A model generated the notes under the pieces. The model was not told the origin of the DNA. It made no database searches and was given only the letters and a program-made list of their open reading frames with translations. A program made the translations under genes and the position numbers. 35,317 nt of DNA from Rhodobacteraceae bacterium MED-G08 (GTDB lineage Bacteria; Pseudomonadota; Alphaproteobacteria; Rhodobacterales; Rhodobacteraceae). Position 1 is the first letter of the stretch. Every line of letters begins with the position of its first letter. Positions 1 through 35,317 of this stretch are shown in pieces. The DNA lies in the NCBI GenBank assembly GCA_002457055.1, contig NTKT01000021.1:1-35317 (forward strand), read 5' to 3'.

Positions 1-135
1 CAGAAAAAGCACCGTACTTATGCGGAAATAACCTTTACTGTGCTAATTATTTTTGCAGTGGCATTGTTCGCTTCAAGCTTTGGTTGGATAGGACTTCTGT
101 TGTATTTTCTACTTGCCGCAGTTTTCTTTCGTTAA
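1..135 (+). CDS. 3' end of a membrane protein gene (5' truncated by window)
   Basis: Frame 1 is open from the first base to a TAA at 133-135, giving the last 44 residues of a protein. The tail has a basic stretch (QKKHRTYAE) followed by about 32 mostly hydrophobic residues and ends in FFR. This suggests one or two closely spaced membrane segments at the C-terminus. No family is recognisable from so short a piece. The reading is supported only by frame openness and composition; the start lies outside the window. Confidence 0.5.
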   Translation, partial: QKKHRTYAEITFTVLIIFAVALFASSFGWIGLLLYFLLAAVFFR

Positions 136-277
136 TTATGTGACAGCATGCCACATATATACTAAGTATATGAAAACAAATGTTTATTTAAAATATTTAG
201 ATATAAAATAATTTTTTTAATTGATTATTTTATATGACGAAACAGGTATGATTTTAAATATTTTACAGGAGAACAAC

Positions 278-436
278 ATGGGTGAACTCATGACTATATT
301 GGCGTTTGGCACACTTGGAACCTTTAGTGTGCTTGCATACATATCCGCTAGGGCTACAGATCGATTGAAAGACAATCCATCTCACAAAAAATCAACTCTG
401 TGCGCAACCAGTGACCATTGGGTTCAAACAAGGTAA
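278..436 (+). CDS. Small single-pass membrane protein, 52 aa, unknown function
   Basis: I place the start at the ATG at 278, which follows a good ribosome binding site (AGGAGAA at 268-274). The longer frame from 221 has no such site. The protein begins with a hydrophobic segment, about residues 4-22 (LMTILAFGTLGTFSVLAY). A charged, hydrophilic tail of about 28 residues follows and contains one Cys. This is the layout of many small inner-membrane proteins of marine alphaproteobacteria, but I do not recognise the family. A hairpin-like repeat lies 32 bases downstream (469-500) and may be its terminator. Confidence 0.5.
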   Translation: MGELMTILAFGTLGTFSVLAYISARATDRLKDNPSHKKSTLCATSDHWVQTR

Positions 437-468
437 AATTGTTGAAAAGCTTTAGTTTATATAAAATA

Positions 469-500
469 GTTTGGGCAGTTTAACTAGCCCCATCTCTACC
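469..500 (+). repeat. Hairpin-forming repeat, copy a (pairs with 8509-8540)
   Basis: This 32-bp stretch matches 8509-8540 at all but about four positions. Each copy can fold with GGGC pairing to GCCC around a loop containing GTTTAA, and each is followed by CATCTCTACC. Weaker similarity continues for about 20 bases. Copy b straddles the stop codon of the DUF1127 gene; copy a lies just after the small gene at 278-436. It may be a terminator without a U-tract, or the decayed 3' end of a second DUF1127-type gene. Confidence 0.45.
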
Positions 501-634
501 TTCAACGGCTAATATCACTGCTTCTTCAGCATTCGTTAGATTGGTAGGCTCACTATAATATTTCAACTGCGCGCTCGCTTTACGGTGACGTTAACGCGCA
601 AGCGGTAATTACAAAATTTTTAGAGGATAGGACA

Positions 635-1060
635 ATGAAAAACATTTTAGCTACAGCGGCACTAATCTTTACACCGGCATTTTCTGCACAGGCCGCCGAC
701 ATAACCGTAGATATGCTGAACAAACGCGACGATGGTGCGAAAATGGTATACTCACAGGACGTGGTACGTATGGATGTTGGCGATTCGGTCACATGGGTAC
801 CAACATCCAAGGGCCACAATGTTGAGATAATTGCTGCGCCAGATGGATATGATATTCCGAAGAAATCAAAATTAAGTAAAGACGTTAGCATTACATTCGA
901 TACTCCAGGGGTTTATTTATACCAGTGCACACCCCACAAAACGATGGGTATGCTGGGTGTAGTCGTTGTAGGTGACGGTCAAAACGATATATCAGGTGCC
1001 AAAGTTCGCGGTAAAAAAGCTCAGGAGAAACTTGCTGAACTAATGGAGCAACTGGGCTAA
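635..1060 (+). CDS. Pseudoazurin-type blue copper protein (periplasmic)
   Basis: This is a periplasmic type 1 copper electron carrier. In denitrifiers pseudoazurin passes electrons to nitrite reductase or other periplasmic oxidases. The 141-aa product has a signal peptide ending near residue 20 (FSAQA), then a cupredoxin fold. The copper ligands are visible: His61 in KGHNVE, Cys98 and His101 in YQCTPHK, and Met106. The Cys-x2-His-x4-Met spacing is the pseudoazurin pattern, and the length is normal for the family. The ATG at 635 follows AGAGGATAGG. The gene stands alone: no nitrite reductase or other denitrification gene is in the window, so the physiological partner is unknown. Confidence 0.9.
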   Translation: MKNILATAALIFTPAFSAQAADITVDMLNKRDDGAKMVYSQDVVRMDVGDSVTWVPTSKGHNVEIIAAPDGYDIPKKSKLSKDVSITFDTPGVYLYQCTPHKTMGMLGVVVVGDGQNDISGAKVRGKKAQEKLAELMEQLG

Positions 1061-1368
1061 TCCAGTCCAAAACGAGTTGTCATTAATTGCAGGTCTGAAG
1101 GCATTTACTGGGCAAGCTTTGGCATGCTGCTTTTCTGATAAAGCGTAAAATTCCTCTTTGTTAAAATAAGAAAACCCAAAGTTAAAAATCATGCAATATA
1201 AGACGCTAAACTCGTAGCAAACGAACTGATCCAAATAAGCGCCTTTGTGAGTGAGCAGGGGTATTGTGAGTTGGGTAGGGAAATTGGAATTCAAGTACAG
1301 TATCTACACTATAAACGATTGTTACAATTGGATGATTATCCTCTGTTTAGATAAACAGGAGAAAAGTA
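1061..1368. other. Intergenic stretch, no gene recognised
   Basis: About 300 bases between the pseudoazurin and NTF2-like genes. I see no protein-like frame, RNA gene, clear terminator or repeat here. A minus-strand frame of 84 codons crosses it, but its composition is not protein-like. It presumably holds the promoter of the 1369 gene. Confidence 0.5.
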
Positions 1369-1746
1369 ATGACCCCCAAAGAAACTGTCCAAGTCATATA
1401 CGATGCATTTGCTAGTGGTGATATGGAGAAATTTGCCTCTGTTTTTTCAGAGGATTGCATCTGTGTGATGAATGGTATGCATGCTGTGTCAGGTACGTAT
1501 CATGGTCGTGACGCTTTAATGACGCAAATGATGGCACGTGTTGGAAAGCACTTTCCCGATGGTGTGGCCTTTGAAAAGGTCAAAATGTTTGCTGAAGGAA
1601 ATAATGTTTTTACCATGGGGACAATTAAAGCTGATGGTTTAGAAATGTCTGTAGGGCACCATCATGTTGTGGAGGATGGCAAAGTCAAAGAAATGCACAT
1701 CTTCGATGATAGTCAAAAGTGGGCAATGACGTTAAAACCAATGTGA
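1369..1746 (+). CDS. NTF2-like / SnoaL-family protein
   Basis: A 125-aa protein with the layout of the NTF2-like superfamily. The N-terminal helix carries the common opening (ETVQVIYDAFASGDMEKF), followed by an FSEDCICVMNG strand, a GRDALMTQM helix, and C-terminal strands with paired His residues (VGHHHVVEDGKV). These small cone-shaped barrels act as isomerases, cyclases, dehydratases or plain binding proteins, so the family does not fix a substrate. The start is the ATG after CAGGAGAAAAGTA. There is no signal peptide, so it is cytoplasmic. It stands alone, without operon partners. Confidence 0.7.
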   Translation: MTPKETVQVIYDAFASGDMEKFASVFSEDCICVMNGMHAVSGTYHGRDALMTQMMARVGKHFPDGVAFEKVKMFAEGNNVFTMGTIKADGLEMSVGHHHVVEDGKVKEMHIFDDSQKWAMTLKPM

Positions 1747-1795
1747 ATATTGCTAGTTGTATGGCCGAGTACGGTTGGGTAGAGAATTAGTAATA

Positions 1796-1829
1796 ACCCT
1801 GAGGCTAAATAAGGTGCTCTCATTTTAGG
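1796..1829 (+). repeat. 34-bp intergenic repeat, copy 1
   Basis: One of three 34-bp copies (1796-1829, 2895-2928, 8596-8629), all on the same strand. They begin ACCCTGA, share TGCTCTC in the middle and end TTTAGG. All three lie between genes and none carries a reading frame. Copy 1 lies about 50 bp upstream of a serine recombinase relic, so the family may be mobile-element debris. A regulatory role cannot be excluded. Confidence 0.6.
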
Positions 1830-1877
1830 CGGTGGGCACGCAGGACCCTTCGCAAGTGACGGATATACGTAGTTGTA

Positions 1878-1960
1878 CTCTTACACAGATAGGGTGTTGC
1901 TTATAGCCAAGCAGTTAAACATTAGCAGGATGTCGGTGTATCGTAGCTTGTAGGGTTAGT
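1878..1960 (+). pseudogene. Relic of a serine recombinase (resolvase/invertase) 3' end, copy 1
   Basis: Read forwards, this stretch encodes a short piece ending in AKQLNISRMSVYRSL and a TAG stop. That is the C-terminal helix-turn-helix pattern of the resolvase/DNA invertase family (HTH_7-like). No catalytic domain is found upstream, so only the DNA-binding tail survives. The reverse complement of 9754-9836 is the same length and differs at four of 83 positions; there one change turns the TAG into CAG. The two copies form a long inverted repeat about 7.8 kb apart. Confidence 0.6.
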
Positions 1961-1965
1961 AGTTG

Positions 1966-2253
1966 TTATTGGTCATATGCAGCCAACACCAAGCCAGAAC
2001 ATGAATCTGTCCTGCTCTCTCCATAGAACTCGAGCATATGTTCTACGGTGTCTAGCCAGTTAACTCCATCTACTTCATCATCACCTGTTTTATCTATTTC
2101 ATCATATTCCATAATGCTTATGAACTCATTGTCGCTAGTGGAAATCAAACGCATAGAAAGAGCTTTTGAGTAATCATATTCGTTAATAGCCTTTATGAAG
2201 TCATCAACATATCCATCTTTTACCTTATATTTTACGACTGTAACTATATTCAA
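1966..2253 (-). CDS. Small protein, probably a dimeric alpha/beta barrel (ABM-like)
   Basis: A 95-aa cytoplasmic protein. The start is TTG at 2253, supported by AGGAG six bases upstream; no ATG lies near. It opens with a beta strand (IVTVVKYKVKDGYVDDF) typical of antibiotic biosynthesis monooxygenase/DABB-like barrels, which read as a strand followed by an amphipathic helix. A C-terminal helix carries WLDTVEHMLEFYG. The family assignment rests on this pattern only, and no catalytic residue can be named. It is transcribed after the GFA-type gene, with an orphan signal-peptide frame between them (2256-2339). That frame raises the possibility that the protein was once exported. Confidence 0.5.
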   Translation of the reverse strand: MNIVTVVKYKVKDGYVDDFIKAINEYDYSKALSMRLISTSDNEFISIMEYDEIDKTGDDEVDGVNWLDTVEHMLEFYGESRTDSCSGLVLAAYDQ

Positions 2254-2255
2254 CT

Positions 2256-2339
2256 TTAACTCCTATAAACTTGATCTGCGCTTGCACTCGCCTGATTAGC
2301 AAAGAGAACAACAGACAGTATAACTAGTAGCTTTTTCAT
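2256..2339 (-). pseudogene. Orphan signal-peptide frame, 27 aa, probably a broken secreted-protein start
   Basis: Reading leftwards from the ATG at 2339 gives a textbook signal peptide (MKKLLVILSVVLFANQASAS), then ADQVYRS and a stop. The stop is two bases before the TTG start of the next gene. It begins 12 bases after the stop of the GFA-type gene and has no clear ribosome binding site. Either the downstream gene lost its export signal by frameshift, or this is a short translated leader coupled to that gene. The signal-peptide character is clear; the fate is inference. Confidence 0.4.
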
Positions 2340-2351
2340 TGGTTAACATTA

Positions 2352-2801
2352 TCAAACATTCAATGGCGTTGCAGGAGTGCCATCAGAATTAAGACGATGT
2401 TTGCCGTAAACCGTATCATCTTCTCCGAAGGATACCCACTTCATACCTTCATCTGCAAACATGTGCATATCCACTGTTATGGATGATGGGTCGTCCAATG
2501 TTCCCAACATCATCACTTGGGCTTCAGGAAAACGTTCCGTGGTGACTGTTACCGTGGTTCCACACGATGGGCAAAAGTGAACGTTCAATGATCGACCGTG
2601 TTCAGGACTGGTGTAAATGTAAGTTTTTAGATCAGCGTGATTTAACGAAACGTTTCCTTTTTTATATCTCATACCAGAGCGAAACGCTGTGCCTGTGGCT
2701 TTCTGGCAAAACCGACAGTGACAGCCATAGGCCACTTCTGGATCATTGCTGAGTTCAAAACGGACTTTGCCGCACAGACATCCACCTGTATGTTTGGGCA
2801 T
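2352..2801 (-). CDS. GFA-domain zinc protein (formaldehyde-activating enzyme/CENP-V fold)
   Basis: A 149-aa cytoplasmic protein of the GFA/CENP-V fold. The zinc ligand pattern is complete: Cys8 and Cys10 (GGCLCG), Cys27, Cys29 and Cys32 (GCHCRFC), Cys77 and Cys80 (FCPSCG). The founding member was described as catalysing glutathione adduct formation with formaldehyde, but most family members have no proven substrate. I chose the ATG at 2801, where GGAGAAA lies upstream and the family's usual N-terminus (HTGGCLCG) begins. The ATG at 2858 would add 19 atypical residues. It appears to head a small leftward unit with the frames at 2339 and 2253. Confidence 0.8.
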   Translation of the reverse strand: MPKHTGGCLCGKVRFELSNDPEVAYGCHCRFCQKATGTAFRSGMRYKKGNVSLNHADLKTYIYTSPEHGRSLNVHFCPSCGTTVTVTTERFPEAQVMMLGTLDDPSSITVDMHMFADEGMKWVSFGEDDTVYGKHRLNSDGTPATPLNV

Positions 2802-2894
2802 ATTTTTTCTCCATGCTTTTCTAGCAACAGAGCACTTAGTTTGATTCACTTCAAGCATTGCTTACTACCCTTGCTTTAAATGCTCTCACAACAC

Positions 2895-2928
2895 ACCCTG
2901 AGACACATTAAGGTGCTCTCTTTTTAGG
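2895..2928 (+). repeat. 34-bp intergenic repeat, copy 2
   Basis: The second of the three 34-bp copies. It shares AAGGTGCTCTC and TTTTTAGG with copy 1. Copies 1 and 2 bracket the GFA unit as direct repeats about 1.1 kb apart, but no target-site duplication or transposase is visible. A sequence ACGGATATA follows at a distance after both copies. Confidence 0.55.
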
Positions 2929-3064
2929 GTGGGGCGGCAGCCGTAGATATTTTTAAGAGTGCTGAACGAGTACGCGTACTAGGTGAAACACGGATATATA
3001 TCATCACCGCATGGCAGATTATCTATTGGCTCGAAATTGCTAATGTCACACAATATTTATGTAA

Positions 3065-3097
3065 CAGTCATAAAAAGGTAACAATATGTTGTAAATT
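3065..3097 (+). promoter_or_regulatory. Pho box-like PhoB site with -10 element, upstream of the plcP-type operon
   Basis: Two tandem 11-mers lie at 3065-3075 (CAGTCATAAAA) and 3076-3086 (AGGTAACAATA). The first matches 10 of 11 positions of the Pho-box half site CTGTCATAAAA. The second keeps the GTAACA form seen in weaker half sites. A -10-like TAAATT sits at 3092-3097, about ten bases beyond the 18-bp core, which is the usual spacing where PhoB replaces the -35 element. Further TGTCACA (3044-3050) and TGTAACA (3060-3066) motifs lie upstream. This predicts induction by phosphate starvation. Confidence 0.55.
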
Positions 3098-3138
3098 AAA
3101 AGAGGTAAGTTTGCTGGAGTAGGAATGGAGAGGGGTAC

Positions 3139-3966
3139 TTGCAATATCCATCTGCGAATAAAGATCAGGTAAAATCTCACAGAACCCTTTTTATTTCAGA
3201 TCTACATCTGGGAGCGCGGGGTTGCCAGCCGGAAGCAATAATCGAATTCCTGAGGGAGTGTCGTGTAGATACAATTTATCTGGTTGGAGATATATTTGAC
3301 TTCTGGCATGTCGGGAAAATCCATTGGTCCAAGGTACACGACGAAATCATAGCGGAACTTAACCGATTGTGTATCAGCGGGATTCGCATAGTTTATCTGG
3401 TTGGAAATCACGATAAAAAAGCGCGGGAAGTCGCTTACAAGTATTTCCAAAAAGTCGAAATCGAAGAAACGGTTCTGCATCGCTCCGCCAATGGGAAAAA
3501 GTATCTCATTGCCCATGGCGACCAAGCAGATGGTCGGATCCTACGGTTGCATTTCATGACACTGTTCGGTAGCCGTCTTGATGCCTTGCTGAGGTCATTG
3601 GATAAATGGCTAAATTCAAATAAGAAACTGAGCTCTAACAAAAAAGGTTTTTTTAAGAGTATCATTTTCCAGTTCAACAAAGCTTTGTTCATGGGCGACC
3701 GCTTTGAAAGGCTACTCACAAAAATGGCAAAAGATGTTGGCGCAGACGGTGTCATTTGTGGACATTCGCACCGTCCTGGAATTTGGAAGCATAACGACTT
3801 AATTTATGCAAATTGTGGTGATTGGGTTGATAGTCTAACGGCTGTCACCGAAGATCATAACGGACACATCGAGTTGTTTGAATGGAAGCCTGAACCGAAA
3901 CCAAGGTCGCATCTTTTGCCGTTTTCTGAGGCTCAATTAGGAAACGAGCACGAGGTACGGACTTGA
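3139..3966 (+). CDS. plcP: PlcP-like phospholipase C (calcineurin-type metallophosphoesterase)
   Basis: This 275-aa cytoplasmic metallophosphoesterase belongs to the group often labelled UDP-2,3-diacylglucosamine hydrolase. In marine and rhizobial alphaproteobacteria it has been shown to act as phospholipase C (PlcP), releasing diacylglycerol during phosphate starvation. Metal-binding motifs are complete: Asp21 and His23 (SDLHLG), Asp51 (LVGDIFD), Asn90-His91-Asp92 (GNHD), His126 (AHGDQ), and His209 and His211 (GHSH), followed by NCGDWVDS. The length and the GDW motif fit PlcP better than LpxH (about 240 aa). The start is TTG at 3139 after GGAGAGGGG. It heads a four-gene operon under a Pho-box-like site and overlaps the next gene by four bases. 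Confidence 0.8.
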   Translation: MQYPSANKDQVKSHRTLFISDLHLGARGCQPEAIIEFLRECRVDTIYLVGDIFDFWHVGKIHWSKVHDEIIAELNRLCISGIRIVYLVGNHDKKAREVAYKYFQKVEIEETVLHRSANGKKYLIAHGDQADGRILRLHFMTLFGSRLDALLRSLDKWLNSNKKLSSNKKGFFKSIIFQFNKALFMGDRFERLLTKMAKDVGADGVICGHSHRPGIWKHNDLIYANCGDWVDSLTAVTEDHNGHIELFEWKPEPKPRSHLLPFSEAQLGNEHEVRT

Positions 3967-5066
3967 TCTTGCACAACAGTCCCTCCAAAACCGACAGCTT
4001 CAATCTGCCTGCTGTTCTAGCGAAGACTGTGGCACTGCCAGTTTTTACTCTAATATTTTTGATCCACCGGCTAGCATTCGCGTTGGACCTTATTCTGTTT
4101 CCCCAGCTGAAAAACGTTCCGATCAAAAAACCCCTTTTCATAGTGGGACTTCCTCGGAGCGGGACAACTACTGCGCATCGCTTGATGGCCAGCCATAAAG
4201 AGCTTTATACCTCAATGCCGTTGTGGGAGTTAATTTTTGCACCTGCATTATGTCAGAAATATCTCATTTGGGGAGTTTATCAGGCTGATGCAGCCATCGG
4301 AGGGCCAGTACATAAAGCAGTCAACTGGATACAAGTGAAGCTGGCTGCAATAATGGATAATATCCATCCAACAGGCTTGACTGACCCAGAAGAGGATTAT
4401 CTTGGCCTACTGCCATTCGACGGCTGTTTTCTGCGCGTTTTGATTTTTCCCTTCGCCAAGTCAACATGGGCTCTCGGCGATTTTTCATCCTTACCAGTTG
4501 CCAAGCGTCAGAAGCTAATAACGGCTTATCGTGGGCTAGTGCAGCGACATCTTAAATTTCGCGGGGAAGATAAGCGTTTACTCTCCAAAAACCCAAGTTT
4601 CACGAAATGGGTTAATGATTTGGCTAAAACATTCCCTGACGCAGGTTTTGTCGGAATGTACCGTGATTTGGAACAAGTTGTCCCTTCGCAACTCAGCTCA
4701 ATACATTTAGGCCTGCAGATTTTTGGCTACTCTGCAAAAGACCCAAGGATCGTCAAAAAGTTCGTAACGCTCCTCAAGCATTACGAAGACGGAATAAAGG
4801 AGCACGAAGAAAATCTTGGTTCGCGTATGTTGCCGCTTGATTTTAAAGCTATTGCTGACAAGCCAGAAAAGGCCGTAGAAGCGCTTTATGAGCACTTCCA
4901 CCTACCTAAAAGAAACAATCTGGATGCCGCACGGCTGTCTAACCTATTGGCAGAGACCAAGGCGTATAGGTCCAGGCATTCATATTCGCTTCGCGACTTT
5001 GGGTTGGAAGTTCAGGACCTGAAATCACCATTGACATCGCCACTCGTGAACAGCGCGGGAGCTTAG
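3963..5066 (+). CDS. Sulfotransferase family protein (membrane-associated)
   Basis: A 367-aa PAPS-dependent sulfotransferase-type protein. The 5'-phosphosulfate loop is clear at residues 61-70 (VGLPRSGTTT). A later MYRDLEQVVPSQLSSI segment fits the 3'-phosphate-binding strand and helix. A hydrophobic stretch at about 23-46 precedes the catalytic domain, so it is probably attached to the inner membrane, as expected for a lipid or glycolipid substrate. The start is TTG at 3963 within the stop of plcP (TTGA overlap), implying translational coupling. The acceptor is unknown; its place between PlcP and a glycosyltransferase suggests a lipid-linked sugar or diacylglycerol-derived lipid. Confidence 0.75.
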   Translation: MILHNSPSKTDSFNLPAVLAKTVALPVFTLIFLIHRLAFALDLILFPQLKNVPIKKPLFIVGLPRSGTTTAHRLMASHKELYTSMPLWELIFAPALCQKYLIWGVYQADAAIGGPVHKAVNWIQVKLAAIMDNIHPTGLTDPEEDYLGLLPFDGCFLRVLIFPFAKSTWALGDFSSLPVAKRQKLITAYRGLVQRHLKFRGEDKRLLSKNPSFTKWVNDLAKTFPDAGFVGMYRDLEQVVPSQLSSIHLGLQIFGYSAKDPRIVKKFVTLLKHYEDGIKEHEENLGSRMLPLDFKAIADKPEKAVEALYEHFHLPKRNNLDAARLSNLLAETKAYRSRHSYSLRDFGLEVQDLKSPLTSPLVNSAGA

Positions 5067-5074
5067 TTCTTTAG

Positions 5075-6262
5075 ATGAAGGCAATTACAAATCAATTCGA
5101 CGCTCATGTCCCAAAGGTATTATTCCCTTTGACGGAAGCTGTTTCTTTGACACAAACGGTAACTACACGCAGGTCTGATATCCGAATTGCCGTCGTCTCA
5201 GATGCTATTCCCGGGCGAAACGGTGTTGGGACGTATTATCTCGATTTGCTGGCCCAAATTCATACGAGAGTAGGAGCGGCTCAGCTTTTCTCACCGAGTG
5301 TTACGCCAGAGCGGACTTTGGAGAGGTTTGCCTTACCTCTTCCGGGGGATAAGACGCAGCGCTTAGCGTGGCCAAAAAAACACGAGCTTTTTAAGCAATT
5401 AGATGCGCTAAACCCGACCATGATAGTGATACCATCGCTCGGCATGTTTTCGTATTTCGGCCTACGTTATGCACTGAAAAAAGAAATTTCCCTCGTAGTC
5501 GTGAACCATACAGATTTCGATCATTTACTATCGCTCTACTGGCCCCAATGGCTGTCCCGACCGTTCCGAAAGATCCTAGCAACGATAAATCATTGGCTCT
5601 GCAAAAAAGCGGCCGGAATAGGTGTGATGAACGCTGAGGCAGAGCAGAAAGCATGGAAAGATGGAGCCTGTCTTGTTCAGATCATGGCGACTCCGCTCAA
5701 CACAGACTTTCTGACCCACCCAATCCAGCCGATTAAAGGTCCTATTAATCGGGCTATTTTCGTTGGTCGTTTGGCACCGGAAAAAGGCATTCATGAAATA
5801 TTGAATGCAGTTTATTCACTTCCGAAGATGCATTTCACAATTGTCGGAAACGGTCCGTTGAGGAAAAAAGTGCAAGAGGCAGCCAAGTCGTGTGAAAATC
5901 TATCATATCTCGGATGGCTACCACGCAAACGTGTGCGTGAAGAAATTGATGCAGCGCATATTCTGTTGTTGCCGTCTGCCTACGAAACATTCGGCACCGT
6001 CGCCTTAGAAGCTCTAGCGAGAGAGCGTTTTGTCGTTGTAAGCGAGGGATGTGGTATCTCAAAGTGGCCTTCACTTGCCAATGGGGTTTTCATTACTTCC
6101 CCAGAAACATCTTTGACCAAAGTCTTATCTGACATCCCTCAGCAAAAGCCTGAGGATCGAGACCGCCACGCCCGACAAAGTTGGCGAGCTGTCCGCGAAT
6201 TCAATGAAAAAGCGATATCGGATTGGTTGGACTTTCTTGACGCAGCCACTGCCAAACAATAA
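5075..6262 (+). CDS. GT4-family glycosyltransferase (probable glycolipid synthase)
   Basis: A 395-aa GT-B retaining glycosyltransferase. The N-terminal domain starts with IRIAVVSDAIPGRNGVGTYY, the acceptor-side loop. The C-terminal domain has the nucleotide-sugar region GRLAPEKG (231-238) and the E-x7-E motif Glu304/Glu312 (YETFGTVALEAL). It starts eight bases after the sulfotransferase stop. In other alphaproteobacteria a glycosyltransferase next to plcP (Agt type) transfers glucose, galactose or glucuronate to the diacylglycerol that PlcP makes, replacing phospholipids. I infer that role here; the donor sugar cannot be read from sequence. The first 34 residues look like a non-conserved extension. 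Confidence 0.8.
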   Translation: MKAITNQFDAHVPKVLFPLTEAVSLTQTVTTRRSDIRIAVVSDAIPGRNGVGTYYLDLLAQIHTRVGAAQLFSPSVTPERTLERFALPLPGDKTQRLAWPKKHELFKQLDALNPTMIVIPSLGMFSYFGLRYALKKEISLVVVNHTDFDHLLSLYWPQWLSRPFRKILATINHWLCKKAAGIGVMNAEAEQKAWKDGACLVQIMATPLNTDFLTHPIQPIKGPINRAIFVGRLAPEKGIHEILNAVYSLPKMHFTIVGNGPLRKKVQEAAKSCENLSYLGWLPRKRVREEIDAAHILLLPSAYETFGTVALEALARERFVVVSEGCGISKWPSLANGVFITSPETSLTKVLSDIPQQKPEDRDRHARQSWRAVREFNEKAISDWLDFLDAATAKQ

Positions 6263-6296
6263 CTAAAGATAGCCTAGGTAATAGGGGAACCCTCCA

Positions 6297-6986
6297 ATGA
6301 AGGCGCTTGTTTCCATACATGACGTGATGCCAAACACCATAAAAGAGGTAGCTGAGCTTTTGGAAATATGCCGCTCGTTCGGCCTTCGGCGGGTCACTTT
6401 GTTTGTTGTCCCAGGGCTAGATTGGCAACCAGCACAAATTAATCAACTTCGGCAGTGGCAGAAAAGGGGTTATGAACTGGCAGCACATGGATGGGTCCAT
6501 CGTTGCGTCTCAAAGAAGACATTCTGGCACCTTTTGCACGGCTTGATCTTATCTCGTGGTGTTGCCGAGCACTTGAGTCTAAATCCCAACGAGATTGTGG
6601 ATCTAATGCAAAAGTCATGCAATTGGTTTGTTAAAAACGGATTTGACCAACCTTCGCTCTATGTTCCTCCAGCCTGGGCGCTTGGGAGCATTTCGAAAAG
6701 GGGACTGCGCAGTTGCGGGTACACTTGGGTCGAAACTCTTTCAGGCGTAGTTTTTACCCAAACCGGACAGACAAAGCGTCTTCCATTAGTAGGGTTTGAA
6801 GCCGACACTTTCACCCGAGAGCTTGCACTTCGCGTACTCAATAACGTAGTCTTATGGATGCCAACAAACAAGCCCCTTCGCATTTCGATCCACCCTTACG
6901 ATCATAAATTAAGGATGGGCAAAAGTCTTCCCGCAATTTTGCAGCGTTGCACAAAGACGCTGAGTTATTCTGAGATAACAGTCTAA
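6297..6986 (+). CDS. NodB/DUF2334-type polysaccharide deacetylase
   Basis: A 229-aa deacetylase-fold protein, the last gene of the operon. The metal site is recognisable: Asp9 in VSIHDVMP, and His64 and His68 in AAHGWVH. A C-terminal ISIHPYDH motif supplies the second catalytic His. These enzymes remove acetyl groups from N-acetylated sugars or related amides. There is no signal peptide, so it acts on the cytoplasmic side. The start ATG follows AGGGGAA. After a glycosyltransferase, a cytoplasmic deacetylase would fit de-N-acetylation of a lipid-linked amino sugar, as in GPI or glucosaminyl-lipid synthesis. This is inference. Confidence 0.7.
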   Translation: MKALVSIHDVMPNTIKEVAELLEICRSFGLRRVTLFVVPGLDWQPAQINQLRQWQKRGYELAAHGWVHRCVSKKTFWHLLHGLILSRGVAEHLSLNPNEIVDLMQKSCNWFVKNGFDQPSLYVPPAWALGSISKRGLRSCGYTWVETLSGVVFTQTGQTKRLPLVGFEADTFTRELALRVLNNVVLWMPTNKPLRISIHPYDHKLRMGKSLPAILQRCTKTLSYSEITV

Positions 6987-7010
6987 GGAAAGGCCTGTAG
7001 CTAGTAGCTG

Positions 7011-7039
7011 CCGAGCAAGCAGGTATGCTTGGTTTCTTT
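7011..7039 (+). terminator. Possible terminator of the plcP operon
   Basis: CCGAGCA (7011-7017) pairs with TGCTTGG (7026-7032), with one G-T pair and an 8-base loop. TTTCTTT follows. It lies 24 bases after the deacetylase stop. The stem is modest and the U-tract imperfect. Confidence 0.35.
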
Positions 7040-7155
7040 GGTAAGGGTTCAATACATCCCAAAAAATTCCTATTCTAAATGAAGTAATCTTCATCGTCAT
7101 AAAACTTTCAATTCATTTTGGTAACGTTAAACAACTTATTAAGCTGAGGTAAGTG

Positions 7156-7290
7156 ATGTTAGATACAACATGGTCGAAAACCCTTGGGCTAATCCAAATT
7201 GGAGTAACTATGGAGGTGGTTATCTTGTTTGGAATATTGAGTTTCTCACTTATACTCCTAGGGATTTTAATCGCTTTGAACAGTAATTAG
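7156..7290 (+). CDS. Possible small membrane protein, 44 aa
   Basis: The ATG at 7156 follows GAGG with good spacing. An in-frame ATG at 7210, also preceded by GGAG, would give a 26-aa product. The C-terminal two thirds is one strongly hydrophobic helix (VVILFGILSFSLILLGILIA). It is too short for family recognition. Good initiation signals and a clean membrane helix support it; it may be a stand-alone microprotein. It lies in the 680-base gap after the plcP operon. Confidence 0.4.
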   Translation: MLDTTWSKTLGLIQIGVTMEVVILFGILSFSLILLGILIALNSN

Positions 7291-7379
7291 AAAACATAAT
7301 TCCTCAAAAATTAGGCTAGACCTATCGGCCATAAAAAAGCATCGAAATTATTACTTAATACTTGCTAAAGGGAAATATA

Positions 7380-7553
7380 ATGGCGAAAGATCTATCGAAG
7401 GAGCTAAATGTTACCTTTCTGGTGATGTACAACAAAAACGCAAGCCTCGTTTTAATCAAATCTCCTCAATCACAACGAGCCCCTACAACAACCAAAAAGC
7501 AGTCAGCTATCTTTAAGCTAATAACTCCCTACCCGCCTAAAAAACTTTCATAA
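7380..7553 (+). CDS. Possible small basic protein, 57 aa, unknown
   Basis: The ATG at 7380 has a strong ribosome binding site (AAAGGGA, six-base spacing). The product opens MAKDLSKELNVTF, has a short hydrophobic patch, then a Lys/Thr/Pro/Ser-rich basic tail ending YPPKKLS. No domain is recognised. Support is limited to the initiation signal and position in an otherwise empty gap. Confidence 0.3.
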   Translation: MAKDLSKELNVTFLVMYNKNASLVLIKSPQSQRAPTTTKKQSAIFKLITPYPPKKLS

Positions 7554-7598
7554 GCTACCCTGTTCTGAAATCAGCAAACAAAGGATTGGATAAGACTC

Positions 7599-7718
7599 TT
7601 GAACATTTACGAGAAGTTGCTGTTCGTATTAATTATACTTGGGCTGACCGCCTTGGCATTTTATCAAACATTTTCTACATCCTTTATGCTTTCTGAATTT
7701 ACAGCTCTACCAGTTTGA
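7599..7718 (+). CDS. Doubtful 39-aa membrane peptide frame
   Basis: A TTG-started frame with one hydrophobic helix (KLLFVLIILGLTALAFY). Its 3' part overlaps the convergent zinc-ribbon gene by 55 bases. AAGGA lies 13 bases upstream, further than usual. Listed because the helix is convincing and a small membrane protein also accompanies the second zinc-ribbon copy (15286-15414); otherwise weak. Confidence 0.25.
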   Translation: MNIYEKLLFVLIILGLTALAFYQTFSTSFMLSEFTALPV

Positions 7719-7936
7719 GCCACCGAACTCTTTCCAACATAGACTAGACGCATTTGGTTGTTCCCTTGAAAGCCACACTTCGTACATCTGGCTCTGCGCA
7801 GTACTTCATCAGAGGTAATATCTTCACCGTACTCTTTTAATAATGCAGACACTGGAACCATAGCGTTATGGCGACAGCTATCATTCTTACATTTAATGTA
7901 GAAGTGGTGAGACTTATTTCGTTTTAACTGGATCAT
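7664..7936 (-). CDS. Zinc-ribbon protein, paralogue of the gene at 15014
   Basis: A 90-aa protein. Cys16 and Cys21 (CKNDSC) and Cys51 and Cys54 (CTKC) can form a zinc ribbon. The rest is short, basic at the N-terminus (MIQLKRNKSHHFY) and polar at the C-terminus. The copy at 15014-15289 shares most residues, including all four Cys and the first 14 positions. The family is unnamed to me. The composition suggests nucleic-acid or protein binding, with no catalytic motif. The two copies lie in opposite orientation about 7.4 kb apart with dissimilar flanks, so they are diverged paralogues rather than a recent repeat. Confidence 0.7.
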   Translation of the reverse strand: MIQLKRNKSHHFYIKCKNDSCRHNAMVPVSALLKEYGEDITSDEVLRRARCTKCGFQGNNQMRLVYVGKSSVAQTGRAVNSESIKDVENV

Positions 7937-8020
7937 GCATCAAAGGTAATAGGTTTCGGGAAGGTAGACAATTAAGAACTACACCTAGCTATTTCAAAAT
8001 ATACTGGCGGTTCTTCAAAT

Positions 8021-8063
8021 AAAAAACGCCAACAACCTGGTTTGAAGAGCATTGGCGTTTTTT
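8021..8063. terminator. Bidirectional perfect 12-bp hairpin with A/T tracts
   Basis: AAAAAACGCCAA (8021-8032) pairs perfectly with TTGGCGTTTTTT (8052-8063) around a 19-base loop. Read on either strand it is a GC stem followed by a U-tract, so it can terminate transcripts in both directions. No gene ends here: the zinc-ribbon gene starts at 7936 going left and DUF1127 starts at 8254 going right. It may end an unannotated small RNA or a long leader. The rest of the gap 7937-8253 holds no convincing gene. Confidence 0.6.
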
Positions 8064-8253
8064 GTAAGAGAGTGGCAAATTGGGGAGGAACCACTCTATA
8101 ATCTGAGAAATATACTGCGTTGCAGCAATAATCAAGGATGACTTTGCGTAAACTTGATTTGATCTAATTGCATAGCGGCTTTGACCTAGTGTATGATGAA
8201 AATTTAGGCCGTACATACTATATTTTAGGCATAACAAAGAAAGGAAAAATGTT

Positions 8254-8523
8254 ATGCTTAGAAAAATATATAGGGCAATAATACTTGCTCAGGCTGCAAG
8301 TGCAGCAAATAGAACTTTAGCAACAATGTCTGATAGAATTTTAGACGATATTGGGCAGTCAAGAGACACTTTTGCAAAAAATGTTGTTGAGTCAGTTCGC
8401 AAGGAGTTAGACAGAGAAGACAGAGAAGCAGCAGCGAAAAAACTGGAAAACAATTACCACAAGAAATTCGGTACAAAACCAGTAACAGCAAATGTAAATC
8501 CAAACTTAGTTGGGGCGGTTTAA
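8254..8523 (+). CDS. DUF1127-like (YjiS-type) small protein
   Basis: An 89-aa protein with the DUF1127 pattern at residues 6-45: an Arg/Ala-rich helix, then the LATMSDRILDDIGQSRDTF core, matching the common LSDRELxDIGLSR motif. Family members are small regulatory proteins. Several alphaproteobacterial members bind RNA or affect phosphate, stress or sRNA responses. The tail is a charged helix (ELDREDREAAAKKL). The ATG at 8254 follows AAAGAAAGGAAA. The gene stands alone. A hairpin repeat (8509-8540) covers its stop codon. Confidence 0.65.
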   Translation: MLRKIYRAIILAQAASAANRTLATMSDRILDDIGQSRDTFAKNVVESVRKELDREDREAAAKKLENNYHKKFGTKPVTANVNPNLVGAV

Positions 8524-8540
8524 TCAGCCCCATCTCTACC
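8509..8540 (+). repeat. Hairpin-forming repeat, copy b
   Basis: This matches 469-500 over 32 bp. GGGGC and GCCCC form the stem around the stop codon of the DUF1127 gene. The similar element at 469 has no gene attached, so it may mark a lost paralogue or a shared 3' RNA structure. Confidence 0.45.
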
Positions 8541-8595
8541 CACAGCGCCCAACATCGCTAGCAACTTGGTAAGTGCATATTCTCTAGTAGAAAAC

Positions 8596-8629
8596 ACCCT
8601 GACGCTAAATGAAATGCTCTCTCTTTAGG
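8596..8629 (+). repeat. 34-bp intergenic repeat, copy 3
   Basis: The third and most diverged copy, also exactly 34 bp, keeping ACCCTGA, CTAAAT, TGCTCTC and TTTAGG. It lies in the 350-base gap between DUF1127 and the DoxX-like gene. Confidence 0.5.
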
Positions 8630-8705
8630 ATGAACATTTAGTAGGCAGTCACGGCTTGGCTTAAAGCCTAGCTCTTATCTGAAACAGACTAGAGAGATGT
8701 ACTGA

Positions 8706-8858
8706 AGACTGCCTAGCCATAAGCAGTATCTCATTGCGGAAGAGCTAGAGAGTGATGACCCTCAAAATATTACAGAGGAACCTGATACAACTCGTGATGA
8801 AATTATAGATAAAACCTTAGGTGAAAACACCGCTGCGATGGCTACTTTTAAACTATGA
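8706..8858 (+). pseudogene. Possible gene remnant, acidic C-terminal frame
   Basis: A frame of 50 codons runs to a TGA at 8856-8858 and has protein-like composition (EELESDDPQNITEEP, then DEIIDKTLGENTAAM). It has no ATG, GTG or TTG near its beginning and is preceded by stops. It may be the tail of a decayed gene. Nothing identifies the parent. Confidence 0.2.
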
Positions 8859-8877
8859 TCCAAACTTCTTGATAAAC

Positions 8878-9306
8878 CTAAGTTCTATTGCCTCTCAGTG
8901 CGAAATATAATCCACCAAGCCAAAGCATAACGTGAAAGTTGTCATAAAGTAGGACATCTAAAACACTTTCGGGTTGTGCAATCCAAATAACTCCTGTCAT
9001 GATGCAACCGATGGTAAATCCACTGAACCTAGTCAATATATCACTAGCCTCTTTTACCAACTCAGAGATTTTATCTGTGAAAAAAAGACCACCAAAAAAT
9101 AAACCAACTGCTGCTCCTAATTCTCCGTAAGCGACCACCCACCAAACTAGATATGGTAAATCAAATGAAGCTGCTGTTTCCGCATCTACTGGTAATTTGT
9201 CTAAACCTTGTTGAGCAAAAACTACTATTAATGGTATCCTTAATAACCAATGGCTCATACAAAAATCTGGTATTCTCATTGAAATACGTTTTACGAACAT
9301 GTCCAT
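8878..9306 (-). CDS. DoxX-like integral membrane protein
   Basis: A 142-aa membrane protein with four predicted helices. The first (LLRIPLIVVFAQQGLDKLP) carries the DoxX-like signature in which a helix ends in a GLxKL-type motif. The others are WWVVAYGELGAAVGLFFGG, TIGCIMTGVIWIA and NFHVMLWLGGLYFAL. DoxX-like proteins sit in the cytoplasmic membrane and are linked loosely to quinone and thiol redox functions; no active residue can be assigned. It stands alone between repeat-rich gaps. The ATG is at 9306. Confidence 0.65.
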   Translation of the reverse strand: MDMFVKRISMRIPDFCMSHWLLRIPLIVVFAQQGLDKLPVDAETAASFDLPYLVWWVVAYGELGAAVGLFFGGLFFTDKISELVKEASDILTRFSGFTIGCIMTGVIWIAQPESVLDVLLYDNFHVMLWLGGLYFALRGNRT

Positions 9307-9596
9307 TTAAAATGTCTCCTACATTTATAATACTTTTTACCTGTTGTTTGGGTTTCCAAATTATCAGAAACGAAAAACTTTGTATTGCATACGAGTGTAT
9401 TCAGTCGATGGATCATCAATATTAATAGGTTGCGACAGCATGGCGCACTATCTGTGTTTTGAGATGAGTATTTAATTTATTTCAATGCTAATGATGCATC
9501 TAAAATAAAGAAAATAGTGATAGTTTTCTTTGTAAGAGGTGATTTGTCACATCTAACCATATTGAGAATACTGGTCTCAGGCTTAAACTATTAGAT

Positions 9597-9689
9597 ATGA
9601 GGTTTTTTTTTAATATGCTTATTTATGCTGCGCTGATTGCAATGTTTATTTTAGTGGCTTGGCGGTTTGTTCACGTAGTATTGCTTTAA
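9597..9689 (+). CDS. Possible 30-aa membrane microprotein
   Basis: The ATG at 9597 opens a 30-aa frame that is almost wholly one membrane helix (NMLIYAALIAMFILVAW), followed by RFVHVVLL. No clear ribosome binding site lies upstream. Kept as a low-confidence microprotein because the gap 9307-10275 otherwise holds no gene, only a recombinase relic, a tRNA-like remnant and a terminator. Confidence 0.3.
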   Translation: MRFFFNMLIYAALIAMFILVAWRFVHVVLL

Positions 9690-9753
9690 AAAAGGATGTC
9701 ATCATAAGTGCTAGAAACTGGTGCTGTGTAAAAGGCTCCTCTTCTCTGCCATA

Positions 9754-9836
9754 ACTAACCCTGCAAGCTACGATACACCGACATCCTGCTAATATTTAAC
9801 TGCTTGACTATAAGCAACACCATATCTGTGTAAGAG
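9754..9836 (-). pseudogene. Relic of a serine recombinase 3' end, copy 2 (inverted relative to copy 1)
   Basis: The minus strand encodes a tail ending KQLNISRMSVYRSLQG and a stop, the resolvase/invertase helix-turn-helix. An open frame extends upstream to an ATG at 9946, but those extra residues do not look like a recombinase domain. Identity to copy 1 is 79 of 83. It is a decayed end, not a functional gene. Confidence 0.6.
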
Positions 9837-10048
9837 CGTATATACATACTACCCATACACCCACTATGGCCCCTGCATGGGTATGTCTTACACACGGTTA
9901 AGCGGTAGGTCATTGTTACATTAAGTAAGCCACACCCCAGTGCCACCCCTATACTAGTAACGATAAGGAATTACTGACCATATTACTGACCAAGATACGC
10001 AGTATTGAGATGAACTAGTGAATGCTGTATGTAATAAAAACAGGGTGT

Positions 10049-10100
10049 TAGCTCAGATGCAGTGCCGTAGTACGGAGCAGAACCCAGTGTGGGGGCACCA
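10049..10100 (+). pseudogene. tRNA-like remnant ending in GGGGGCACCA
   Basis: TAGCTCAG, as in a tRNA D-arm, is followed 52 bases later by an acceptor-like end GGGGGCACCA. The intact tRNA-Thr at 34627 spans 69 bases over the same interval and has the same last nine bases. The anticodon arm and 5' acceptor strand are missing, so this is at most a shrunken relic. It is followed by a terminator-like hairpin and the repeat described next. Confidence 0.35.
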
Positions 10101-10190
10101 TTTAAATCAAAGGCTTACCGAAAATTACGCTGGGCCTTTTGTTTTTTAGGGTAACATCTGGGGTAACATTTTCGTTAAAAACTGCTAATT
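10091..10190 (+). repeat. Direct repeat A (tRNA-end/terminator scar), left border of the cyclase islet
   Basis: About 100 bp matching 12748-12838. The order is a tRNA-like end, ATCAAAGGC, a hairpin (10109-10139) with TTTTGTTTTTT, GGGTAACA and GGGGTAACA spaced about 11-12 bp, and ACTGCTAA. The hairpin has AAAGGC/GCCTTT arms and a T-rich tail, so it would terminate plus-strand transcripts, as at the 3' side of a tRNA gene. With copy B it brackets the three minus-strand genes. Confidence 0.5.
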
Positions 10191-10275
10191 TAGTTTTTTG
10201 TGTTATGGGTGTGACGGTTTACTTTTAGCCATTTATATTGAGGGCTTATGCAAAATCAAGCGGGCTGGTATACAC

Positions 10276-11754
10276 TTAAACAAGACGACTTAATACGTCT
10301 GAAATGAGTTTCATTGCTTTATCGCTGTCCTCAATTTCATTAGGGTCGAAAGTTAATGATAAGCCCGGGATTGATTTAACCAGTTTTGACGAATAGAGAC
10401 TGCTGTTAGATGAAAATCCTGATACTTCATAACTTTGAATTGGATAAGAAATTCCCTTTACTGAGATTTCTTGCTTTTTGATGCATTTTATTTCTTCCTT
10501 TACCAATAGATAAGTGTCTTCGGAAATAAGAATTTTATTTGCGTCCGAGTAAGACTCGAGCCTTGCCGCTAGGTTTACTCCATTGCCAATAACTGTATAA
10601 TCTAATCTATCCTCAGATCCAAAATTTCCAACTGTACATACACCTGAGTGAATACCAATCCTTGCATTAAGTGATCTTGCTAACCCTCTTTCACGCCATG
10701 CCTCGCGAAGGAGCTCCAGCTTTTCTAACATCTCGAGAGCCATTGAAACACAAGCCAATGCGTCCTCTCTATTCCCCCTGCTTTCTGGGTCACCAAAAAA
10801 TACCAGAATTGCGTCGCCAATAAATTTATCAATAGTCCCTCCCCAACGAATAGCAATCTTGGACATTTCCGTCAGGTATTGAGTTAAAAGTTCCGTTAGT
10901 ACCTCCGGTTCAAGCCGTTCAGTCAGTCGTGTAAAACCTTGCAGGTCGCAAAAGAAGACGGTTAGTGGCTTACGCTGCGTCTGAATTTTTACATCAAGTT
11001 CTCCAGAAAAAATAGAATCGTAAACTTGTGGCGAAAAATACTTTGCTAACTTTTCCGAAAGGGCTACCAATTCTTTTGTACGGTCTTCAACTTTTTTTTC
11101 TAAATTGGTATTCAGATCAGCAAGCTCTGCGTGTGCTTTATCTAATTCTTGCAAGCGTTGCTGCTCTGACTGATAGAGTTTAGCATTCTGCAAAGCGTTA
11201 GCCGTTTGGTTTGCAAGAATTTTAATTATTAGCTCATCGGACTTATCAAAGATATTTACTTTTTCACTCTCTACCGAAAAAACCCCAATTAATTCGTCCT
11301 CCATCAACATTGGTATTGCGACTTGACTTTCAGCATTTTTCAGGCCGGGAAGACTTATTTCCTCATCAGCCGCTGCATCTTTAGAGGGTTTGATCTGTTG
11401 TTTTATAGCCTGCATGTATTGCTTTTGCGCACCAAGATTTGCCATGCGCATCAATTTCTTTTTTTTGGCAACCATGCCTATCACACCAACGCCAATGTTT
11501 ACCTCAGCTCCAATACCTTCATCTTTGTAGCCATGAGTTGCTATGACTTTTAGAACGCTTTCCGTATTATCGAGTAATAAGATCATTGAATGCTTAAAAT
11601 CGAAATATTCTTCCATGCTGACAAGCATGGTTTTGGCAATCGCATCCAAGTTCAAAGTTTTACTAATCTGCGATGCGACTCTCTCAATGATTTCAATCTC
11701 TTTATTGCGACGTTCTAGCTGCTCAATTACGGTTTTGGCATCGCTATCAATCAT
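10276..11754 (-). CDS. GAF-domain class III adenylate cyclase
   Basis: This protein makes cAMP from ATP under control of an N-terminal sensor. I prefer the ATG at 11754 (AGGTGGG five bases upstream), giving 492 aa; a TTG at 11799 lacks a ribosome binding site. From this start: a GAF domain at about 30-185, a coiled coil at about 190-235, and a cyclase domain at about 260-445. Metal-binding Asp270 (FFCDLQGF) and Asp314 (FIGDA), adenine-selecting Lys310 and Asp385 (LDYTVIG), and Asn394 and Arg398 (GVNLAARL) are all present. The full set favours an active adenylate, not guanylate, cyclase. No membrane segment is seen. It is the last gene of a three-gene unit with two split-barrel proteins. Confidence 0.85.
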   Translation of the reverse strand: MIDSDAKTVIEQLERRNKEIEIIERVASQISKTLNLDAIAKTMLVSMEEYFDFKHSMILLLDNTESVLKVIATHGYKDEGIGAEVNIGVGVIGMVAKKKKLMRMANLGAQKQYMQAIKQQIKPSKDAAADEEISLPGLKNAESQVAIPMLMEDELIGVFSVESEKVNIFDKSDELIIKILANQTANALQNAKLYQSEQQRLQELDKAHAELADLNTNLEKKVEDRTKELVALSEKLAKYFSPQVYDSIFSGELDVKIQTQRKPLTVFFCDLQGFTRLTERLEPEVLTELLTQYLTEMSKIAIRWGGTIDKFIGDAILVFFGDPESRGNREDALACVSMALEMLEKLELLREAWRERGLARSLNARIGIHSGVCTVGNFGSEDRLDYTVIGNGVNLAARLESYSDANKILISEDTYLLVKEEIKCIKKQEISVKGISYPIQSYEVSGFSSNSSLYSSKLVKSIPGLSLTFDPNEIEDSDKAMKLISDVLSRLV

Positions 11755-11814
11755 TTGATCCCACCTATAAAGTTTTCCCGTGATTGCCTTGTCTCGCAAT
11801 CAATATTACTTACT

Positions 11815-12207
11815 CTATAAATTATTTTTAGAAATTGATAGCACAGTGTAAATATCGGCACCTTTAAGCTCAAAAATGCCTGACATTCCACTCATAGATG
11901 CAATTGCCTCGAGTTTCATGTCCATCTCATCAAACAGATCGCCCTCATTCTCAGTTCTACTATACTCCAGTTCAAGCGTATACATGTCAAAAGAAGCAGG
12001 GTTAGTTATCGTAGCAAACGCAAATGGGTTCTGGCTTATATTTTTTTTCGTTTTGTTAAAAAACTGAAAAGATAGAGCAACCTCTGTTTCGCTTACATGC
12101 CATATTTGTGATATAACCGTTGTATTTGGCTCACCATCATTTGATACGGTCGTAATCCAACTTGGAAACATGCCTTGCAGCGCAGGAAGGTGGTCATCAG
12201 TAATCAT
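11815..12207 (-). CDS. Pyridoxamine-5'-phosphate-oxidase-like split-barrel protein (130 aa)
   Basis: A small protein of the FMN-binding split-barrel superfamily. It starts like many members (LQGMFPSWITTVSNDGEPN) and continues with strands containing ISQIWHV, FQFFNKTKKNI and NPFAFATIT. These proteins bind FMN, F420 or haem and act as reductases or sensors. The C-terminal third, with a Met/Ser-rich helix (IASMSGMSGIFELKG), is less standard. The ATG follows GGGAGAAA. It lies 17 bases after the preceding split-barrel gene and 60 bases before the preferred cyclase start, so the three are almost certainly co-transcribed. A sensing partner for the cyclase is a reasonable inference. Confidence 0.6.
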   Translation of the reverse strand: MITDDHLPALQGMFPSWITTVSNDGEPNTTVISQIWHVSETEVALSFQFFNKTKKNISQNPFAFATITNPASFDMYTLELEYSRTENEGDLFDEMDMKLEAIASMSGMSGIFELKGADIYTVLSISKNNL

Positions 12208-12224
12208 ATTATTTCTCCCAAATG

Positions 12225-12677
12225 TTAGATCTGTTTCCCTGCATCAGGACCGGGCGTTTGAACAAAAACTTTTTCGACTGAAAAAACTACTGCTAGGTTT
12301 GCGGGTTTCAACCAATACTTTTCAGCTAAATTTTCAGGAATCCCTAGTTCACCATAAAGACTATACATTTGTTTTCTTAGGTCATTGCAGGCTTGTCTTT
12401 CATCATCATAAACATCACGCAGATCTGTTACATCACCTTTCACATTGTACGCTTCGTGACTAATAACACCTACGAAAAGACTGACACGTGAGCCTATCTC
12501 TAAAGTTTGTACAAATGGCTTGTTTGTCTCTTTGTTCAGACAGCAAACAATACTGCCCGTGGCTTGGTCACAGCAAACGCCCAGTGCATCAGCATGAAAT
12601 GGTCTCAACGAAGAAGACGCACATCCAATATGGCCTACACCTGTCGTTAACACATTATAAACTTGATCTGAGATCAT
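12225..12677 (-). CDS. Split-barrel flavin/haem-binding-like protein (150 aa)
   Basis: The second protein of the pyridoxamine-phosphate-oxidase-like fold. Typical segments are the RVSLFVGV strand followed by EAYNVKGDVTDLRD, the conserved KG turn after the barrel strands. A paired-Cys feature (GVCCDQATGSIVCCL) is unusual and could bind metal or respond to redox. The ATG at 12677 is preferred; a TTG at 12707 adds ten residues without better signals. It is the first gene of the islet operon and lies about 70 bases left of the repeat that borders the islet. Function unproven. Confidence 0.55.
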   Translation of the reverse strand: MISDQVYNVLTTGVGHIGCASSSLRPFHADALGVCCDQATGSIVCCLNKETNKPFVQTLEIGSRVSLFVGVISHEAYNVKGDVTDLRDVYDDERQACNDLRKQMYSLYGELGIPENLAEKYWLKPANLAVVFSVEKVFVQTPGPDAGKQI

Positions 12678-12747
12678 CTTCACTACCCTTTTTGGTTTAT
12701 ACGTCAAAATATAATCTTCTGATTATCAAATTGCACTTTATAATTTA

Positions 12748-12838
12748 ATGGTGCGACATTTGAATCAAAGGCTTAGCAAAAATAACGCTAAGCCTTTTGT
12801 TTTTTGGGACACACAGAGGAAACATTTTACTGCTAACA
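12748..12838 (+). repeat. Direct repeat B, right border of the cyclase islet, with strong terminator hairpin
   Basis: Matches 10091-10190 in order and spacing. The hairpin is perfect here: AAAGGCTTAGC (12767-12777) pairs with GCTAAGCCTTT (12787-12797), then TTGTTTTTT. It ends with GAGGAAACA and ACTGCTAA. The tRNA-like end is decayed to GGTGCGACA. It reads as a plus-strand terminator although no plus-strand gene precedes it. Confidence 0.55.
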
Positions 12839-12913
12839 TTGTGATCAAAGGGGGGGTAACTGTGGACTAGTAGCCCATTCTATTGAGTAAGATAGGGCAA
12901 AAGTTGCTGGTGT

Positions 12914-13255
12914 TTAACCTTGAAACTCATCTGAAACAAATTCGTGAAGAACCACTCCTCGTGAACCAAACACTTGAGTAGCCAGACCTTCAACGGCTGA
13001 AAGGTAATGTTTCTCTAGGAGAGGTTTACAGGCTTCAAAAGCGGCTTGATCACGGTACTCAAATACTATGCCAACCCGAAAAGTGTGCTTTTTATTCCAA
13101 ATCCGAGTTACAACTCTACGTAACATACCTGCGTCTGTAAAAAGTTTTGTAACTTCTGGCGAGAAGGCAGCATCTTGACGCTCCAGATATAGTTCCAGGT
13201 CTTCCTTACTGGCAAAGTCTCGTGTTGAGTAATTTATTAGCGTAGTAGCTGTCAT
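12914..13255 (-). CDS. Conserved-looking 113-aa protein, possible dimeric alpha/beta barrel
   Basis: Soluble, no signal peptide. The order is strand (TTLINYSTRDF), helix (SKEDLELYLERQ), helix, strand (FRVGIVFEYRD), helix (AFEACKPLLEKHYLSAV), strand (VVLHEFVSDEF). That order resembles ferredoxin-like dimeric barrels of the NIPSNAP/ABM type. No catalytic residue can be named. The ATG at 13255 has no obvious ribosome binding site. It stands alone between the cyclase islet and the FkbM gene. Confidence 0.5.
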   Translation of the reverse strand: MTATTLINYSTRDFASKEDLELYLERQDAAFSPEVTKLFTDAGMLRRVVTRIWNKKHTFRVGIVFEYRDQAAFEACKPLLEKHYLSAVEGLATQVFGSRGVVLHEFVSDEFQG

Positions 13256-13511
13256 TTAACGGTCTATTGTTGTTTTACCTTTTTCGAACATAGGTTCACA
13301 GAAACTCGACTGTCAACTACCAAACCTTTAGAATTAAGTATTTCTCTAAATCCTAGTTTGGGTTGAGGTTACCTATGGACTAGTGGACTAAATGGGCCAT
13401 CCTAAGCGGTCGCTTCGGCAGCCTTTTTTATCTGACTACTGGATGCTGGCGTGTGATGATGGTTTATTGGAACTAGCGAAACTAAAGCTTTAACTTTTTG
13501 CTTAATAACGG

Positions 13512-14381
13512 TTAACCAAACGGCAAGCTATGTTTTGATGCTACCATCATTTTGTAACCTTTGTTTTGTAGCTTTCCGTCTACTTTTCGGGGGACCAGTC
13601 TTCCACGAAGTTTTTTGCCGAAAATTAAGACTGAAAATGTATTAAGTAATTTAGAAAGTCGAATTGCAGAAGTTGCAAAAGGGGAAATGTCATCTAGGCT
13701 ATAAAAGTTTGTATATCCGTTTTCGTATAAAAGTTCTTTTGCTTGTGTAGTGCCGTTTACTATTTCTGAAACGTTGATTTCAAATAATACTAAAGGTGAA
13801 CTTTCTTTAAGTGTGCGTAACATACCCCTGAGGGCTTCGTATTCGTGACCCTCCACGTCTAACTTTATTAAGGATACTGCAGACATTTGTTCGGTTGATA
13901 ATTGCTCATCTAACACTTTTAAATGGAACTCTACTTTATTTTTGTATTTGTTCCCAGAAGTAACTGATGCTGCACCCACATTATGATCCTGATATGAGGT
14001 TTGAACGCATTCCTCTTTGTCCGACAAACCAAAAGGGCAAACACGAACATTCGAGAACAGCATTGCATTTGCTTCTAATATTTTTGCCGTTCGTGGGTTT
14101 GGTTCGAATGCAATAACTTCTTCAAAAAATGGTCCAAGTGCAGCCGTATGGTTCCCAACATTTGCACCAATATCCAAGAATATAGATCTATGTTTTAACT
14201 GTGGCAGTATGTGCTCTTGTATAGATTGCAACTCTTGCAATTCAAAGAAGCCTTGCAGGAAGATTTTGGTGCCTACAACGTCCTGACTGAATACCGCTAA
14301 AGGTGGATACTCTTTTTTGCGGTGATCTCTTTGTAAAGACTTTGTAAATTCATAAGCAAAAAATTTTCTCCGTTCAAGCAA
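13512..14381 (-). CDS. FkbM-family SAM-dependent methyltransferase
   Basis: A 289-aa methyltransferase. The SAM-binding motif is at 68-78 (FLDIGANVGNH), the acidic residue for the ribose in VIAFEPNP, and a post-motif in LIKLDVEGHEYEALRG. These match FkbM-type enzymes, which O-methylate sugars of surface polysaccharides or secondary metabolites. The start is TTG at 14381, supported by AGGAC eight bases upstream. No glycan gene cluster is adjacent, so the substrate is unknown. A polysaccharide role would fit the sugar-modifying genes at 5-7 kb, but no link is shown. Confidence 0.8.
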   Translation of the reverse strand: MLERRKFFAYEFTKSLQRDHRKKEYPPLAVFSQDVVGTKIFLQGFFELQELQSIQEHILPQLKHRSIFLDIGANVGNHTAALGPFFEEVIAFEPNPRTAKILEANAMLFSNVRVCPFGLSDKEECVQTSYQDHNVGAASVTSGNKYKNKVEFHLKVLDEQLSTEQMSAVSLIKLDVEGHEYEALRGMLRTLKESSPLVLFEINVSEIVNGTTQAKELLYENGYTNFYSLDDISPFATSAIRLSKLLNTFSVLIFGKKLRGRLVPRKVDGKLQNKGYKMMVASKHSLPFG

Positions 14382-14420
14382 GCAAAATGTCCTATTTGTT
14401 AATGTAAATATCCAATTGAG

Positions 14421-14834
14421 TTAAAACTGTATACCATCTACTTTAGTATTTGCGAACCTTGCACCTCTTAATTTGGCATCTACAAAGCTTGCTCCACTTA
14501 AATCAGCATCACCAAAATTAGTGTATTTCAAGACCGCACCATTGAAGATTGCGTTTCTTAGGTCTGCCCCTCTTAATCTTGCGTTACTCAGATCTGCACC
14601 AGAAAAGTTAGCTCCACGAAGATCAGCGTACTCTAAGTTCGCCCGATATAGATATGCACCTCTAAAGTCTGCCCGTCTGAGCTTTGCCCCTTCTAATTCT
14701 GCATTATTAAGATCACATTCCACACATTTATTAGTTTCCAACAAGCGTGTTTCGGCGCCTTCCTCTGCAGTGACTGAGCCAAAGACAATTAGTGAAATAA
14801 CAATGGCGCTAATAACTGGTTTTAATTCGTACAT
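14421..14834 (-). CDS. Exported pentapeptide-repeat protein
   Basis: A 137-aa protein with an N-terminal signal peptide (hydrophobic AIVISLIVFGSVTA, cleavage near 23). A right-handed beta-helix of A(D/N)LxX-type pentapeptides runs from about residue 42 to the end (e.g. ADLRGANFSGADLSNARLRG). A CVEC pair lies just before the repeats. Pentapeptide coils act as protein-interaction scaffolds. This one is periplasmic or surface-exposed, unlike the cytoplasmic gyrase-protecting Qnr type. It is short, at roughly 18 repeats, and has no partner gene. Confidence 0.8.
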   Translation of the reverse strand: MYELKPVISAIVISLIVFGSVTAEEGAETRLLETNKCVECDLNNAELEGAKLRRADFRGAYLYRANLEYADLRGANFSGADLSNARLRGADLRNAIFNGAVLKYTNFGDADLSGASFVDAKLRGARFANTKVDGIQF

Positions 14835-15013
14835 TTTTGCTCTCTAGATGACGCAAGATTTATTGACAGTAAATAAACAATAGCAAGTAACAAGTACAGT
14901 AATAGGACTATAAGTTGCAAATTAGGCATACTCATTTGTAGCAGATGAAATTGTAGAGCCACTGTATGTGATCAGCTGTTGGTGTTTACTGCGAATCTGA
15001 ATACGATACTGCT

Positions 15014-15289
15014 ATGATCCAGTTAAAACGAAATAAGTCTCACCACTTTTACATTGAATGTAAAAATGATGTGTGCCGTCACAATGCCATGGTTCCAGTT
15101 TCCGCTTTGTTGAAAGAGTATGGCGAGGACATTACCTCAGTTGAAGTGCTGCGTAGGGCTAGATGTACAAAGTGTGGCTTTCAAGGGAATAGCCAAATGC
15201 GTCTAGTTTATGTTGGGAAAAGTTCTTTGGCGCAGACAGGCAGTGCAGTAAATAATGATAGCCATAAAGATGTAGAGGTTTATTGGTGA
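15014..15289 (+). CDS. Zinc-ribbon protein, paralogue of the gene at 7664
   Basis: A 91-aa protein with the same four-Cys zinc ribbon as the copy at 7664-7936 (CKNDVC and CTKC), and the same MIQLKRNKSHHFY start and QMRLVYVGKSS segment. Differences cluster at the C-terminus (VYW against ENV). The stop TGA overlaps the GTG start of a 42-aa membrane protein (15286-15414), which the other copy lacks on its strand. Function unknown. Confidence 0.7.
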   Translation: MIQLKRNKSHHFYIECKNDVCRHNAMVPVSALLKEYGEDITSVEVLRRARCTKCGFQGNSQMRLVYVGKSSLAQTGSAVNNDSHKDVEVYW

Positions 15290-15414
15290 AGAAGGCATTA
15301 TCACTAATAAAGAAGGTCAATCCACAAAAACGTACAGTGTATTTAATGCTGTTCATAATTATATTAATCCACTTTGCTGTAATACCTATTTGGATGTGGA
15401 ACCTAGGCTTATGA
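15286..15414 (+). CDS. Small membrane protein (42 aa), translationally coupled to the zinc-ribbon gene
   Basis: The GTG at 15286 overlaps the upstream stop as GTGA, a classic coupling arrangement. The product is basic at the N-terminus (KKALSLIKKVNPQKR), then a single hydrophobic helix (YLMLFIIILIHFAVIPIW). It is too short for family assignment, but the coupling and clean helix make it credible. It could anchor the zinc-ribbon protein at the membrane, which is speculation. Confidence 0.5.
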   Translation: MKKALSLIKKVNPQKRTVYLMLFIIILIHFAVIPIWMWNLGL

Positions 15415-15666
15415 CTGTTTGGTTAGAAGCTTAGAGACGGGTCCCCAACTGATAAATTGTTGAACCCTACCAAACCGCGCCCAGTATCTGACGATTCAGC
15501 GGTGCAAGCGAAGTTCGTTGCGTGGGTACTGATATTATCTTTAAGTTATGTCAAAAACTTCGCATTAATGAAAGGAGAGTAGCCTATTTTATATTTTGAT
15601 GCCAAAAATTAATTTGATTTAAATTTCATGATGAAGTTAGATCTAAAAATTAGATGGGAGGAAATC

Positions 15667-16659
15667 ATGAAATCTATTATGAAACTTTGGTTAGTATCAG
15701 CCATTTCTTTATTTATTTCGTTACCGGCTTTTAGTGCTGATGTAACTATGCGAATTTCACTTCAGCTACCACTAAAAAGTCACTTGGGACAGAACTTACT
15801 TCTTTTCAAAGAAGAGGTGGAAAGTAAATCAGGTGGCGATATTGTAGTTGAGATATACGACTCTGCGCAGTTGTATAAAGATAAAGAAGTACCTGCTGCA
15901 GTGGGATCAGGTTCTATCGAAGCTGGTGTTGCATCTCTTACTCGATACGTCGGCGATATACCCGCAGTGGATATATTCTATCAGCCATTTCTATTTGACA
16001 CGGAAGAAAAAGTGCGAAAGGCAGTTTCAAAAGGCTCAGCAATTCGAGGGCCGATTGATGAAGCGATAAAAGGCACTGGTTCCACGGTTTTATGGTGGCA
16101 GGCTTATGGTGGTGCTATAATGCTCTCCAATGGAGCTGCAATTAAAAACCCTGATGATATGAAGGGTAAAAAAGTACGTGTTTTTGGTAAAACGTTAGGG
16201 CAGTTTGTTGAAGCAACTGGTGGAGCACCAACCCTTATATCTGGATCAGAACAATATTTGGCATACCAGCGCGGCACTGTAGATGTCGGTATGACCGGAG
16301 TCTCTGGAGTAAAGTCAAGGAAACTTTACGAAGTGATGGATACAATTACAGTTACAAATCACGCCGATATAGAATTTATTGTAGTTACAAATACAGATTG
16401 GTGGAATGGGTTAACCGATGGCCAGCGTTCCATCATTAGCAATGCAGCTGCTGTAGCAGAGAAGTCTGTTCGAGATAAGATGGCCAGTATTGAAGCAGAA
16501 GCATACGAAATCGCTAAAAGTAATGGAATGAATGTCGTTACGCCGTCCGCTTCAGATATTGCAGCTTTTAAAGCCGCATCAGCGTCTGTTTATGATGACT
16601 ATAAAGCTAAGGCAGGAGCATTAGGCGCACAGCTACTGGAAGTGGCTTCCGGATACTGA
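15667..16659 (+). CDS. dctP: TRAP transporter solute-binding protein (DctP family)
   Basis: The periplasmic substrate-binding subunit of a TRAP transporter, which takes up organic acids using the sodium gradient. I start at the ATG at 15667 (GGGAGGAAAT upstream), giving a 330-aa precursor with a signal peptide ending in LPAFSA. The DctP core is clear: VTMRISLQLPLKSHLG, the GKKVRVFG strand with the conserved Arg that binds a substrate carboxylate, and AYQRGTVDVGMTG. It is the first gene of dctP-dctQ-dctM-lyase. The substrate is not readable from sequence; the neighbouring lyase points to a branched or hydroxy carboxylic acid. Confidence 0.9.
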   Translation: MKSIMKLWLVSAISLFISLPAFSADVTMRISLQLPLKSHLGQNLLLFKEEVESKSGGDIVVEIYDSAQLYKDKEVPAAVGSGSIEAGVASLTRYVGDIPAVDIFYQPFLFDTEEKVRKAVSKGSAIRGPIDEAIKGTGSTVLWWQAYGGAIMLSNGAAIKNPDDMKGKKVRVFGKTLGQFVEATGGAPTLISGSEQYLAYQRGTVDVGMTGVSGVKSRKLYEVMDTITVTNHADIEFIVVTNTDWWNGLTDGQRSIISNAAAVAEKSVRDKMASIEAEAYEIAKSNGMNVVTPSASDIAAFKAASASVYDDYKAKAGALGAQLLEVASGY

Positions 16660-16677
16660 CCTGTAATATGATATTTA

Positions 16678-16711
16678 GAAGGCCACCGCTGAAACAGGTG
16701 GCCTTCTTTTT
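16678..16711 (+). terminator. Intrinsic terminator/attenuator between dctP and dctQ
   Basis: A perfect 10-bp stem, GAAGGCCACC (16678-16687) with GGTGGCCTTC (16697-16706), a 9-base loop and TTTTT. Such hairpins after TRAP binding-protein genes let the abundant binding protein be made in excess over the membrane subunits. Confidence 0.85.
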
Positions 16712-16724
16712 ATGAGGCGAGTGC

Positions 16725-17231
16725 ATGAAATTATTTGCAAATAGTTTTGAAAGGTTAACGCTTTTACTTGCGTGGTTGGCCGCCTGGTTGTTTGTAGCTT
16801 CGGGAATTATGCTCAGTTATGAAGTAGTTGCTAGATATTTCTTTTTGGCACCGACAAAGTGGGCCGCAGAGCTGTCTCAGCTTTGTTTAATTTACGGAAC
16901 GTTATTATCCTTATGTTGGTTGCTTCAGAACCGACGACATATCCAAATTAATGCCATAACTTCGCTTTTAAATGAAAAAGTGCAGAGGTTCGTAGGTATT
17001 CTGACAATGGCAGTTTTAATTTGGTTCAGCGTTTTTGTAGTAATTTATGGATGGAATATCTTTTATGATTCATTCGAGCGAGGAAGAACTACTGGAAGCC
17101 TACTGGATTTACCTTCGTGGATCGCTGAGGTTCCAGTGCCAGTATTATTTGCATTTCTTGCCGTGCAGGCAATCATCGAAATATGGAAACTAGTGTCAGG
17201 TGAAGCCATACCTACAGGAGGTCATGAATGA
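16725..17231 (+). CDS. dctQ: TRAP transporter small permease subunit (DctQ)
   Basis: A 168-aa membrane protein with four predicted helices, the usual DctQ layout. Segments include LLAWLAAWLFVASGIMLSYE, the FFLAPTKWAAELSQ loop (compare the common PFxWxEEL pattern) and FVGILTMAVLIWFSVFVVI. It pairs with DctM in the inner membrane. The ATG follows GAGGCGA. Its last four bases (ATGA) overlap the dctM start, implying coupled translation. Confidence 0.9.
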   Translation: MKLFANSFERLTLLLAWLAAWLFVASGIMLSYEVVARYFFLAPTKWAAELSQLCLIYGTLLSLCWLLQNRRHIQINAITSLLNEKVQRFVGILTMAVLIWFSVFVVIYGWNIFYDSFERGRTTGSLLDLPSWIAEVPVPVLFAFLAVQAIIEIWKLVSGEAIPTGGHE

Positions 17232-18502
17232 AACTTCTTCTAATACTAGGTGTCATGTTTGCACTACTACTTGCCAGTTTACCAGTAGCTTTTTCATTGG
17301 GTAGCCTGGGGCTTGGAATGCTACTATTTGAGGGATTTTCCCCACTTATGGCGCCCCAAGCTATATTGTCTACACTAGACGGTTTCATATTGCTTGCAGT
17401 GCCTTTGTTCTTGTTAATGAGTAACATTCTTCTTTACGGTGGATGTGGCCGTGAGCTTTACGGCGCGGTTCAATCTTGGGTGGGTCATTGGCCTGGTGGT
17501 TTAGCGATCGCTACAATTATATCTTGTGGAATTTTTGCAGCCATTTCAGGTGTTTCTGTAGCCACTGCTGCAACAATTGGTGTTGTTGCAATCCCGGAAA
17601 TGATAGAGCGCGGTTACAATAAGAATTTTGTTTACGGTCTTTTAGCAGCAGGTGGAACTTTAGGAATTTTGATACCACCTAGTCTTCCTATGATTGTCTA
17701 TGGTTTTATTACTGAGGAAAGTGTTATTTCTCTTTTCTTAGCCGGAATAGGGCCAGGGATATTCTTGATAGGATTATTCATAATTTATTCAATAATTTAT
17801 GCGCATGCTTTTGGTGGTTATACACCCACCAAGAAAGCTTCGAGAGAGGATCGCATCAGGCACTCAATTAAAGTAATTCCTACGATAGCACTTGCAGCGC
17901 TTGTACTCGGCGGTATCTACGCAGGTATTTTCACCCCAACTGAAGCAGCTGCAGTGGGTTTCGCATTAGCCATTTTTTTGACGGTTGTGCTTAAACGGTC
18001 TCTTTCATTTAGCGATTTTAGGCGAGCTGTTTTTGAGGCGATGGTTACAACAGCTGCAATCCTTATTATTATTGCTGGCGCCAAAATATTCGGGAAGGCG
18101 ATAACTTTATATAGAATTCCGCAGGACATATCTGGGCTGATTGAAACATATGTAAACAGTAAAACGCTGTTCGTTATAGTTGTATGCGCAGTTTTGATCG
18201 CGATGGGTTTAGTTTTTGAAACATTATCTATGGTTTTGATCATGGTGCCCGTTCTCCTGCCAGCTGCCATGAGTATGGGTATTGACCCCATTTGGTTTGG
18301 TATTTTTATGGTTGTAATGGTCGAGTGTGCTTTAATCACCCCGCCTGTTGGGTTAAATTTATATGTTATTCAATCAGTTGCCGGTGCTAAATTAGGCGAA
18401 GTTGCCAAGGGAGTTCTTCCGTTTTTGGCACTTATGGTTTTTACCGTTATGGTTATGTACGTCTGGTCAGATTTAGTTTTGTATATTCCTTTTAAGCTTT
18501 AG
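17228..18502 (+). CDS. dctM: TRAP transporter large permease subunit (DctM)
   Basis: A 424-aa ion-coupled transport subunit with about 12 hydrophobic segments, normal length. Family landmarks are visible: LAVPLFLLMSNILLYGG, SWVGHWPGGLAIA, AAGGTLGILIPPSLPMIVYG and ITPPVGLNLYVI. It is followed ten bases on by the isocitrate lyase/PEP mutase family gene, so import and breakdown of the substrate are probably co-regulated. Confidence 0.93.
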   Translation: MKLLLILGVMFALLLASLPVAFSLGSLGLGMLLFEGFSPLMAPQAILSTLDGFILLAVPLFLLMSNILLYGGCGRELYGAVQSWVGHWPGGLAIATIISCGIFAAISGVSVATAATIGVVAIPEMIERGYNKNFVYGLLAAGGTLGILIPPSLPMIVYGFITEESVISLFLAGIGPGIFLIGLFIIYSIIYAHAFGGYTPTKKASREDRIRHSIKVIPTIALAALVLGGIYAGIFTPTEAAAVGFALAIFLTVVLKRSLSFSDFRRAVFEAMVTTAAILIIIAGAKIFGKAITLYRIPQDISGLIETYVNSKTLFVIVVCAVLIAMGLVFETLSMVLIMVPVLLPAAMSMGIDPIWFGIFMVVMVECALITPPVGLNLYVIQSVAGAKLGEVAKGVLPFLALMVFTVMVMYVWSDLVLYIPFKL

Positions 18503-18512
18503 CGAGGTATTG

Positions 18513-19394
18513 ATGAACATTTCAAATAATGCGACATCATTTTTAAGAAATTTGATCGCCTCAGGTGAATTTCTACCAATGCCATGTTGTTTTGATGCCC
18601 TTTCAGCAAAGCTAATTGAGCAGGCTGGATTTAACTTGACGTTTATGTCTGGTTTTGCAGCGTCGGCTTCCAGGTTGGGTGCTCCTGATCTTGGTTTGAT
18701 GTCCTATGGTGAAGTAGTCGATCAGGCTCGCAATATTGCGGAGGCAATAAAAATACCCATGATAGCAGATGGCGATACCGGTTACGGTAATGCGATGAAT
18801 GTAAAGAGAACGGTAAGTGGATTAGCCCGCGCTGGATGTGCTGGCGCATTGATAGAAGATCAAATAGCGCCAAAACGTTGTGGGCATACCCCTGGGAAGG
18901 ATGTGGTCTCGCGGGAGGAAGCGTTTGATAGAATTCAGGCGGCAGTTGATGCAAAGGCTGACGGAGCTGATATTCTAATTATGGCTAGAACGGATGCAAA
19001 TCATACTCATGGCATAGAGGAAGCTATAAATCGTGCACAAGTTTTCCATGAAATCGGTGCGGACATTCTTTTTGTCGAAGCACCAAAGGATATTCATGAA
19101 ATGCAGCTAATTTGCAGAGAAGTTCCTGGCTGTAAAATGGCAAATATAGTGGAGGGAGGTCTTACGCCCAACCTCTCCATGCGAGACCTTTCTGATTTAG
19201 GATATCAAATCGCGGCTTATCCTTTAACTTTGTTATCGTCATCTATGCGCGCCATGAAATCCACTTTGGAACTAATGAAAGATGATTTGCCACGAGATGA
19301 GTTGTTATTAGACTTTGCAGAACTTCGAAAAAATATTGGGTTTGATGAATACTACAAAGCGTCAGAAAAATATACTTCAGCGAAAAGAAAGTAA
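18513..19394 (+). CDS. Isocitrate lyase / PEP mutase superfamily C-C lyase
   Basis: A 293-aa TIM-barrel enzyme. The lyase signature KRCGH at 121-125, with catalytic Cys123, separates it from PEP mutases and favours a C-C bond lyase of the 2-methylisocitrate or 2,3-dimethylmalate lyase type. Metal-binding residues lie in ADGDTGYG (Asp86, Asp88) and IEDQ (Glu115). The opening PCCFDALSAKLIEQAGF is typical. The ATG at 18513 follows GAGG. Its place behind a TRAP transporter suggests it cleaves the imported acid or an early product. The exact substrate cannot be told from sequence. Confidence 0.85.
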   Translation: MNISNNATSFLRNLIASGEFLPMPCCFDALSAKLIEQAGFNLTFMSGFAASASRLGAPDLGLMSYGEVVDQARNIAEAIKIPMIADGDTGYGNAMNVKRTVSGLARAGCAGALIEDQIAPKRCGHTPGKDVVSREEAFDRIQAAVDAKADGADILIMARTDANHTHGIEEAINRAQVFHEIGADILFVEAPKDIHEMQLICREVPGCKMANIVEGGLTPNLSMRDLSDLGYQIAAYPLTLLSSSMRAMKSTLELMKDDLPRDELLLDFAELRKNIGFDEYYKASEKYTSAKRK

Positions 19395-19396
19395 AT

Positions 19397-19630
19397 TTGT
19401 CTGAATATAAAAAGAACAAAGTAGTGTCCTCTTTTGAGGATAGAACTGGGTTTTTATGCGTTGATATTATTCTTTTAGAAAATAGCAAATTCTCATTCAA
19501 AGCGTACCGCCGCGATCCTGAAGACACCTCAGGTTGGTTTTTTGTTGGAGAGGAAAGTAGTATCCAGTTTATTACTGAAGATGAGGCAATTCAAAAAGCA
19601 AAAATGATATACGCTTGGATGGAGGTTTAA
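19397..19630 (+). CDS. Small conserved-looking protein, 77 aa, unknown
   Basis: Begins with TTG at 19397, only two bases after the lyase stop, so it is probably the last gene of the TRAP operon. Soluble; a beta-rich middle (GFLCVDIILLENSKFSF, WFFVGEESSIQFITEDEA) and a C-terminal helix ending YAWMEV. Not recognised. The tight spacing is its main support; the initiation signal is weak. Confidence 0.5.
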   Translation: MSEYKKNKVVSSFEDRTGFLCVDIILLENSKFSFKAYRRDPEDTSGWFFVGEESSIQFITEDEAIQKAKMIYAWMEV

Positions 19631-19657
19631 AGGTACTTTCTCTAAGCTCTCTCTAAG

Positions 19658-20599
19658 TCACTGCCAACGCAGCCCGCGCGATTTAAAAATTTTTTTTGCG
19701 CGATCGGTGTAATCAGTTATAATTCCATCTACACCGATATCGATCATAGTTTCCATATCTTCAACCTCGTTTACCGTCCAAGTGCAAACCGGCAAACCTA
19801 AGCTATGTGCTTCGGCAACAAGATCTGCAGTTACATCTTTAAAATATGGACACCATAAGTGCCCACCCGCAACTTGAATGGCCTCAGGTATAGACCTGTT
19901 GAAAGATGAGAAATCAGGTGAAATTTCTTCACAAGGTTTATCGTATGGATCATCCAAACTTTCGGGCAGCTGAGATAAGTATGATCGTGGCATGTTTGGG
20001 GCCAAACGATTACACTCTTCTAATAAGTCCCAGTCAAAGCTGTGCAAAACTGTGCGATTTGACAAAGATCTTTTTTCGATTTCAAAAACTATATTTTCAA
20101 TAATCGTACTTTTTTTGACTAACGGTTCAGATTTGATCTCTAATAGTAAGAATAGATTTTTACCTTTTGGAAGACAGGCTAGATCAAGTAGATCAGTTAA
20201 TTTGGGTATGCGAACATCTGATAAGCAAGCTTGTTCCGGATATAAACGACCATAAGAACTACTTTTATCCACACCGCCAACATCAAACATTTCAAGCTGA
20301 GAGCTTGTAAGATTACTTATTCGTGGCCCATCTTTCGAAAGCCAATTACCCTCAGAATTTCTTGTTATCGCTTTTGATAAATAAAAGTCATGAGTAATTA
20401 CTGGTATTTCATCTTTTGTAAGTAAAACGTCAAACTCGATCGCTTTTATCTCGTTGTCTAAAATGTACTCGAAACCCTCGATCGTATTTTCTGGCATTAA
20501 TCCCCTAGCGCCCCGGTGACCAATCAAGCCGATAAATCCAGGCTTTCCGCGAAAAGCATTTAGCTGGGGAAAGTTTTGCAAGTGTGGAGAGTCTTTCAA
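19658..20599 (-). CDS. Glycerophosphodiester phosphodiesterase (GDPD family)
   Basis: A 313-aa cytoplasmic enzyme that hydrolyses glycerophosphodiesters to glycerol-3-phosphate and an alcohol. Active-site residues are all visible: His28 and Arg29 (GHRGARG), Glu37 (PENT), Glu55 and Asp57 (AIEFDV), and His70 (THDFYL). The ending VDGIITDYTDRAKK is typical. No signal peptide is seen, so it is closer to UgpQ than GlpQ. The start is TTG at 20599, supported by AAGGA. It follows the DUF1330 gene by 39 bases and is probably co-transcribed. It would recycle headgroups of degraded phospholipids, thematically related to plcP, but there is no Pho box here. Confidence 0.88.
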   Translation of the reverse strand: MKDSPHLQNFPQLNAFRGKPGFIGLIGHRGARGLMPENTIEGFEYILDNEIKAIEFDVLLTKDEIPVITHDFYLSKAITRNSEGNWLSKDGPRISNLTSSQLEMFDVGGVDKSSSYGRLYPEQACLSDVRIPKLTDLLDLACLPKGKNLFLLLEIKSEPLVKKSTIIENIVFEIEKRSLSNRTVLHSFDWDLLEECNRLAPNMPRSYLSQLPESLDDPYDKPCEEISPDFSSFNRSIPEAIQVAGGHLWCPYFKDVTADLVAEAHSLGLPVCTWTVNEVEDMETMIDIGVDGIITDYTDRAKKIFKSRGLRWQ

Positions 20600-20638
20600 T
20601 GGGGATCCTTTTCCCTATATCCGATAATTCTTAAACTT

Positions 20639-20926
20639 TTACATGCCTTCTATAATCATAAGGTCGGTATCAACACCCTTGTCCCGTATAGATTTTGCAG
20701 CTTGATATTCGTCACTAAAATAAAATTTTTCAGCAGCTTCTTTACTTTCGAATTCAATAAGTGTGACAATACCTGAAACACTTCCCTCATGTCGATCTGC
20801 ATGAGGACCACGGGCTAATAGCTTGCCACCGAAGCTTTCTATTAAAGGCAGTGCTACAGATGAAAATTCTTTAAAAATATCTTGGTTGTTGACGCGCAAG
20901 TTTGCCATTAGGTAACCTTTTGCCAT
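20639..20926 (-). CDS. DUF1330 protein
   Basis: A 95-aa soluble protein of the DUF1330 family (dimeric alpha/beta barrel related to ABM proteins). Typical elements are KGYLMANLRVNNQD, GGKLLARGP, the IVTLIEFESKEAAEKFYFS strand-helix, and SDEYQAAKSIRD. It has no defined reaction. The ATG follows a strong AAGGAG. First gene of a two-gene leftward unit with GDPD. Confidence 0.8.
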   Translation of the reverse strand: MAKGYLMANLRVNNQDIFKEFSSVALPLIESFGGKLLARGPHADRHEGSVSGIVTLIEFESKEAAEKFYFSDEYQAAKSIRDKGVDTDLMIIEGM

Positions 20927-21129
20927 TTTATACTCCTTTACAAATTTTCAAATAGTAATTGGTTTGGATGGTTCTACCGTTTGAGTTTAAGTTAAAATTG
21001 TTTCCGTTTAATAACAGTAAGTGTACATAATATATTCTTGTTAGATAGTAATGATTTTGTACTTCCCATCAATGAGTATTTATATATGCTTTCTCCATAT
21101 AATTTTACAAATTGAAAAGGTTTTAAAAG

Positions 21130-21474
21130 ATGAGGTATGTGGGTCTTGCATTAATAGTCATAGTCGTAGTCGGTGCATTTAATGCAGCTGGTGATATAGG
21201 TCCAGCCATTGATCTGTTAGCGTTTTTATTTGTGTTGGGCATTGCTGTCGGCCACATGCTAGGGACGAAAGATGGGGATAACAGAGTTACCCGCTTTGGA
21301 GATGGTGCTGTCCGTGGTGGCTGGTTAGGGTTTCTGGTAGGGGTTATAATGATAGCGAGCAGCCCCTCTGCCGCCCAGATGGATTTTTCTGCTATAATGC
21401 CAGCATTTGCAGTAGCTGCCTTAACCCCTTTGTATGGGTATTTTTTAAAGCTTATATCAATGCAGGTAGATTGA
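21130..21474 (+). CDS. Small multi-pass membrane protein, 114 aa
   Basis: Four hydrophobic segments: residues 4-19, 27-43, 64-80 and 87-110. The arrangement and a Gly-rich loop with charged residues (TRFGDGAVRGGWLGF) are faintly like the first half of MotA/TolQ-type channel subunits, but the pore residues of those families are not evident. I call it only a membrane protein. The ATG follows AAAAGG. It ends 46 bases before the convergent RTX-like gene. Confidence 0.45.
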   Translation: MRYVGLALIVIVVVGAFNAAGDIGPAIDLLAFLFVLGIAVGHMLGTKDGDNRVTRFGDGAVRGGWLGFLVGVIMIASSPSAAQMDFSAIMPAFAVAALTPLYGYFLKLISMQVD

Positions 21475-21520
21475 TAGAAAAATACAGAAGTACTTTTCCG
21501 AATAAAATTTATTATGCTTT

Positions 21521-24382
21521 TTATGCGATAAGAATGGTGTTTGCGGCAGCCGCGTCTGCGACTGCAGTGACCCCAGTTAAACCCGTTAACTCTATCACGT
21601 TCACAATAGACACGTTTGCCGTGTTGTTGTCGAATGTATCATTACTCTCAACAATATATGTATTTCCGCTGAGTTGAAATGCAACTACACCAACGGCATC
21701 TGCATCATCTGCAGCTTTCTTTATAACGCCATCGACTGATACTGCGTCGATCCATTCCGAAAGAGTGTTGATAAGACCAGCATCTGACCCTGATAAAGTT
21801 GCAACTCCATTTGTGACGGAAGCCGTAACCGTTTCACCTCCACTACCACCGGCAATCGCACTTTTCACGTCGATAGATCCAGAATTTGCTCCTTTAGCTC
21901 CAGTTACTAAGTCAATTGTATCATTATCTGCATCGGCGGCGGCAGCTTGATAATCGGTTATCTTATCCATAGAAGCCTCAGTTGATGTTCCTGATGCGAA
22001 ATCAAACTCGTCGTCGCCAGCTCCTCCAGTCAGTGTGTCGGCCCCTGATCCGCCATTTATTGTGTCATTTCCGGTGCCTCCGGAAATAGTATCGGCGGAT
22101 GCTCCGCCACTTAAATTATCATTTGCATTTGACCCAGTTATTGTATCATCACCACTGGTCCCAGTAACAGTCACCCCAGAGCTTGAGGAGCTAGCATTCA
22201 CGGCAACACTGTCTGTGCCTGACGCAAAGGAGGAGGCGAAAGTAAAATTTGATAAGTTTATTGTTGTTTGATCGGCAACAACTGTAAATACGGCAGTACC
22301 AGTTCCATCTTCTGCAAGTTGCAGGGTTGCCCCAGACACGTCACTTGCGGCAATTTTTTGGGTTGTCCCGCCGCCTGTTAACAAGATGCGTTCAACGGAA
22401 GTGAGGGTTAGATTGCTTGCACTTAAATCTACGCCTGCAGCAAGAGAGAGTGTGTCTGAACCTCCACCACCTGCGTTGATGTTTATTTTGGCGGATGATC
22501 CATCTCCATTCGTTGTAATTCTTATTGAATCATTAGATCCGTTTGATGCTATCACAAATCCATTCGAATCTGCGGTTATTCCATCTATTTTTATACTATC
22601 CGCTGCTGATCCTGTCTGAATATTAGCTACGCCATTGGTAGTCCCGTCTAAGTTAAGTGTCGCAGATCCTGACAAACTTGATGCATTTAATGCTACTCTG
22701 GTTGAACTGCTGCCGGTGATTGTATTGCTGTTGAGATCAAAGTCACCTGTCCCGGTAACCACAACACTAGTGAGATCAGCTCCAGTTAAATCGGCGGAGC
22801 TGTCAAGATTTAAATCATCTAAAAGACTTAAATTGAGTGTTTGAACATCTACAAAGTTTAAGCCAGCAATATTAGCCGATTTATCGCCATTTGATGTGTT
22901 TGAATCAAAAGTTTTTAGTGTCAGTGCGTTTGTGGTAGAACTTGTTGCGTCTGTTTTATGGTCAAAAGTTGGTGCAGAAGTTGAAGAGGTTTGAGCAATT
23001 TCCGTATCGAGATAAAAATCCTGACTGTCTTTTATTGTAATTGTTTTTCCATCGAAGTTTTTTAACCTGAGCTTTACAGACGTTGCGACATTCGTAAAAT
23101 CTGCTGTCGCACCTGTTAACCAGAGAGTTGCTTCTGAGTTAGTATTTACAACAGTCTCAGTTGAAATATCTGCAGAGTCTATACTTACGACCAGGGGAGA
23201 GGAGCCACCTAAGGTTAACTTTTCTAAGGTTGATGCATAAAGATTAAAGTTCGTTGAATTTCCTAAAGAATTTATGGCATTAACGCTTACATCTTGGTTG
23301 CTAACACTATCTGAGTATATCGTAGATTCCTCTGCAGCAGTAAGATTGAGAATTTGTGCGGAAGCCAAGCCATTATTAGATGTTGCGGTAATTGAACCTG
23401 CCGATTTTATAGTTGCTTTTCCAGCTGAGTTAGCGTCTGTAATTGTGATATCAGTGCCTAAAGGTGCTCTTTCATTAGTCAGATTAAGCGTTCCAGTAGT
23501 ATTTGTTGCGCTAATTACATTAATAGTACCCACATTGGTAACATCTATATTCCCTTTTAAGGCACTCAAGTCCCGTAGCGTAACATCCCCATTACTGGTA
23601 ATCGCCACATTTCTGAGTGCTGATGCAGCCGTAATGTCTGCAGCATATGCTTTGTTGATTATTATGTCTTGAGTTGCAGTAGAAGAGGTTAATGTGACAC
23701 TTTTCCCACCTGCATTTACAATTAGATCTTTGGATGAACCAGTTGTCGATAAAGCAGTGTCGGCTGAAATATTTAAGTTTATATCTTTGTCTGATTGGCC
23801 TGCAACTTTTATTGTTGAAAAATGTGAGCCTACAGAAATAGTTGCGCCGACATTTATTAAATCGAGTGTTTTTACTAAAGAGTTTGAATTAGTATTTTCA
23901 AAACTTACAGTGTCACTCCTGGTGATGTTCACCAAGTTCACATCAAACTCATAATCGTCACCCAACTTTGTGGCCGAAGTCGTAAAAATAATCTTCTCTA
24001 TGCCACTTACTGTTGGTGTACCGATAATATCGTCATTAGCGGTTATTGTAAGTGTATCGTTATCGTAAGGGTCCGTATCGGCAACACTTGTACCGGATAT
24101 CAAAGTAGAACTTGTTGCAGTTATCGTATCGTTTACCCCAGCCAAACCTAAGTTTTCCACTTCGGCAACAACCACTAATGAATTTGAAGTAACAGGAACT
24201 GTTGAAGTGTCGTCAGTAGTAGTATCTGTTGTAGTTTTTGTGCTTGATGTATTGCTTCCGCAACTTGAAAGTATCATTGCAAGCAATGGATAACTGTAAG
24301 CTTTTTTTCTTAGCTTTGTTAGCAAATCCAGACGAAGCGTCAGATCTCTAATTAAACTCTTATTTATTATCGATTTTACCAT
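21521..24382 (-). CDS. Large RTX-repeat surface protein with N-terminal lipobox
   Basis: 953 aa, rich in Ser, Thr, Asp, Gly and Ala, with no Cys after residue 41. The N-terminus has a basic region and a short hydrophobic stretch ending in a lipobox, LSSC with Cys41, then a Thr/Asp-rich linker. The body (about 70-735) is degenerate beta-strand repeats like S-layer or large adhesin proteins. RTX nonapeptides (GGxGxDxxx type) at about 739-792 would bind calcium. The end (GNTYIV, then VIELTGLTG, ending ANTILIA) resembles RsaA-type S-layer C-termini used by type 1 secretion. No T1SS genes are in the window. Lipoprotein and T1SS signals together are unusual. Confidence 0.7.
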   Translation of the reverse strand: MVKSIINKSLIRDLTLRLDLLTKLRKKAYSYPLLAMILSSCGSNTSSTKTTTDTTTDDTSTVPVTSNSLVVVAEVENLGLAGVNDTITATSSTLISGTSVADTDPYDNDTLTITANDDIIGTPTVSGIEKIIFTTSATKLGDDYEFDVNLVNITRSDTVSFENTNSNSLVKTLDLINVGATISVGSHFSTIKVAGQSDKDINLNISADTALSTTGSSKDLIVNAGGKSVTLTSSTATQDIIINKAYAADITAASALRNVAITSNGDVTLRDLSALKGNIDVTNVGTINVISATNTTGTLNLTNERAPLGTDITITDANSAGKATIKSAGSITATSNNGLASAQILNLTAAEESTIYSDSVSNQDVSVNAINSLGNSTNFNLYASTLEKLTLGGSSPLVVSIDSADISTETVVNTNSEATLWLTGATADFTNVATSVKLRLKNFDGKTITIKDSQDFYLDTEIAQTSSTSAPTFDHKTDATSSTTNALTLKTFDSNTSNGDKSANIAGLNFVDVQTLNLSLLDDLNLDSSADLTGADLTSVVVTGTGDFDLNSNTITGSSSTRVALNASSLSGSATLNLDGTTNGVANIQTGSAADSIKIDGITADSNGFVIASNGSNDSIRITTNGDGSSAKININAGGGGSDTLSLAAGVDLSASNLTLTSVERILLTGGGTTQKIAASDVSGATLQLAEDGTGTAVFTVVADQTTINLSNFTFASSFASGTDSVAVNASSSSSGVTVTGTSGDDTITGSNANDNLSGGASADTISGGTGNDTINGGSGADTLTGGAGDDEFDFASGTSTEASMDKITDYQAAAADADNDTIDLVTGAKGANSGSIDVKSAIAGGSGGETVTASVTNGVATLSGSDAGLINTLSEWIDAVSVDGVIKKAADDADAVGVVAFQLSGNTYIVESNDTFDNNTANVSIVNVIELTGLTGVTAVADAAAANTILIA

Positions 24383-24613
24383 TCTGCTTTTAATATCTTC
24401 CTGCCAAGAAACTGCTCAAAATACACTTAAAATACACTTATGGGATACAACGACATAACTATTAAAATGTATAGAGAATCAAAGTTTTTATAATTTTTCT
24501 AGTTTGTCTATTTAATTGATTTCTTTGAAATTTGCTTATGGTAAAAACAATAACATCATATCAAAATGAAAAGATGCAAATTACGTTAATTTTATCAATC
24601 TAGTGAACAAAAA

Positions 24614-25252
24614 ATGACTCTAATAACTTGGGTTCTTTTAGCCTCTGCCTGTTTAGCTGGCGCAGCGTCGCCTGGCCCCAGTATTGCGTTGTTATCCAAA
24701 ACAGTAATGGATGGAGGACGTCGAGCTGGTATGGTATTCGGTTTGGCTCATGGTCTCGGTATTTTTTTCTATGCGTTTTTAGTCGCATTTGGTTTGAGTG
24801 TTACCTTATCTTTTATTCCTTTTTTGATAGATTTTCTTAACGTTGCCGGCTTAGTATTTTTATTTTGGCTGGCATATATAATGTTTAGCTCAAGTTTTGC
24901 GCTCTCAGAGTCAGGACAACAGAAATTTCAAATATCTTATACTTTATTTGGGAACTTTGGATCTGGATTTTTGATAGTATTTTTAAACCCTAAAATTGCG
25001 CTTTTCTTTTTGGCAATATTTACCCAGTTTGTTGGTGACACCTCTTCATTTCAAGAAAAAGCAATAATGGTTTCTACAGCAACTTTAATTGATACCAGTT
25101 GGTATATTTTTCTAACTTTCATTATTGCACTACCAAAGTTTAGGAAATTCCTTCAATCAAGGGCGAGGGTTTTTGAGTTTGTACTAGGATGTTTCTTTAT
25201 TATTCTTTGTTTATTGTTAGGAAATAAAATTCTTTCTGATATTTTGGGATAG
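24614..25252 (+). CDS. LysE/RhtB-family amino-acid exporter
   Basis: A 212-aa inner-membrane protein with six predicted helices, the normal size. The LysE signature is present near the start (GAASPGPSIALLSKTVMDGG, the PGP motif). A second half follows with NFGSGFLIVFLNPKIALFF (the NPK motif) and a C-terminal anchor helix (FFIILCLLLGNKIL). Members export amino acids or their analogues; the substrate is unknown. No LysR-type regulator lies next to it. Confidence 0.85.
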   Translation: MTLITWVLLASACLAGAASPGPSIALLSKTVMDGGRRAGMVFGLAHGLGIFFYAFLVAFGLSVTLSFIPFLIDFLNVAGLVFLFWLAYIMFSSSFALSESGQQKFQISYTLFGNFGSGFLIVFLNPKIALFFLAIFTQFVGDTSSFQEKAIMVSTATLIDTSWYIFLTFIIALPKFRKFLQSRARVFEFVLGCFFIILCLLLGNKILSDILG

Positions 25253-25284
25253 TCTAGGCCTAATTTTCAAATATTTTATTGAAG

Positions 25285-26658
25285 TCAAATTACATCAAAT
25301 CTTGGTGCAATAAGTTTTGCCGCATCCAGTAGGATGTCTTCTCGAAAATGTGATGCAACCAGTTGAACTCCTACAGGGCGATCTTCATTTCTATCTGTTG
25401 TAACAGTCAATCCAGGCAGACCCATGAACGGTAATCCAATTTGTAATATTTGATCTTCAATGATTTTTTCAAAATGCCCCTCTGATTTTAAATCCTGAAG
25501 ATCGTCAAAAGGCAGAGAGCAGGAAACGGGGCATAATAGAAGTGGGTAATCGAATAGAAATTTTTTCCATTGTCGTGTCAGATTAGCGCGCTCTTGAAGC
25601 GCACCCATAATTTGATCTGGATTTCTGTATTCGGAGATTTTTCGTAAACGGTCGTAAATAAGAATGGCATCTGGATCATTTTCCTTTCTCACTAAATGCT
25701 TCGCACTTTCGTCCATTTCTGCCATCCAAAGCACTAACTGGTTTTCCATTGCACTACGCAATGGCGGTATTTTAACTTCGTCTACTTCCCAACCAGCCTG
25801 CTCCAATTTTTTTAGTGCGCTGAGAAGGGCTTTTTCAATTCTGGGAGCAACTTTTATTCCCTCTGGCGAGTTGCAAAAAGCAATTCGTTTTAAATAAGGT
25901 TTACCTTTTAGTGGCATATCGACTGACCAGGGATCGCGATGGTCGTGATTAGCCATTACTTCAATGCCGAGCTCAAGGTCTTCGATGTTTCTTGCGAGTG
26001 GGCCAGATACAGCCATAAGTTGAGCTCCTATGAAGCGATCCGGACCTGAAAAGTTGTGAGCAGCAACTCTACCCAGTGATGGTCTTAGCCCATGAATGCC
26101 GCAAGCATAGGCTGGGTAGCGAATTGACCCAGCTATGTCAGTACCGTGACCAATAGTTCCTATTCCGGCTGCTACAGCGGCTGCCGCACCTCCTGATGAT
26201 CCACCTGGAGTAACTAATTGATTAAGTGGATTTTTCGTATGTCCATGAATTGTATTTCGTGTGAACCATCTAAGTGAAAATGCGGGGGTATTGGTCCGGC
26301 CGATAATGATCGCCCCAGCTTTTCGTAAGTTGTTTACAACAGGATTATCGATTTTAGCGACAAGGTCCTTCTGCAATTGAATGCCATTGGTGGTTGCATA
26401 ACCTCTTTGGTCTACGTTTATTTTCACAGTTACCGGCACACCGGCAAGTGCTCCGAGTTCATCTCCTTTGTGAAGTTTGCTGTCTATTACGTCTGCTTCT
26501 TGGAGAGCTTCTGTTTCACAACTTTCGGCCACAGCATTTAGTTTACCATTTACTTGATCCATCCGAGACAAATGACTTTCGGTAGCTTCACGGGCTGATA
26601 TTTCGCCTTTCGAAATTTTTTGCCTTAGCTCCGTAGCTGTGAGTTGCCAGATCTCCAA
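25285..26658 (-). CDS. Amidase signature-family hydrolase
   Basis: A 457-aa amidase with a complete Ser-cisSer-Lys triad: Lys79 (VPVTVKI), Ser155 (PGGSSGG) and nucleophile Ser178 (GTDIAGSIRYP). It hydrolyses an amide to acid plus ammonia. The family includes GatA, but no gatB or gatC is near and the C-terminus differs, so a catabolic amidase is likelier. The start is TTG at 26658, supported by TTGGAG eight bases upstream. It is transcribed leftwards, divergent from the SDR gene 150 bases away; a shared regulatory region for a catabolic locus is plausible. Confidence 0.88.
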   Translation of the reverse strand: MEIWQLTATELRQKISKGEISAREATESHLSRMDQVNGKLNAVAESCETEALQEADVIDSKLHKGDELGALAGVPVTVKINVDQRGYATTNGIQLQKDLVAKIDNPVVNNLRKAGAIIIGRTNTPAFSLRWFTRNTIHGHTKNPLNQLVTPGGSSGGAAAAVAAGIGTIGHGTDIAGSIRYPAYACGIHGLRPSLGRVAAHNFSGPDRFIGAQLMAVSGPLARNIEDLELGIEVMANHDHRDPWSVDMPLKGKPYLKRIAFCNSPEGIKVAPRIEKALLSALKKLEQAGWEVDEVKIPPLRSAMENQLVLWMAEMDESAKHLVRKENDPDAILIYDRLRKISEYRNPDQIMGALQERANLTRQWKKFLFDYPLLLCPVSCSLPFDDLQDLKSEGHFEKIIEDQILQIGLPFMGLPGLTVTTDRNEDRPVGVQLVASHFREDILLDAAKLIAPRFDVI

Positions 26659-26809
26659 AGTTATACTCCAAGGTAAACATTAATAATAATAAGCAGTAGT
26701 CTATTCAATCATCAGAGAATTAAAACCAGTGATATAAAAATTTATGTGAAAAGTTTTGCGTAAGCGAAGGAAACTGAATATCAATAAAGAAATTATCAAA
26801 GGGGCTTCA

Positions 26810-27523
26810 ATGGATTTATCTGGTAAAAAAGCAGTAGTATTTGGAGGAACATCTGGAATTGGGCTGGCAACAAGTCTTCTCCTAGCAGCGGATGGAGCTG
26901 AGGTTACGGCTATTAGTCGCAAACCTGATAAAGCGGGAGATCTGCCAAACGGGATAACTACTCGCGTGTGTGATGTTCTGGATCGTAAAGCTGTTGAGGC
27001 AATTTTGAGCGAGCTATCGCAAATAGACATTTTGGTTACAACAGCGACGGGCGGGAAACGGGCTTATGGCCCGTTCCTTGAAATGGACTTGGATGGCTAC
27101 AAAGCTTCTTTCGATAAGCTTTGGGGTTATGCGAATGTTATTCGATTTGGAGCTAAACATGTCTCAGATGGTGGATCAATTACTTTGGTGTCTGGAGCTC
27201 CTGCGCGTAATTGCCAGCCTGGTCAAGTCGCCTTATCGTCTGTTGGTGGCGCAGTTGAAGCGATGATGCGTGCAGTTGCTAGTGAAGTGGCCCCACGTAT
27301 CAGAGTAAATGCAGTATCTCCTGGAACAATAGATACTCCAATGGTAATTGTTCAAGGCGCTGAACGTGAGGAACTATACAAAAAGACTACAAAAAATAAT
27401 TTGATACCGCGTGCCGGAAGAGCTGATGAGGTTGCGCAAGGAATTTTATTTGTTATTAAAAACGAATTTGTGACTGGGACAACCGTAGATGTTGATGGCG
27501 GCTGGCTATTACGAGAGCCATAA
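26810..27523 (+). CDS. SDR-fold oxidoreductase lacking the classical Tyr/Lys pair
   Basis: A 237-aa short-chain dehydrogenase fold. The NAD(P) loop is intact (GGTSGIGLA), as are the catalytic-strand Ser (LVSGAPA) and the RVNAVSPGTIDTPM segment. Where classical SDRs have YxxxK, this one reads PGQVALSSVGGAVEA, without Tyr or Lys. Such variants form their own subgroup, so this need not be a dead enzyme. The start is the ATG at 26810 (AAAGGGG upstream); the longer frame from 26756 lacks a signal. It is followed by the PanB-like gene on the same strand. Confidence 0.75.
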   Translation: MDLSGKKAVVFGGTSGIGLATSLLLAADGAEVTAISRKPDKAGDLPNGITTRVCDVLDRKAVEAILSELSQIDILVTTATGGKRAYGPFLEMDLDGYKASFDKLWGYANVIRFGAKHVSDGGSITLVSGAPARNCQPGQVALSSVGGAVEAMMRAVASEVAPRIRVNAVSPGTIDTPMVIVQGAEREELYKKTTKNNLIPRAGRADEVAQGILFVIKNEFVTGTTVDVDGGWLLREP

Positions 27524-27587
27524 TTACTATTTCAATCAAGTTTCGAACCCTATCTAAGTAAATTTTAGCAGAGCTCAAGAAGTTACA

Positions 27588-28397
27588 ATGGAACATAAAA
27601 CTAGAAAACTACCAACAGTTGCAGACTTGCTTGCGCTTAAAGGTAAAAGGCAACTAACTATGCTAAAGTTTTTCTCTTTGGATGAAGCTGCCGCTGCAGA
27701 AGCCGCTGGTATAGATATAGCATCGGTCCCAGCAGATGTATTATTTCATCAAGAGTACCGACAGTTTGCTCCAACAATTTTTTCAATGGCAGGGCAAACA
27801 CATACAGAATGTGGTTCGCCGAGCGAGTATTTAAAGTGGTGTAATTCGGCTATCGAAAAGGGTGCAGATGCGTTGTATTGTTCGGGATCGTTTGAAACCG
27901 TTTCGATGCTTTCTAATGAATATATTCCTGTTGTTGGACATGTAGGGTTAGTTCCTGCCCGGGCCACATGGACTGGCGGATTTAAAGCTGTCGGTAAGAC
28001 TGCAAATGATGCCCTAGACTTACTTCAGCAAGTTAAGTCTTATGAAAACGCTGGAGCTATAGGTGTGGAGTTAGAAGTTGTTCCAGTCGAGGTTGCAGAT
28101 GAGATTTCAAAACGAACTAGTATATTGGTTTGGTCAATGGGAGCGGGGGCTGGTTGCGATGCCCAATATTTATACTCAAATGATATTTTGGGATATACGG
28201 ACGGACATATCCCAAGGCATGCTAAAGTCTATCGAAACTTTAAGGGTGAATTTGAGAGGCTTCAAAACGAGCGTGTTGGAGCGTTTAAAGAATTTGTAGA
28301 AGACGTAAATAATGGTAACTTTCCGGAAGAACCTCACCTTGTCAGAATGCAACCCGATGAGCTTTCTAAATTTAGAGAGCTACTCGATAAAATCTGA
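27588..28397 (+). CDS. PanB-like TIM-barrel enzyme (divergent ketopantoate hydroxymethyltransferase fold)
   Basis: A 269-aa protein. Its second half matches PanB: VGHVGLVPARATWTGGFKAV, a helix, then VELEVVP with the Glu corresponding to the catalytic PanB Glu, and MGAGAGCDAQYLYSNDILG. The first half departs from PanB: the VGDSLGMV metal-binding motif is replaced by VPADVLF and the VADLPF motif is not recognisable. It is probably a relative with a different aldol/retro-aldol or lyase reaction, and is unlikely to serve pantothenate synthesis. It lies 64 bases behind the SDR gene on the same strand, which supports a catabolic role. Confidence 0.65.
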   Translation: MEHKTRKLPTVADLLALKGKRQLTMLKFFSLDEAAAAEAAGIDIASVPADVLFHQEYRQFAPTIFSMAGQTHTECGSPSEYLKWCNSAIEKGADALYCSGSFETVSMLSNEYIPVVGHVGLVPARATWTGGFKAVGKTANDALDLLQQVKSYENAGAIGVELEVVPVEVADEISKRTSILVWSMGAGAGCDAQYLYSNDILGYTDGHIPRHAKVYRNFKGEFERLQNERVGAFKEFVEDVNNGNFPEEPHLVRMQPDELSKFRELLDKI

Positions 28398-28451
28398 TTA
28401 AAATTGAAACTTCTGCATATCTTGTAATCAATTACCGTCTATATTCTAGTT

Positions 28452-29756
28452 TCACGTGCGCTTTGATTTAAACCAATCTTTAAAACTGTAATACTTGTTA
28501 ATCGTAGGTAAGAACCAAGGGTTTCCGTCATAGAAAGGAAGCTTGGCTGGAGGTGATCCATAAAATACACTAGGGTTATTACTTATGCCTAAGGCCATTT
28601 CGGCAGCTTTTTTCCCTAACCAACGTGCCCACACTGTTCCAGATCCGGCAAAGCCTGCAGCGTAGTAAATATCATTATGTTCAAAAACAGTGGGTAATTG
28701 AGACTTAGTGAATGCAACATTTCCGAGCCAGCAGTATTCAACTTTACAATCTACTAATTCAGGAAAAATTTTGACTAGGTTTTTCTTGAGATAAATCACT
28801 GATCTTTCAGATGGTTCGGATCTGTCAAAACTGCGAGACCCCAGTAGTATGCGCTCTCTATCTGGTGTGGGCCTGAAGTAGCTGTATATATTTGCGGTGT
28901 TACCATACATCCTAAGCTTGGGCATATATTTTTTAACCATATCAATGCCCAGTTTTTCGGTAACAATTATACAGCTTTGCGTCGGTACAAGCCGTTGCCT
29001 AAGGAATTTTGTAAAATTATATTTTCTTCCAGTATACGCGTTGGTGGCTACAATTACTTTTCCAGTGTTTATGGTGCCCATGCTTGTAACTATACTTTTC
29101 CCGCCCGTTTTGCGGTCTAATATTTCTGTAACCTTATTGTTAAAACTTACTGACACGCCGGCTTTTTCGGCAATTCTTAACAGACCGGAGAAAAATTTAC
29201 CTGGATGAAATCCACCAATCTCTTCTCTCACCATTCCTCCAAAAAAAAGATCTGTATTTATTTCATTCTGCTGATCTTGTTTTTTGACCATATAGGCTTT
29301 GTGGCCAATGATTTCATTTAGATTATCTGCCTCGCGGCACTGCTTGTCATAATCTGATTGAGTCATTGCACCTGTAAACCGTCCGGTCATTTGCAATTGG
29401 CAGTCTATTTTTTCATCTTCACAAAATTTAATTAGATCATATCTTGCATCTACGCCCTCTGAGTAAACATTATTCGCGAAGTCTGTACCGAAATTTGTCC
29501 GAAGTGCGCTCAACGAAGGCCGAATTTGTCCACTACAAATTCCCCCATTTCTTGTGGATGCACCGAGGCCAGGCATTCCACCATCCACAACGATTACCGA
29601 TTTCCCTTGGCGAGCCACTGTCAGGGCTGCTGATAAGCCTGCATAGCCAGCCCCAATCACAACGAAATCAGAGTTTACTGGAAGAGTATCTAATGCCTGA
29701 GTAGGCTTTAGAGCCTCCCCAATTTCCCACCAATATGCTTTTTTCTTAAAATTCAA
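28452..29756 (-). CDS. FAD-dependent amine/amino-acid oxidoreductase (DAO/PuuB-like)
   Basis: A 434-aa flavoprotein of the D-amino-acid oxidase superfamily. The dinucleotide motif is VVIGAGYAGLSAAL (33-46), followed by an acidic strand end (VIVVDGG), and GASTRNGG, which matches the GASGRNGG element of gamma-glutamylputrescine oxidase-like enzymes. A second FAD segment is near the C-terminus (IYYAAGFAGSGTVWA). It oxidises an amine or amino acid. The start is TTG at 29756, with a GGGG-rich site upstream; a nearby ATG is out of frame. It lies 14 bases after dctM, last gene of the second TRAP operon, so its substrate is probably what that transporter imports or a product of it. Confidence 0.85.
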   Translation of the reverse strand: MNFKKKAYWWEIGEALKPTQALDTLPVNSDFVVIGAGYAGLSAALTVARQGKSVIVVDGGMPGLGASTRNGGICSGQIRPSLSALRTNFGTDFANNVYSEGVDARYDLIKFCEDEKIDCQLQMTGRFTGAMTQSDYDKQCREADNLNEIIGHKAYMVKKQDQQNEINTDLFFGGMVREEIGGFHPGKFFSGLLRIAEKAGVSVSFNNKVTEILDRKTGGKSIVTSMGTINTGKVIVATNAYTGRKYNFTKFLRQRLVPTQSCIIVTEKLGIDMVKKYMPKLRMYGNTANIYSYFRPTPDRERILLGSRSFDRSEPSERSVIYLKKNLVKIFPELVDCKVEYCWLGNVAFTKSQLPTVFEHNDIYYAAGFAGSGTVWARWLGKKAAEMALGISNNPSVFYGSPPAKLPFYDGNPWFLPTINKYYSFKDWFKSKRT

Positions 29757-29770
29757 TCATGGCCCCGCTG

Positions 29771-31039
29771 TTATCTTAGTATATTTGGCAACCACGTGGC
29801 AGCTGAAGGTAAGAAAATCATTAATATACCATAAAGGATTCCCACACCTACAAAAAGAGGTACTTCTTTGAAAGCTTTTGCTGGATCATCTTTGATCACC
29901 CCGGCTGCGGTGTAGACACCCACGCATACAGGCGGCGTGATCATCCCAATACCCGCAAAGGCAACAAAAACAACATATAAATGTAAGAGATTTTGATTGA
30001 GTGACGTGATGATTGCAGCAAAAATTGGAACAGTGAGATAAAATACCGGTACAATTTCGATGAAAGTACCCAAAATAAGGCAAATCAATGCCAAAGCGAA
30101 CCAAAAAACATAAATACCAGCCCCAAGTTCAGTAAAGTATACTATAATCTTTTGTGGTAACTGGGTGTATGTCAGCACAACGCTTAGAAATGTTGCCGTT
30201 GCAATAATAGCAAATATCACCGCCGTAATCGAAGCTGTCTCTTTTAGGCAAGCGATTAAACCAGAAACTGTTAGTTCTCTATAAATAACAAACCCCATTA
30301 TCATCGCCCAAAGTCCTGCGATCGCCGCTGACTCTGATGGTGTGAGTAATCCTGCATATATGCCGCCTAAAATAATACCTGGTGTAATAAGTGCTGGAAC
30401 AGCATTTTTTGCTGCTATAAAGCGTTCTCGGGTATTACTTTTTTCTGCGCTTTTTATAGAACGACATTTAAGTAATACGACACCGACCATGAATAGTAAT
30501 AAAATTAAACCGGGGACTATTCCTGCGGCAAACGTTTGTGAAACTGGTACGTTTGTTAGAGCGCTAAATAAAATTGCGGCGTTAGAAGGGGGAATTAATG
30601 CTTCTAATAGAGCCGCTGAAGCTGCAAGTACAACAACAAAAGGTTTCGGATAACCCTGTTCTATCATTTTCGGCATCATAATGGTTCCGACTGCTGTAAT
30701 AGCAGCTAAAATGGATCCACAAAATGCAGCAAAGAAGCCCATAGAAATCACCATTGCTATACCTAGACCGCCAGGCCAATGGCCAACTAACTTCGTTGCA
30801 AAGTCAACGAGTCTGGTAGCAGCGCCACCACGTAACATCACCATGCCGGCAAATATAAAAAGAGGCACAGCAATGAGCACATGTTTAGTAAGGGCCCCAA
30901 AAGATACTTGGATTAGAACAGACCAAGGAAGGTTCAGACCTAATATGGCCGCCATGGAACTACCTATTCCAAACACTAAAAATATTGGCACGGAAAAGCA
31001 TAATAGAAAAAATGATATTGCGAAGGCTAATATGTACAT
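29771..31039 (-). CDS. dctM: TRAP transporter large permease subunit (DctM), second operon
   Basis: A 422-aa multi-pass transporter. Landmarks: LIAVPLFIFAGMVMLRGG, KLVGHWPGGLGIAMVI, LLEALIPPSNAAILFSAL and ITPPVCVGVYTAAG. It shares a TAATG junction with the dctQ stop. It differs widely from the DctM at 17228, so the two systems are old paralogues with different substrates, not a recent duplication. Confidence 0.93.
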   Translation of the reverse strand: MYILAFAISFFLLCFSVPIFLVFGIGSSMAAILGLNLPWSVLIQVSFGALTKHVLIAVPLFIFAGMVMLRGGAATRLVDFATKLVGHWPGGLGIAMVISMGFFAAFCGSILAAITAVGTIMMPKMIEQGYPKPFVVVLAASAALLEALIPPSNAAILFSALTNVPVSQTFAAGIVPGLILLLFMVGVVLLKCRSIKSAEKSNTRERFIAAKNAVPALITPGIILGGIYAGLLTPSESAAIAGLWAMIMGFVIYRELTVSGLIACLKETASITAVIFAIIATATFLSVVLTYTQLPQKIIVYFTELGAGIYVFWFALALICLILGTFIEIVPVFYLTVPIFAAIITSLNQNLLHLYVVFVAFAGIGMITPPVCVGVYTAAGVIKDDPAKAFKEVPLFVGVGILYGILMIFLPSAATWLPNILR

Positions 31040-31545
31040 TAAACGCCCTTCGTTTTTTCCTGTTTGAGATCATAAATCGCTTGGATGGTCAGTTCTAGAG
31101 AAAACGATGCTAATATTATAAAACCAACTGGAAATGACAAATACATCCACCATATTGGTATATCTATCTCCAACTCCATCATTTGACCCAAATTGAAGTA
31201 TAGAAATGTTGCCTCCATTCCTGCTTTGAAAAATACAAAAGAGGCAACCAGTGCGGTCAGGTTCATTAATAGTTTTAGAAATTTTGATTGTTTGTCAGAT
31301 GTGATCGATGCAAGAAAATCTACTTGAATGTGGTTTCCTTCTCTCAACAATGGGCCAAGAAGAGGAAATACCAGCCAGCATACTAATACTGGTGGTAATT
31401 CTATCAGCCAGTCATAGCCTGTTCCAGATACATATCTGGTTATGGCACTCAAACTAAGTGCCATAACCATAATTGCGACAATAAGGATGCCTATTAAATA
31501 TGAAACCTTGGCCAGTAAATCATTTAATCTGGTCAAAATTATCAT
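31039..31545 (-). CDS. dctQ: TRAP transporter small permease subunit (DctQ), second operon
   Basis: A 168-aa four-helix membrane protein. I start at the ATG at 31545, which has AAGGAT at proper spacing; a TTG at 31551 would put that site too close. Features include YLIGILIVAIMVMALSLSA, the YDWLIELPPVLVCWLVF loop and C-terminal helices. It follows dctP by about 27 bases and overlaps dctM by one base. Confidence 0.9.
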   Translation of the reverse strand: MIILTRLNDLLAKVSYLIGILIVAIMVMALSLSAITRYVSGTGYDWLIELPPVLVCWLVFPLLGPLLREGNHIQVDFLASITSDKQSKFLKLLMNLTALVASFVFFKAGMEATFLYFNLGQMMELEIDIPIWWMYLSFPVGFIILASFSLELTIQAIYDLKQEKTKGV

Positions 31546-31572
31546 GGCCAAATCCTTAATATAGTGAGATCC

Positions 31573-32607
31573 TTACTTTTTGGCGTAAGCCTCTGCTGCC
31601 AAAAGTACATCTTTATCAAACATATCAGCCATCGCAGGCATGACTTTTTCGGTCATCATTGCATCAAATTTGGCTTTTTCCGCACCACTTAGCGTGGTAA
31701 CAGTACCACCTCGTTCAACAAACTTTGTTAGTGTGCTTTCGCCAGCATCTAAAATTGTATTTGTTGCGAGCTCACCAACTTCAGCTCCAACTTCCATTAC
31801 AAGCTCTTGAAGATCTGCTGGCAGTGAATCGAACCAATCTTTGTTAGCCATGATGTATGCATCAGCAAAGTACTGATAGGGCTTTTGAGCATAGTTTAAA
31901 TATTCCCACCAGCTGTAAGCTTCGATGCTTCCTGGAGGACTATTAATAGTATCTATCATCCCGGTTTGCAGTGCCGTATAAACTTCCCCTGTCGGCAGCG
32001 AGACAGTATTAGCTTCAAATGCATCCCACATTGGCCGTTCACTTTTAAGAAGTGCTCTTGCCTTTAGTCCTTTCATGACATCTACCCCGGTCAATTCTCG
32101 CGCACTGGAAAAAGTCATTACTGGTCCAACAGGATTATACATTATTAGCTTCGAATTACTTTTTGTTGTTAGGTCATCCCATATTTTACTGCCCGCATCA
32201 GACTCTTTGAAAAAATTCCGTTGTTGCTCATACGATGAGAAAAGGCCCGGGTAAGAGGCTACATTGAAATTCTTATTAATTGGTGGAAAACTTACCACTC
32301 CAACAACACCCCCTAGTTCCACTGCACCAGAAGTAATCGCTCCCATTACCTCTCTGATACCAAATAACTGCTTGGACGGGAAAAATTGTATAGTAAGACG
32401 TCCGTTTGACCTTTTAGTTACTTCGTCTGCAAAAATTTGTGAATGAATTGCACTTTGGTGCTTTGGGCTCCAGTGACCCGACATTCTCGCAACAAGGTTT
32501 TCTGCAGCCACCGAATGCGTAAAAATTAATAAAAATGAAGAAATTATCGAAATTAGCTTGCTTACATAGCGCAGCCTTATCGAATTATTTTTGAAATTTG
32601 TGTTCAA
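31573..32607 (-). CDS. dctP: TRAP transporter solute-binding protein (DctP family), second operon
   Basis: A 344-aa precursor with a signal peptide ending near HSVAA. DctP features: RMSGHWSPKHQSAIHSQ, the LKARALLKSERP strand (where most members have the carboxylate-binding Arg), PTGEVYTALQTGMIDTINS and a SWWEYLNYAQKPYQYF segment rich in aromatics, which may shape an unusual pocket. The start is TTG at 32607, firmly supported by GGGAGGATT. It heads dctP-dctQ-dctM-FAD oxidoreductase, transcribed leftwards. No terminator like that after the other dctP is visible in the short gap to dctQ. Confidence 0.88.
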   Translation of the reverse strand: MNTNFKNNSIRLRYVSKLISIISSFLLIFTHSVAAENLVARMSGHWSPKHQSAIHSQIFADEVTKRSNGRLTIQFFPSKQLFGIREVMGAITSGAVELGGVVGVVSFPPINKNFNVASYPGLFSSYEQQRNFFKESDAGSKIWDDLTTKSNSKLIMYNPVGPVMTFSSARELTGVDVMKGLKARALLKSERPMWDAFEANTVSLPTGEVYTALQTGMIDTINSPPGSIEAYSWWEYLNYAQKPYQYFADAYIMANKDWFDSLPADLQELVMEVGAEVGELATNTILDAGESTLTKFVERGGTVTTLSGAEKAKFDAMMTEKVMPAMADMFDKDVLLAAEAYAKK

Positions 32608-32630
32608 CTTTTAATCCTCCCAAATTACTT

Positions 32631-32658
32631 GCCAAGACTGCTAATGACGAGACTTGGC
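32631..32658. promoter_or_regulatory. Inverted repeat upstream of the second dctP, possible operator
   Basis: GCCAAG (32631-32636) and CTTGGC (32653-32658) form a 6-bp inverted repeat with a 16-base spacer, about 24 bases upstream of the dctP start. No U-tract follows on the minus strand, so it is more likely an operator than the terminator of the gene at 32739. Confidence 0.25.
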
Positions 32659-32738
32659 CAAAAAACTGAACCATAAAGGGAAGAAATCACCAAACGATTT
32701 TTATTTTGTCCTTACGTTACTTTGAAGCGTTTATGATT

Positions 32739-33281
32739 TTAATGAATTGTTACTGACTGGTTTTCAATTTTTGGCTCAACATCAATCCAGACAGGAAAGC
32801 AGTCCGTACTCCATTCTGCGACGTAAAACATTTTGAAAAATACATCTAGTATATTTCGGAGCAATGGCTCGTCTCCTTCTAGATGCACTGCATGTTTATC
32901 ATTATCTTTAAAAATTATTCTTAATCCGTCTTCCAAATTTTCAAAATCTACACTTTTGATAAGCCATGCTTTGGTTTGTTTACTAGCTATACTGACCGGC
33001 TGTTTTATTTCATTTGAGTTTGTTTTCATGTCGTTGGTTAAATCTTGAAGAGAAGAGATATTGGAAATTTGCTCAACCCTTTTAGAAAGTTCCAGAACAA
33101 AAAGTTTTCCAAGCCGTTGAGTAAGGAAGATCTGTGCTTGTTCCTCGATGTGTAAATCACAATCAAGTCTTATCCTATCTTGTTCAGGGTCAAAATTAGC
33201 TGTAAAAGTTTTCAACAAGTGGCTTTGCATTGAGATATGATCCATAAAATTATTATTTTTGTCCTTTGGTGGTTTAATCAC
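32739..33281 (-). CDS. Unknown soluble protein, up to 180 aa
   Basis: Not recognised. Soluble, mixed charge, with a predicted beta-rich C-terminal half (DGLRIIFKDNDKHAVHLEG, then DCFPVWIDVEPK). The start is uncertain: the GTG at 33281 overlaps the end of the serine hydrolase by eight bases and would be translationally coupled; an ATG at 33245 would give 168 aa. The N-terminal region (LLKTFTANFDPEQDRIRLDCDL) looks like a structured domain. It is likely co-transcribed with the hydrolase upstream. Confidence 0.5.
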   Translation of the reverse strand: MIKPPKDKNNNFMDHISMQSHLLKTFTANFDPEQDRIRLDCDLHIEEQAQIFLTQRLGKLFVLELSKRVEQISNISSLQDLTNDMKTNSNEIKQPVSIASKQTKAWLIKSVDFENLEDGLRIIFKDNDKHAVHLEGDEPLLRNILDVFFKMFYVAEWSTDCFPVWIDVEPKIENQSVTIH

Positions 33282-34446
33282 TAAGCATTCGCATTGCCGC
33301 TGTTTGCATCATGCCATCAATTGGAACTTCTCTGCCGATGTACTGTGTCATCAAACAGCCCGTCACATCCCTGACGGGATCTACCCAAAAATAGGTCGCT
33401 GCTGCTCCGCTCCAGCCGAATTCGCCAAGGGATGTTGTGTATTGGGCTTCCCCAACATTTTCCATAACTCTCCCTATTAAATTCCAACCGTAACCACAAA
33501 AAGGCTCATCGTTTATTCGAAATGTATTGTTAGGAAAACTTACCCGTGCCTTATGCATTAAGTTCCACATTCCTGCAGAGAGAATAACCTGACCATCAAT
33601 AGTTTTCCCGTCTCTTAGCATATTTGCGAATTTCATATAGTCTGAGATTGTTGAAAATAACCCATAACCGCCCCGCCGAAATTCTGGGTAATCTAACGGG
33701 TGTGACCGCCCTAAATGAGCAGGTTTCGACAAATCATGTGGTAATCGTTTAAGTACGGGTAGCTCTGATAATGACCTCACGCCATATACTTGCATAATGC
33801 GATGTTGGTTTTCTGGCTCAATAGTAAAGTTCGTATCAGTCATTTCGAGTGGATTAAGGATATACTTTCCTAATAGTTCTGTGATTGTCTTTTGAGTTAC
33901 CGTTTCTAAAAGATAAGCAAGAACATCTGTGGCAACGCTATAACGCCAGTGTGAGCCTGGATTGAAGACTAAAGGCAGTTCTGAAAGTATACTAATGATA
34001 TCACCTAGATCTCTATACCCATTTTCCATAAGCTCAGCCTGGCGATAGTAGGGAGCAACTGCACAGCCAATGTTGAAGTCATAGGAAAATCCAGCTCTAT
34101 GGGTTAGAAGATGTTCCACCGTAATTAAGCCGTCTGCTGGTGCTAAATGACCATCGGGGTTAAGCACAATCATACTAGAAAATCGGTTATCAAATTCTGC
34201 TAGAGTAGAAGTTAATTGAAGATAGCCGTCTTCTATAAGTTTTAATGCTAGAACTGAAATTATAGGTTTAGTCATCGAGTAAACACGATACAAAGCGCTT
34301 TCAGGAATTTCTGAGTTGGTGGCAAGGTCCTGGACACCGGATTTTCCAGCAAAAATATTTTTTCCACCTTGGTCTATTCGCCACTCTACACCAGCGAATA
34401 AGCCTTCGCTTACAAGTTTGTCAGCTGTTTTCTGTAGATAATCCAA
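33274..34446 (-). CDS. Class C beta-lactamase-like serine hydrolase
   Basis: A 390-aa member of the beta-lactamase/EstB-type serine hydrolase family. The nucleophile motif SxxK is Ser57-Met-Thr-Lys60 in YSMTKPI. A Tyr motif lies in WRYSVATDVLAYL. GWSGAAATYFWVDP near the end is where esterase-like members carry a Gly-x-Gly type element. No signal peptide is seen, which argues for an intracellular esterase or amidase rather than a secreted antibiotic-resistance enzyme. The start is TTG at 34446 with AAGGGT upstream. Its substrate is unknown; it is followed by the unknown gene at 32739. Confidence 0.82.
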   Translation of the reverse strand: MDYLQKTADKLVSEGLFAGVEWRIDQGGKNIFAGKSGVQDLATNSEIPESALYRVYSMTKPIISVLALKLIEDGYLQLTSTLAEFDNRFSSMIVLNPDGHLAPADGLITVEHLLTHRAGFSYDFNIGCAVAPYYRQAELMENGYRDLGDIISILSELPLVFNPGSHWRYSVATDVLAYLLETVTQKTITELLGKYILNPLEMTDTNFTIEPENQHRIMQVYGVRSLSELPVLKRLPHDLSKPAHLGRSHPLDYPEFRRGGYGLFSTISDYMKFANMLRDGKTIDGQVILSAGMWNLMHKARVSFPNNTFRINDEPFCGYGWNLIGRVMENVGEAQYTTSLGEFGWSGAAATYFWVDPVRDVTGCLMTQYIGREVPIDGMMQTAAMRMLSD

Positions 34447-34626
34447 TTATTAAACCCTTACTTTGATAATCCAGTTATATAGAGAATACTGTTAAATCTA
34501 TTATAGTAGATAACTTCAGCGTAGAATTTACACCGTTCACGACCCCACATCAATTCAAATTGGAAATATTGACACCGTTCAACAAGCATGTGAACTTTCT
34601 TTTACTGTAAATTGATCTTTAGATCA

Positions 34627-34702
34627 GCCCCAATAGCTCAGTCGGTAGAGCAACTGTTTCGTAAATAGTAGGTCGGCGGTTCAAGTCCGTCTTGGGGCAC
34701 CA
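34627..34702 (+). tRNA. tRNA-Thr (anticodon CGT)
   Basis: A complete 76-base cloverleaf. The acceptor GCCCCAA pairs with TTGGGGC. The D-arm is GCTC/GAGC. The anticodon stem ACTGT/ATAGT has one G-T pair and loop TTCGTAA, so the anticodon is CGT (Thr, codon ACG). The T-arm GGCGG/CCGTC encloses TTCAAGT. The 3' CCA is encoded. It stands alone. The GGGGAAACA repeats 48 bases downstream and the tRNA-like scars at 10 and 12.7 kb suggest tRNA 3' ends have served as integration targets. Confidence 0.93.
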
Positions 34703-34749
34703 ATAAAATCAATAAGTTAGCAGATATAGAGTAGAATGAAAACTTCTGT

Positions 34750-34769
34750 GGGGAAACACAGGGGAAACA
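34750..34769 (+). repeat. Tandem GGGGAAACA motif downstream of tRNA-Thr
   Basis: GGGGAAACA occurs at 34750-34758 and again at 34761-34769, an 11-bp period. Equivalent pairs, GGGTAACA/GGGGTAACA at 10149-10168 and GGGACACA/GAGGAAACA at 12806-12824, occur at the two islet borders. Such short direct repeats beside a tRNA end resemble arm-type sites of tyrosine integrases. No integrase gene is in the window. Confidence 0.4.
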
Positions 34770-34786
34770 TTCGCTTTTAAAAAGAA

Positions 34787-35317
34787 CTATTCTTTTTGTT
34801 TATTTACTTCTTCACTCAGAGTTAAGCCGGGTAGTCTTAACAATAAATCTTCCAGCCCTCTGCTCCATGCATTACTTACATCAACAAAGTATGGATCATT
34901 TGCATTCAAACGGCCCTCGACGCCAGATTTTATAGTATCGGTAAAGTAAATCTGAAAATCTAGTGGAAAACCAACTGTTAAATTGGCTTTCAAGGTGGAG
35001 TCGAAGCTAACTATTAAAAGTTTGAAAATATCCTTCATACTCAGGTCTCGCCGATAGGCTCTTACGAGGATTGGGCGACCATATTTTATTTCTCCAATTT
35101 GAAAAAAAGGCGTATCTTCAGTCGCTTCTATAAAATTTCCCTCCGGGTATATAAGAAAAAGAGAAGGTTTTGATCCTTTAATTTGACCACCTAATATTAA
35201 ATTAGCCTGAAACGTACTTTCGCCATTTATCCCGTTCTCTGAGTGTTGTTTTACTTTTTGACTCAATTTCTGACCTACAAATTCTGCCACTTCAAACATC
35301 GATTTGCACTTATGTAG
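34787..35317 (-). CDS. Anbu-type proteasome-related peptidase (N-terminus cut by window edge)
   Basis: The last 176 residues of a bacterial proteasome-family (Anbu/BPH) peptidase. Diagnostic segments are ANLILGGQIKG, LFLIYPEGNFIEATEDTPFF, QIGEIKYGRPIL and the VGFPLDF strand. The frame stays open to the window edge without needing the internal ATG at 35299, so the catalytic N-terminus lies outside. In other proteobacteria anbu lies in an operon with alpha-E, transglutaminase and ATP-grasp genes; those would be upstream, off the window. The TTCTTTTT arm of an AT hairpin at 34779-34797 covers the stop codon and may aid termination. Confidence 0.85.
   Translation of the reverse strand, partial: LHKCKSMFEVAEFVGQKLSQKVKQHSENGINGESTFQANLILGGQIKGSKPSLFLIYPEGNFIEATEDTPFFQIGEIKYGRPILVRAYRRDLSMKDIFKLLIVSFDSTLKANLTVGFPLDFQIYFTDTIKSGVEGRLNANDPYFVDVSNAWSRGLEDLLLRLPGLTLSEEVNKQKE

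Follow-up and report, generated by a model that had tools for sequence, protein, structure and literature searches.

Lipid remodelling is a means of saving phosphorus in ocean bacteria, and PlcP followed by a glycosyltransferase is an established remodelling pair, for which the part of PMC4796936 available to us gives glycosyl, glucuronosyl and betaine lipids as the phosphorus-free lipids linked to plcP. The window, i.e. the whole 35,317 nucleotide stretch of DNA analysed here, comes from a bacterium with kinship to marine plankton and carries a plcP operon that additionally encodes an N-deacetylase and a sulfotransferase. This combination predicts a head group outside this set and raises the question of which lipid the operon might produce.

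The four genes all lie on the plus strand. A PlcP-type metallophosphoesterase of divergent type (3139..3966, TTG start) is overlapped at its stop codon by 4 bases by a PAPS-type sulfotransferase of the Sulfotransfer_3 family (3963..5066, TTG start), and a GT4 glycosyltransferase (5075..6262) and a DUF2334/COG3233-like N-deacetylase (6297..6986) follow after gaps of 8 and 34 bases. Each protein exceeds its Pfam cut-off (PF00149 Metallophos 60.9 bits, PF13469 Sulfotransfer_3 83.5, PF00534 Glycos_transf_1 77.8, PF10096 DUF2334 57.2), so that open reading frame coordinates and domain matches bear out the original prediction of four tightly packed genes of these kinds, the DUF2334 deacetylase included. 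An identical gene order was found at 73-80% identity in a second genome of the same genus (G001, record AG-359-N23), and the order is therefore not due to chance. The plcP/sulfotransferase overlap is present in both genomes, and in the second one the operon is flanked by a divergent phnC (TIGR02315, 304 bits, cut-off 266) and a partial phnD. In the window, the ORFs up to ~3 kb from the operon, inspected by eye and, for three upstream ones, by Pfam, include no recognisable polymerase or flippase.

Placement of the first gene with PlcP or with LpxH had been named as a refuting test, and by bit scores and cut-offs the gene sits with PlcP. In blastp it reached 142-179 bits against 32 alphaproteobacterial PlcPs versus 52 against E. 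coli LpxH, the one LpxH sequence in this comparison, and it fell far short of the cut-offs of both LpxH equivalog models (60.8 of 134 and 56.3 of 190.35 bits), which together rule out LpxH as its identity. The score of 60.8 is slightly above those of two canonical PlcPs (49.5 and 44.2) on the LpxH model. The protein has GNHD and GDWVxSxTA stretches in common with the aligned PlcPs, is 30-38% identical to the canonical ones and, in a tree rooted on one long LpxH branch, forms a branch of its own with the G001 protein (100/98) outside the 32 canonical PlcPs (95/89). It is the sole PlcP match in its genome at E<=1e-3. Judged by its family, the first gene is a putative PlcP of divergent type, predicted to release diacylglycerol from phospholipid.

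The glycosyltransferase is predicted to transfer an (N-acetyl)hexosamine to diacylglycerol and the deacetylase to unmask the amino group of the lipid-bound sugar. The only NCBIfam match of the deacetylase is NF053788 (GlcNAc-PG deacetylase, GpgD), with 57.3 bits over residues 4-207 against a cut-off of 280, and the same holds nearly full length for the deacetylases of all four carrier genomes found (50-57 bits). Since no other model matches, GlcNAc is probably the transferred sugar, from which deacetylation would give GlcN. Residues D9, H64 and H68, to which we ascribe a metal role, are invariant in all four carriers. The best Foldseek match (E 2.7e-4) belongs to the chitin deacetylase family; it was obtained with a weak structure model (pLDDT 51) that is unfit to carry weight. 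In the glycosyltransferase E304-x7-E312 is likewise invariant (4/4), and the carriers score 44-51 bits (window 44) on NF053787 (GlcNAc-PG synthase, GpgS; cut-off 480); two canonical PlcP-linked glycosyltransferases score higher (83-84 bits), and a GlcNAc specificity read from the glycosyltransferase alone was thus rejected. In P. aeruginosa, GpgS and GpgD place GlcNAc onto a lipid and then deacetylate it, and gpgSDF as well as the analogous hexSDF of C. difficile likewise combine a GT4 enzyme and a COG3233-type deacetylase towards an amino-sugar lipid (PMC12713373, as far as available to us). Unlike gpgSDF, the window operon has a sulfotransferase and no flippase, its glycosyltransferase and deacetylase stay far below both equivalog cut-offs, and, to judge from its PlcP, the acceptor would be diacylglycerol and not phosphatidylglycerol.

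The nearest solved structures to the sulfotransferase, by sequence and fold, are the mycobacterial STF1 and STF9 (2zq5, 2z6v), with STF1 of M. tuberculosis as the best Foldseek match (2zq5, E 2.8e-10, TM 0.57); identity to them is ~20%, and no substrate of the window enzyme can be read from them. R65, G67, T68 and T69 of the P-loop as well as R234 and S242 are invariant in all ten aligned sulfotransferases. We take the P-loop to be the 5'-phosphosulfate site, and R234 and S242 to be the 3'-phosphate-site pattern. Of the predicted membrane-associated sulfotransferase with a P-loop, the P-loop is thus conserved, while the membrane part is a predicted helix (15-45) of partly low confidence. Among the other carriers its identity is 68-81%, about equal to that of neighbouring genes. 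PAPS is supplied by APS kinase (PF01583), for which neither carrier in the window's genus gave a match (genome completeness 86.6% and 75%). The kinase is encoded in nine of 16 genus genomes and in both SAR116-order carriers. Were its gene invariably present, incompleteness alone would hide it in both genus carriers with a probability of ~0.03. The gene may sit in the unassembled 13% and 25% of these genomes.

The original prediction was to be checked by a search for the four-gene order across marine alphaproteobacterial genomes; the order recurs in one further genome of the genus and is not general. We found four carriers and none beyond them, i.e. the two in the genus and two SAR116-order MAGs, nearly identical to each other, which hold the sulfotransferase-glycosyltransferase-deacetylase trio at 68-73% identity. 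Deacetylase and sulfotransferase co-occur in all four. Both SAR116-order carriers encode an unlinked PlcP elsewhere in the genome, which in MED595, the MAG whose neighbourhood was read, adjoins a glycosyltransferase and a PhoB-like regulator ORF. PlcP is therefore encoded in 4/4 carriers versus 99/289 genomes in the class sample and 3/16 in the genus. The sulfotransferase occurs in 2/16 genus genomes, 2/136 SAR116-order genomes (E<=1e-20) and 7/385 class genomes (E<=1e-12; the window's own and six at <=30% identity), and the deacetylase in 1/385 class genomes (E<=1e-12), again the window's own; these counts rule out a general marine alphaproteobacterial operon. The available text of a 2025 Roseobacter genome survey (PMC12661815) has no occurrence of PlcP, sulfotransferase or AG-359-N23. 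The cluster appears to be rare and possibly horizontally acquired. In the window, the operon has a third-position GC of 0.44-0.49 compared to 0.31-0.41 for 14 other hand-picked genes; this value is not distinctive elsewhere (operon 0.465 vs contig 0.464 in G001; 0.411 vs 0.412 at L044).

The Pho box consensus is CTGTCAT-N4-CTGTCAT. Upstream of the window operon a standard pair of half-sites matches at 9/14 positions, no better than shuffles (p 0.27-0.33). Extended to four 7-base half-sites in an 11-base register (3043..3082, plus strand; ATGTCAC-acaa-TATTTAT-gtaa-CAGTCAT-aaaa-AGGTAAC), the match is 17/28 with p 0.003 against dinucleotide shuffles, an extension that was chosen post hoc from the sequence. 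The Pho-box-like promoter originally claimed is weak when judged by the usual two half-sites. Upstream of the G001 operon the values are 9/14 (p 0.25) and, for four half-sites, p 0.64; G001 agrees with the window at 21 of 25 positions of the block GTCATAAAA..TAACAA.ATGTTG, compared with at most 17 in 60 shuffled pairs. The test is insensitive in this genus, as the region upstream of pstS in another genus genome scored 8/14 (p 0.64). In the SAR116-order MAGs no significant Pho box precedes the trio, and the PlcP of MED595 has one upstream (11/14, p 0.013). Phosphate control of the window operon is accordingly putative.

Taken as a pathway, the PlcP-type enzyme would cleave a phospholipid to diacylglycerol, the GT4 enzyme would add GlcNAc from UDP-GlcNAc (the sugar being suggested by the deacetylase), and the DUF2334 enzyme, by comparison with GpgD, would strip the acetyl group to yield glucosaminyl-diacylglycerol. 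With PAPS, the sulfotransferase might then sulfate either the freed nitrogen, for an anionic N-sulfoglucosaminyl lipid, or a hydroxyl group, for a zwitterionic one, and the final lipid would replace phosphatidylglycerol or phosphatidylethanolamine during phosphate shortage. We infer substrates, step order, product and phosphate control. At somewhat less than an even chance, we tentatively favour an operon that remodels lipids towards such a phosphorus-free sulfated aminoglycolipid and was probably acquired by horizontal transfer. The originally predicted pathway is partly supported. It is strengthened by the affinity to PlcP, the conserved cluster (beside phnC/phnD in G001), the trio staying together in every carrier, the presence of a PlcP in each of these genomes, the GpgD-only match, the PAPS-site residues and fold, the GC of the operon in the window and the established PlcP-glycosyltransferase pair. 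It is weakened by its rarity, the missing APS kinase in the genus carriers, the divergent PlcP and its unlinked position in the SAR116 order, the non-significant two-half-site Pho box and its lack upstream of the trio, the glycosyltransferase and deacetylase scores, the lack of a flippase, a GC distinctive only in the window, and the fact that none of the relatives found has a known product.

Alternatively, the trio might sulfate and deacetylate lipid A, a glycan of the cell surface or some other polar lipid (e.g. GlcN-phosphatidylglycerol), with PlcP as a mere neighbour in the window's genus. In favour of this, the SAR116-order carriers have their PlcP away from the trio, a Novosphingobium deacetylase relative lies amid glycosyltransferase-like ORFs and the substrate of GpgD is a phospholipid. 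We consider this unlikely, though deserving some weight, in view of the gene overlap in two genomes, phnC and phnD next to the operon in one, the single glycosyltransferase with no polymerase or flippase recognised within ~3 kb, and PlcP in 4/4 carriers. The product might also be the cationic, phosphorus-free glucosaminyl-diacylglycerol only, for which PlcP, glycosyltransferase and deacetylase would already be enough by analogy with GpgS/GpgD; the sulfotransferase-like protein would then be inactive or use another donor in the genus carriers, in line with the APS kinase result. The conserved PAPS-site residues, a sulfotransferase kept about as well as its neighbours and the unassembled genome portions make this an unlikely outcome.

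Ordinary Agt-type remodelling to a neutral or glucuronosyl diacylglycerol, with sulfotransferase and deacetylase acting on something unrelated, seems highly doubtful. PlcP-Agt systems of marine and soil alphaproteobacteria (PMC4796936, PMC8231724) likewise have PlcP and a GT4 enzyme and possibly Pho control, and such canonical pairs exist within the genus (L065, beside pst-phoU-phoB-like ORFs by eye) and in SAR116 carrier L067. A glycosyltransferase was indeed nearby in all 20 other PlcP neighbourhoods, but the window enzyme is merely 22-31% identical to these, neither extra enzyme was found in any of the 20 (tblastn, E<=1e-4) or is mentioned for plcP contexts in the available part of PMC4796936, and sulfotransferase, glycosyltransferase and deacetylase remain together where PlcP does not.

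Returning to the sulfated aminoglycolipid, its most specific form, in which the sulfamate lipid N-sulfoglucosaminyl-diacylglycerol takes the place of an anionic phospholipid and the operon spread horizontally among phosphate-stressed marine alphaproteobacteria, is quite unlikely. If true, it would mean heparan-type deacetylate-then-N-sulfate logic on a bacterial membrane lipid. In heparan sulfate, NDST (N-deacetylase/N-sulfotransferase) frees the GlcNAc amine and then sulfates it (PMC10864358, as far as available to us). The likeness is one of chemical logic only and no homology is claimed, the window enzymes being separate bacterial proteins predicted to act on a lipid. We take the NDST sulfotransferase to be of a different family from the window enzyme. 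SQDG is a sulfonate. Roseobacter SAL, like SQDG a sulfur-bearing bacterial lipid, is also sulfonate-bearing and needs the acyltransferase SalA, and the word sulfotransferase does not occur in the main text of PMC8319176 as available to us. The charge of the head group predicted here would come from sulfate, which is abundant in seawater. What would be new is a variation on known PlcP-based remodelling under phosphate shortage, with a putative lipid product and a specific prediction of four genes and a few candidate masses.

Some minor observations concern more distant genes. A CehA/McbA-like gene upstream of the SAR116-order trio scored 70 bits (cut-off 80) without a Pfam match, leaving it unsupported as a PlcP substitute in these MAGs. 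In L008-L010 a sulfotransferase domain is joined to a reductase-like one, which gave no hint of a substrate. A scan of viral_contigs for viral spread returned no relative. Plasmid relatives were two sulfotransferases (Chloroflexota and Gloeothece), with neither a glycosyltransferase nor a deacetylase among their listed neighbours, and the Novosphingobium deacetylase mentioned above, each 28-30% identical.

The window, contig C14 of a 2.2 Mb genome in 39 contigs (86.6% complete), carries four genes on one strand at 3139-6986 (ORF reading), spaced by a 4-base overlap and then by gaps of 8 and 34 bases, with TTG as the start codon of the first two. Their products matched Metallophos, Sulfotransfer_3, Glycos_transf_1 and DUF2334 in that order, all above the Pfam cut-offs, and ORFs and domains together bear out the tightly packed set of PlcP, sulfotransferase, glycosyltransferase (GT) and deacetylase genes of the original prediction. 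In a sulfotransferase search across 147 relatives (E<=1e-30) two genomes matched, that of the window and a congeneric one, G001 (counted as one carrier with record AG-359-N23). The proposed search for the four-gene order in other alphaproteobacteria recovered it in one further genome, G001, at identities of 73% (PlcP), 80% (sulfotransferase), 78% (GT) and 75% (deacetylase). A genome_contigs scan, in which one of two short peptides had to match exactly so that it reached close relatives only, gave three relatives: AG-359-N23 and two MAGs, MED595 of the SAR116 cluster and BS307-5m-G7, an alphaproteobacterial MAG of the same order. Both MAGs encode the sulfotransferase, GT and deacetylase at 68-73% identity with no adjoining PlcP, and since they are 99.6% identical across 7.9 kb they represent roughly one event. 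Each has an unlinked PlcP gene elsewhere, which in MED595, the one neighbourhood read, has genes for a GT and for a response regulator resembling PhoB next to it (ORF labels by reading). We regard the gene set and its conservation as solid. In both MAGs (L044:1295-4487 and L045:164-5888) the three genes lie downstream of a gene for a metallohydrolase of CehA/McbA-like type, which scored 69.9 bits against a cut-off of 80. Farther upstream are genes of ABC transporters that resemble those for spermidine/putrescine or 2-aminoethylphosphonate, all below the equivalog cut-offs.

The added genes are rare. Among 385 class genomes searched at E<=1e-12, 7 had a sulfotransferase relative (the window's genome itself and six with identities of at most 30%), and one, again that of the window, had a deacetylase relative; in the SAR116 order 2 of 136 genomes had the sulfotransferase (E<=1e-20). 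PlcP was found in 99 of 289 class genomes, own included (E<=1e-25), and in 3 of 16 genus genomes (E<=1e-10). We compared 20 PlcP neighbourhoods, some of them ending at a contig edge: the 19 with the best scores among the 98 further class genomes that have PlcP, and one from the genus, G011. A GT was close to PlcP in all 20, and a sulfotransferase or deacetylase in none (tblastn, E<=1e-4, a threshold that remoter versions could escape). In G011 (locus L065) ORFs resembling pst, phoU and phoB (labels by reading) adjoin a canonical PlcP-GT pair. Third-position GC is 0.44-0.49 in the window operon versus 0.31-0.41 in 14 other, hand-picked window genes, which fits acquired DNA. Operon GC is close to that of the surroundings in G001 (0.465 vs 0.464) and L044 (0.411 vs 0.412), so that base composition points to no donor.

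The first gene had been predicted to encode PlcP rather than LpxH, and this assignment holds. The protein scored 142-179 bits to 32 alphaproteobacterial PlcPs versus 52 to E. coli LpxH and retains GNHD and GDWVxSxTA. An LpxH identity was rejected, scores being far below both LpxH equivalog cut-offs; on the LpxH model it reached 60.8, slightly above two canonical PlcPs (49.5 and 44.2). A tree of 35 rows places it together with the G001 copy on a branch separate from the canonical PlcPs, and the root position is uncertain because the only LpxH sequence included has a very long branch. By sequence it is a divergent PlcP type with putative phospholipase activity. Searched at E<=1e-3, the genome of the window gave no second PlcP match.

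The sole NCBIfam match of the deacetylase in the four carriers was the GlcNAc-PG deacetylase model, near full length and at 50-57 bits, far below the cut-off of 280. In P. aeruginosa the GT4 enzyme GpgS puts GlcNAc on phosphatidylglycerol and GpgD (COG3233) then deacetylates it (PMC12713373). The operon GTs scored 44-51 bits on the GpgS model versus 83-84 for two canonical PlcP-linked GTs, so that the GT gives no independent support for the sugar; from the deacetylase, its donor is likely a HexNAc. The GT of SAR11 uses UDP-Glc, UDP-Gal and UDP-GlcA (PMC8231724). On the megaplasmid of Novosphingobium sp. PP1Y (L088, 6001-9041) a 29% identical deacetylase relative precedes a GT-like ORF and a membrane ORF with several spans, the latter a possible flippase, in an arrangement similar to gpgSDF (labels by ORF reading).

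Residues R65, G67, T68, T69, R234 and S242 of the sulfotransferase, which we take to be the two PAPS-contact motifs, were invariant in 10/10 aligned sequences. Its model (pLDDT 64) had STF1 of M. tuberculosis as top Foldseek match (E 2.8e-10, TM 0.57), in agreement with the sequence search. The main problem for sulfation is PAPS supply. APS kinase was present in both SAR116-order carriers and 9 of 16 genus genomes, and was not found in either window-genus carrier (86.6% and 75% complete). Supposing universal presence, the chance of missing it in both is about 0.03, which is moderate evidence against sulfation in these two. PF01507 was undetected in six of the nine genus genomes with APS kinase (completeness 53-96%). 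These incomplete genomes, G002, G005, G006, G007, G008 and G010, have APS kinase without a detected CysD/CysH-type domain, so that PAPS in the genus may be made for sulfotransfer rather than assimilation. At L008, L009 and L010, distant sulfotransferase relatives make up the C-terminal domain of ORFs about 830-845 aa long, the N-terminal part of which is reductase-like (label by reading).

Two Pho half-sites before the operon matched the consensus at 9/14 (p 0.33 and 0.27 by shuffles). Four half-sites in an 11-base register (3043-3082) gave 17/28 (p 0.003), an extension picked after viewing the sequence, and the G001 promoter had no significant Pho box on its own. A 25-base block over the half-sites is identical at 21/25 positions between window and G001, versus at most 17 in 60 shuffled pairs. 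Among controls, the MED595 canonical PlcP upstream region gave 11/14 (p 0.013), and G011 gave 9/14 (p 0.36) before plcP and 8/14 (p 0.64) before pstS. On these controls the consensus may be unsuited to the genus, so that its failure at the operon weighs little. The G001 cluster adjoins, in divergent orientation, phnC (TIGR02315, 304 bits, cut-off 266) and the beginning of phnD, truncated by the contig end. With these neighbours and PlcP as context, phosphate control of the operon is plausible.

We reasonably infer a pathway, with a predicted lipid product, that would couple PlcP-based remodelling to an amino-sugar addition of the GpgSD type and add a sulfation. Six plcP contexts, betaine-lipid genes and glycosyltransferases among them, are given in PMC4796936, where the word 'deacetylase' is absent from the main text. 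Among the papers listed, drawn mostly from non-subscription literature without preprints, no title or abstract opening describes an operon or lipid of this kind.

Elsewhere in the window, an ORF at 19658-20599 (minus strand) with no link to the operon reads like a glycerophosphodiester phosphodiesterase, an enzyme that could recycle lipid glycerol-phosphate. A 953-aa ORF at 21521-24382 (minus strand) has C-terminal GGxGxD-type repeats, which we take to indicate an RTX-like surface protein.
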